Positions 1 to 41,076 of a stretch of DNA of 41,076 bases are shown piece after piece (position 1 is the stretch's first letter; every line of letters begins with the position of its first letter). Made by a program: the position numbers and the translations under genes. The notes beneath the pieces were generated by a model. It was not told where the DNA came from. It was given only the letters and a program-made list of their open reading frames with translations, and made no database searches. Source of the stretch: an uncultured Eubacteriales bacterium (lineage in GTDB: Bacteria; Bacillota; Clostridia; Christensenellales; Aristaeellaceae); the NCBI GenBank assembly GCA_902764285.1, contig CACWVN010000005.1, forward strand, positions 1 to 41,076. Direction: 5' to 3'.

Positions 1-542
<542 letters not shown>

Positions 543-581
543 CTATATGGTCGAAAATGTTCGTTGTTGACTTATGTGAAC

Positions 582-598
582 TCGAAGCTATGCTTCGA
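582..598 (-). other. Small hairpin spanning the grpE stop codon
   Basis: TCGAAGC (582-588), loop TAT, GCTTCGA (592-598): a perfect 7-bp stem with a 3-base loop. The grpE stop codon (588-590) lies at the stem-loop boundary. There is no T-run, so it is not a standard terminator. It could tune grpE/dnaK message stability or translation of the downstream dnaK; that role is inference. Confidence 0.5.
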
Positions 599-1187
599 CC
601 GAGACCTTCACCATCGCGTAGCGGATGATCCGGTCCTTCACGCGATAGCCCTTCTGGAACACCTCCAGCACCTTGCCGGGGTCGTCGGTGGCCTCGCGCA
701 TCACGGCGTTGTGCAGCTCGGGGTCGAAGGCCTCGCCCAGGGCGGGCACTTCCTCGAACCCGAAGCGCTTCAGGCTTTCGAACAGGGTGTTCAGCGTCAT
801 CTTCACGCCCTCGGCCAGCGCTTCCGAGCCTTCGGTCTTTTCCGCGGCGTCGACGGCGCGCTCCAGGTTGTCGATGGCGGGCAGCATGGCCGCGATGGTT
901 TCGCGCACGCCGTCGTCGTAGCCGTCGCTGCGGGCGGTCTGGTTGCGGCGCTTGAAATTCTGGAAATCCGCCTGGGTCCGCAGCAGCGAATCCTTCAATT
1001 CATCCCGCTGCTTCACGGCCAGCTCCAGCGCGGCCTGCCATTCCTCGACGCTCGCCTCGGGGATATCCCCGGTCGCGGGCGCCTCGACGGCTTCCTCCGG
1101 CTGGACTTCGCCCTCCAGCGGCTGTTCCGGCGGGGTCTGCGCCGCCTGCTCTTCGATGTTCGCGGCGGCCTTGTCCTTCTTCTTCAT
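588..1187 (-). CDS. grpE: Nucleotide exchange factor GrpE
   Basis: Releases ADP from DnaK and so drives its chaperone cycle. The 199-residue protein has the family layout: a charged, acidic, low-complexity N-terminus (about residues 1-60), a long coiled-coil (about 65-140, with the QADFQNFKRR signature typical of GrpE), and a C-terminal beta domain ending in VKDRIIRYAMVKVS. The ATG at 1187 was preferred over an in-frame upstream start because AGGAGT sits eight bases before it and because the upstream extension would run into the hrcA stop. It lies 10 bases after hrcA, with its ribosome-binding site overlapping the end of that gene, so the two are one transcript. Confidence 0.97.
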   Translation of the reverse strand: MKKKDKAAANIEEQAAQTPPEQPLEGEVQPEEAVEAPATGDIPEASVEEWQAALELAVKQRDELKDSLLRTQADFQNFKRRNQTARSDGYDDGVRETIAAMLPAIDNLERAVDAAEKTEGSEALAEGVKMTLNTLFESLKRFGFEEVPALGEAFDPELHNAVMREATDDPGKVLEVFQKGYRVKDRIIRYAMVKVSVEA

Positions 1188-1197
1188 AATCAAACTC

Positions 1198-2226
1198 CTA
1201 TCTGTACTCCGACAGCACATCGCTCAGCGCCCGGCCCATGAAATCCAGCACCGATATCACGCGGTTGTAGTTCATGCGGGTCGGCCCGATGATGCCCAGC
1301 GTACCGTTGCTGTGGTCGCCCACGCGGTAGCTGGCCGTGACGATGGAGCAGTCGTTCAGTTCCGGCCGGCCGTTTTCCGGGCCGATGCGGATCGTGATCT
1401 CCATGCCGCCGTCGCGGCTGACCAGCTGGCGGAGCGTGTCCTTGGATTCCAGCACCGCCAGGAAGTTCCGGGCCTTGTTCACGTCGCTGTACTCCGGATA
1501 CTCCAGCAGGTTCGAGCTGCCGCCGATCACCACGTCCGAGGCGTCGCCGCCGGTCTCCAGCTTCTTTTCGATCACCGACAGCGTCTCGCCCAGCAGCCTG
1601 CGGCTCTGCTCCGCGTTGCGCAGCATCTCGGAAAACGCCTGGCGCACGGCCTCCAGCGGCTTATCGGCCAGCTTCTGGGTCAGCATGCGGGAGATGGAAT
1701 ACAGGTCGTCGGCGTCCAGGCCTTCGGGCACGCGGATGACCGCGTCCTTCACGATGCCCGCGCTGGTGACGATGATCATCAGCGCCGTCCTGTCCGCCAC
1801 GGGCACCAGCTGTACGTGCTTGATGCGCAGCGTTCCCAGCTTCGGCGCCACGATGACCGACGTGTATTTCGTCGTGTCCGACAGCACGTCCGCCGCGCTG
1901 CGGATCACGCCCTCCACCCGCTTGGACTTGTCGATCAGGTGGTCGTGTATGCGCTCGCGCTCGTCCGGCGACAGCTTCGCCGCCTTCATCAGGTGATCCA
2001 CGTACAGGCGATAGGCCTTGTTGGAGGGGACGCGCCCGGCGGACGTGTGCGGCTGGTCCAGGTAGCCCAGCTCCTCCAGGTCGGACATCTCGTTGCGGAT
2101 CGTCGCGGGCGAGAAGCTGAAACCGGCTTTGCGGGAGATCGTGCGGGAGCCCACCGGCATGGCCGTCATGATGTAATCATCGATGATCGCCTGCAGTATC
2201 CGATACTTGCGTTCGTCCAGCTGCAT
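1198..2226 (-). CDS. hrcA: Heat-inducible transcription repressor HrcA
   Basis: Repressor of class I heat-shock genes; binds CIRCE and needs GroEL for activity in the families studied. The 342-residue protein begins MQLDERKYRILQAIIDDYI and carries a winged-helix N-terminus (about 1-75, including GSRTISRKAGFSFSPATIRNEM and the TSAGRVPS wing) followed by the GAF-like HrcA domain up to a typical NGTLGIIGPTRMNY segment near the C-terminus. The ATG at 2226 follows an AAGGGAG site; a longer in-frame start at 2286 would fall inside the operator and is rejected. First gene of hrcA-grpE-dnaK, controlled by its own CIRCE at 2270-2296. Confidence 0.98.
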   Translation of the reverse strand: MQLDERKYRILQAIIDDYIMTAMPVGSRTISRKAGFSFSPATIRNEMSDLEELGYLDQPHTSAGRVPSNKAYRLYVDHLMKAAKLSPDERERIHDHLIDKSKRVEGVIRSAADVLSDTTKYTSVIVAPKLGTLRIKHVQLVPVADRTALMIIVTSAGIVKDAVIRVPEGLDADDLYSISRMLTQKLADKPLEAVRQAFSEMLRNAEQSRRLLGETLSVIEKKLETGGDASDVVIGGSSNLLEYPEYSDVNKARNFLAVLESKDTLRQLVSRDGGMEITIRIGPENGRPELNDCSIVTASYRVGDHSNGTLGIIGPTRMNYNRVISVLDFMGRALSDVLSEYR

Positions 2227-2269
2227 CTGTATGACTCCCTTCCCGCCGGATGTACCGGCTTTTCGTCTG

Positions 2270-2296
2270 TTAGCACTCAACATCAACGAGTGCTAA
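2270..2296 (-). promoter_or_regulatory. CIRCE operator, perfect
   Basis: TTAGCACTC (2270-2278), nine-base spacer, GAGTGCTAA (2288-2296). This matches the canonical CIRCE inverted repeat exactly. It lies just downstream of the predicted -10 box, in the 5' leader of hrcA, so HrcA binding would block its own operon. Confidence 0.98.
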
Positions 2297-2307
2297 CGAC
2301 TGAACAT

Positions 2308-2336
2308 AATATACAACCAAGGGGGATTTTTGTCAA
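2308..2336 (-). promoter_or_regulatory. Promoter of the hrcA-grpE-dnaK operon
   Basis: On the minus strand TTGACA (2331-2336), a 17-base spacer and TATATT (2308-2313). This is a near-consensus sigma-A promoter; transcription would start around 2301, a few bases before CIRCE. Confidence 0.9.
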
Positions 2337-2673
2337 TGGGTTTTGAAAATAAAAGTTGTAAATTTTTCATGAACCCCCGGCGGTGCCGGGTTCCTCCTGC
2401 TGCCGCGCACGCTTGCCGCGCCTGCCGGCCCATAGATTCAAGGCCGTCAGGCGCGCGTTGGTGCGAAAACGATGAATCGGCCATCCTTCCGGTCGGCTGC
2501 CCCGCGGCCTCCTGCCGCGCCGGCCGGCCGTTGATCTGTGGGCGCGTCGATCCGCGGGCCGATCTTCGCCGGTCCATATATATTGGAAGAACTTGCGTCT
2601 CATGCGCGGTTTCCAGCCCGCGCCGCCCAAATGCGCGCAATTCCCGGCTTCATTGTAAAATTTCCGCAAGCCA
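2337..2673. other. Intergenic region, no gene recognised
   Basis: Between the two divergent promoters (hrcA and rpmE). Open frames exist on both strands but none has a family resemblance or a good ribosome-binding site. A short GC hairpin, CCCGGC-GGT-GCCGGG at 2376-2390, is the only structure seen. Confidence 0.6.
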
Positions 2674-2702
2674 TTGCCGCACAGCCGGAAACGTGCTATA
2701 AT
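2674..2702 (+). promoter_or_regulatory. Promoter of rpmE and probably the translation operon
   Basis: TTGCCG (2674-2679), 17-base spacer, perfect TATAAT (2697-2702), about 70 bases before the rpmE start. Confidence 0.8.
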
Positions 2703-2774
2703 AGCAGTTGCGTGATTAATCAGATGCCGGTTCCGCCGGAGAGCCGACAGTCCGATTAGAGTGAGGTGAATACC

Positions 2775-2972
2775 ATGAAGGAAAACATCCATCCGAATTA
2801 CGGCAAGGCAGTGGTTCGCTGCGTTTGCGGCGAAACCTTTGAAACCGGTTCCGTGAAGAAGGAGATGCGCGTGGATATCTGCTCCAAGTGCCATCCTTTC
2901 TACACCGGCAAGCAGAAGCTGGTTGATACCGGCGGACGCGTGGATCGCTTCAAGAAGCGCTACGGCATGTAG
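2775..2972 (+). CDS. rpmE: 50S ribosomal protein L31, zinc-binding type
   Basis: Large-subunit ribosomal protein. The 65-residue protein [16 protein letters not shown]... has the four-cysteine zinc-ribbon pattern of the C+ form (CVC near residues 16-18 and CSKC near 37-40) and ends DRFKKRYGM. The ATG at 2775 follows GAGGTG by six bases; a GTG three codons earlier overlaps the ribosome-binding site and is unlikely. It has its own strong promoter and is followed by a terminator-like hairpin, then by DUF1385, prmC and prfA, an order widely conserved in Firmicutes. Confidence 0.97.
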
Positions 2973-2981
2973 TGAAACCGC

Positions 2982-3018
2982 AAGCATCGGCAGGGCACAG
3001 GCCCGCGCCGGTGCTTTT
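2982..3018 (+). terminator. Terminator after rpmE
   Basis: AAGCATCGGC (2982-2991) pairs with GCCGGTGCTT (3007-3016) with one G-T wobble, followed by TT and a second T-tract shortly after. A moderate intrinsic terminator that may leave partial read-through into the DUF1385-prmC-prfA genes. Confidence 0.65.
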
Positions 3019-3126
3019 GCCGTTTTACTGCGCGTAAGCTTCAAATCCCCCGGATCGACGGATGCGCGCCGATCCGTTTTTTATTCGTTTTTCCCAACGC
3101 CCATTCCTCATTCGAAGGTGATTGAT

Positions 3127-4044
3127 ATGGCCAGATACCATCGTTACCAAATCGCCGCCTGTCCCGTGGCCGAGGGCGTGCGCGTCCGGTCGGGCAGCGC
3201 CGTGGCCTTCGCCGTGCGCAAGGAGAGCAAGGACGTGGCGCTGCGCATCCGCCGGGAATTTCATCCGGTGCGCGCCGCGCTGGCCCGCATCCCGTTCCTG
3301 CGCGGCATGGTGCGGCTGATCGGTTCCATACTGGATTTTCTGGACGGCGCGATGGAATCGGATGAACTGCAGCCCCAGCAGATCGCCAAGGGCAGAAAGG
3401 GCGAACAGCGCTTCGCGGAGCTGTTCCGCGTCCAGCCCGCCAGCCTGGTGGCGGCCGGCAGCGCGCTGGCCATCGTGTTCCTGCTGGCGCTGGTCTGGGC
3501 CGTACCCTTCGCGCTGGAGCGCCTCGTGCTGCCCCGCTACGCGCTGAGCCGCGCGGCCACGAACGCCGTCGCATGCGCGGCGCGGGTGCTGGCGGCGCTG
3601 GGCGCGGCGGCGCTGATCCCACGGCTGCGGGTCGTGAACCGGCTGTGCATGTACCGCGGCGCGCTGAACCAGGTGCTGAACGCCGCCGGCGGCCATCGCA
3701 GGCAGGTGACGCAGGAGGAAGCCGAGCGCGCCAGCCACATCTCCCGCCGCAGCGACGCGGCCTTCGCGCTGACGACGGCGCTGCTGTCCATCGTCATCTT
3801 CGCGCTGGTGCGCACCTATACGCTGCCGGTACAGCTGCTGGTGCGGGCGCTGATCGTGCTGGCCGTCGCCGGCGTCGTCAACGAGCCGATCCGCCTGCTG
3901 GAGAAAACGCCCGCCGGACATCCCGCCGGCGCGCTGCTGGCCCCGCAGGTCTGGCTGGAGCATTTCTTCGCGCGCAAGCCCCATCCGCAAATGGTGGAAG
4001 TGGCCGTTCTGGCCTGGAACGCGGCGCAGGAAAACGCAGATTAA
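3127..4044 (+). CDS. Divergent DUF1385 (YqhQ-like) membrane protein
   Basis: Function unknown. The 305-residue protein follows the DUF1385 plan: an N-terminal EGVRVRSG segment (about 16-23; family form is close to EGVMMRG), FHPVR...IPFLRGMV (46-62), four hydrophobic segments (about 105-128, 147-166, 212-230, 235-251), and a C-terminal PQVWLEHFFARKPHPQMVEVA (273-293) matching the family tail. Its position between rpmE and prmC is the usual place for this family. However, two normally conserved motifs are altered: the family YHGAEHK is YRGALNQ (176-182) and HPRCGTSF is SRRSDAAF (206-213). The ATG at 3127 follows AAGGTGA. The call rests on context plus distributed similarity; the loss of conserved polar residues suggests an altered or lost activity. 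Confidence 0.8.
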   Translation: MARYHRYQIAACPVAEGVRVRSGSAVAFAVRKESKDVALRIRREFHPVRAALARIPFLRGMVRLIGSILDFLDGAMESDELQPQQIAKGRKGEQRFAELFRVQPASLVAAGSALAIVFLLALVWAVPFALERLVLPRYALSRAATNAVACAARVLAALGAAALIPRLRVVNRLCMYRGALNQVLNAAGGHRRQVTQEEAERASHISRRSDAAFALTTALLSIVIFALVRTYTLPVQLLVRALIVLAVAGVVNEPIRLLEKTPAGHPAGALLAPQVWLEHFFARKPHPQMVEVAVLAWNAAQENAD

Positions 4045-4062
4045 AACGAGGAGCACCTTTTC

Positions 4063-4902
4063 ATGAACATCGCCGAATGGCTGGATCACGCCCGGACGCA
4101 GCTGGCGGATTCCGGCTGTCCCGACCCCGATATCGACGCGCGCTGGATGGCCGAGGATACCCTGGGCATGACGCGCGCGGAGCTGAAATTTGAATCCGAC
4201 CGCGCCGTCCCCGCCGAGGCGCTGGCCAGGCTGGACGCCATGCTGCAGCGTCGGGCCGCCGGCGAACCGGTGCAGTACATCCTGGGCCGCGCGGATTTTA
4301 TGGGCCTTCAGTTTTACGTGGACCGCAGCGTGCTGATTCCCCGCCAGGACACGGAAACGCTGGTGGAAGCGGCGCTGATCGCCGTGCGCGAATACGCCGC
4401 GCCGTCGGTGCTGGATCTGTGCACGGGCAGCGGCTGCATCGGGCTGAGCATCAAATCGCTGGCCCCGGGCGCCGCCGTATCGCTCTCCGACATCAGCCGC
4501 GACGCGCTGGAGGTGGCCCGCAGGAACATGCGCGCCCTGGGCGTGGAAGCGGAGCTGCATCACGGCGACCTGTTCCGCGCCGTGGGACGCCGCCGGTTCG
4601 ATCTGATCGTCTCCAACCCGCCCTACATCCCCCGCGGAGATCTGGCCGGGCTGCAGCGCGAGGTGCAGTTTGAGCCCGCGCTGGCGCTGGACGGCGGGCC
4701 GGACGGGCTGGACGTCTACCGCCGCATCGCCGCCGAGGCGCCGGAGCACCTGAATCCCGGCGGATCGGTCTATCTGGAAGTGGGCATCGGCGAGGCGGAG
4801 GCCGTGCTGTCGCTGCTGCGGGAACACATCGACTGCGCCGATTCCGGCGTCATTCAGGATCTGAACGGCATCGACCGCGTCGTGCATGTGAGGAGTAAAT
4901 AA
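4063..4902 (+). CDS. prmC: Release factor glutamine N5-methyltransferase PrmC
   Basis: Methylates the glutamine of the GGQ motif in peptide-chain release factors using S-adenosylmethionine. The 279-residue protein has the N-terminal helical substrate-binding domain (about 1-75), the VLIPRQDTE motif (90-98), the SAM-binding [14 protein letters not shown] (116-129) and the catalytic [10 protein letters not shown] (185-194). The start at 4063 follows GAGGAG. Its stop overlaps the prfA start (TAATG), so enzyme and substrate are translationally coupled. Confidence 0.97.
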
Positions 4903-5996
4903 TGCAGAACAATCCCACCTTCAACGAACAGGAGCGCATCGCCGCCCAACTGGAAGCCGTCCAGGGGCGGTTTGAGGAGCTGTCCATCCGCATCACGCTG
5001 CCGGAGGTCATCGCCGACACGGCGCTGTTCCAGAAGCTGATGCGGGAACACAGCGACCTGTCCGAGCTGAACGACGTGGCCGTGGCCTACCGCAAGCTGC
5101 TGGACGACATCGACGCCGCGCGGGAGATGTTGAACGACCCCGACATGGCCGAGCTGGCCCGGGAGGAGTTGCCCGCGCTGGAGGCCGAGCTGGAGAAACA
5201 GACCCAGGCGGCGCGCATCGCGCTGCTGCCCCGGGACCCGGACGACCGCCGCAACGCGATCCTGGAGGTCCGCGCCGGCGCCGGCGGCGACGAGGCCGGG
5301 CTGTTCGGCGCGCAGCTGCTGCGCATGTACATGCACTACGCCGACAGCCAGGGCTGGAAGGTAGAGATGATCGAGGACGGCAGCACCGAGCTGGGCGGGC
5401 TGAAGGAGAGCGTGATCCTGATCTCCGGGAAGAACGTGTTCCAGAAGCTGAAATTCGAATCCGGCGTGCACCGCGTGCAGCGCGTGCCGATCACAGAGTC
5501 TTCCGGCCGCATCCACACCTCCACCGCCACCGTGGCCGTGCTGCCTGAGGCGGAGGACGTGGAGGTGGAGATCAACCCGAACGACCTGCGCATCGACACC
5601 TACCGGGCGTCCGGCGCGGGCGGCCAGCACGTCAACCGCACCGATTCCGCCGTGCGCATCACCCACATCCCCACCGGGCTGGTGGTGACCAGCCAGGACC
5701 AGCGCAGCCAGATCCAGAACCGGGAAAAGGCCATGCGCGTGCTGAAATCCCGGCTGTACGAGCTGCAGCGCGAACAGCAGGAGGGCGAGTACGCCGACCG
5801 CCGCCGCACCCAGGTGGGCACCGGCGACCGCAGCGAGCGCATCCGCACCTACAACTTCCCCCAGGGCCGCGTCACCGACCATCGCATCGGGCTGACGCTG
5901 TACAAGATCGACGAGATCATGGAAGGGCGCCTGGACGAGATCATCGACGCGCTGACCCTCGCCGAACAGACCGCATTACTCAGCGCAAACGGATAA
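4902..5996 (+). CDS. prfA: Peptide chain release factor 1 (RF1)
   Basis: Recognises UAA and UAG stop codons and triggers peptide release. The 364-residue protein contains the RF1 peptide anticodon P-x-T (PIT, 196-198, in [15 protein letters not shown]) and the catalytic GGQ (240-242, in [17 protein letters not shown]). The P-x-T, rather than RF2's SPF, identifies RF1. Its own stop is UAA. The start ATG overlaps the prmC stop. The stop codon lies in the loop of a perfect 12-bp hairpin (5981-6010). Confidence 0.98.
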
Positions 5997-6010
5997 GACC
6001 GTTTGCGCTG
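5981..6010 (+). terminator. Hairpin enclosing the prfA stop codon (terminator-like)
   Basis: CAGCGCAAACGG (5981-5992), loop ATAAGA, CCGTTTGCGCTG (5999-6010): a perfect 12-bp stem whose loop contains the TAA of prfA. No T-run follows, so intrinsic termination would be weak. Confidence 0.5.
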
Positions 6011-6012
6011 CG

Positions 6013-6112
6013 CAGAGTTCAGAGTTGAGAGTTCAGAGTTAAGATAAAGCTGGCTTTACTTTCCTGCGGTTTCCAAACATTCTTCTTTGAACTCTGAACT
6101 CTCCACTCTCAT
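6013..6112 (+). repeat. Dispersed hairpin repeat, copy 1
   Basis: A purine/pyrimidine-biased element of short GAGTT-type units. Bases 6021-6040 pair with 6090-6109 with one mismatch, enclosing a 49-base core (AGATAAAGCTGGC near 6042-6054, then TTCCTGC). The first 34 bases of the left side (6021-6054) match copy 2 (7740-7773) at 29 positions. The right arm ends directly before the AAGGAGG site of the GNAT gene. It is a non-coding dispersed repeat, possibly a MITE- or REP-like element. Confidence 0.75.
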
Positions 6113-6125
6113 CAAGGAGGTTATT

Positions 6126-6596
6126 ATGAATCTCGTCCGACGCGCCGCCGAAGCGGATATTCCCGCCATCATGGACCTGCTGGTGCAGGTGAACATGGTG
6201 CACCACAACGGCCGGCCCGACCTGTTCAAGGGGCCGACCACCAAGTACACCGCCGACGAATTGAAGGCGATCCTGGCCAGCGACGAAACGCCGGTGTTTG
6301 TCTGCTGCGACGAGACCGGCCGCGTGCTGGGCCACGGCTTCTGCATCCTGCAGCACTCCGGCGGCCAGCTGATGGAGGCGCACGACACGCTGTACATCGA
6401 CGACATCTGCGTGGACGAGGCCGCCCGGGGCACCGGCGCGGGCCGCGCGCTGTACGGCCACATCCTCGACCACGCCCGGTCCCTCGGCTGCTACAACGTG
6501 ACGCTGAACGTGTGGACGTGCAATCCCGGCGCGATGCGGTTCTACGAAAAACTGGGCATGACGCCGTACAAAATCGGCATGGAGCAGATCCTGTAA
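6126..6596 (+). CDS. GNAT family N-acetyltransferase
   Basis: Transfers an acetyl group from acetyl-CoA to an unknown amine substrate. The 156-residue protein spans one GNAT fold: VRRAAEADIPAIMDLL (4-19), the beta-4 segment TLYIDDICVDEAARGTGAGRALY with the acetyl-CoA-binding R-G-x-G-A/G-x-A pattern (about 98-120), and a C-terminal NPGAMRFYEKLGMTPYKIGME typical of the family. The start at 6126 follows AAGGAGG; an upstream in-frame ATG lies inside the repeat and is rejected. It sits between prfA and the threonylcarbamoyl-AMP synthase gene and is flanked upstream by a dispersed repeat. The substrate cannot be told. Confidence 0.9.
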   Translation: MNLVRRAAEADIPAIMDLLVQVNMVHHNGRPDLFKGPTTKYTADELKAILASDETPVFVCCDETGRVLGHGFCILQHSGGQLMEAHDTLYIDDICVDEAARGTGAGRALYGHILDHARSLGCYNVTLNVWTCNPGAMRFYEKLGMTPYKIGMEQIL

Positions 6597-6644
6597 TCCG
6601 CCCCGCCGATTCCCATTCCTCAACCATCGAAGGGGTCTTTTTTC

Positions 6645-7679
6645 TTGCAAACCCAACTGCTCCCCGTCACCGCCGAAAGCCTGGCGCTGGCGGGCGGATT
6701 GATCCGCGCGGGCGAACTGGTGGCCTTCCCCACCGAGACCGTGTACGGTCTGGGCGCGAACGCGCTGGACGAGGCCGCGGTGAAGCGCATTTTCGAGGCC
6801 AAGGGCCGGCCCGGCGACAACCCGCTGATCGCCCACATCAGCGCGATCGACCAGCTGTACCCGCTGATCGCCGCGGAGCCCGGCGAGGCCGCACGGAAGC
6901 TGATGGCCGCCTACTGGCCCGGGCCGATGACGCTGATCTTTCCGAAATCCCCCGCCGTGCCCGCCGCCGTGACCGCCGGACTCAGCACCGTGGCGGTGCG
7001 CTTCCCGGCGCATCCGGCGGCCCGGGCGCTGATTGACGCCGCGGGCGTGCCCATCGCCGCGCCCAGCGCCAACCGCTCCGGGCGGCCCAGCCCCACCACC
7101 GCGGCCCACGTACTGGCTGACATGGACGGCCGGATCCCACTGATCCTGGACGGCGGGCCCTGCGAGGTCGGTTTGGAATCCACGGTGATCGACGTCACCG
7201 GTTCCGAGCCGCGCATCCTGCGGCCCGGCGGCGTGACCCGGGAGATGATCGCCGCCGCCGCGGGCAGCGCCGGCGTGGACGAGGCCGTGCTGCGCCCGCT
7301 GAAGGACGGCGAAAGGCCGCGCTCGCCGGGCATGAAATACCGCCACTACGCGCCGAAGGGCAGCCTGACCATCGTGCAGGGCGCGCCGGAGGCCGTGACC
7401 GCGCGGATCAGCGCCATGTACGACGAAGCGCAGGCCGCCGGGCGATCCCCGCTGATCCTGGCGCTGGAGGGACATCTCCCCGCCTACGGCGGCCGCCGGG
7501 CGCTGTCGCTGGGTGCGGACGCCGCCGGCATGGCCCGCGCGCTGTTCAACCGGCTGCGCGAGGCCGACGACCTGGGCGCGGACGCGATCTTCTCCGAGGC
7601 CGTGTCCACCGACGGCGTGGGCCTGGCCGTCATGAACCGGCTGGACCGCGCGGCCGCGTTTCACATCATCGAAGTCTGA
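6645..7679 (+). CDS. tsaC: L-threonylcarbamoyladenylate synthase, Sua5 type
   Basis: Makes threonylcarbamoyl-AMP from threonine, bicarbonate and ATP for t6A37 modification of ANN-decoding tRNAs. The 344-residue protein has the YrdC/TsaC domain (about 10-200: GELVAFPTETVYGLGANA, KGRPGDNPLIAHI, WPGPMTLIF, APSANRSGRPSPT, GLESTVIDV) plus a linker and C-terminal Sua5 domain (about 230-340, after SPGMKYRHYAPK), so it is the long form. The likely start is TTG at 6645, nine bases after AAGGGG; no ATG gives a full domain. It is followed by a strong terminator. tsaC near prfA/prmC is common in Firmicutes. Confidence 0.95.
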   Translation: MQTQLLPVTAESLALAGGLIRAGELVAFPTETVYGLGANALDEAAVKRIFEAKGRPGDNPLIAHISAIDQLYPLIAAEPGEAARKLMAAYWPGPMTLIFPKSPAVPAAVTAGLSTVAVRFPAHPAARALIDAAGVPIAAPSANRSGRPSPTTAAHVLADMDGRIPLILDGGPCEVGLESTVIDVTGSEPRILRPGGVTREMIAAAAGSAGVDEAVLRPLKDGERPRSPGMKYRHYAPKGSLTIVQGAPEAVTARISAMYDEAQAAGRSPLILALEGHLPAYGGRRALSLGADAAGMARALFNRLREADDLGADAIFSEAVSTDGVGLAVMNRLDRAAAFHIIEV

Positions 7680-7687
7680 TACCTTTT

Positions 7688-7712
7688 CCCCGCCTCCGGG
7701 CGGGGCTTTTTT
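7688..7712 (+). terminator. Intrinsic terminator after tsaC
   Basis: CCCCGCC (7688-7694), loop TCCG, GGCGGGG (7699-7705), then C and six T. A second inverted repeat GCCGCG...CGCGGC (7713-7730) follows at once. Confidence 0.9.
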
Positions 7713-7739
7713 GCCGCGTACTGACGCGGCAAAGTGAAA

Positions 7740-7830
7740 AGAGTGGAGAGTTAAGAGTTCAGATATAGTTGGCCGGGAAGCTCCCTGCTATCTTATACGC
7801 CTCACTCCTCACTTTCTCACTCCTCACTGC
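7740..7830 (+). repeat. Dispersed hairpin repeat, copy 2
   Basis: Bases 7740-7773 match copy 1 (6021-6054) at 29 of 34 positions, and CCCTGC at 7783-7788 matches its core TTCCTGC region. The right arm is made of CTCACTCCTCACT units (about 7801-7828) that are only roughly complementary to the left arm. It lies after the tsaC terminator in the same orientation as copy 1. Confidence 0.7.
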
Positions 7831-7864
7831 CCCTGTCGCGCTCGGCGCGGCAGAGGGCTTTTTT
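7829..7864 (+). terminator. Terminator-like hairpin before dacF
   Basis: GCCCCTGTCGCG (7829-7840), loop CTCG, then CGCGGCAGAGGGC-type complement to 7858 with small mismatches, followed by six T (7859-7864). It would insulate the D,D-carboxypeptidase gene from upstream transcription. Confidence 0.7.
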
Positions 7865-7942
7865 GCGTTTCTCCGGTCATTTTTCCCGGCTTCCGCGCAT
7901 GAGATAGACCGTGGAATTCTGTGAATGCCGGAGGAAATCGCC

Positions 7943-9187
7943 ATGCGCAAGATCGTCGCCGCGCTGCTGCTGTCCGTCGCGCTGCTGTGCCTGCCCCTGG
8001 GCGGCCGGGGCGAGGAAATCGACCTGTCCCCCACCGCCGCGCCCACCGCCGAACCCGAACCCGCAGCGGATCCGACGCCCGTCGCCGTCGCGCCGCTGCT
8101 GGAGGCGCCGCCGTTCCAGTGCGAATGCGCAGCCATGCTGCTGATGGAAGCGGACACCGGCCAGATCATCTTTGAAATGAACGCCGATTCCCCGCGCCCG
8201 GTGGCCTCGATCACCAAGGTGATGACGATCCTGCTGACGCTGGAGGCGCTGGACCAGGGCCGGCTGAAGGCGGATGACGTCGTGGCCGTCTCGCCGGAGG
8301 CCGCGGGCATGGGCGGTTCGCAGGTGCTGCTGGACGCGGGCGAGCGGCAGAGCGTATCCACGCTGCTGAAGTGCGCGATCGTGGGCAGCGCCAACGATGC
8401 CGCCGTGGCGCTGGCGGAGGCCATGTACGGCAGCGAGGCCGCCTGCGCGGACGCCATGAACCGCCGGGCCGAACAGCTGGGCATGGCGAACACCCATTTC
8501 GTCAACTGCACCGGCCTGCCCGCCGAGGGCCAGCAGACCACCGCCCGGGACGTGGCCGTCATGTCGCGCCGGATGTTCGCCCATCCCGCCTATTTCGATT
8601 ATTCCGCCGTGTGGATGGAGGACATCGACCACGGCGACGGGCGCATCACCCAGCTGGTGAACACCAACAAGCTGATCAAGCTGTACGACGGCTGCGACGG
8701 TGGCAAGACCGGCTCCACCGGCGAGGCGGGCTACTGCGTCACCGCCACGGCCCGGCGCGGCGGCATGCGGCTGATCGCCGTGGTGCTGGGCGCTTCCGAG
8801 GGCAAGCAGCGCTTCGCCATCGCCCGGCAGATGTTCGATTACGGCTTCGCCAACTACCGGCTGTACCCGGTGGCGCAGCGCGGCACCCGGGTGAAGGGGC
8901 AGCTGCCGGTGACCGGTGGCGCGGCGGACGGCGTGACGCTGGCGCTGGACGGCGATCTGACGCTGCTGATCCCCAAGGGCGGCGAGCAGGCCGTGACGCT
9001 GACGCCCGAACTGCCGGAAACCCTCCCCGCGCCGGTGACGGCCGGCCAGGCCGTGGGCCGCGTGGTCGTCCGGCTGAACGGCCGCGAGGTGGCCGGGATC
9101 CCCGTCGTCGCCCGCGAAGACGTGGCGGCCCGCGGACTGGCCCCCGGCCTGCGGCGTCTGTGGGAGCACTGGCTGGCCGTGGGATAG
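7943..9187 (+). CDS. D-alanyl-D-alanine carboxypeptidase (DacF-like low-molecular-mass PBP)
   Basis: Trims the terminal D-alanine of peptidoglycan stem peptides outside the membrane. The 414-residue protein has a signal peptide (MRKIVAALLLSVALLCLPLG, cleavage near 24), a Pro/Ala-rich linker, then the serine-peptidase S11 domain with SITK (89-92; nucleophile S89, K92), SAN (149-151) and KTG (255-257), and a C-terminal PBP5-type beta domain (about 290-385). The C-terminus HWLAVG follows a predicted amphipathic stretch. ATG at 7943 follows GGAGG; an ATG at 7925 precedes the ribosome-binding site and would spoil the signal peptide. Single gene between two terminators. Confidence 0.96.
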   Translation: MRKIVAALLLSVALLCLPLGGRGEEIDLSPTAAPTAEPEPAADPTPVAVAPLLEAPPFQCECAAMLLMEADTGQIIFEMNADSPRPVASITKVMTILLTLEALDQGRLKADDVVAVSPEAAGMGGSQVLLDAGERQSVSTLLKCAIVGSANDAAVALAEAMYGSEAACADAMNRRAEQLGMANTHFVNCTGLPAEGQQTTARDVAVMSRRMFAHPAYFDYSAVWMEDIDHGDGRITQLVNTNKLIKLYDGCDGGKTGSTGEAGYCVTATARRGGMRLIAVVLGASEGKQRFAIARQMFDYGFANYRLYPVAQRGTRVKGQLPVTGGAADGVTLALDGDLTLLIPKGGEQAVTLTPELPETLPAPVTAGQAVGRVVVRLNGREVAGIPVVAREDVAARGLAPGLRRLWEHWLAVG

Positions 9188-9202
9188 AGGCGCGCTCCAT
9201 TC

Positions 9203-9230
9203 AACGATCCCCGCACGCGCGGGGATCGTT
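9203..9230 (+). terminator. Terminator after the carboxypeptidase gene
   Basis: AACGATCCCCGC (9203-9214), loop ACGC, GCGGGGATCGTT (9219-9230): perfect 12-bp stem followed by AATTTTG. Confidence 0.85.
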
Positions 9231-9268
9231 AATTTTGTGGAAATATATATCCTTCCGCAAAATATCGC

Positions 9269-9299
9269 TTGACATATAATACTATGTGTCGTATTATAT
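9269..9299 (+). promoter_or_regulatory. Promoter with overlapping palindromic operator for the padR operon
   Basis: TTGACA (9269-9274), 17-base spacer, TATTAT (9292-9297). Between and over these boxes lies a perfect inverted repeat, ATATAATAC (9274-9282), eight-base spacer TATGTGTC, GTATTATAT (9291-9299). A dimeric winged-helix protein binding here would shut RNA polymerase out. PadR proteins commonly autoregulate, so the product of the adjacent gene is the likely ligand. Confidence 0.85.
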
Positions 9300-9320
9300 T
9301 ATACGCAAGGAGGTGATCCC

Positions 9321-9632
9321 ATGGACGTACAGCTGAAGCGCGGCATACTGGACGCGTGCGTGCTGACGGTGCTCAGCCGCGGGGATTCCTACGGCTACCG
9401 GCTGATCCGCGACGTGGGCGACATCATCGACGTGTCGGAATCCACGCTGTATCCCATCCTGAAGCGGCTGGAGGCCGGCGGACAGGTGACGGTGTATTCC
9501 ATGGAACACAACGGAAGGCTGCGCAAGTATTACCGGATCACGGACAGCGGCCGGCAGCGCATCCGGGAATTTCTGGATCAATGGCGGGAGCTGGCCCGCG
9601 TACTGGCGAGAATCGAAGCGGAGGTGGAATGA
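9321..9632 (+). CDS. PadR family transcriptional regulator
   Basis: Short winged-helix repressor of 103 residues, the small (PadR-s2-like) form without the long C-terminal extension. It shows LKRGILDACVLTVLS, GYRLIRDVG, the recognition helix region VSESTLYPILKRLEAGGQV, and the wing RLRKYYRITDSGRQRI, all typical of PadR, then a short dimerisation helix. The start has an unusually complete Shine-Dalgarno (AAGGAGGTGATC). It overlaps nothing but lies one base from the next gene and shares its transcript. The palindrome in its promoter suggests autoregulation. The inducing signal is unknown. Confidence 0.95.
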   Translation: MDVQLKRGILDACVLTVLSRGDSYGYRLIRDVGDIIDVSESTLYPILKRLEAGGQVTVYSMEHNGRLRKYYRITDSGRQRIREFLDQWRELARVLARIEAEVE

Positions 9633-9633
9633 C

Positions 9634-10677
9634 ATGACCAAGAACGAATTCATGCAGGCGCTGCGGGAGCGGACCGCCGCCCTGCCCCGGGAAGAGCGCG
9701 AGCGCCTGGAGGAGTATTACAACGAGATCATCGACGACTGCGTTGAGGACGGCATCGACGAGGAGGAGGCCGTGGCCGCGCTGCGCAGCCCGGACGACCT
9801 GATGCGCGAACTGCTGCCCGCGAATGATGCTTCCGCCGCGGGCGAAGCTTCCCGGCCGCAATCCGGCGAGGTCGTGGACGCGCTGCGCAGCCTGGACGTG
9901 CGCGTGCGGCACGCGGACGTGACGCTGCGGCAGGCGCCGCTGGACAACGGCGCGGCGGCGCAGGTGCAGTTCTCCGACCCGAACCGCTTCTCGTGGCACA
10001 TGAACGGCGACGCGCTGGAGATCGTGGAGAATCCCCCGGAATCGAAGTTCAGCCTGTTCGGGCTGCTGGATCTGGGCACGCGCAACCTGGGGAGCGTCAC
10101 CGTCACGCTGGCCGTCGGTCTGGAAGGCGCGCTGAACGGCTCCAGCGCCTCCGGTGACCTGACCGCGGACGGGCTGGAGGTCGGCGGACCGGCGAGCCTG
10201 AGCAGCCAGTCCGGCGACGTGAAGCTGCGCGGCTTCGCGTGCGCAGGCGACGTGAAGCTGCGCACTCTCAGCGGCGATATCGACGTGCGCGACGCCCGCT
10301 GCGCCGAAGTGAACCTGTCCACCGCGTCCGGCGACATCGAGATCGACCGCGGCGGCGCGGCGGCGGTATTCGCCAAGTCCGCCAGCGGCGACGTGCGCAT
10401 CGACGAGTTCGACTGCGGCGACCGGCTGGCCGTGGACACCGCCAGCGGCGACATCGACCTGTCGCGGTGCCTGGCGCCCGCAATGCAGCTGAACGCCATC
10501 AGCGGCGACATCGACGTGCGCCTGCCCAACCGCGCGGGCAAGTGCGATATCAACGCCGACACCCGCTCCGGCCGCATCCGCCTGCCGCGGGAATGGACGC
10601 CCGCCGACAACGCTGGCACCTGCCGCGTCAGCGCGCGCAGCGTCAGCGGCGACATCACCGTAACCATCGTGGAATGA
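9634..10677 (+). CDS. HAAS (DUF1700)-DUF4097 fusion protein
   Basis: Function unknown; such proteins are typical partners of PadR regulators. The 347-residue protein has an N-terminal HAAS three-helix domain (about 1-65: MTKNEFMQALRERTAALPREERERLEEYY ... ALRSPDDL is shown in parts at residues 1-55) followed by a DUF4097 beta-solenoid from about 85 to the end, with roughly nine regularly spaced S-G-D/S-G-R turns (for example LSSQSGDVKL, LSGDIDV, ASGDIEI, ASGDVRI, ASGDIDL, ISGDIDV, VSGDITV). There is no signal peptide and no clear membrane segment, so it looks cytoplasmic. ATG at 9634 begins two bases after the padR stop. A strong terminator follows. Confidence 0.9.
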   Translation: MTKNEFMQALRERTAALPREERERLEEYYNEIIDDCVEDGIDEEEAVAALRSPDDLMRELLPANDASAAGEASRPQSGEVVDALRSLDVRVRHADVTLRQAPLDNGAAAQVQFSDPNRFSWHMNGDALEIVENPPESKFSLFGLLDLGTRNLGSVTVTLAVGLEGALNGSSASGDLTADGLEVGGPASLSSQSGDVKLRGFACAGDVKLRTLSGDIDVRDARCAEVNLSTASGDIEIDRGGAAAVFAKSASGDVRIDEFDCGDRLAVDTASGDIDLSRCLAPAMQLNAISGDIDVRLPNRAGKCDINADTRSGRIRLPREWTPADNAGTCRVSARSVSGDITVTIVE

Positions 10678-10696
10678 CGGTCCGCGGCGCGCAAAG

Positions 10697-10731
10697 CGGC
10701 CTGTCCCCCAATCGGGGACAGGCCGTTTTTT
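10697..10731 (+). terminator. Strong intrinsic terminator after the padR operon
   Basis: CGGCCTGTCCCC (10697-10708), five-base loop, GGGGACAGGCCG (10714-10725), six T. Perfect 12-bp stem. Confidence 0.95.
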
Positions 10732-10750
10732 CGTGTTCAGCCAAAGGAAG

Positions 10751-10815
10751 GAACCCCTCCGGCGGGAACCGTCGCCGGCGCCCGCCATCGGGGTTCGCAA
10801 AGGGCTTGCGCCCTT
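10751..10815 (-). terminator. Tandem hairpins at the 3' end of pgi
   Basis: AAGGGC-TTGC-GCCCTT (10800-10815) overlaps the pgi stop; beyond it GAACCCC (10751-10757) pairs with GGGGTTC (10790-10796) and encloses GGCGGG (10761-10766) paired with CCCGCC (10781-10786). No T-run on the minus strand, so termination strength is uncertain. Confidence 0.5.
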
Positions 10816-12220
10816 ACAGGATGTACTCGGCCTTGCGGGCGGGGCGGTTCTTCATCTCCTCGCGCTTGGCGGTGTGCACGTCGGAATCATAGCCCATCAC
10901 GGCGTAGGCCGCCAGCTTGGATTCCTCCACGCCGGGCTGGTTGAACGTGTTGATGTTCAGCAGCGCGCCGGCATAGGCGGTGCACAGCTCGAAGAAGTAC
11001 AGCAGCTGGCCGATGGTGTTCGCGTTCACCTCCGGCAGCGTGATGATCTGGGCCATGCGCTGGGCCTTGAACAGCGCGTACTCGGTGCCCTGGCGCTCGG
11101 CCTCGATCAGCTGGTTGTGGCTCTTGCCGCCCAGGAAGGCGATGGTGGGGATATCGTCGCAGCCGTGGGGAATGGGTGTGGTGGCGCGGAAGTTTTCCAC
11201 CTGCAGGAAGGTGATCACCTTGTCGAAGGGGCCCTCGGTGTACAGCTGCAGCTGGCTGTGCTGGTCGGTGACGCCCAGCGTCTTGATGGGCGTCTGGCCG
11301 GCGTTGCAGGGCTGGCCGTCCAGCGTCAGGTTCTTGCCCAGCGACTCGGCCCACAGCTGGGCGTACCAGTCGGCCATCAGCTTCAGGCTGTCGGCGTAGG
11401 GCATCATCACGGACATGTTCGCGCCCTTCTGCATCGCCAGCACCATCAGCCCGGCATCCAGCAGCGCGGGGTTCTGCATCGCGTCGTCGCTCTTGCAGCG
11501 CTCGTCCATCTCGCGGGCGCCGGCCACAAGCGCGCGGATATCGATGTTGCACACCGCCGCGGCGATCAGGCCCACCGGGCACAGCTCGGAAAAGCGGCCG
11601 CCCACGCCGTCGGGGATGTAGAAGGTCTTGAAGCCCTCGCGCTTCGCGATCTTGATCAAAAAGCCCTTGTTCTGGCTGGTGGTGATGATGATGTGCCGCT
11701 TCCAGTCGTCGCCGCAGGCCTTCTGCAGCGCAGTGCTGATGATCAGATACTGGCTCATGGTCTCGGCCGTGCCGCCGGACTTGGTGATCACGTTGAAGCA
11801 GGTTTTTTTCAGGTCGATCACGTCCAGCAGCGCCGCCATGCGCTCGGGATCGATGTTGTCTTCGATGTACAGCCGCGGCGCGCCGCGCTTTTCGGCGGGC
11901 AGCTCGTTATAGTGCAGGTGGTTCAGCGCCTGCTGCACCGCCGCGGGGCCCAGGGCGCTGCCGCCGATGCCCAGCACCACGAAGGCTTCGAACTGGTCGC
12001 GGACCTGCGCGGCCGTGGCTTCGATCTCGGACAGGATGTCGTCCTGGTTGTAGGGCAGGTCCATCCAGCCCTGCATATCCACGCCGCGCCCGGCTTCCAC
12101 CGCCGCGTGCGCCTTTTTCAGCGCGGGCATCATATTATCCAGATCTTCCCGGGCGATGCCCCGGGGACCGACGTATTCCGCCATCATGGGATTGACGTCC
12201 AGGCGAATCCGATTGCTCAT
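10814..12220 (-). CDS. pgi: Glucose-6-phosphate isomerase
   Basis: Interconverts glucose-6-phosphate and fructose-6-phosphate in glycolysis and gluconeogenesis. About 468 residues, the short bacterial form. Family motifs are VVLGIGGSALGPAAVQQAL, the sugar-phosphate contact VITKSGGTAETMSQ, GVGGRFSELCPVGL, the PGI signature region with QLYTEGPFDKVITF and the C-terminal FELCTAYAGALLNINTFNQPGVEESK with the catalytic lysine. Two ATGs lie six bases apart (12226 and 12220); GGAGG is three bases from the first and nine from the second, so the second is preferred. Monocistronic, with its own promoter. Confidence 0.97.
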   Translation of the reverse strand: MSNRIRLDVNPMMAEYVGPRGIAREDLDNMMPALKKAHAAVEAGRGVDMQGWMDLPYNQDDILSEIEATAAQVRDQFEAFVVLGIGGSALGPAAVQQALNHLHYNELPAEKRGAPRLYIEDNIDPERMAALLDVIDLKKTCFNVITKSGGTAETMSQYLIISTALQKACGDDWKRHIIITTSQNKGFLIKIAKREGFKTFYIPDGVGGRFSELCPVGLIAAAVCNIDIRALVAGAREMDERCKSDDAMQNPALLDAGLMVLAMQKGANMSVMMPYADSLKLMADWYAQLWAESLGKNLTLDGQPCNAGQTPIKTLGVTDQHSQLQLYTEGPFDKVITFLQVENFRATTPIPHGCDDIPTIAFLGGKSHNQLIEAERQGTEYALFKAQRMAQIITLPEVNANTIGQLLYFFELCTAYAGALLNINTFNQPGVEESKLAAYAVMGYDSDVHTAKREEMKNRPARKAEYIL

Positions 12221-12255
12221 ACTCATTAACCTCCATTTTGATTTGATGCGCTTCC

Positions 12256-12284
12256 ATTATAAAGCAAAACCGCGGAACATGCAA
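12256..12284 (-). promoter_or_regulatory. Promoter of pgi
   Basis: Minus strand TTGCAT (12279-12284), 17-base spacer, perfect TATAAT (12256-12261). Confidence 0.8.
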
Positions 12285-12306
12285 CCGCCGTTTCCATGAA
12301 TTCCCT

Positions 12307-12336
12307 TTGATTTTGGCCCCGCGTTTGTGTGATAAT
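12307..12336 (+). promoter_or_regulatory. Probable promoter of the DUF3810-like gene
   Basis: TTGATT (12307-12312), 18-base spacer, GATAAT (12331-12336) preceded by TGT. Divergent from the pgi promoter. Confidence 0.6.
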
Positions 12337-12383
12337 TCGGTTACAGCCATGCATGCCCGTCACAGCGAGGAGGCGAACCGAAC

Positions 12384-13307
12384 ATGAAACCCCGTCGCCG
12401 GCACATCGCCGCGCCGCTGGCCGCGGCGGCGCTTCTGCTGCCGTGCGCAGCCAGCCCGGCGCTGGCCGCGCGCTGGCGGGACGGTTTTTCCCGGCCCGCA
12501 ATGCTGGCGCTGAACCGGCTCACCGCCTGCGCGCCCTTCCCCGTCGCCGAACCGCTGGTGCTGGCGGCGGCGGGATGCGCGCTGCTGACGCTGGCAGCGG
12601 CGCTGGTGCGCAGCCTGGCGCAGCGGAAGATCGCCCCGCTGGCGCGCTGGCTGCGCGGGATGCTGCGGGCGTGCCTGATCCTGGGCGGCATCGTCGCGCT
12701 GCTGTGGGCGCCCGTGAAGCTCTCCGGAATCGCGGAGGCGCCGGCCCCGCCGGACGCGGAGCGTCTGGAGGCGCTGTGCGCGGAACTGGCCGACGCGCTG
12801 AAGGCCGGGTCCGGAGGGTTCCCCGAGCCGCAGGCGGCGCTGCGGCGCGTTCCGGAGGTCGCCGGGATGCCCGGCTGCGCGGTGAAGGCGGCGCGCTACC
12901 CGGAATGGATGCGGGCGATGGGCATCGCGGGGCTGTTCGCGCCGCCTACCGGAGAGGCGATCGTGGACGCCTCCGCGCCGTCGGAATTGATGCCGTTCAC
13001 CGCCGTGCACGAGATGATGCACCTGAACGGCGTCGCCGACGAGGGCGAGGCCAACATCGCCGCGTGGCAGCGGTGCCTGGACGCGGGCGGCGAATTCGCG
13101 GAATCGGCCCGGCTGTGGGCGCTGCGCTACGCCATGGGGATGCTGCGGCGGGCAGACGAAAGCGCCTGGCGGCGGGCCTGTCAGGCGCTGGAGGGGACCC
13201 CGGCGGCGCGCTTTTGCGGCGGAACCGCGGAGACCGCGACGCCGCTGCGCCTGTGGGGAAGCGGCAACTACGCCGCGCTGGTAAGCTGGCTGGTCGAAAA
13301 GGGATAA
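12384..13307 (+). CDS. DUF3810-like membrane protein with HExxH motif
   Basis: Function unknown; a membrane-bound zinc metallopeptidase is likely. The 307-residue protein has hydrophobic segments at about 9-30, 55-78 and 92-112, then an extracytoplasmic or cytoplasmic domain with APPTGEAIVDASAPSELMPFTAVHEMMHLNG: HEMMH fits HExxH, and EGEANIAAW after it fits the EAN glutamate that acts as third zinc ligand in DUF3810 proteins. The ATG at 12384 follows GAGGAGG. It stands alone between divergent pgi and the convergent MGMT-family genes. The family assignment is from motif order, not a search. Confidence 0.8.
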   Translation: MKPRRRHIAAPLAAAALLLPCAASPALAARWRDGFSRPAMLALNRLTACAPFPVAEPLVLAAAGCALLTLAAALVRSLAQRKIAPLARWLRGMLRACLILGGIVALLWAPVKLSGIAEAPAPPDAERLEALCAELADALKAGSGGFPEPQAALRRVPEVAGMPGCAVKAARYPEWMRAMGIAGLFAPPTGEAIVDASAPSELMPFTAVHEMMHLNGVADEGEANIAAWQRCLDAGGEFAESARLWALRYAMGMLRRADESAWRRACQALEGTPAARFCGGTAETATPLRLWGSGNYAALVSWLVEKG

Positions 13308-13323
13308 GCCCCGCCGGGGCGCT

Positions 13324-13848
13324 TCACCCGCGGCGCCCGGGCAGGACGGTTTCGCCGGGAACCGCGCCCTCCAGCCGCAGCAGCCGGCGCTTCCGGTCGA
13401 CGCCGCCGGCATAGCCGGTCAGGCTGCCGTCCGCGCCCACGACCCGGTGGCAGGGGATGAAGATCGAAATCGGGTTGCGGGCCACGGCGCCGCCCACGGC
13501 CCGGGCGGAAACCGCCGCTCCGGTGCGCGCAGCCAGCCGCGCGGCAATCCGGCCGTAGGTCGCGGTCTGTCCGCGGGGAATCTCCACGAGCAGCGCCCAC
13601 ACCGCCCGCTGGAAGTCCGAGCCCCGTGGGTTCAGCGCCGGCGCTTCGCCCGGATCCTCGCCGCCGAAGTACGCCGCCAGCCAGCATTCCGCCCGGTCGA
13701 ACGCCGGCAGCGCCCGGTCGCCTTCGTCGCTCTCCAGCGTCCGCGCGAAGTATCGCTGCCCTTCGAACCACAGCCCGGTCAGGGCCTCGCCGTCGCCGGC
13801 CAGCAGCACGCCGCCCAGCGGGGTCTCCAGCCGCCGCGTGTATGCCAT
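13324..13848 (-). CDS. ogt: Methylated-DNA--protein-cysteine S-methyltransferase
   Basis: Suicidal repair of O6-methylguanine by moving the alkyl group to a protein cysteine. The 174-residue protein has an N-terminal Ogt-type domain (about 1-75) and the DNA-binding/active domain with [24 protein letters not shown] (helix-turn-helix entry), the arginine-finger region [16 protein letters not shown], and the IPCHRVVG active site with C133. ATG at 13848 follows GGGAGGG. It lies 25 bases after the short MGMT-family gene on the same strand, so they form a two-gene repair operon. Confidence 0.96.
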
Positions 13849-13873
13849 GTCCGTTTCCCTCCCCCAGGATGTA

Positions 13874-14170
13874 TCAGCAGTCCCATTGAAACCGCGCCAT
13901 GTCCACGCAGCCGTTCGGCCTGAACCCCACGCCCTCCGCCAGCAGGCGTTCGCGCTGCTCCGGGAAATGCGGGGCCAGCCGGCCCGCGCCGTTCACCACC
14001 CGGTGGCAGGTATAGCTGCCGTAGAACCCCGCCAGGCTCAGCACCCGGCCCACCAGCCGCGCGTTCCGCTCGCGGCCCACCAACCGGGCGATCTGCCCGT
14101 AGGAGGCCACGCGGCCCCGCGGGATCTCCGCCACCGCGGAGAGGATCTCATAGACCAGGCGCTCATCCAT
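13874..14170 (-). CDS. Short MGMT-family (alkyltransferase-like) DNA-binding protein
   Basis: Single-domain MGMT homologue of 98 residues. It has [18 protein letters not shown], the arginine-finger region [10 protein letters not shown] and [23 protein letters not shown]. The active-site motif is T-C-H-R instead of P-C-H-R, and the alkyltransferase-like proteins have P-W-H-R, so C55 keeps the acceptor position but the conserved proline is gone. It could be a small alkyltransferase or a lesion-sensing protein. ATG at 14170 is preferred to a GTG at 14179 because GGAG lies ten bases before the ATG and nearly touches the GTG. First gene of the repair pair. Confidence 0.85.
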
Positions 14171-14208
14171 GCCGCTCACGCTCCGTTTTTCTTTCGCCCG
14201 CCGACGGC

Positions 14209-14240
14209 AAAGGGGCGCACCCGCGCGGGCGCGCCCCTTT
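14209..14240 (-). terminator. Terminator-like hairpin after the HD-GYP gene
   Basis: AAAGGGGCGC (14209-14218) and GCGCCCCTTT (14231-14240) form a perfect 10-bp stem, with further CCGC/GCGG pairing in the loop. On the minus strand the stem ends in TTT but no longer T-run follows. Confidence 0.7.
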
Positions 14241-14252
14241 CGGCGTCCAGCA

Positions 14253-16397
14253 TCAAACGTCCATGTGCATTTCGCACACCCGGCGAACCTCGTCCGCGGC
14301 GTCCAGGAAGGCCTTGGCCACCAGCGGATCGAAATGGCTGCCGGCGCCCTCGCGGATGATGTCCATCGCCTTTTCGAATGGGAACGGTTCCTTGTAGCTG
14401 CGGCGGGACACCAGCGCGTCGAACACGTCGGCCACGGCCATGATCCGCGCGGAAAGCGGGATATTCTCGCCCTCCAACCCCTTGGGATAGCCCTTTCCGT
14501 TCCATTTTTCGTGGTGGTAGGCCGCCAGGTTGCGCGCTTCTTGCAGGTAGCCGGTATCGTCCTTCCCCACCACGGCCAGCGCCTTGGAGATGATCTCGCT
14601 GCCGGCGATGGTGTGCTGTTTCATGCGGTCGAATTCCTCGTCGGTCAGCTTGCCGGGCTTGTTCAGCAGCGCGTCGGAAACCTGGATCTTGCCCACGTCG
14701 TGCAGCGGCGCGGAGTTTTCCACGTCGTACATGAATTCGTCGGTCAGCTGGTCGGTATAGACGCCTTCCCTGCGCATCTGCTCCATGATGATGCGGGCGT
14801 AGGCGGCGGTCTTGCGCACGTGGTCGCCGGTGCACTTGTCCCGGCTCTCCACCATGTCCGCCAGCACCAGGATCAGGCCGTTCTGCAGCTTGCTGATCGT
14901 CTCGCTCTTCTCCTGCACGTCGGCGATATAGGTCATGGTGTCCTCGGTGGTCTTCACCACGGCATGATAGAGGCTTTCGATCTCGTCGCCGGTGTGGATA
15001 TCCAGCTTTTTGATGCGCTGCACCGTATTGGCGCGGGCCGATACGCTGTCGTAGGCGAAGCGGTCGGTGGTCAGCGACATGCTGTTGATGGGCAGTATCA
15101 CGTTGTATTCCGCCAGCCAGATCGCCACCGCCAGGATCAGCAGGAAGAAGCCGAGGAACAGGGAAACCACCCTGGCCAGGAACCGGTAGCCGTCCAGGGC
15201 GATGTGCGTCATGGAAATATCCACCGCCGCGTAGCACTGGCATTTCCCCTCGGCATCGTAGACCGGCTGGTAGATCGTCAGCAGCCACCCGTATTTTTCA
15301 TCGGAAATGACGGGTTCGATGGGCTTGCCCGCCAGCAGATCGGGCAGGTATTTTCGGAACGCGTCGTCAAATTCCACCATCTCGCCCGCGGCCATGCCGG
15401 GCGTATCCGGCGAATCGGGGTCGAACACCACCTGGCATCCGTCCTCCAGGATCCGGTAGGCGTAGACGTATTCGATGTCTTCCGAGCTGCTCATGATATC
15501 GGCCAGGCGCGCCTTGATTTCGGAATAGCCCTCGGCCCGTTCGCCCTCGGCGATGAATTCATCCACGCGCTCGGCGTCGATGGTGACGCTGGCCAGCTCC
15601 GCCACGCCGTAGCCCAGGTTGGTCTGCTCTTCGATGGAGGCGTTGCGGAAATGGATGAAGCTGATGGCGGTGACCACCACGGCGACCGTCAGCGTGGCCA
15701 TGCCCACCAGCAGGATGATCTTGAACCGCAGCGACATCCGGCGGGAGCGGTCGCGCCCGGCGTCCGCCAGCGTGCGCTCGGACAGCGGCGCCTGCTGCCA
15801 GCCGTAGAGATACAGCCGGTCCTGCAGCGACTGGGGCAGCAGCCGCAGCACCAGCGCCACGACGGCCACCGTGATGGCCTTGTCCGCCAAGTCGATCAGC
15901 ATGTCCGCCGCAAACTGCGACCAGAACATGCTCAGCCCGCCGGCCTCGTAGATCCGGTGGACCAGCGGCGCGGAGACGCCCGTGCCGAAATCAAAGCCGT
16001 ACAGCATCCACGTCAGCACCGATCCCAGCCCGCCGCCGATCAGCGCGAACGTCAGCGTCGCGATCAGCAGCCCGCCGGGCTTGCGGAAATAGCCCTTCCG
16101 GGCGAACCAGGCCGCGCAGATCGCGATCAGCACCGTCAGCGAGCCGTAATAAGCGGTGGTATAATCGTTGATGCCGTTGATCAGGTTGGTCAGAAAGCCG
16201 ACGAAGATGCCCGGTATGTAACCGCCCAGTGCCGCCGCCAGCACGCCGCCGATATTATCCAGGTACAGGGGAAGCTTCAGCCCCAGCGCCAGCCGGACGC
16301 CCAGGAAATTGACGGCAAGGCAGACCGCACACAGCGCGAACGCCAGCGTCAGCCGTTCCTTGCGGTTATTTGCGTTTTTCCCGTCCGAACGATTCAT
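14253..16397 (-). CDS. Membrane HD-GYP domain phosphodiesterase with an S-component-like N-terminus
   Basis: Probable c-di-GMP phosphodiesterase. The 714-residue protein has: (1) about 15-190, a five-to-six-helix hydrophobic domain resembling ECF-transporter substrate-binding (S) components (PLYLDNIGGVLAAALGGYIPGIFVGFLTN region); (2) a helix at 225-248, an extracytoplasmic Cache-like sensor about 250-403, and a helix 405-429; (3) a HAMP-like linker 430-500; (4) an HD-GYP domain about 505-705 with the HD pair H566-D567 (APLHDVGKIQVSD), HHEKWNGKGYPKGL (GYP at 636-638) and ARIMAVADVFDAL. All motifs needed for catalysis seem present. It has its own promoter and terminator. The ligand of the first two domains is unknown. 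Confidence 0.92.
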   Translation of the reverse strand: MNRSDGKNANNRKERLTLAFALCAVCLAVNFLGVRLALGLKLPLYLDNIGGVLAAALGGYIPGIFVGFLTNLINGINDYTTAYYGSLTVLIAICAAWFARKGYFRKPGGLLIATLTFALIGGGLGSVLTWMLYGFDFGTGVSAPLVHRIYEAGGLSMFWSQFAADMLIDLADKAITVAVVALVLRLLPQSLQDRLYLYGWQQAPLSERTLADAGRDRSRRMSLRFKIILLVGMATLTVAVVVTAISFIHFRNASIEEQTNLGYGVAELASVTIDAERVDEFIAEGERAEGYSEIKARLADIMSSSEDIEYVYAYRILEDGCQVVFDPDSPDTPGMAAGEMVEFDDAFRKYLPDLLAGKPIEPVISDEKYGWLLTIYQPVYDAEGKCQCYAAVDISMTHIALDGYRFLARVVSLFLGFFLLILAVAIWLAEYNVILPINSMSLTTDRFAYDSVSARANTVQRIKKLDIHTGDEIESLYHAVVKTTEDTMTYIADVQEKSETISKLQNGLILVLADMVESRDKCTGDHVRKTAAYARIIMEQMRREGVYTDQLTDEFMYDVENSAPLHDVGKIQVSDALLNKPGKLTDEEFDRMKQHTIAGSEIISKALAVVGKDDTGYLQEARNLAAYHHEKWNGKGYPKGLEGENIPLSARIMAVADVFDALVSRRSYKEPFPFEKAMDIIREGAGSHFDPLVAKAFLDAADEVRRVCEMHMDV

Positions 16398-16438
16398 GAA
16401 AAACCCCCGTTCAATGCGCTGCGGCCTTTCCCAAGGCT

Positions 16439-16467
16439 ATTGTAGCACACTTAACGGGGGGAATCAA
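16439..16467 (-). promoter_or_regulatory. Promoter of the HD-GYP gene
   Basis: Minus strand TTGATT (16462-16467), 17-base spacer, TACAAT (16439-16444), about 40 bases before the start codon. Confidence 0.75.
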
Positions 16468-16480
16468 TACATTCGGCGCG

Positions 16481-17125
16481 TTATTCCCGCGCCGGCCATT
16501 CGGGCATGACCCGATAGGTGAACCGGTCCAGGCGTGTCGCGCCCATGGCCCGCAGCCGCCCGGCGCTGCGCTCCGCGTCGGCTTCGGTGTTGTATCCGGG
16601 GATCAGCGGCACGCGCACCAGCACGCGCTCCGGCCCCGCGGCCGCCAGCACCGCGGCCAGGTTGTCCAGCGCCCGGGCGTTGTCCGCGCCGGTATAGCGG
16701 CGGTAGATGTCCGGATCGGTATCCTTGATGTCCACGATGAACTCGTCCACACATTCCAGCGCGGTCCGGACCCGCTCCGGCGGCACGTTCAGGCTGGTCT
16801 CCGCCGTCAGCCGCCATGCCCCGCCGCACAGCGCGCGGAACCGGCGGATGAAATCCGCGTGCAGCAGCGATTCGCCGCCGCCGAACGTCACGCCGCCGCC
16901 GGTGGCCTGAAAGTACAGGTCGTCCACCCGGGCCATGTCGTACAGCTGCCGCGCCGTGACGCGCGTATAGCGCGTGCCTTCCCGCCAGCACTGGGGGTTC
17001 AGGCACATCCTGCAGCGCAGCGGACAGCCGAAGGACGCCGCCAGCGTGGTCACGCCCGCGCCGTCCACGCCCATCCGGTGGCGCAGCAGCGCTACCAGCG
17101 GATAATCCGCAGCGTCATTCGCCAT
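16481..17125 (-). CDS. Radical SAM protein, glycyl-radical-activase-like
   Basis: 4Fe-4S enzyme that would cleave S-adenosylmethionine to start radical chemistry; substrate unknown. The 214-residue protein has SFGCPLRCRMCLNPQCW with the cluster motif C34-x3-C38-x2-C41, GGGVTFGGGES (76-86; the SAM-contacting GGE region as in pyruvate formate-lyase activating enzymes), LTAETSLN and EFIVDIKD, followed by LVRVPLIPGYN. It lacks the extra ferredoxin-like insert of longer activases. ATG at 17125 follows GGAG and overlaps the end of the upstream Cys-motif gene by 11 bases, so the two are translationally coupled. No glycyl radical enzyme gene is in the window. Confidence 0.9.
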   Translation of the reverse strand: MANDAADYPLVALLRHRMGVDGAGVTTLAASFGCPLRCRMCLNPQCWREGTRYTRVTARQLYDMARVDDLYFQATGGGVTFGGGESLLHADFIRRFRALCGGAWRLTAETSLNVPPERVRTALECVDEFIVDIKDTDPDIYRRYTGADNARALDNLAAVLAAAGPERVLVRVPLIPGYNTEADAERSAGRLRAMGATRLDRFTYRVMPEWPARE

Positions 17126-17567
17126 CGCCGGGCTCCATCGCCGGCGCGGGATCGGCGATATCGCCGTCCTCGGCCGGCTGGCCGTCGTTATCCAGCATGG
17201 GCACTTCGCCCTCCAGCTCGTAATAGCCCTCATAGGGCACGTCGCCCATCAGGTCGATGACCTCCGGCGGGTCGTCCTGCCCGCGGAACTGCGCGCCCAG
17301 CGCGTCCATCACCGATTCCACCAGCGCGCAGCCGGACAGCGCGATCGTCACGCCCGCGGAAACGCCCGCCAGCGCCACGGTCTTGCGCAGGCGGCGCCGC
17401 TTTTCCAGTTCGGCCTCCAGATAGCGCACTTCGCTCTCGCAGCGCGGACAGGTGCCCCGGCATTCGCCCTTGTGGGTGCACTCGCTGACGACCAGGTCGA
17501 TATCGTTCTGTCGCGCGATCTCCGAGCGGATCTGTTTCAGGATTTTGCACTTGTCTCTGCCTCTCAT
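17115..17567 (-). CDS. Cys-motif single-span membrane protein coupled to the radical SAM gene
   Basis: Function unknown. The 150-residue protein begins MRGRDKCKILKQIRSEIA, then has a tight cysteine cluster C30-x5-C36-x3-C40-x2-C43 (SECTHKGECRGTCPRCE), a charged helix (44-62), one hydrophobic segment (about 63-83, VALAGVSAGVTIALSGCAL) and an acidic, proline-containing tail (about 95-150). The cysteines would bind a metal or iron-sulfur cluster on the cytosolic side. The second of two nearby ATGs (17567) is seven bases from GGGAGG and is taken as start. The 11-base overlap with the radical SAM gene implies joint function; it may be a substrate, redox partner or membrane anchor for that enzyme. 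Confidence 0.8.
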   Translation of the reverse strand: MRGRDKCKILKQIRSEIARQNDIDLVVSECTHKGECRGTCPRCESEVRYLEAELEKRRRLRKTVALAGVSAGVTIALSGCALVESVMDALGAQFRGQDDPPEVIDLMGDVPYEGYYELEGEVPMLDNDGQPAEDGDIADPAPAMEPGDGE

Positions 17568-17659
17568 GTCCATGCCTCCCGTCGCTGTTCTGTCGTTCGT
17601 AAGACGCGCACGCAGGAAAAATAGTTCCATATTTCCCGGCCGAAACGCGCCAAAACGCA

Positions 17660-17693
17660 GGGAATCGAAGCCGCGGCCGCGGTTTCGATTCCC
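17660..17693 (-). terminator. Large palindrome after the NlpC/P60 gene
   Basis: Bases 17660-17676 pair with 17677-17693 over 17 positions with one G-T. It starts GGGAATCGAA and has GCGGCCGC at its centre. Followed on the minus strand by TGCGTTTTGG. Likely terminator of the SH3-NlpC/P60 gene. Confidence 0.75.
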
Positions 17694-17706
17694 GGGCGAA
17701 GGTGTA

Positions 17707-20118
17707 TCAGTTCAGAATCCGCCGGCCCCAGCTGAACACGCGGTTATAATAGCTGCCGGAATACAGGTTGCTGACCACCACGCGGTGGCCGCCGGAGGAC
17801 GCGTGGATGAAATAGCCGTTGCCGATATAGATGCCGGCGTGGTCGCTGAGATCGCTGTCGGAGACGGTGTTGAAGTACACCGCGTCGCCGCGCCGCAGGT
17901 CGCTGATGCTTTCGATCTTCGGATGGCTGTTGTCATAGCCCTGAGAATAGGCCGAGCGCTTCAGCGAAATGCCGATCTGCTTGAAGATGTAGCAGGTCAG
18001 GCCGGAGCAGTCATACTTGTTCGGGCCGTTGCTGCCCCACACGTAGGGCTTGCCCAGCTGGTTCTGCGCCACGTAGATCACGTATTCCAGCTTCTCCGGG
18101 TTGGACATGCTGCTGTCGTAGGTGCTGACGGTGGATTCCAGCCCGGCGGGCACCTTGTCCAGATAGCTGCTGCCCTTGTAGGTAGTGGTCGTGGTGGTGG
18201 TCACGTCGCCGGCCTTCAGGCCGCTGGGCAGCCGCTTGGCGTCGACGGAATACAGCGCCTTCATGCTGGCCCCGTCCAGGCTGCCGCTGCTGGTCAGCCC
18301 GTTGGTGGACTGGAACAGCTTTACCGCCGCGGTGGTCAGCGCGCCGTACTCGCCGTCCAGGCTGCCGGTCTTGCTCAGGTAGCCCAGCGCGTACAGGCGG
18401 GTCTGCACCCGGGAGACGGCGTCGCCCTTGTCGCCCTTGGACAGGGTGGTGGAGAGCAGCGAACTGACGGGCGCGCCGCCGCCGTACAGCACGCGCTGCA
18501 GGCCCGGATCGGCCACGCCGTTCTGGCTCATGCCGCAGGCGGCCTGGAAACGCTTGATCGCCGCGACGGCCGCGGAATTATACTGTTCGGAGGGAACGCC
18601 GTCGAAGTAGCCGTAGCTGAGCAGCGCCTTCAGGAGCGTTTCCGTGGCCGGACCGTCGCCGTTGACGGTAGCGTAGTCCGCGCGGCTGAGCACGTTCACC
18701 GGAATGTAGGCATACCCGGAGCCGCGAACCACGCAGGCCCATTCGGACGTATAGCCCGCCACGGTCACTTCCAGCCCCAGGGCGATGCCGATGCTCTCGG
18801 CCTCTGCGGAGGGCGACGCATACGCCTTCGCGCCCGATCGGATCACCGTGGCCTTGAAGGTCTCCCGCTTGAAATTCGACGGGATATCGCTGTAGAGCTG
18901 GTCGTTGCGCGTCAGCGCGGATAGGCTGCAGAAGCCGTAATTCCCGTTCAATTCTATGTAGGCCCATCCGTTCTTCCAGCTGATGAGGTTCACCACGGCG
19001 CCCTTCTTCAGCGTGCCCAGCTTTTTGGAGGACGCGCTGGCCGTCTTGTACACCGGCATCTTCGCCGCCGTGACGGTGGCCTTCACCGCATTGTCGGTGG
19101 AAGGCGTTTCGGTGGGCGCGGGCGTCGTCCCGTTCTCCGCGATGGAAAGACTGCTGACGGCGCAGAAGCCGTAATGGCCGTTCAATTCGATATAAGCCCA
19201 GGCGCCCTTGGTGGCGATCACGTTGACTTCGCGGCCCTTTTTCAGCGTGCCCAGCTTCTTGCTCTTCGTGCTGGCGGTCTTGTAGACCACCATCTTCTTG
19301 GCGGTCACGGTGCCCTTCTGCGCGGCGGAAAGATCGGGCTGGGCGGTGGTAGCGACGCTGGATTCGGGCGTGACGTCGAACACCTGCACGCCCTTGACCA
19401 GGCCCGAAACGGCGCAGTAGCCGTAATGGCCCGCCAGTTCGATATAGGCCCACTTGCTGTTCCAGCGAATGACGTTCACCACCTGGCCGCGCTTCAGCGT
19501 GCCCAGCTTCTTGGAGGAAGTGCTGGCCTTCCTGTACACGATCAGGCTGGCGGCGGAGACGGTGCCCTGCACGGACGCGTCCTGCGCGGCCGCGGGCGTG
19601 GCTTCCGGCGTGGTCTCGACGGCGGCGACGGCGGTCGAATTCCAGTTGTCGTCGACGTGATCCAGGAAGCTTACCTTGACATAACCCACGTTACCGTTGC
19701 TCTCCACCTGCGCCCAATCGCCGGTGACGGCCAGCACATACAGCCGCGCGCCGGCGCTCACGGTGATGCTTGCGCTGTCTTCGGAGGGCGACTGGTAAAC
19801 CGGCGCGCTGGCGTTCAGCACCGCCTTTTTGGCTACTTCGTCCACCGCCTTCAGATCGGATAGAAGCACATAGCCCGTATACCCTTCATAGGAGATTTTC
19901 GCAATGCTGTTGGTATAGCCGGTCACCCGCACGACGGAATCCTTTTGCAGCGTGCCCACCTTTCTGGACAGCAGCGTATCGCCGTAGACCGTTATGGAAT
20001 TGGCCGCGACAATCGCGGAAAAGGCCTCCGCCAGCGCCGGCGAAAGGCTTCCCGCCAGCAGCACCAGCGCCAGGATCACCGCAGCCAGTTTCTTTGTCGC
20101 GTTATGCTTGATTTTCAT
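17707..20118 (-). CDS. Secreted SH3b / PG-binding / NlpC-P60 endopeptidase
   Basis: Cell-wall hydrolase cutting stem peptides. The 803-residue protein has a signal peptide (MKIKHNATKKLAAVILALVL, cleavage near 30), six bacterial SH3 modules (about 35-90, 98-152, 186-240, 269-324, 347-402, 423-477), two peptidoglycan-binding-like domains (490-547 and 560-622), a Thr-rich linker (640-647), and a C-terminal NlpC/P60 domain (675-800) with C704 (YDCSGLT), H760 (SDHAGIYIG) and H772 (FIHASS). Modules 3-5 are near copies (TASTKSKKLGTLKKG, WAYIELNGHYGFC), showing recent internal duplication. ATG at 20118 follows AAGGAG; a longer frame lacks a signal peptide at its start. Divergent from the amidase gene. 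Confidence 0.95.
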   Translation of the reverse strand: MKIKHNATKKLAAVILALVLLAGSLSPALAEAFSAIVAANSITVYGDTLLSRKVGTLQKDSVVRVTGYTNSIAKISYEGYTGYVLLSDLKAVDEVAKKAVLNASAPVYQSPSEDSASITVSAGARLYVLAVTGDWAQVESNGNVGYVKVSFLDHVDDNWNSTAVAAVETTPEATPAAAQDASVQGTVSAASLIVYRKASTSSKKLGTLKRGQVVNVIRWNSKWAYIELAGHYGYCAVSGLVKGVQVFDVTPESSVATTAQPDLSAAQKGTVTAKKMVVYKTASTKSKKLGTLKKGREVNVIATKGAWAYIELNGHYGFCAVSSLSIAENGTTPAPTETPSTDNAVKATVTAAKMPVYKTASASSKKLGTLKKGAVVNLISWKNGWAYIELNGNYGFCSLSALTRNDQLYSDIPSNFKRETFKATVIRSGAKAYASPSAEAESIGIALGLEVTVAGYTSEWACVVRGSGYAYIPVNVLSRADYATVNGDGPATETLLKALLSYGYFDGVPSEQYNSAAVAAIKRFQAACGMSQNGVADPGLQRVLYGGGAPVSSLLSTTLSKGDKGDAVSRVQTRLYALGYLSKTGSLDGEYGALTTAAVKLFQSTNGLTSSGSLDGASMKALYSVDAKRLPSGLKAGDVTTTTTTTYKGSSYLDKVPAGLESTVSTYDSSMSNPEKLEYVIYVAQNQLGKPYVWGSNGPNKYDCSGLTCYIFKQIGISLKRSAYSQGYDNSHPKIESISDLRRGDAVYFNTVSDSDLSDHAGIYIGNGYFIHASSGGHRVVVSNLYSGSYYNRVFSWGRRILN

Positions 20119-20359
20119 TGCTTTCTCCTTGTATTTCCGCGCCGGGCCGCGCTTTTTCGCGGTCCGAGCGCCCGAATGATGATCGTAAAACGGGCATACG
20201 CATACCCATGCCTGCTTTAATTTATTCGACACACCCGGTGGGTATCCTGCTAAAATGAAATTCAAAAAAAATAGGTCTGAATTATGTCTGTAATATGTCA
20301 GCAACAAATTTGTAATAAACACCCCATTTTTTGCGTCCGGCGAAAACGCGCGCCGTCGA

Positions 20360-20389
20360 TTGACAATCCGAGCGCCGATGTGATATATT
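20360..20389 (+). promoter_or_regulatory. Promoter of the amidase gene
   Basis: TTGACA (20360-20365), 18-base spacer, TATATT (20384-20389). Gives a leader of about 135 bases. Confidence 0.8.
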
Positions 20390-20450
20390 TATGGAAGAAA
20401 TTGCGCAGACGCGGAAGGGGCCCCGTAGACGTCCCTTTGCCGCGAGTTTT

Positions 20451-20487
20451 GCTTCGAAAAGCCCCGAAATGCCGGGCTTTTCGAAGC
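20451..20487 (+). promoter_or_regulatory. Long hairpin in the amidase leader
   Basis: GCTTCGAAAAGCCC (20451-20464), nine-base loop, GGGCTTTTCGAAGC (20474-20487): a perfect 14-bp stem between promoter and start codon, ending about 46 bases before the ATG. There is no T-run directly after it. It may act in attenuation or message protection. Confidence 0.7.
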
Positions 20488-20533
20488 GTCAAAGCAGGAT
20501 TTTTAGAAGCTGTCGGAAGGGAGAGACGCGAAA

Positions 20534-22579
20534 ATGACCGGACGATCTGTGATGCGCGCGCTGGCGCTGGTGATGTGCCTGGCGCTTCTGGGAACGGCGC
20601 TGCCGGCGGTGGCCGAGACGGAGGCCGCCGTGGACGAGGCGGTCTCTTTCGAAACCGTGGACCCCGAAGTTCCCGCGGGCGATGAGATCGTAATGGCGCC
20701 CGAGGCAGAACCTCAGGCGGCCGATCCCGCCGCGCCCGCTCTCGAAACGGAACCCGCGCCTGAAACCCAGCCCGCTCCCGAAACGGAACCCGCGCCCGCA
20801 GTCGATGCGGAAGCCGTGCCCGCGGCATCCGAAACGCCCGCGGAACCGGAGACGCAGGCGGCCGATCCCGCCGCGCCCGAAGGGGAGACGCAGGCCGTGC
20901 TGGCCCCGGAGGGCGAGCCTTCCGGAGAACCCGCGCCCGCGGAGCCGGAAGCGCCCGCGGAGGAGGTCTCGCGGGACGTGCCCGGCTGGGAGACGCGCGT
21001 CGTCGACCGGACGCTGGCCGTGGATACGGAGGTCTGGAACACCGTGAACCTGGTGCGCGCCGGCGGCTTCGACGGCAAGCTGGCCACCGTTTCCGGCATT
21101 CTGACGCTGAACAATGCGCTGATCGAAGGCGAAGCCGTCGACGTGCGGGCGCTCACCGACTACTTTGAACTCGAACCCTACGGCGCGATCGTGCTGAACA
21201 ACGGCGGCCGGCTGACGCTGAGCGCCGCGGCGCTGAGCATCAACCGGGGCGACAGCCGCACCTTCACGCTGCGCTGGAACGGAAGGAAGGTCGCCGGCAA
21301 CAAGGCCCGGTGGTGCACCACTGACAAGAGCGTCGTCAGGGTTTCCAAATCGGGAAAGATTGTGGCGATGGGCCCCGGCACGGCGCTCATCGGCGCCAAA
21401 TACAAAAAAACCTGGGTGTTGTGCCAGGTCGTCGTCACCGATTATAACTTCGTCAAGAGCGTGAAGCTGCCCAAGAAGATGACGCTGGCGATGAACGCCG
21501 CCACGAACCTGACGGCCGTCGTCTATCCGGCCGACGCCGTGAACGCCGCCGTCACGTGGTCGTCTTCCAACAGCGCCGTCGCCAGCGTGGATGAAAACGG
21601 CCTGGTCACCGGCCTTTCCGGCGGCGCGGCGTATATCTACGCCAGCACCTGCTACGGTATTTACGCCCGCTGCAAGGTGACTGTCCGGGAGATCAAGCCC
21701 TCCTCGATTGGGTTCTCAAAGGCGTTCATCACGCTGAATCCCGGCGATACCGCTGCCACCGAGGTGGGTATGAGCCCCGCGATCGTATCGAATCCCCGGG
21801 TGCTGTACGCTTCCAGCAATCCGGCGGTGGCCGAGATCGACGAAAACGGCGTGATCCGCGCCGTGGGCGTCGGCCGCGCGACCATCACCGCCACGGCCGC
21901 CGCGAATTCCCGCGCCCGGAGCAGCTGCACGGTATTCGTGGTGGAACCGGGCTCCGGACGGCTGGCCGGGCTGGTCATCGGCATCAATCCCGGCCACCAG
22001 ACCCGCACCATCAAGAAAAAATACCCGCTGGCGCCGGGCTCAAAGAAAAAGGCCTACGGCTGCAAGGTGGGCGCGGGCGGGCGCTGGACCCACATTCCGG
22101 AATACGAAGTGGTGCTTCAAATTGGGCTGAAGCTGCAGAAGCTGCTGACCGACGCCGGCGCGACGGTGGTCATGACGCGCACGACCAACGACGTCTACCT
22201 GACCAACATCCAGCGCGCCCAGATACTGAACCAGGCCGGCGTGGACGTGGCGCTGCAGCTGCACTGCAACAGCAACAAGAACAAGAGCCATCACGGCTGC
22301 AGCGGCTTTGTGCGCACTACCGGCGGCTGGTATTACCAGAGCAGGGCCATCGCCCGGTCGCTGGTGAACCACATCTGCGCCCAGACCGGCATGACCAACA
22401 AGGGCGTGAAGAAGTACAATGGCTACATGAGCCTGAACTGGACGACCACGCCCTCCGTGCTTCTGGAGATGGGCCACCTTTCCAACAGGACCGAGGACTA
22501 CCTGCTGTCCACGGACGAATTCCGCCAGCAGATCGCCCAGGGCATCTTCGACGGCCTGTGCGAATACTTCGGCCGGTAA
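20534..22579 (+). CDS. Secreted N-acetylmuramoyl-L-alanine amidase with Big2-like domains
   Basis: Cleaves the amide bond between muramic acid and the stem peptide. The 681-residue protein has a signal peptide (1-27), a Pro/Glu/Ala-rich linker (about 28-150) with repeated ETEPAPETQPAP units, a short domain, three bacterial Ig-like (Big2) modules (about 225-305, 310-390, 393-470; TWSSSNSAVASVDENGLVTG is typical), and an Amidase_3 domain (about 480-680) with INPGHQ, the zinc-ligand glutamate in IPEYEVVLQIGLKL, LQLHCNSN and VLLEMGHLSN with the catalytic glutamate. The start follows AAGGGAG. It is divergent from the NlpC/P60 gene and both would act on the wall. Confidence 0.95.
   Translation: MTGRSVMRALALVMCLALLGTALPAVAETEAAVDEAVSFETVDPEVPAGDEIVMAPEAEPQAADPAAPALETEPAPETQPAPETEPAPAVDAEAVPAASETPAEPETQAADPAAPEGETQAVLAPEGEPSGEPAPAEPEAPAEEVSRDVPGWETRVVDRTLAVDTEVWNTVNLVRAGGFDGKLATVSGILTLNNALIEGEAVDVRALTDYFELEPYGAIVLNNGGRLTLSAAALSINRGDSRTFTLRWNGRKVAGNKARWCTTDKSVVRVSKSGKIVAMGPGTALIGAKYKKTWVLCQVVVTDYNFVKSVKLPKKMTLAMNAATNLTAVVYPADAVNAAVTWSSSNSAVASVDENGLVTGLSGGAAYIYASTCYGIYARCKVTVREIKPSSIGFSKAFITLNPGDTAATEVGMSPAIVSNPRVLYASSNPAVAEIDENGVIRAVGVGRATITATAAANSRARSSCTVFVVEPGSGRLAGLVIGINPGHQTRTIKKKYPLAPGSKKKAYGCKVGAGGRWTHIPEYEVVLQIGLKLQKLLTDAGATVVMTRTTNDVYLTNIQRAQILNQAGVDVALQLHCNSNKNKSHHGCSGFVRTTGGWYYQSRAIARSLVNHICAQTGMTNKGVKKYNGYMSLNWTTTPSVLLEMGHLSNRTEDYLLSTDEFRQQIAQGIFDGLCEYFGR
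20714..20879 (+). repeat. 25-base direct repeat within the amidase linker
   Basis: Bases 20714-20738 and 20855-20879 are identical over 25 bases and encode QAADPAAP in both places. They lie in the low-complexity linker, 141 bases apart (a multiple of three), so recombination between them would keep the reading frame. Confidence 0.85.
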
Positions 22580-22592
22580 GGGCATAACGCGA

Positions 22593-22620
22593 AAGCTCCC
22601 CGACGAACGCCGGGGAGCTT
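22593..22620 (+). terminator. Terminator-like hairpin after the amidase gene
   Basis: AAGCTCCCCG (22593-22602), eight-base loop, CGGGGAGCTT (22611-22620). No T-run beyond TT. Confidence 0.7.
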
Positions 22621-22667
22621 GTCATGCGGGCCGCGTGCGACCCGCGCAATATCGGGGAGGCGATTCC

Positions 22668-23783
22668 ATGGGCAGGGTCATTTCCGCCGGGCATATCTGC
22701 CTGGACATCACGCCGGTGTTCCCGCCGGAGCGCCGCTGCGGGCATATCGGCGACCTGCTGGTGCCGGGCAAGCTAATCCAGATCGGCGCGGCCAGCGTGC
22801 ACACCGGCGGCAGCGTGGCCAACACCGGTCTGGCGCTGAAGCTGCTGGGCAACGATGTGACGCTGCTGGGCAAGATCGGCGACGACGCCTTCGGCGACAT
22901 GGCGCGGCAGATCGTGGCCGGCTACGGCGCGGGCGGGCTGATCGTGGATCCGGAGGGCTCCACCTCGTATTCCGTGGTGCTGGCCGTGCCGGGCATCGAC
23001 CGCATCTTCCTGCACAACCCCGGCGCCAACGACACCTTTTCCGCCGGGGATATCCCCGAAGCGGCGCTGGCGGACGCGCAGCTGTTCCACTTCGGCTATC
23101 CGCCGCTGATGCGCCGCATTTACGAAAACGGCGGCGCCGGGCTGCGGGACATGCTCCGCGGCGTGAAGGCCCGCGGCATCGCCACCAGCCTGGACCTGGC
23201 GGCGGTGGATCCCGTCAGCGAGGCGGGCCGCGCCGACTGGCGGGCGATCCTCGCCGCCGCCCTGCCCTATGTGGATTTCTTCGTTCCCAGCTTCGAGGAG
23301 CTGTGCTTTATGCTGGATCGCGCGCGCTACGACGCGCTGGCAGCCGCGGGCGGCGATATGACCGCGCAGCTGGACCTGGCCCGGGACGCCGCGCCGCTGG
23401 CGGAGGCGTGCTTGGCGATGGGCTGCGGCGCGGTGCTGGTCAAATGCGGGCTCTCGGGCATGCTGTACCGCACCGGATCGCGCGAAAGGATCGCGGAGAT
23501 CGGGCCGCGGCTGGGGCTGAACGCCGATCTGTGGGCCGACCGGGCCGGCGAGCAGCCGTGCTTCCGGGCGGAGACCGTGCGCAGCGGCACCGGCGCCGGC
23601 GACGTGAGCATCGCCGCGTACCTGACCGCCGTGATGAACGGCGAATCGCCCGCCGCGTGCGCGCGGCTGGCCGCCGCCGAGGGCGCGGCGTCGGTATCCA
23701 GCTACGACGCGCTGGGCGGCATACTGCCGATGGACGAACTGAAGCGGCGCATCGACGCCGGATGGAAGACGATGGAGGGATAG
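22668..23783 (+). CDS. PfkB family carbohydrate kinase
   Basis: Phosphorylates a sugar or nucleoside with ATP; exact substrate unknown. The 371-residue protein has the ribokinase-type N-terminal signature (GGSVANTGLALKLLGNDVTLLGKIGDDAFG), substrate-lid residues, and the C-terminal SGTGAGDVSIAAYL motif with the catalytic base D312 in GAGD. The usual GAGDxF has S-I in place of x-F. It carries an insertion-rich middle and is longer than ribokinase (about 300). ATG at 22668 follows GGGGAGG. It lies two bases before the aldolase gene, so the two make a kinase-aldolase module that would phosphorylate and split a ketose. Confidence 0.92.
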   Translation: MGRVISAGHICLDITPVFPPERRCGHIGDLLVPGKLIQIGAASVHTGGSVANTGLALKLLGNDVTLLGKIGDDAFGDMARQIVAGYGAGGLIVDPEGSTSYSVVLAVPGIDRIFLHNPGANDTFSAGDIPEAALADAQLFHFGYPPLMRRIYENGGAGLRDMLRGVKARGIATSLDLAAVDPVSEAGRADWRAILAAALPYVDFFVPSFEELCFMLDRARYDALAAAGGDMTAQLDLARDAAPLAEACLAMGCGAVLVKCGLSGMLYRTGSRERIAEIGPRLGLNADLWADRAGEQPCFRAETVRSGTGAGDVSIAAYLTAVMNGESPAACARLAAAEGAASVSSYDALGGILPMDELKRRIDAGWKTMEG

Positions 23784-23785
23784 CC

Positions 23786-24631
23786 ATGCTGGTCAATATG
23801 AAGCAGATGCTGGAAAAGGCCCGTTCGGGCGGCTATGCCGTGGGCTTTTTCAACGCGGTGAACGTGGAGATGGCCCGCGCCATCATCGAAACGGCGGAAG
23901 AACTGCGCGCCCCGGTGATCGTGGGCACGGCGGAAGTGCTGCTGCCGGCGATGCCGCTGGAGCGGGTGGCGGAATACCTGGTGCCCATGGCGGAAAAGGC
24001 CGGCGTGCCCGTGGCGGTGCACTACGACCACGGCCTGACGTTTGACAAGTGCATGGAGGCGCTGCGGCTGGGCTTCACCTCCGTCATGTACGACTGCTCC
24101 ACCGCCGCCTATGAGGAAAACCTCGCCGCCGTGGCGGAGATGGTGAAGATCTGCCGCGCGATGGGCGCGACGGTGGAGGGCGAGCTGGGCCACGTGGGCG
24201 ACAACGAGGGCGCGGGCCGGCTGGCCAATCCCTCTGATTATTTCACCGACCCGGCGCTGGCGGAGGATTTCGTGCGGCGCACCGGCGTGGACGCGCTGGC
24301 CGTGGCCGTGGGCAACGCCCACGGGGATTACAAGTTCCCGCCGAAGCTGGATTTCGACCGGATCACCGCCATCTCCGAGATCACCGGCGTGCCGCTGGTG
24401 CTGCACGGCGGCAGCGGGCTTTCCGACGACGATTTCCGCGAAGCCGCCCGGCGCGGCGTGTGCAAGGTAAACATCTTTACCGACCTGGACAAGGCCGGCA
24501 AGGCCGGCATCGAGGCGGGCCTGCGCGCCGGCGCGGGATCGGCCATGGCGCTGATTCCCTATGCGATCGAAGCCATGAAGGCCGTGGTCCGGGAGAAGAT
24601 CGAGCTGTTCGGATCGCGGGGCATGGCGTAG
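23786..24631 (+). CDS. Class II fructose/tagatose-bisphosphate aldolase family protein
   Basis: Zinc-dependent aldolase splitting a ketose bisphosphate (or related ketose 1-phosphate) into dihydroxyacetone phosphate and an aldehyde. The 281-residue protein has VHYDHG (zinc ligand region, H79 and H82), EGELGHVG, AVAVGNAHGDYKF with a zinc histidine, and LVLHGGSGLSDDDF with another, then KVNIFTDLD for phosphate binding. Length fits the GatY/KbaY/Fba subgroup. Start ATG at 23786 follows GGAGGGA, which overlaps the kinase stop. Sugar specificity cannot be set from sequence; the coupled PfkB kinase suggests a dedicated catabolic pathway rather than glycolysis. Confidence 0.94.
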   Translation: MLVNMKQMLEKARSGGYAVGFFNAVNVEMARAIIETAEELRAPVIVGTAEVLLPAMPLERVAEYLVPMAEKAGVPVAVHYDHGLTFDKCMEALRLGFTSVMYDCSTAAYEENLAAVAEMVKICRAMGATVEGELGHVGDNEGAGRLANPSDYFTDPALAEDFVRRTGVDALAVAVGNAHGDYKFPPKLDFDRITAISEITGVPLVLHGGSGLSDDDFREAARRGVCKVNIFTDLDKAGKAGIEAGLRAGAGSAMALIPYAIEAMKAVVREKIELFGSRGMA

Positions 24632-24681
24632 CGCGGCCTCATCGCTCCCGGCGGAACGGTTCGCCCCGTTTGTGCGCGAAA

Positions 24682-24711
24682 AAAAGCCCGTCCTGAAGAG
24701 GACGGGCTTTT
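24682..24711 (-). terminator. Bidirectional terminator between the aldolase gene and tRNA-Arg
   Basis: Thirteen-base stem 24682-24694 with 24699-24711, loop GAAG. On the minus strand it directly abuts the tRNA CCA end and is followed by seven T; on the plus strand it ends in TTTT. Confidence 0.9.
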
Positions 24712-24787
24712 GGCGCACCCAAAGGGATTCGAACCCCTGACCTGCCGCTTAGGAGGCGGCCGCTCTATCCTGCTGAGCTATGGGTGC
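24711..24787 (-). tRNA. tRNA-Arg, anticodon CCU
   Basis: Cloverleaf read on the minus strand: acceptor GCACCCA/TGGGTGC, D arm GCTC...GAGC, anticodon stem GCCGC/GCGGC with loop CTCCTAA (anticodon CCT, decoding AGG), T arm with loop TTCGAAT, discriminator G, and an encoded CCA (24711-24713). 77 bases. Its own promoter lies at 24823-24851. Confidence 0.96.
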
Positions 24788-24822
24788 CTGCAAATCGTCC
24801 CGGCGGCGCCGGAACAGGTAAT

Positions 24823-24851
24823 ATTATGTCACGAACCGCCGGGGTTGTCAA
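24823..24851 (-). promoter_or_regulatory. Promoter of tRNA-Arg
   Basis: Minus strand TTGACA (24846-24851), 17-base spacer, CATAAT (24823-24828). Confidence 0.75.
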
Positions 24852-24863
24852 GGGCGAATGCGT

Positions 24864-25637
24864 TTATTTCGCGCCCGCTGGCTTCCGCGCGGCGATCAGA
24901 TACCGGTGGATCATGCCCGACACCGCGCCGTCGCGCTCCAGGACGCGCTGCGCCTCCAGCAGCCGGTCGAAGCAGGCGTCCACCGAGAAGCCGGGAAACT
25001 CCCATTCGATGATCCGCGCGAACCACACCAGCGCGCCGATATCGTAGAACCGGATTGGCCGGAAGCATTCCCCCGCCCGCAGGATCTCGAATCCCGCCGC
25101 CTCAAACCGCGCCCGCTGCGTCGCCAGGTTCATGCCGGGAAAGGGCTTCGGCACGTCCGGCAGCAGCAGCTGTACCAGCTCCCGGTCGTTTTCGTCGCCC
25201 ACCTGCTGGGTGATGAACCGCCCGCCGGGCTTCAGCACGCGCCACAGCTCCGCCGGGTCGAAATCGCCGTGGCGGTTGATGACCACGTCGAACTCGCCGT
25301 CCCCGAAGGGCAGGGCCGCGCAGTCGTTCGCCGCCCGGAAATCGATGCCCAGCGGCAGCAGCTTTTCGCGGCACAGCGCCGCATTGGGCGGCCAGCCCTC
25401 GGTCGCCGCCGTGCGCGACGCCGGATGCCCCAGCGACAGCAGAAATTCCCCGCCGCCGGTATCGGTGTCCAGCAGCCGGTCCTCGTCCTTCAATTCGGAC
25501 AGCACGATTTCCCGGTAATCCCAGGGAAAATCGTCCTTCTGCGAATACCTGCCTTCGATGTGGCTGAAATCCCACCCGCGCATGTGCGCCCGGTCTTCCT
25601 CGGCCAGCCAGGCGCGCCTGAGTTCGTCCGCATTCAC
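24864..25637 (-). CDS. Class I SAM-dependent methyltransferase
   Basis: Methylates an unknown substrate. About 257 residues; motif I LLDTDTGGGEFLL (usually D-x-G-x-G-G-G) , a motif-II-like acidic segment, FGDGEFDVVINRHGDFDPAELWRVLKPGGRFITQQVG (motifs II-III), and an all-alpha C-terminal cap. An ATG at 25646 directly touches AGGAGG with no spacer, whereas GTG at 25637 (codon 4 of that frame) is nine bases away; the GTG is preferred. It lies upstream of tRNA-Arg on the same strand and divergent from a VanZ-like gene; neither gives a clue to substrate. Confidence 0.88.
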   Translation of the reverse strand: MNADELRRAWLAEEDRAHMRGWDFSHIEGRYSQKDDFPWDYREIVLSELKDEDRLLDTDTGGGEFLLSLGHPASRTAATEGWPPNAALCREKLLPLGIDFRAANDCAALPFGDGEFDVVINRHGDFDPAELWRVLKPGGRFITQQVGDENDRELVQLLLPDVPKPFPGMNLATQRARFEAAGFEILRAGECFRPIRFYDIGALVWFARIIEWEFPGFSVDACFDRLLEAQRVLERDGAVSGMIHRYLIAARKPAGAK

Positions 25638-25663
25638 GATTGTCATCCTCCTGTCGCGCTGCC

Positions 25664-25692
25664 TTGCGGTTTTTACACACCCGTGCTATGAT
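25664..25692 (+). promoter_or_regulatory. Promoter of the first VanZ-like gene
   Basis: TTGCGG (25664-25669), 17-base spacer, TATGAT (25687-25692), 30 bases before the start codon. Confidence 0.7.
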
Positions 25693-25722
25693 TATAAACA
25701 AATCCACCCTCGGGAGCCCGAA

Positions 25723-26208
25723 ATGAAGCATCGAAATCTATGGCTGATCCTGACGCTGCTGGCTTCGCTGGCCGTCGCGGGGCTGATCTTTTTCTTTTCC
25801 GCCCAGAAAGCGGCGGTTTCCGACGTGACGAGCGCCGGCATCGTGGAGCGCGTGCTGCACGCGCTGTTCCGGCATTTTGAAGAGATGCCCGCCGATACTC
25901 AGGCGTCGCTCCGCGATGCGGTGACGTTCGCGGTGCGCAAGCTGGCCCATTTCAGCCTGTTCGGTCTGCTGGGTTTCTGCCTGATGGCCCATCTGTGGGT
26001 GCGCCGCGAAGGGAAGCCGGAACGGCCCACGGCGCTCTGGGCCTGGGGCTGCTCTGCGCTGTACGCCGTGTCGGACGAACTGCACCAGATGTTCGTGGAC
26101 GGACGCAGCGCGGAGCTGCGCGACGTGGGCATCGACAGCGCCGGGGTGCTGTGCGGCATATTGTTCATGTGGCTGCTGCTGCGGCTGGTTTCGCGGCGCA
26201 GGCGATAA
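25723..26208 (+). CDS. VanZ-like membrane protein
   Basis: Membrane protein of unknown function; the family is named from teicoplanin resistance. The 161-residue protein has four predicted helices (about 7-26, 68-87, 101-118, 137-155), the RKLAHFSLFGLLGF segment, and the conserved ALYAVSDELHQMFVDGRSAELRDVGIDSAG motif linking helices 3 and 4. The start at 25723 follows CGGGAG. It ends in a perfect bidirectional terminator shared with azlD. Antibiotic resistance cannot be claimed from this alone. Confidence 0.92.
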   Translation: MKHRNLWLILTLLASLAVAGLIFFFSAQKAAVSDVTSAGIVERVLHALFRHFEEMPADTQASLRDAVTFAVRKLAHFSLFGLLGFCLMAHLWVRREGKPERPTALWAWGCSALYAVSDELHQMFVDGRSAELRDVGIDSAGVLCGILFMWLLLRLVSRRRR

Positions 26209-26232
26209 AAAAGCGGGCATGCCCGCTTTTTT
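26207..26232. terminator. Bidirectional terminator between vanZ-like and azlD
   Basis: AAAAAAGCGGGC (26207-26218), AT, GCCCGCTTTTTT (26221-26232). Works on both strands and overlaps the stop codons of both genes. Confidence 0.95.
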
Positions 26233-26542
26233 ATTTGACCAGCACCAGCTCTGCGACGAACACGATGGCGCAGCAGGCCACCGACACCTGGAACAGGCTG
26301 CCGCCGAACCAGGACAGCGCCAGGCCCGCGGCCAGGGCGATGCCGGCAGCGACGGGGCTCTGGGTGGCGGAGAGTATGGCCGGGAACGTCATCACCGCCA
26401 GCGTGACGTAGGGCACGTAAAACAGGAACGAGCGGATGGTGGTGTTGGTGATCTCCCGGCGGATCAGCGTCAGCGGCAGCACGCGGATCAGGTAGGACAC
26501 CGCCCACATGCCCAGGATGTACAGATAGACGTTATGCCCCAC
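26231..26542 (-). CDS. azlD: Branched-chain amino acid transport protein AzlD
   Basis: Small subunit of the AzlCD branched-chain amino acid exporter. The 103-residue protein has four hydrophobic segments and the family-typical WAVSYLIRVLPL start and SFLFYVPYVTLAVMTFPAIL. It overlaps azlC by 11 bases, which fits fixed subunit production. It ends in the bidirectional terminator. Confidence 0.93.
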   Translation of the reverse strand: MGHNVYLYILGMWAVSYLIRVLPLTLIRREITNTTIRSFLFYVPYVTLAVMTFPAILSATQSPVAAGIALAAGLALSWFGGSLFQVSVACCAIVFVAELVLVK

Positions 26543-27254
26543 GGCCTTCGCCTCCCTTCACCGGAAACAGCAGCGCCGCGCCCAGGGAAATGGCCACCGT
26601 GAGGATGATGATCTTCACGCCCGGGGAAATGATGTCGAACCAGGACAGCGCGTTGAACGCCCAGCTGGCCGCGAAGCTGATCGCCACCAGCGCGGCGATG
26701 ATCCGGTTTTTCCGGGCCGGCGGCACGAAGATCGACATGAACATGCCGTACAGCCCCACCGACAGCGCGCTGACCACCCGCGCCGGCAGGACGTTGCCCA
26801 GCACCACGCCCGCCAGCGTGCCCAGCGCCCAGCCGGGCGTGGCCACGGCGGCCATGCCGTAGTTGTAATAGGGGTTCAGGCGGCCCTCCACCGAGACGGA
26901 CACGCCGAAGATCTCGTCGGTGATCCACAGGCCCATCAGCAGCCGGTGGCGCAGCGGCAGCGCCGGGTCCACCTTCTGGGAAAGCGCCGTCGACATCAGC
27001 AGGTAGCGGGCGTTGGCGATGGCTTCCATCACCACCACCTCCAGATAGCCGGCGCCGGCGGCGATCAGCGTGAAGCCGATGTGCTGGCCCGCGGAAGCCA
27101 TGATCAGCGCGCTGGCGATGGTGGCCTGGGCGGCCGTGATGCCCGCCTTGCGCGCCAGGATGCCCAGCGCGATGGACACGGCGAAATACCCCAGCATGAT
27201 CGGGATGCCGTCCTTCAGTCCCTTCAAAAACCACTTCTTGCGGTCGGTCAGCAT
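26532..27254 (-). CDS. azlC: Branched-chain amino acid exporter AzlC
   Basis: Large membrane subunit of the AzlCD exporter. The 240-residue protein shows GLKDGIPIMLGYFAVSIALGILARKAG at its start, then SALIMASAGQ, YLEVVVMEAIANARYLLMSTAL and LLMGLWITDEIF, all typical AzlC landmarks, with about seven to eight hydrophobic segments. Start at 27254; GGAG lies about 12 bases upstream. Transcribed with azlD from the promoter at 27291-27318. In Bacillus the equivalent operon is controlled by an Lrp-like regulator, but no such gene is adjacent here. Confidence 0.95.
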   Translation of the reverse strand: MLTDRKKWFLKGLKDGIPIMLGYFAVSIALGILARKAGITAAQATIASALIMASAGQHIGFTLIAAGAGYLEVVVMEAIANARYLLMSTALSQKVDPALPLRHRLLMGLWITDEIFGVSVSVEGRLNPYYNYGMAAVATPGWALGTLAGVVLGNVLPARVVSALSVGLYGMFMSIFVPPARKNRIIAALVAISFAASWAFNALSWFDIISPGVKIIILTVAISLGAALLFPVKGGEGRGA

Positions 27255-27290
27255 GCGTAACGCGTCTCCCTTGACAGTATGGTCCCCACT

Positions 27291-27318
27291 ATATTACACC
27301 GATTCCCGGGTTTGTCAA
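27291..27318 (-). promoter_or_regulatory. Promoter of azlCD
   Basis: Minus strand TTGACA (27313-27318), 16-base spacer, TAATAT (27291-27296). Confidence 0.75.
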
Positions 27319-27331
27319 AGGAGAGGTATGT

Positions 27332-27356
27332 AAAAAAACCGCGTAATCGCGGTTTT
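27332..27356 (-). terminator. Terminator of the second VanZ-like gene
   Basis: AAAACCGCG-TAAT-CGCGGTTTT (27335-27356), followed on the minus strand by a run of seven T. Confidence 0.9.
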
Positions 27357-27367
27357 GCGCGCGGCGT

Positions 27368-27799
27368 CTACGCGGCGGCCTTCCGGCGCGCCCGGCGCCG
27401 CGATCCGTCCCGGCCGACGAGTGCGCGCGCGCACCAGGCGGCCAGCCGCAGCGCCAGGATGCCCGCCGTGACGGCGAAGAACCCGGCGAGGCCCGCGGCC
27501 ACGTCGGCAAAATCCATGCTGCCCGTGCCGGTCACCGTCTGGCCGATCTCAATGGCGCAGGTCAGCACCACCAGCACCGTGAACACGTAGATCCACGCGA
27601 CCGCCAGCACGCGGCCCCGTTTCACCAGCCACCTGAACACCGGATAGGCCAGCAGCATCAGCATCAGGCCGATGGCGCCGATCACCAGAAAGTGCAGCTG
27701 CTTGTCGGAAAAGTTGGTTTCGAAGCTGTCGTTCAGGGTCAGTATAAAGTCGTGGGCGCGGGCGATCCACGCCACGAGAAGGTTCAGGTATTTGGACAT
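27368..27799 (-). CDS. Small VanZ-like integral membrane protein
   Basis: Function unknown. The 143-residue protein has three to four hydrophobic segments, SDKQLHFLVIGAIGLMLML (about 31-49), and AIEIGQTVTGTGSMDFADVAAGLAGF, which resembles the E-x-x-Q...G-x-x-D-x-x-D pattern of VanZ-like proteins. The C-terminus is strongly basic (GRDGSRRRARRKAAA). ATG at 27799 follows AAGGAG. It lies between azlC and the XRE regulator with a terminator on each side, so it is transcribed alone; I see no clear promoter in the 100 bases upstream. Confidence 0.75.
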   Translation of the reverse strand: MSKYLNLLVAWIARAHDFILTLNDSFETNFSDKQLHFLVIGAIGLMLMLLAYPVFRWLVKRGRVLAVAWIYVFTVLVVLTCAIEIGQTVTGTGSMDFADVAAGLAGFFAVTAGILALRLAAWCARALVGRDGSRRRARRKAAA

Positions 27800-27901
27800 C
27801 GTCTTTCTCCTTGTTTCGCGTTTTCGGCGCCTTTCGTCATTTTGCGCCGCGGCGCGCGGAAATACGCGCCTTCAGTTGGATGCACTTTATGCCAAAAAAG
27901 T

Positions 27902-27928
27902 TGCATCCCGGAAATGATTCCGGGATGC
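27902..27928 (-). terminator. Terminator of the XRE-TPR regulator gene
   Basis: GCATCCCGGAA (27903-27913), loop ATGA, TTCCGGGATGC (27918-27928). On the minus strand it runs into AACTTTTTTGG. Confidence 0.9.
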
Positions 27929-27941
27929 GTCCGTCCGGTTT

Positions 27942-28982
27942 TCAGCCGTTCATGCGCCCGCGCAGGCGCTCGATCTCGCGCCGGTGAACGTCCACGCCCT
28001 CGCCCTCGGTGAAGCCCCAGTCCTCGCGCATGATATCCATGATCCGCTCGTGGGCGCGAATGGCGGCGGCATAGTCGCCCTTGATCTCGTATATCTGCGC
28101 CACGGATTCCTCGCAGTCCACGAAGCGCGGCTTTTCCCTGAGCGGCATGGCCCTTTCCTGCGCCGCCAGCGCCTCGTCCCAGCGGGCCAGCCCGGCCATC
28201 TCGTCGGCAAAGGAAACCCATACCAGCCAGTTCTCCGGATCGCGCTCGGTCATCCGGCGAAAGTGCGCCATCGCGCCGTCGGGATCGAAGGCCGCCAGGC
28301 AGATTTGCCCCTCGTACAGGTCGCAGTGGTACGTGTCCGCCACCGCGCGCAGCTTCGCCAGATAATCCCGGGCCTCGTCCAGCCGGCGGTCGGCGATCAG
28401 CAGATCCAGCAGCCAGTAGTAATTCCGGCGATCCTCCGGATGCGCGGCCACCACGCCCATATAGAAATCGATCAGCTTATGGTGGTTGGCGCAATACCAG
28501 TCCGAGATCACGCCCTTTTCCGCCCCGAACACGGCGTTGTGCGCCTCCTTTTCCCCCGGGTCCAGCGCCAGCGCCTCCCTCGCCAGCGGCGAGGCCAGGT
28601 CGTGGTATTCGTCCGCCCGCTTGTTGTACAGCTGCGCCAGCAGCAGCGTCGCCCGGGGCCGGGCGGCCGCGTCCTGCCGCTTTTCCTTCAGCCAGCGCTC
28701 GGTCTGCCGGAATTCGTCCTCCGGCAGGAACCGCACGTCCAGCAGCATGGTTTCGATACGGTCGAAGCGCGCCTCGTCGGTCATGGAAAACAGCTCGTCG
28801 ATGGTGGCGCCCAGCAGCACCGACAGCTCCGGCAGCAGCTGGATATCCGGCATCCCGACGCCGCTTTCCCACTTGGAGACGGCCTGGGGCGTCAGATTCA
28901 GCTTCTGCGCCAGCTGTTCCTGGGTCATGCTGCGGGCCAGCCGCAGCCGGCGGATGTTCGCGCCGATTTCGGTACCCGTCAT
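27942..28982 (-). CDS. XRE-family regulator with TPR-like C-terminus
   Basis: Transcription regulator of unknown targets. The 346-residue protein has a Cro/C1 helix-turn-helix at about 5-62 (IGANIRRLRLARSMTQEQLAQKLNL, AVSKWESGVGMPDIQLL) followed by helical repeats (about 70-330) resembling tetratricopeptide repeats, for example DPGEKEAHNAVFGAE and DPENWLVWVSFADEMAGLARWDEALAAQERAM. Such C-termini often sense a peptide or protein partner. ATG at 28982 follows AAGGAGTGATC, a strong site. No palindromic operator was seen just upstream. Confidence 0.93.
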   Translation of the reverse strand: MTGTEIGANIRRLRLARSMTQEQLAQKLNLTPQAVSKWESGVGMPDIQLLPELSVLLGATIDELFSMTDEARFDRIETMLLDVRFLPEDEFRQTERWLKEKRQDAAARPRATLLLAQLYNKRADEYHDLASPLAREALALDPGEKEAHNAVFGAEKGVISDWYCANHHKLIDFYMGVVAAHPEDRRNYYWLLDLLIADRRLDEARDYLAKLRAVADTYHCDLYEGQICLAAFDPDGAMAHFRRMTERDPENWLVWVSFADEMAGLARWDEALAAQERAMPLREKPRFVDCEESVAQIYEIKGDYAAAIRAHERIMDIMREDWGFTEGEGVDVHRREIERLRGRMNG

Positions 28983-29018
28983 GGAAGATCACTCCTTTTT
29001 CCCTGCTGGCAACAGAAT

Positions 29019-29055
29019 AACGCCGCGGCCGGTGAAAATCAATGGCCGCGGCGTT
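29019..29055 (-). terminator. Terminator-like hairpin after the aminotransferase gene
   Basis: AACGCCGCGGCC (29019-29030), 13-base loop, GGCCGCGGCGTT (29044-29055). Perfect 12-bp stem; only a short, broken T-run on the minus strand. Confidence 0.7.
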
Positions 29056-29088
29056 TACACGGGTCGATTGTGGGTTGAGCGCGCCGCG

Positions 29089-30261
29089 CTACAGCCGCTT
29101 CAGGAACCGCTCCAGGCGGTCCATGGCCTCGGAGAGGTTCGCCAGCGAGGAGGCGTAGCACATGCGCACGAAGCCCTCGCCGCCGGCGCCGAAGGCGGTG
29201 CCGGGGATGGCGGCCACGTGTTCCTCCACCAGGAACCTTTCGCAGAACTCCGAGCTGGTCAGCCCGGTGGAGCGGATGTCCGGGAAGGCGTAGAACGCGC
29301 CCCGGGGCTCAAAGCAGGCGAGCCCCGCGCCGCGCAGCTTGTCCAGCAGGAACCGGCGGCGGTAGTCGTAGTCCTTGCGCATCATCTCGATGTCGCCGTC
29401 GCCATCCTTCATGGCCTCGATGGCGGCGTACTGGCTGGTGGTGGGCGCGCACATGATGGCGTACTGGTGGATCTTCAGCATCTGCTTGATCAGCGGCTGC
29501 GGCCCGCACACATAGCCCAGGCGCCAGCCGGTCATGGCGTAGGCCTTTGAGAAGCCGTTGACGACCAGCGTGCGCTCGTACATATCCGAAATGTTGGCGA
29601 TGGACACGTGGTGCCCGCCGTAGGTCAGTTCGGCGTAGATCTCGTCCGACAGCACGATGATGTTCGTGCCGCGCAGCACGTCGGCGATGGCCTCCAGATC
29701 CGCGCGCTCCATGATGCCGCCGGTGGGGTTGTTCGGGAAGGGCAGCACCAGCAGCTTCGTGCGCGGCGTGATGGCGGCACGCAGCGCGTCGGCGGTCAGC
29801 CGGAATTCATCCTCGGCCTTCGTTTCCACGTAGACGGGCACGCCGCCCACCAGCTCCACGATGGGGCCGTAGCATACGAACGACGGCACGGGCACGATCA
29901 CCTCGTCGCCCTGGTTCACGATGGCGCGCACGGCGATGTCGATGCCCTCGCTGCCGCCCACCGTGACGACCATCTGTTTCATGGGGTCGTAATTCAGTGC
30001 GAAGCGCCGGCGCAGGTATCTGGCGATCTCCTGGCGCAGCGCGGCCAGGCCGGCGTTGCCGGTGTATTTGGTGAAGCCCTTCTCCAGCGCGTACACGCCG
30101 GCATCGCGGATGTGCCAGGGCGTGACGAAGTCCGGCTCGCCCACGCCCAGCGAGATGGCGTCGCCGGAATCCATGTTCTCCAGCAGGTCGAAGAACTTGC
30201 GAATGCCCGAGGGCGCGATGCCCTTCACCCGCGCGGACAGCGCGGATTCGTAATCGATCAT
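29089..30261 (-). CDS. Class I/II pyridoxal-phosphate aminotransferase
   Basis: PLP enzyme that moves amino groups between amino acids and 2-oxo acids; aspartate or aromatic/alanine substrates are likely but unproven. The 390-residue protein has ISLGVGEPDFVTP (37-48), FTKYTGNAGLAALRQEIA, LPFPNNPTGG (173-182), LSDEIYAEL with the cofactor aspartate, NGFSKAYAMTGWRLGY with the Schiff-base lysine K239, and a C-terminal FVRMCYASS arginine that binds the substrate carboxylate. The ATG overlaps the stop of the Lrp/AsnC gene by four bases (ATGA). This regulator-aminotransferase pair is common in Clostridia. Confidence 0.95.
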   Translation of the reverse strand: MIDYESALSARVKGIAPSGIRKFFDLLENMDSGDAISLGVGEPDFVTPWHIRDAGVYALEKGFTKYTGNAGLAALRQEIARYLRRRFALNYDPMKQMVVTVGGSEGIDIAVRAIVNQGDEVIVPVPSFVCYGPIVELVGGVPVYVETKAEDEFRLTADALRAAITPRTKLLVLPFPNNPTGGIMERADLEAIADVLRGTNIIVLSDEIYAELTYGGHHVSIANISDMYERTLVVNGFSKAYAMTGWRLGYVCGPQPLIKQMLKIHQYAIMCAPTTSQYAAIEAMKDGDGDIEMMRKDYDYRRRFLLDKLRGAGLACFEPRGAFYAFPDIRSTGLTSSEFCERFLVEEHVAAIPGTAFGAGGEGFVRMCYASSLANLSEAMDRLERFLKRL

Positions 30262-30737
30262 ACGAACAACACCCTCTCTTCCTGCTCGGGCAGCTTGGAG
30301 AACAGGACGTTCTTTTCCTTGTACTTCTTCAGTATGAAATGGGTGGCCGTGCCGGTGACGCCGTCGATGACGGCCAGCCGCGCGTGCACGAACTCCGCCA
30401 CCGCCCGCAGACTGCGCCCCGTGATGGTGACGGCCAGGTCATAGTCGCCGGACATCAGGTAGAGGCTCTCGACCTCCTCGTACTGGTAGATGCGCTCGGC
30501 GATGCGGTCAAAGCCGTCGCCCCGCTGGGGGGAAATGCGCACCTCGATCAGCGCGGTGACGAATTCATCGTCGGTCTTGGTCCAGTCGATCAGCGCCGGG
30601 TAGCCCAGGATGATGTGGTTTTTCTCGTAATCGGCGATCTCCGCGGCCACGTCCTTCTCCTCGCGGCCCAGCATCGTCGCCAGCTGCTGCGGCGTCTGCC
30701 GCCCGTCCTTTTCCAGCAGGTTCAAAAGCTCGTTCAC
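30258..30737 (-). CDS. Lrp/AsnC family transcriptional regulator
   Basis: Amino acid-responsive regulator. The 159-residue protein has an N-terminal helix-turn-helix (about 1-55: LLNLLEKDGRQTPQQLATMLGREEKDVAAEIADYEKNHII in parts) and a C-terminal RAM/AsnC ligand-binding domain (about 60-140, with VESLYLMSGDYDLAVTITG). The start is GTG at 30737, eight bases from GGGAGG. It is translationally coupled to the aminotransferase gene, which is probably its main target. The leader holds a terminator-like hairpin between promoter and start. Confidence 0.94.
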   Translation of the reverse strand: MNELLNLLEKDGRQTPQQLATMLGREEKDVAAEIADYEKNHIILGYPALIDWTKTDDEFVTALIEVRISPQRGDGFDRIAERIYQYEEVESLYLMSGDYDLAVTITGRSLRAVAEFVHARLAVIDGVTGTATHFILKKYKEKNVLFSKLPEQEERVLFV

Positions 30738-30766
30738 AAGCGCAACCTCCCCCGATTGATCGTGTC

Positions 30767-30808
30767 AAAAACCGCCGGGACCCGACGCGCGATCGGATGT
30801 CCCGGCGG
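30767..30808 (-). terminator. Terminator-like hairpin in the leader of the Lrp-aminotransferase operon
   Basis: CCGCCGGGAC (30772-30781) pairs with GTCCCGGCGG (30799-30808); inner CCGA/TCGG adds to the stem. On the minus strand it is followed by five T (30767-30771). It lies downstream of the promoter at 30824-30852 and 30 bases before the start codon. Confidence 0.8.
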
Positions 30809-30823
30809 CAGTAGTCTGATTCT

Positions 30824-30852
30824 ATTATAGACGCATCGGCCCCGCAGGTCAA
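30824..30852 (-). promoter_or_regulatory. Promoter of the Lrp-aminotransferase operon
   Basis: Minus strand TTGACC (30847-30852), 17-base spacer, perfect TATAAT (30824-30829). Leader about 80 bases. Confidence 0.85.
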
Positions 30853-30873
30853 GCGGCCTTCGAAAAACGGTCC

Positions 30874-32175
30874 TCAGGCGGAAGCGGCCCGCTTTTCCGC
30901 CATCAGCTTCTCCGCCGAGACCAGCTTCACGCACAGCGCGAACAGCTGGGCGGCCACGGCCAGATCCTGCAGCGAGGGATACGTGGGCGCGATGCGGATG
31001 CTGTTGTCGTTCGGGTCCTTGCCGTAGGGCCAGGTGGCGCCCGCGGGCGTCAGCACCACGCCGGCCTTCTTCGCGCGGGCCACGATGGCCTTCGCGCAGC
31101 CGGGCAGGCTTTCGAAGTGGATGAAATAGCCGCCCAGGGGCTTGGTCCAGCTGCCGATGCCCAGTCCGCCCAGCGATTCCTCCAGCGTGTTCTCCACCAG
31201 TTCAAACTTCGGGCGCAGGATGTCGGCGTGGCGGCGCATGTGCTCCACCATGCCGTGGATGTCGCCGAAGAAGCGCACGTGGCGCAGCTGGTTCACCTTG
31301 TCGTGGCCGATGGTCTGGTGGCGCAGCTGGTTGCGGATGTCCTCCATGTTGTTCGGAGACGTAGCCAGCGCCGCGATGCCGCTGCCCGGGAACGTGATCT
31401 TGCTGGTGGAGGCGAACTTGTACACCAGATCCGGGTTCCCGGCGCGCTTGCACTCGGCCAGGATCTCGATCAGGTAATCCTGCTTTTCGTCGTACAGGTG
31501 GTGCATGCCGTAGGCGTTGTCCCAGAAGATGCGGAAATCCTGGGCCGCGGGCTCCAGCCGCGCGAAGCGGCGCACGGTTTCATCGCTGTAGGAATAGCCC
31601 TGAGGGTTGGAATACTTCGGCACGCACCAGATGCCCTTGATGGTCTCGTCCCCGGCCACCAGCTTTTCCACCAGGTCCATCTGCGGGCCGGTGGGCGTCA
31701 TGGGCACGGGGATCATCTCGATGCCGAAATATTCGGTGATGGCGAAATGGCGGTCGTAGCCCGGCACCGGGCACAGGAATTTCACCTTGTCCAGCTTGCA
31801 CCAGGGCGTGGAGCCCATGATGCCGTGGGTGTAGGCGCGGGAGACCGCGTCGTACATGACGTTCAGGCTGGAATTGCCGTAGATGATGATATCCTTCGGG
31901 TTGTTTTCCATCATGTCGCCCAGCAGCACCCGCGCCTCCTCGATGCCGGTCAGCGCGCCGTAGTTGCGGCAGTCGGTGCCGTCCTCGCAGGTCAGATCGC
32001 TGCTGGAATCCAGCACGTCCATCATGTGCATGGACAGGTTCAGCTGCTCCTGGCAGGGCACGCCGCGGCTCATGTTCAGGCGGATGCCCATGTTCTGGAA
32101 GCGCTGGTATTCCTTTTTCAGCCGCTCGACCTCCTGGGCCAGCTCCTCTCGGGTCATTTCAGCGTAGGTTTTCAT
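30874..32175 (-). CDS. Aminotransferase, Asp_aminotransf-type (class I-gamma aspartate aminotransferase)
   Basis: PLP aminotransferase, probably aspartate/2-oxoglutarate. The 433-residue protein fits the family that includes the unusual long aspartate aminotransferases: an N-terminal EELAQEVERLKKEYQRFQNMGIRLNMSRG (in parts, 10-38), CRNYGALTGIEEARVLLGDMM (69-89), VPKYSNPQGYSYSDETVRR with the cofactor asparagine, FWDNAYGMHHLY, and the lysine K259 in FASTSKITFPGSG. Its ribosome-binding site (AAAGG) is weak and about 12 bases away. It is transcribed from a divergent region shared with glycogen phosphorylase and lies upstream of the Lrp operon without a clear terminator between them. Confidence 0.93.
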   Translation of the reverse strand: MKTYAEMTREELAQEVERLKKEYQRFQNMGIRLNMSRGVPCQEQLNLSMHMMDVLDSSSDLTCEDGTDCRNYGALTGIEEARVLLGDMMENNPKDIIIYGNSSLNVMYDAVSRAYTHGIMGSTPWCKLDKVKFLCPVPGYDRHFAITEYFGIEMIPVPMTPTGPQMDLVEKLVAGDETIKGIWCVPKYSNPQGYSYSDETVRRFARLEPAAQDFRIFWDNAYGMHHLYDEKQDYLIEILAECKRAGNPDLVYKFASTSKITFPGSGIAALATSPNNMEDIRNQLRHQTIGHDKVNQLRHVRFFGDIHGMVEHMRRHADILRPKFELVENTLEESLGGLGIGSWTKPLGGYFIHFESLPGCAKAIVARAKKAGVVLTPAGATWPYGKDPNDNSIRIAPTYPSLQDLAVAAQLFALCVKLVSAEKLMAEKRAASA

Positions 32176-32229
32176 AGCGCAATCAGGCCTTTCCCGCGAA
32201 ATAATGCGTCGGTTCTTTCCTTTTTTGAT

Positions 32230-32244
32230 ATTCTATCACATCCA
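32230..32244 (-). promoter_or_regulatory. Extended -10 promoter of the aminotransferase gene
   Basis: Minus strand TGGATGTGATAGAAT (32230-32244): TGA directly before TAGAAT makes an extended -10. The -35 at 17 bases (GGATTT) is poor. Confidence 0.55.
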
Positions 32245-32473
32245 CGAGCCCAAAATCCACGGTATTTACCGGTCATTTTCGGTTAAATTTGCATTTTTTT
32301 GCACTTTATAATTCAAATTTGTCTCCGGACGGCGTTTCCGCGCCGCGCCGGTTCCGCCCGGGCGGCGGAATCTGTGCGCCGCAAATGTTCGAACAACTGT
32401 CAAACTGTCCATAAAGTATGGCAAAAATGCCCAAAGCGTGCGGTTTTCGCCCAAAAAATAAACATGGCAAGCG

Positions 32474-32502
32474 TTGCGGAATACCCATGGATGTGATAGA
32501 AT
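32474..32502 (+). promoter_or_regulatory. Promoter of glycogen phosphorylase
   Basis: TTGCGG (32474-32479), 17-base spacer, TAGAAT (32497-32502) with TGA extended -10. Bases 32488-32502 are identical to the -10 region of the divergent gene. Confidence 0.75.
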
Positions 32503-32550
32503 GATCGAGTGATTTTGAAAAGACCCCCATCAAAATTCGGAGGTGTTCCC

Positions 32551-34998
32551 GTGGAATTTGAACGGATGAGCGTCAAACAAATCAAGGACAGCATTCGCAA
32601 CAAGCTGCACACGCAGTTCGCCTGCGACGTCAGCGATGCCACGCCCGAGCAGCTTTACCAGTCTCTGGCCATGGTGGTGCGCGATGAAATCATGCAGCGC
32701 CGCAGCTATTCCCGCGACGCGCGCAAGGAGCAGCGTGCCAAAAAGGTCTATTATCTCAGCGCCGAATTTCTGATCGGCCGCGCGCTGCACAACAACATGG
32801 TGAACCTGGTGAACGAGAGCAACTACATGCAGGCCATGGAGGAGCTGGGCATTGACCGCTCCGTGGTGTTTGAGGAAGAGCCGGAGCCCGGCCTGGGCAA
32901 CGGCGGTCTGGGCCGCCTGGCCGCCTGCTTCCTGGATTCCCTGACCACGCTGAAGATGCCCGCCATGGGCTGCACGATCCGCTATGAATACGGCCTGTTC
33001 CGCCAGAAGCTGGTGGACGGCTATCAGGTGGAAGTGCCGGACAACTGGCTGGCCAGCGGCAACATCTGGGAAGTGCCCCACCCCGAAGACACCGTGGAGG
33101 TCCACTTCGGCGGGCGCATCGAAACCGCCAACGAAGACGACCGCATGACGTTCCACCACGTGGATTACAAGACCGTGCAGGCCGTGCCCTACGATATCCC
33201 CGTGGTGGGCTATGACAGCACGAAGGTCAACTTCCTGCGCACCTGGAGCGCCAAGTCGGTCCAGCAGATCGACATGATGCACTTCAACCGCGGCCAGTAT
33301 GTCAAGGCCATGGAGGAGCGCGAGCTGGCCGAGGTCATCTCCAAGATCCTCTATCCCAACGACGACAGCTATCAGGGCAAGGAGCTGCGCCTGAAGCAGC
33401 AGTATTTCTTCTCCTCCGCGTCCATCCAGCACGCGGTGAAGGATTTCATCGACGTCTACGGCTACAACTGGTCCATCTTCCCGGACAAGGTCGCCATCCA
33501 CATCAACGATACCCATCCCGCCGTGGCGCTGCCGGAGCTGATGCGCATCCTGATGGACGATTTCGGGCTGGGCTGGGACAAGGCCGAAAACATCTGCCGC
33601 CGCACCTTCGCCTACACCAACCACACCGTGCTGGTGGAGGCGCTGGAAAAGTGGCCGGAGAGCCTGTTTGCCGAACAGCTGCCCCGCATTTACATGATCC
33701 TGCAGGAGATGAACAAGCGGCTGTGCGCCAAGCTGTGGGACGCCTTCCCCGGCCAGTGGGACCGCATCGGCCACATGGCGATCCTGGCCTACAACCAGGT
33801 GCACATGGCCAACCTGTGCGTCGCCTACACCCATTCCGTGAACGGCGTTTCCGCCATCCACACCGACATCCTGAAGCGCCAGACCTTCCACGATTTCTAC
33901 ATGCTGGAGCCCAGGAAGTTCGTGAACGTCACCAACGGCATCACCCATCGCCGCTGGCTGATGCAGTGCAACCCCGAGCTGTCCAGCCTGATCGACGAGG
34001 CCATCGGCGACGGCTGGCGCAAGGACATGCAGAAGATCGAAGCGCTAAAGCCCTTCGCCAGCGATCCCGCCTTCCAGCAGAAGTTCCGCGAGATCAAATA
34101 TCACAACAAGCTGCGCCTGGCCGATCACGTGTACCGCCACCAGGGCATCGAGATGAACCCCGAGAGCATCTTTGACGCCCAGGCCAAGCGCCTGCACGAA
34201 TACAAGCGCCAGCTGATGAACGCGCTGGGCATCATGATGCTCTACAACGATATCAACGAGCATCCCGACCAGTCCTTCCATTCCCGCACCTTCATCTTCG
34301 GCGCGAAGGCCGCGCCGGGCTATCAGCGCGCGAAGCTGACCATCAAGCTGATCAACGCCGTGGGCGACCTGGTGCGCAGGCATCCCCGCGCCTCGAAGCT
34401 GATCAACGTGGTGTTCCTGGAGAATTACTGCGTGTCCCAGGCGGAGCTGCTGATGCCCGCCACCGAGATCAGCCAGCAGATCTCCACCGCCGGCAAGGAG
34501 GCCAGCGGCACCGGCAACATGAAGTTCATGATGAACGGCGCCGTGACGCTGGGCACCATGGACGGCGCGAACTGCGAAATCTTCGATCAGGTCGGCCCCG
34601 ACAACATCTACATCTTCGGGCTCACGGCCCAGGAAGTGGAACAGGGTTACGCCTCCTACCGCGCGCATGAAGTGTATGAGACCAACCCGCTGGTCCGCCA
34701 GGTGATGGAACAGCTGATCGACGGCACGCTGTGCCCCGAGAATCCCCGCATGTTCCAGGAGATCTACCATTCCCTGCTGTTCGGCGACGGCGGCAATATG
34801 GCCGATCCGTACTTCGTGCTGAAGGATCTGCCGGCCTACATCACCGCGCAGCGGAAGATGATGCGCGATTACGACGACCGCGAACAGTGGCTGAAGAAGG
34901 CCATCATGAACACGGCCAGCTCCGCGGTATTCACGTCCGATCGCTCGATCCAGGATTACAGCGACAAGATCTGGCATTTGAAGCCGTTGAAACTGTGA
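32551..34998 (+). CDS. glgP: Glycogen/starch/alpha-glucan phosphorylase
   Basis: Releases glucose-1-phosphate from alpha-1,4-glucans with inorganic phosphate. The 815-residue protein has the standard length and motifs: YYLSAEFLIGRALHNNM, EPGLGNGGLGRLAACFLDSL, IHINDTHPAVALPELMRI, VNVTNGITHRRWL, AKRLHEYKRQLMNALG, and the cofactor site EASGTGNMKFMMNGA with K658, then GTMDGANCEI. The start is a GTG at 32551, five bases after GGAGGTG; the first ATG is 15 bases later and too far from that site. It has its own promoter. The downstream GH13 enzyme would help degrade the same polymer. Confidence 0.97.
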   Translation: MEFERMSVKQIKDSIRNKLHTQFACDVSDATPEQLYQSLAMVVRDEIMQRRSYSRDARKEQRAKKVYYLSAEFLIGRALHNNMVNLVNESNYMQAMEELGIDRSVVFEEEPEPGLGNGGLGRLAACFLDSLTTLKMPAMGCTIRYEYGLFRQKLVDGYQVEVPDNWLASGNIWEVPHPEDTVEVHFGGRIETANEDDRMTFHHVDYKTVQAVPYDIPVVGYDSTKVNFLRTWSAKSVQQIDMMHFNRGQYVKAMEERELAEVISKILYPNDDSYQGKELRLKQQYFFSSASIQHAVKDFIDVYGYNWSIFPDKVAIHINDTHPAVALPELMRILMDDFGLGWDKAENICRRTFAYTNHTVLVEALEKWPESLFAEQLPRIYMILQEMNKRLCAKLWDAFPGQWDRIGHMAILAYNQVHMANLCVAYTHSVNGVSAIHTDILKRQTFHDFYMLEPRKFVNVTNGITHRRWLMQCNPELSSLIDEAIGDGWRKDMQKIEALKPFASDPAFQQKFREIKYHNKLRLADHVYRHQGIEMNPESIFDAQAKRLHEYKRQLMNALGIMMLYNDINEHPDQSFHSRTFIFGAKAAPGYQRAKLTIKLINAVGDLVRRHPRASKLINVVFLENYCVSQAELLMPATEISQQISTAGKEASGTGNMKFMMNGAVTLGTMDGANCEIFDQVGPDNIYIFGLTAQEVEQGYASYRAHEVYETNPLVRQVMEQLIDGTLCPENPRMFQEIYHSLLFGDGGNMADPYFVLKDLPAYITAQRKMMRDYDDREQWLKKAIMNTASSAVFTSDRSIQDYSDKIWHLKPLKL

Positions 34999-35005
34999 TG
35001 ATTGC

Positions 35006-35028
35006 GGCGGGGGAATCCTTCCCCCGCC
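35006..35028 (+). terminator. Terminator-like hairpin after glgP
   Basis: GGCGGGGGAA (35006-35015), loop TCC, TTCCCCCGCC (35019-35028). No T-run. Confidence 0.7.
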
Positions 35029-35044
35029 ACTGCCACCCCTTTGA

Positions 35045-35189
35045 CAGATTTGACTTGAGTTTTCAGGGAAAACTCCGGCCGTCAAATCTGCAGGGAAGGT
35101 TTTCCCTGAAAACCATGCGACCCTGACGCACATGTCGCCAGGGTCGATTTCAAGTCGGAGGGGATGGATCCCCTCCGACGCCTTCCCTG
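35045..35189 (+). other. Cluster of nested and interlocked inverted repeats
   Basis: Perfect complementary pairs: 35045-35054 with 35081-35090 (10 bp); 35059-35073 with 35099-35113 (15 bp); 35091-35099 with 35181-35189 (9 bp); 35118-35125 with 35139-35146 (8 bp); 35154-35163 with 35170-35179 (10 bp). In addition 35057-35075 and 35098-35114 each fold alone (GAGTTTT-CAGGG-AAAACTC and GGTTTT-CCCTG-AAAACC) with loops that are complementary to each other. The first two pairs interlock, so both cannot form fully at once. Not coding; it could be a structured RNA, an attenuator for the GH13 gene, or a palindromic repeat element. Confidence 0.75.
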
Positions 35190-35229
35190 AAGAATGCCCG
35201 CATTTTCACGAAGCGCAGGAGTGATATCC

Positions 35230-37122
35230 ATGACGTTCTACCACGATTCCCGCGATCCGCTGTATCGCGATCCCCAGGGCGCGGCGCCCTGCGGCCAGAC
35301 CGTGCGCCTGCGGGTAAAGGCCGAGGAGCTGCACGGCGTATGCCTGCGGCTGTGGTGGCAGGAGGCGGAGAGCGTGCTGCCCATGTGCCCCATCCACGGC
35401 GGGCTGTACGAATGCCAGCTGAAGCTGCCGAACACCCCGGGATTGTTGTGGTATTATTTCATCGCCCAGGACAACCGCGGGCGCACCCGGTTCCTCGGCA
35501 ACGCCGCCGACGGTCTGGGCGGCGCGGGGCAGGTGCGCGAGGAAGCCCCCGACGGCTACCAGATCACCGTGTTCGACCCCGCCTATGACACGCCGCGCTG
35601 GATGCGGGACGGCGTGATGCTGCAGATCATGGTGGACCGGTACTGTTGCTCGGGCGAGCGGGACATCCGGAACCTGCCGCCGGCCTCCTATTACCACATC
35701 CGCTGGGATGACGACCCGGCGCTGATCATCAACGACGACAAGTACGGCGACAACTGCAACAACGATTATTTCGGCGGCAACCTGCGCGGCGTCATCGAAA
35801 AGCTGGATTACATCCGCAGCCTGGGCGTGACGGTGCTCTACTTCAACCCCATCTTCGAAGCCCGCAGCAATCACAAGTACAACACCGGCGACTACATGAC
35901 CATCGATCCCTCCTTCGGCACCGAGGCGGATTTCCGCAGGCTGTGCGCCGAAGCGAAGAAGCGGGGCATGCGCGTGATCCTGGACGGCGTGTTCTCCCAC
36001 ACCGGCTCCGACAGCCTGTACTTCAACCGCGACGGCAGCTACGGCCCCGGCGGCGCCTACAACGATCCGTCGTCCCCCTACCGGGAATGGTACCGCTTCC
36101 GCCACTGGCCGGATGATTACGAATGCTGGTGGAATTTCAAGACGCTGCCCAACGTGAGCGAGGAGACGCCCAGCTATCAGGATTTCATCATCGACCGCGA
36201 CGACAGCGTCATCGCCCACTGGCTGCGCGCCGGCGCGGCGGGCTGGCGGCTGGACGTGGCCGACGAGCTGCCCATGGCCTTCATCCGCAAACTGCGCCGG
36301 CGCATCCGCCGGGAACGGCCCGACGGCGCGCTGATCGGCGAGGTGTGGGAAGATCCCACCAACAAGGTCGCCTACGGCGAGATGCGCTGCTACTGTCTGG
36401 GCGATACGCTGGACAGCTGCATGAACTATCCGCTGCGCGACGCCATTGTGGAATTCCTGTGCTGCCGGGCGGACGCCTTCGCCCTGGTGCGCAAGATGGA
36501 AAGCCTGCGGGAGAACATGCCCGCGCCGTTCCTCTATTCCGAAATGAACCTGCTGGGCAGCCACGACACGCCGCGGATCATCAGCATGCTGGCGGACATC
36601 GGCGATATGGCGCCCGACCGCGTGTACCGGCATCCCTTCGCGATGGACCCGGAGGACTACGCCCGGGGCCGCCGGCGGCTGATCGCCGCGTGGGCACTGG
36701 TGTGCGCGCTGCCGGGCATGCCCTGCCTGTATTACGGCGACGAAGCCGGGCTGACCGGCATGGCGGACCCCTACAACCGCGCCACCTACCCCTGGGGCCG
36801 CGAGGACGCCGAGCTGGTATCGGCCATCCGCGGGATCATCCAGGACCGCATGTCCGCGCCCGCGCTGCGCACCGGCGATCTGAAGCTCTCGGCCATCGGG
36901 CCGGACGTGGTGCTGGTGGAGCGCCGGATCTCCGGCGGCCGGGACGTCTTCGGCGCGCCCGCCCAGGACCAGTCCCGCGCGCTGGCGGTGAACCGCTGCG
37001 GCGAACAGCGGCGCATCGAATACGGCGGCCGGGTGTACGAGATCCCGCCGGAATCCGCGCTGCGGCTGGAGCCCGCGCAGCCGAACCGGCATGACGACAA
37101 CCGGGAAAACTGGAGAAACTGA
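35230..37122 (+). CDS. GH13 alpha-glycosidase, neopullulanase/cyclomaltodextrinase-like
   Basis: Hydrolyses alpha-glucosidic bonds in maltodextrins or related glucans. The 630-residue protein lacks a signal peptide, so it is cytosolic. It has an N-terminal beta domain (about 1-115) as in GH13_20/21 enzymes, then a TIM barrel with GVTVLYFNPIFEARSNHKYNTGDY, VILDGVFSHTG, GWRLDVADE (nucleophile D342), IGEVWED (acid/base E371) and LLGSHDTPR (D446), and a short C-terminal beta domain. ATG at 35230 follows AGGAGTGA. It lies after glgP with a heavily structured intergenic region, and ends in a strong bidirectional terminator. Exact linkage specificity is not deducible. Confidence 0.94.
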   Translation: MTFYHDSRDPLYRDPQGAAPCGQTVRLRVKAEELHGVCLRLWWQEAESVLPMCPIHGGLYECQLKLPNTPGLLWYYFIAQDNRGRTRFLGNAADGLGGAGQVREEAPDGYQITVFDPAYDTPRWMRDGVMLQIMVDRYCCSGERDIRNLPPASYYHIRWDDDPALIINDDKYGDNCNNDYFGGNLRGVIEKLDYIRSLGVTVLYFNPIFEARSNHKYNTGDYMTIDPSFGTEADFRRLCAEAKKRGMRVILDGVFSHTGSDSLYFNRDGSYGPGGAYNDPSSPYREWYRFRHWPDDYECWWNFKTLPNVSEETPSYQDFIIDRDDSVIAHWLRAGAAGWRLDVADELPMAFIRKLRRRIRRERPDGALIGEVWEDPTNKVAYGEMRCYCLGDTLDSCMNYPLRDAIVEFLCCRADAFALVRKMESLRENMPAPFLYSEMNLLGSHDTPRIISMLADIGDMAPDRVYRHPFAMDPEDYARGRRRLIAAWALVCALPGMPCLYYGDEAGLTGMADPYNRATYPWGREDAELVSAIRGIIQDRMSAPALRTGDLKLSAIGPDVVLVERRISGGRDVFGAPAQDQSRALAVNRCGEQRRIEYGGRVYEIPPESALRLEPAQPNRHDDNRENWRN

Positions 37123-37130
37123 CCGCACAT

Positions 37131-37168
37131 AAAACGGGGCCGTTCCGATTGGGAACGGCCCCGTTTTT
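37131..37168. terminator. Bidirectional terminator between the GH13 and symporter genes
   Basis: Sixteen-base perfect stem (37131-37146 with 37152-37167), loop GATTG, flanked by AAAA and TTTTT. Confidence 0.95.
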
Positions 37169-37183
37169 ATGCCCGATCGACGA

Positions 37184-38416
37184 TCAGGCCTTGTTCTTCT
37201 TCCCCTTGCGCAGCAGGTTGGAGACGATGATCGCGCAGGAGGCGTCGCCGGTGATGTTCAGCGTGGTGCGGCCCATATCGAAGATGCGGTCCACGCCGGC
37301 CACCAGCGCGATGCCGTCGATGGGCAGGCCCACAGAGGCCAGCACCATGGCCAGCATCACCATGCCCGCGCCGGGCACGCCCGCCGTGCCCACGGAGGCC
37401 AGCGTGGCGGTGAGCACGATGGTCAGCATCTGGCCCGCCGTCAGTGAAATGCCGTAGCAGGAAGCGATGAAGATGGCGCACACGCCCTGATAGATGGCGG
37501 TACCGTCCATGTTGATGGTCGCGCCCAGGGGCAGCACGAAGGAGGAGACCTCTTTATCCGCGCCGAGCTTGTTGGTGCAGTTCATGTTGATCGGCAGCGT
37601 GCCCACGGAGGACGCGCTGGAGAACGCGAACATGATGGCCGGCAGCATGCCCTTGAAGAACTTGACGGGGTTCGTGCCGCCCAGGGTGGAAACGGTGGCG
37701 GAATAGACGATCAGCGCGTGCAGCAGGTAGGCCACGTAGGCGGCCAGCAGCACCTTGGCCAGCGAGCCGATGATCATGGCGCCGTTGGCGGCCACCACCG
37801 GGCACAGCAGGCAGAACACGCCCACGGGCGACAGCTTCAGGATCATCTCCATGCACTTCATGAAGATGTCGTTCCAGCGGTTCACGCCCTCCACGGCCTT
37901 GTCGGCCTTTTCGCCCAGCAGGATGATGGCGAAGCCGATCAGCAGCGCCATCACGATCACCTGCAGCATGCTGGATTCGGTGATGGGCGTGAGGAAGTTG
38001 GACGGGAAGATGTTCACCAGCACGTCCATGGGCTTCGAGCCCTCGGCGGCGGTGTAGGTCAGGCTCTCGGTGGACAGCGCCGGGAAGCCGCCCTTGAACA
38101 GGTTCGCCACCAGCAGGCCGATGGCCGTGGCCACCGCGGTGGTCAGGAAGTAGTACAGCACCGTCATGCCGCCGATCTTGCCCACGCGCTTGATATCGCG
38201 CATGGAAATGACGCCCGCCATGATGGAGAACAGCACGATGGGCCCGACGATGAACTTGACCAGGTTCAGGAAGATGGTGCCGAAGGGCTTGATGTAGTCG
38301 TTGGCGAAATCGGCGTGGGATTGCAGCAGCAGGCCGGCGCCGATCGCCAGCAGCAGCGCAATGAAGATCTGCGCCGCAAGGGGAAGCTTTTTCTTCCCGG
38401 CGGTTTCGGTGGACAT
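37184..38416 (-). CDS. Dicarboxylate/amino acid:cation symporter (DAACS family)
   Basis: Sodium- or proton-coupled importer of glutamate, aspartate or C4-dicarboxylates (GltP/DctA/SstT relatives). The 410-residue protein has about eight transmembrane helices, the serine-rich hairpin FAFSSASSVGTLPINMNC, the cation-binding NMDGTAIYQGVCAIFIA, the second hairpin ASVGTAGVPGAGMVMLAMVL and VDRIFDMGRTTLNITGDASCA, whose Asp/Arg/Asn positions select substrate. ATG at 38416 follows AAGGAGGGG; a longer frame to 38536 crosses the promoter. Single gene with its own promoter and a leader holding two hairpins. The exact substrate is uncertain. Confidence 0.94.
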   Translation of the reverse strand: MSTETAGKKKLPLAAQIFIALLLAIGAGLLLQSHADFANDYIKPFGTIFLNLVKFIVGPIVLFSIMAGVISMRDIKRVGKIGGMTVLYYFLTTAVATAIGLLVANLFKGGFPALSTESLTYTAAEGSKPMDVLVNIFPSNFLTPITESSMLQVIVMALLIGFAIILLGEKADKAVEGVNRWNDIFMKCMEMILKLSPVGVFCLLCPVVAANGAMIIGSLAKVLLAAYVAYLLHALIVYSATVSTLGGTNPVKFFKGMLPAIMFAFSSASSVGTLPINMNCTNKLGADKEVSSFVLPLGATINMDGTAIYQGVCAIFIASCYGISLTAGQMLTIVLTATLASVGTAGVPGAGMVMLAMVLASVGLPIDGIALVAGVDRIFDMGRTTLNITGDASCAIIVSNLLRKGKKNKA

Positions 38417-38441
38417 GGTATCCCCTCCTTGGTATTCGGTT

Positions 38442-38476
38442 GCCTTTCCCAAAAGGCATGCAGGCTCCGCCTGCAT
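38442..38476 (-). promoter_or_regulatory. Two small hairpins in the symporter leader
   Basis: GCCTTT-CCCA-AAAGGC (38442-38457) and ATGCAGGC-TCC-GCCTGCAT (38458-38476), directly adjacent, between promoter and ribosome-binding site. Confidence 0.6.
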
Positions 38477-38486
38477 ATTCTGGATT

Positions 38487-38515
38487 ATTATAACATATAT
38501 ACCGTCAACATGCAA
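38487..38515 (-). promoter_or_regulatory. Promoter of the symporter gene
   Basis: Minus strand TTGCAT (38510-38515), 17-base spacer, perfect TATAAT (38487-38492). Confidence 0.8.
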
Positions 38516-38569
38516 CCGAATTTGCGAAATATACACACATTACTGCATAATATGAGGCTGTCTCCATTC

Positions 38570-38600
38570 AAAAACCGCCCGCGGCGGCGGCCGGGGCGGT
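38570..38600 (-). terminator. Terminator after yolD-like gene
   Basis: ACCGCCC (38574-38580) pairs with GGGCGGT (38594-38600) with GC-rich loop; five T follow on the minus strand. The stem begins at the stop codon of the YolD-like gene. Confidence 0.8.
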
Positions 38601-39046
38601 CAAAAGGTCAGGGAATCGAACAGCGCGCCCTCGATGTCGATGATGTCGTCGATGTCGATGACCCGGCCGCCCTCAAATTCCAGAGAATAGGTCTCCGGCA
38701 CGATCCGCCGCGCCGCGCCGGCGTACACATCGTACCGCCCGCCGGCCTTGCGCGGGTCGGGCACGAAATAGGTGACGCTCAGCACCGGGCGCTCATGGAG
38801 CCGGTCCTTCACCACCCGCAGCTTGCGATCCAGCTCCTCGCGCTCGGCCTCGCCCAGCTCCACCTGGCGCATCGTCAGCCGGGCGGCCTCGTCGATGGCG
38901 TCGCCGTAGCCGGTCAGCGCCGCGAAGGGCGCGAACTGCTCCGCCCGCTCCATGGGCGACATGCGCCGCCGGGTCGGCGAAACGTGGTGCGGCAGGTCCA
39001 GCATGTCGTCGTAGCGGCGCGGATCGCCGGGATCGTTGTTGAACAT
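38600..39046 (-). CDS. YolD-like family protein
   Basis: Small protein of a family found next to UvrX/UmuC-type Y-family polymerases and thought to act with them in error-prone repair, possibly like UmuD. The 148-residue protein has LDLPHHVSPTRRRMSPMERAEQFAPFAALTGYGDAI (in parts, 16-51), which is the family hallmark, followed by a helical segment and a beta-rich C-terminus ending in an acidic RVIDIDDIIDIEGALFD. ATG at 39046 follows AGGAGG by eight bases. It lies 11 bases after the polymerase gene on the same strand. Confidence 0.92.
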   Translation of the reverse strand: MFNNDPGDPRRYDDMLDLPHHVSPTRRRMSPMERAEQFAPFAALTGYGDAIDEAARLTMRQVELGEAEREELDRKLRVVKDRLHERPVLSVTYFVPDPRKAGGRYDVYAGAARRIVPETYSLEFEGGRVIDIDDIIDIEGALFDSLTF

Positions 39047-39057
39047 CTCCGAACCTC

Positions 39058-40590
39058 CTATGCCTTGTGGCCGCCGATCTGCCGGTTCCGGTCCCGGGCG
39101 GTGGCGCCCTCCTCCAGGTTCATGCCCTTCAAAATGGCATTCTTGCCGTACTTCTCCTTGATGGACAGCACGACCTCCTGCTGCCGGCGCTCCCGGTCCC
39201 GGGCGGCCTCCTCGGCGGCCTGTTTTTCCGCCTCGGCGGCGTAATCGGTGAACATGTCCAGCTGCACGTCCCGCCGGGCGGCGTCGGCGCGGGCCCTGCC
39301 CTCGTCGACGGTGTGGTTGGCCACGATATACATCCGCCGCACCAGCAGGTCGTGGTCCACCACGCGGTCGAACAGCGCCATCACGGCCTCGGTGATCCGC
39401 TTCGTGGACGAGGTGTACCCGCCCAGGTTGACGCTGCCGTGGGCGTGCTTCGGCACCGCGCGGCCGTAGTAATCCTCCACCACCGGCCCGCGGTAGCGCC
39501 GCCGGCGATCCGGATCGGACAGGTTCTCCACGTCGTAGCCCACGGTCAGCACCATCTGGTCCGTCGCCAGCTTCTTGGCCACCAGGTCCAGCACCAGCAG
39601 GTCGGTCATCTCCCGCATCACCAGCTTCGCCTTTTCGAAATCATAGGGCTGGTGCAGCACCTGGCCGGAGGAGAGGCTGTTGGACTGGGGCTTGTAGGCC
39701 TTGATGTCGGAAATCAACGCCGGCTCCCAGCCCCAGGCGTGGTCGATCAGAAGCTCCGCGTTCACGCCGAACAGGCCGTACAGCAGGTCCTCGTTGTAAT
39801 AATCGCCCCTGCCGCCGAGGGAGCAGCGCGCCACGTCGCCCATGGTGAACAGGCCGTTGGATTCCAGCTTGCGGGCGATGCCGCGGCCCACGCGCCAGAA
39901 ATCCGTCAGCGGGCGGTGGGTCCACATCTGCTCGCGGTAGCCGCGCTCGTCCAGCTCGGCGATGCGCACGCCGTCCGCGTCCGGCGGCATCTTCTTGGCC
40001 ACGATGTCCATGGCGATCTTCGCCAGGTACATATTCGTGCCGATGCCCACGGTGGCGGTGATGCCGGTGGCGTACAGCACCTCGGTGATGATGCGCATGG
40101 CCAGTTCGCGGGCGTCGCATTTGTAGTTCTTCAGGTAGCGAGTCGCATCCATGAACACCTCGTCGATGGAATAAACGTGGATGTCCTCCGGCGCGATGAA
40201 CTTCGTGTAGATGTCGTAGATGCGAGTGCTGGTGCGCACGTACTCGGCCATGCGCGGCGGCGCGACGATGTAGTCCACCGCCAGCGCGGGATTCTTTTTC
40301 AATTCCCGATCGTCCCAGGATTTGCCCGCAAACGCCCGGCCCGGCGCGTCCTTTTTGCGCTGGGCGTTCACCTGCCGGACCTTCTGCACCACCTCGAACA
40401 GCCGCGGCCGCCCGGGGATGCCCCAGCCTTTCAGCGCCGGGGACACCGCCAGGCAGATGGTCTTGTCGGTGCGGCTCTGGTCGGCCACCACCAGGTTGGC
40501 GGTCAGCGGGTCGATGCCCCGTTTCCGGCACTCCACCGAGGCGTAGAAGGATTTCAGGTCGATCGCGATGTATCGCCTGTTCTCATCCAT
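39058..40590 (-). CDS. Y-family DNA polymerase, UvrX/UmuC type
   Basis: Error-prone translesion polymerase. The 510-residue protein has IAIDLKSFYASVECR with catalytic D11, VYSIDEVFMD with D143 and E144, VGIGTNMYLAKIAMD (palm/fingers), a thumb with a helix-hairpin-helix (DFWRVGRGIARKLESNGLFTMGDVA), a little-finger domain (about 290-420), an Ala/Glu/Arg-rich coiled coil (about 448-475) and a C-terminal KYGKNAILKGMNLEEGATARDRNRQIGGHKA tail (in parts, 480-510) seen in UvrX-like enzymes. ATG at 40590 follows GGGAGG. It lies 31 bases after a WG-repeat gene and 11 before yolD-like, so it is likely in one operon. The promoter, and any LexA box, is outside the window. Confidence 0.95.
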   Translation of the reverse strand: MDENRRYIAIDLKSFYASVECRKRGIDPLTANLVVADQSRTDKTICLAVSPALKGWGIPGRPRLFEVVQKVRQVNAQRKKDAPGRAFAGKSWDDRELKKNPALAVDYIVAPPRMAEYVRTSTRIYDIYTKFIAPEDIHVYSIDEVFMDATRYLKNYKCDARELAMRIITEVLYATGITATVGIGTNMYLAKIAMDIVAKKMPPDADGVRIAELDERGYREQMWTHRPLTDFWRVGRGIARKLESNGLFTMGDVARCSLGGRGDYYNEDLLYGLFGVNAELLIDHAWGWEPALISDIKAYKPQSNSLSSGQVLHQPYDFEKAKLVMREMTDLLVLDLVAKKLATDQMVLTVGYDVENLSDPDRRRRYRGPVVEDYYGRAVPKHAHGSVNLGGYTSSTKRITEAVMALFDRVVDHDLLVRRMYIVANHTVDEGRARADAARRDVQLDMFTDYAAEAEKQAAEEAARDRERRQQEVVLSIKEKYGKNAILKGMNLEEGATARDRNRQIGGHKA

Positions 40591-40621
40591 ATTCGCGCCT
40601 CCCTTCGTGCGTGCCGCCCGG

Positions 40622-41076
40622 TCACCAGCCGTCGTCCGCGTACACCGGAGCGGGGCCCAGCTCCGCGCCGTCCCGCCCGGCGTACACCGCCGTGCCGTCG
40701 GGCTTTGTCAGGTAGAAACCGCCGTCATCCAGCCGTTCCTGCCCGGCGTACGCCGGCGGGATCAGCCATTCGCCGGCGCGCGCGCCGGCCGCGGCCATCC
40801 TGCCCCACAGGCCGTCGCGCAGAATCCACACCGCCTCCGCGTCGCCGTCGTAGAAGCTCCATTCCTCGGCAGGCGCGCGCAGCGCAATATTCCCCGCGCC
40901 GTCCATCAGGCAGAGACTGCCGTCCCGGTCGGTCAGCATCAGCCGGCCCCCGAAGGTGGTGTCGGCGCTCCGGAACACCTCGTCGGTCACGTAATTTCCC
41001 CTGCGGTCGATGATCCGGTAGCCGTCCCCCTCCTGGATGGGGATCACCGGCAGCTCCAGCGCGTCCAGCGACCACA
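40622..41076 (-). CDS. WG-repeat-like protein, C-terminal part, starts outside the window
   Basis: Function unknown. At least 151 residues are in frame to the window edge, with no start codon required inside. It has repeated beta-rich units, GYRIIDRRGNYVTDEVF, SLCLMDGAGNIAL, AVWILRDGLWGRMAAAG and FYLTKPDGTAVYAGRDG, each with a short D/N-G turn as in WG beta-propeller-like repeats. The only full W-G dipeptide in view is in the LWGRM unit. Same strand as the polymerase, 31 bases upstream of it. Confidence 0.75.
   Translation of the reverse strand, partial: WSLDALELPVIPIQEGDGYRIIDRRGNYVTDEVFRSADTTFGGRLMLTDRDGSLCLMDGAGNIALRAPAEEWSFYDGDAEAVWILRDGLWGRMAAAGARAGEWLIPPAYAGQERLDDGGFYLTKPDGTAVYAGRDGAELGPAPVYADDGW

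Follow-up and report, generated by a model that had tools for sequence, protein, structure and literature searches.

It is an old suspicion that dispersed palindromes influence the decay and translation of mRNA, and the repeat described here shows, in its old copies, near-strict sense orientation and anchoring at stop codons. A REP consists of one short hairpin (20-40 nt) and has a 5' tetranucleotide. Integron attC sites are characterized by folding of the bottom strand, by R boxes, and by their association with cassette arrays and an integrase. In E.coli, translation can be lowered by REPs whose distance from a stop codon is below 16 nt, as reported in PMC12306157. According to the same source 446 of the 4,072 E.coli REPs (about 11%) counted with RepRanger lie within that distance, and an earlier study cited there placed 260 of 496 near a stop. 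Folded repeats have also been proposed to act as barriers to 3'-5' exonucleases, ERIC sequences can destabilize transcripts in one orientation, and RNase III is able to cleave Correia elements (all in PMC3049150).

The window, by which we mean the whole stretch of 41,076 nucleotides that was analysed, carries a highly structured segment between glgP and a gene of the GH13 family (Table 1). The predicted RNA fold of this segment (196 nt) had an energy of -97.6 kcal/mol, as compared with -63.7 (sd 4.4) for 200 shuffles, none of which folded as well (z -7.8); the opposite strand gave -106.9 kcal/mol and z -7.3. The inverted repeats which an earlier note had described in this gap are thus real. 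Its pair A (35045-35054/35081-35090, 10 nt) and pair B (35059-35073/35099-35113, 15 nt) are both 100% complementary, and its third, long-range pair (35091-35099/35181-35189) lies inside a 13-nt pair of 92% complementarity. The minimum-energy fold contains pair A and the third pair, and in this fold each arm of B folds by itself, as had been proposed. The 15-bp helix between B and B', if forced, costs just 4.2 kcal/mol, therefore the alternative state is, by this calculation, physically possible in the window copy. From P1 to P5 the window copy measures 174 nt. In another part of the window, at 26209-26230, a perfect palindrome (AAAAGCGGGCATGCCCGCTTTT) sits exactly between two convergent predicted genes, placed as a bidirectional terminator would be.

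Table 1. Genes and structural parts of the repeat copy in the window
Feature	Position	Strand	Evidence and remarks
Upstream gene glgP, glycogen/starch phosphorylase	32551..34998	+	Pfam PF00343 Phosphorylase, 1020 bits; gene model; stop at 34998
P1, GC-rich hairpin	35006..35028	+	arms 35006-35015/35019-35028; begins 7 nt past the glgP stop codon
Linker CTGCCACCCCTTTGA, largely conserved, unpaired in model	35030..35044	+	alignments A1 and A3
P2 (pair A, 10 bp) around inner hairpin P2b	35045..35090	+	paired arms
P2b, inner hairpin within P2	35057-35075	+	P2 internal loop asymmetric (TT / CGGCC)
P3, variable hairpin, short form in window copy	35098..35114	+	27 nt including the linker, ranking third shortest among 101 copies
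P4, hairpin with 7-nt loop CACATGT and near-invariant CG..CG collar	35118..35146	+	arms 91% over 11 nt
P5, terminal hairpin, 12 bp	35154..35179	+	arms 35154-35165/35168-35179; many of the other copies, though not all, have a similar hairpin after P4
Match to covariance model R1, linker to P4	35029..35146	+	119.6 bits, E 1.9e-26, the window copy being among the 8 sequences R1 was built from
Downstream gene, GH13 alpha-amylase family	35230..37122	+	Pfam PF00128 Alpha-amylase, 169 bits; gene model; predicted start 35230

When the genome from which the window derives (G000; 2.82 Mb, 176 contigs) was searched at the nucleotide level, the stretch was found again on nine other contigs with 70-87% identity (E below 1e-4). 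A covariance model (R1) was built from 8 copies including that in the window. It recovered 14 strong copies (E below 1e-9) in this genome, and at E <= 0.01 it matched 31 genomes in a set of 60 made up of G000 and 59 relatives. Within the genus 25 of 28 genomes matched, with 0 to 59 copies each (lower bounds, obtained with strict filters); three had no match at all, and the element is therefore dispensable. Among other members of the family 4 of 8 genomes matched, with strong signals in G028 (32) and G033 (52), and beyond the family only weak matches were obtained, in 2 of 24. A larger sample of the family gave matches at E <= 1e-5 in 72 of 200 genomes, spanning 24 of 50 genera. In a sample of the order (297 genomes, family members included) 8 matched at E <= 1e-6, of which 4, belonging to 3 genera, were from outside the family. 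The exact core pattern was present in 21 named records, all metagenome-assembled genomes from uncultured Clostridiales or Clostridia, the names of which contain RUG or Roe_deer_Rumen. The element is a five-hairpin repeat scattered through the genomes of one family of uncultured bacteria that includes rumen inhabitants, and we have next to no doubt that the stretch in the window is one copy of such a dispersed structured repeat. The search for further copies in the genome and its relatives, which the earlier note had recommended, thus pointed to a repeat element, the many copies lying beside unrelated genes.

No Rfam 15 family scored above the gathering cut-off at eight loci of the same genome, and the best sub-threshold match in a permissive scan of the window stretch was a microRNA hairpin with 19 of 90 bits. 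A T-box-like motif spotted by eye on the other strand (AGGGGTGGC) was dropped, as the Rfam scans were silent. Distant blastn found no match to the window copy in plasmids and phages, and the exact pattern had 0 matches in viral_contigs; a phage, plasmid or virus as the carrier was rejected on these grounds.

Along the genes, the order of elements is stop codon, P1, linker (CCACCCCTTTG), P2, CAAGG, P3, P4, in many copies P5, and the ribosome-binding site of the next gene. P2, which is the pair A of the earlier note, is a helix of 10 bp that has an asymmetric internal loop (TT or CT on the sense side versus CGGNC); the sequence of its inner hairpin P2b changes between copies, as does the length of P3. 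The 7-nt loop of P4 mostly reads N-R-C-A-Y-G-Y: with a crude pattern, C was found at position 3 in 88 and G at position 6 in 92 of 99 copies of alignment A3 (101 copies, all but two of which are from the genus). Unpaired CAAGG recurred in 76/101, 57/85 and 45/61 copies of three sets, and the internal-loop pattern in 92/101, 55/85 and 45/61. The copies in G000 have a median pairwise identity of 0.63 (maximum 0.80) and an intact architecture; judged by this divergence they are old.

Over 99 distinct copies P2 was paired in 99.0% and P4 in 88.9% of the cases, and double-sided changes occurred at 7/10 and 7/11 pairs, respectively, i.e. at 14/21 pairs of the two helices together. The covariation score, counted on model-fitted alignments, which leans towards structure, was 0.362, as compared with 0.116 in shuffles (0/500 reached the observed value) and at most 0.093 with slid partners. 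Two other alignments, with 74 and 60 distinct copies that were almost all additional ones, drawn from G009, G025, G028, G033 and other genera, again showed covariation. One of the five measures, the number of further pair types, did not exceed the shuffles (68/500 in the first alignment, 84 and 232/500 in the other two). The compensatory changes that had been suggested as a sign of a functional RNA were thus present for helix A and for the hairpin P4; they were, however, spread over a dispersed family and not confined to this locus.

Other features of the window copy did not extend to the family. Its interlocked A-B-A'-B' pairs, regarded in the earlier note as a switch, exist, but the 15-nt complementarity on which the second state depends was found in 1/101 copies. 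In the other 100 copies complementarity between P2b and P3 was 8 nt at most (mean 5.12, versus 5.10 for swapped pairings, 0.2% of which reached 10 nt). The proposed kissing loops CAGGG and CCCTG need the same 15-nt complementarity and are therefore private to the window copy. The third pair, between linker and tail, is 9 nt long in the window copy and was at control level in the family (7 nt or more in 5/101 copies versus 3.6% of swapped pairings). Kissing loops, A/B switch and third pair were accordingly rejected as conserved features. A closing pair between the 5' arm of P1 and the tail, suspected by eye, did not exceed swapped controls either and was also discarded.

The orientation of the neighbouring genes was determined with a home-made gene finder based on codon usage. 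Both neighbours were in the sense orientation relative to the element for 85 of the 101 copies in A3 and both antisense for 2; 8 and 3 copies had the two mixed arrangements, and 3 were cut off. When copies sharing a neighbour were collapsed, 65 independent loci were left, with 52 sense-sense, 1 antisense-antisense, 6 and 3 mixed and 3 cut-off cases (52 versus 1, binomial p 1e-14). The distance between the stop codon and the start of the model was 26-38 nt in 70/93 cases. Among 85 copies having a sense gene within 130 nt, P1 was detected in 79, and in 67 of these it started 15 nt or less past the stop codon. The copies stand between gene pairs that usually form operons; judged from the ends of the proteins they presumably include pta-ackA, mraZ-rsmH, rpsO-pnp, fabG-fabF and lepA-hemN, Pfam having been used to check the identity of GlgP and GH13 alone. 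Fifty copies fell into 19 orthologous clusters.

Presence of the element was scored in three orthologous gaps within the genus. A close orthologue of the GH13 gene was found in 20/28 genomes, of which one (G012) had no glgP in reach, leaving 19 loci with both genes. The element was present in 2 of the 19 gaps (G000 and G017), P1 alone was present in G022 and G027, and the other 15 lacked the element, a P1-like half being retained in G021 and G024. The mraZ-rsmH gap contained the element in 4 of 26 readable loci (in 2 of the 28 the upstream gene was missing) and the rpsO-pnp gap in 3 of 25, 1 of 26 being unreadable. When these 74 loci were searched with the model, the element was detected in exactly those gaps in which it had been scored by reading; two matches in L210 (G009) fell outside the rpsO-pnp gap, and one match, in L175, was weak (E 0.004). 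Species thus differ in whether an orthologous gap holds the element, which has therefore been gained or lost between them. This, together with the many copies at unrelated sites, bears out the palindromic mobile repeat that the earlier note had offered as one of its two explanations. Of 54 pairs of copies at orthologous sites, 23 were 70% alike or less, near the median of unrelated copies, and some sites may therefore have been hit or converted repeatedly.

The same gaps had some further peculiarities. Two rpsO-pnp gaps, L195 (G019) and L202 (G026), contain two copies of the element with the pnp leader between them; as read by eye, P1 has been lost from the second copy in G019, and P2 and P3 from the first copy in G026. 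A leader-like RNA with the core GGACGCCAGGRTG precedes pnp in all 25 readable loci of the genus (L195-L219), and its folds, made for 24 loci, have a G-U bias to the sense strand (62 vs 10). In several genomes the glgP-GH13 and mraZ-rsmH gaps hold other palindromic fillers, e.g. arrays of GGGAACAGG or GGGAGTAGG with inverted partners, or hairpins around CTTCGCT...CTCAGAATGAC.

The genome G025 had 99 matches (E <= 0.001), many of them at contig ends, and 89 of 630 sampled pairs of copies were at least 95% alike. These copies are enclosed by 16-bp inverted repeats (AAATTCTGATTTGTCG/CGACAAATCAGAATTT), and 12 of them were full-length with up to 2 mismatches per end of the terminal repeat. The terminal 16-mer, again with up to 2 mismatches, has 654 sites in this genome; it also occurs without the element, and among 100 places listed there were 15 head-to-head pairs 5 to 9 nt apart, forming small palindromes. 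Outside G025 a good left terminus was found in one copy only (in G018), and the terminus was not seen at the window copy or at other copies of G000. No target-site duplication was detected for the 12 full-length copies, the flanks of which matched over 0.42 nt on average, versus 0.58 nt for mispaired flanks. In several G025 copies (L283-L286, L281, L282, L256) a short insert, CCTAAAGGACTAGCTTCGCGTCGC or a close form, is located in the loop of P2b, P3 or P4, and its reverse complement sits in a hairpin downstream of some copies. This small repeat apparently inserts into the loops of hairpins, with nested palindromes as the outcome.

Genomes with at least five sampled copies were grouped by their median copy-to-copy identity, and co-directional sites were counted after removal of duplicate entries (L056, L257, L265 and, in some counts, one further duplicate). 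The old class (identity below 0.70, 9 genomes) had 85 sense and 4 antisense copies, and the middle class (0.70-0.85, 4 genomes) 27 and 8. The young class (0.85 and above, 3 genomes), which rests mainly on G025, whose young form has extra outer repeats, had 6 sense and 9 antisense copies, i.e. no orientation bias. In Fisher tests the old class differed from the young with p 1e-6 and the middle from the young with p 0.02, the trend being one between different genomes, which differ in other ways too, and using the part of the copies that scored best with one model (37 of 99 matches in G025, 29 of 73 in G033, 11 of 33 in G028 and 8 of 48 in G009). Small young genomes outside the classes (G101, G135, G089; 6 copies) had 3 sense and 0 antisense copies; with these added the young ratio was 9 to 9, and old versus young gave p 7e-6. 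The excess of sense copies among old but not among young ones is suggestive of insertion without, and retention with, an orientation preference, and we find it somewhat more probable than the opposite that the orientation bias arises after insertion.

The reading that accounts best for these observations, to which we give about an even chance, is a palindromic mobile repeat that is kept in the sense orientation between co-directional genes and acts in cis on mRNA. The repeat would have spread as palindromic mobile DNA, and selection would have kept old copies between co-directional genes, in sense and mostly with P1 a few bases past the stop codon. If the gene pair is an operon, the element would be transcribed with it. 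The array of hairpins behind the stop codon could then protect the upstream message against 3'-to-5' exonucleases, and/or delay ribosomes that are terminating there, in either way separating the expression of the upstream gene from that of the downstream gene. The element would then probably function as a cis-acting structure of intercistronic mRNA. We infer the effect on mRNA from the likeness to the E.coli REPs near stop codons and to folded repeats proposed as exonuclease barriers, as these are described in the two sources cited above, and put its probability slightly below one half. A more far-reaching version, that a mobile palindrome has been turned genome-wide into a standard mRNA element behind stop codons, with copies landing in either orientation and, over time, only sense ones in that position surviving, can be put forward just tentatively. 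If it is true, one structured intercistronic module, tuning mRNA decay or the behaviour of the termination codon, has come to be common to unrelated operons such as those of acetate kinase, PNPase and cell-wall genes. Whether genomic parasites become RNA regulatory parts is a question that comparison of species and reporter constructs can address.

The same data could also be produced by a selfish palindromic repeat having no function for the host. The orientation bias would then come from purging of harmful antisense copies, or from insertion into transcribed DNA behind stop codons, and the compensatory changes would be due to palindrome correction during replication. Such a repeat is in accord with copy numbers that range from 0 to 59 among the species of a single genus, with gaps holding P1 only, and with the unoriented young copies of the three genomes sampled; the rarity of G-U pairs in P2 (see below) fits correction at the level of DNA. 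However, palindrome correction cannot maintain the recurrent unpaired motifs, CAAGG and the internal loop, old copies have retained the architecture at 63% identity, and the position behind stop codons exceeds what mere tolerance predicts. We therefore regard a purely selfish repeat as a serious but rather unlikely explanation.

If the sense RNA were selected, G-U wobbles would be expected on the sense strand. In P2 there were 6 G-U and 8 A-C cells among about 990. For isolated 1x1 mismatches in the whole element, the genus set had A-C in 43 and G-U in 14 distinct contexts (p 1.5e-4; raw counts 74 and 20). In G033 the distinct contexts numbered 10 for A-C and 2 for G-U (raw counts 12 and 16), and the numbers in G025 (2 and 0) and G028 (none) were too few. 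The pnp leader, used as an RNA control in the same genomes, had 49 G-U and no A-C, the reverse of the element. The outermost pair of P4 showed the opposite tendency, being U-G in 24 of 67 cells of alignment A4. On balance, the strand opposite to transcription pairs better, and this is the main result against a function of the sense RNA; the asymmetry may partly reflect the C-richness of the top strand. Because of the A-C over G-U asymmetry, palindrome correction and a role of bottom-strand DNA were both kept as rivals. In the latter case the folded single-stranded bottom strand would be the working form, serving as a substrate of recombination or transposition like attC or the IS200/REP hairpins. 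The bottom strand had the lower folding energy in 98/101 copies, although base composition accounts for 8.2 of the 11.9 kcal/mol of this advantage, and the 16-bp inverted termini without target duplication in the full-length G025 copies would suit such a substrate. Genes of Y1 transposases (PF01797), the family to which we take the RAYTs (TnpA-REP) to belong, do not track the copy number of the element. They were found in 16 of 28 genomes searched; at E <= 1e-4 there were none in G000 (14 copies) or in G009 (42 to 48 copies; 83% complete), and nine matches in G027, which has no element. A RAYT/IS200 enzyme was therefore rejected as the mobilizing activity, and a working bottom strand appears to us distinctly unlikely.

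A transcription terminator or attenuator between the genes would be in line with strong GC hairpins directly behind stop codons, and some BIMEs located in operons are reported to act as attenuators (PMC3049150). Nevertheless, a scan of the window copy for intrinsic terminators (a GC hairpin followed by a T run) found none on the + strand and one terminator-like site on the other strand, and the copies lie between genes usually forming operons, which makes this explanation very improbable. A riboswitch-like RNA specific for the GH13 gene and switching between the interlocked A and B pairs, i.e. the regulatory RNA for the second glucan gene of the earlier note, is scarcely conceivable and is already refuted as a conserved mechanism, since, in spite of the interlocked pairs and an alternative state only 4.2 kcal/mol worse, the B-B' complementarity is unique to the window copy, 15 of 19 glgP-GH13 gaps lack the element, two more have P1 only, and the element is present at many unrelated genes.

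In a full-text literature search (titles and beginnings of abstracts), in which Clostridia were thinly covered, making it a weak test of absence, no description of the repeat was found. In comparison with known systems, a gene-specific leader or riboswitch differs from the element, which occupies 2 of 19 glgP-GH13 gaps and has unrelated neighbours elsewhere. Unlike integron attC sites, the element sites examined are between conserved gene pairs, not in cassette arrays. The G025 copies resemble MITEs in being bounded by 16-bp inverted repeats and in being, many of them, near-identical, but they differ in the lack of a target-site duplication in the 12 full-length copies and in the occurrence of the terminal repeat without the element. 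ERIC and Correia sequences, compared by description alone, are likewise folded repeats found in operons (PMC3049150), although in different hosts.

The likeness is closer to BOX and to REP/BIME. As described in PMC3049150, to which this comparison is confined, the BOX repeats of Streptococcus pneumoniae are modular, highly folded, dispersed and in places co-transcribed, and have a variable middle module. BOX, however, follows the coding bias (leading strand, 60.8%) and is enriched between convergent genes, whereas the present element is mostly located between co-directional genes, in sense. With the enterobacterial REP/BIME sequences it shares the character of dispersed intergenic palindromes and, as far as reported, the presence of a fraction of the copies within 15 nt of stop codons. 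In contrast to these it is about 175 nt long, has five distinct hairpins with recurrent internal-loop and loop motifs, is strongly sense-oriented in its old copies, and shows no matching pattern of Y1 transposases. Anchoring at stop codons amounts to about 11% (or 260/496) of REPs in the published counts, versus 67/79 measurable copies of the element. The element thus works like repeats of the REP/BOX type yet fails the tests for Y1 transposase and target duplication, and it is more strictly oriented and positioned than has been reported, in the sources cited, for BOX or REPs.
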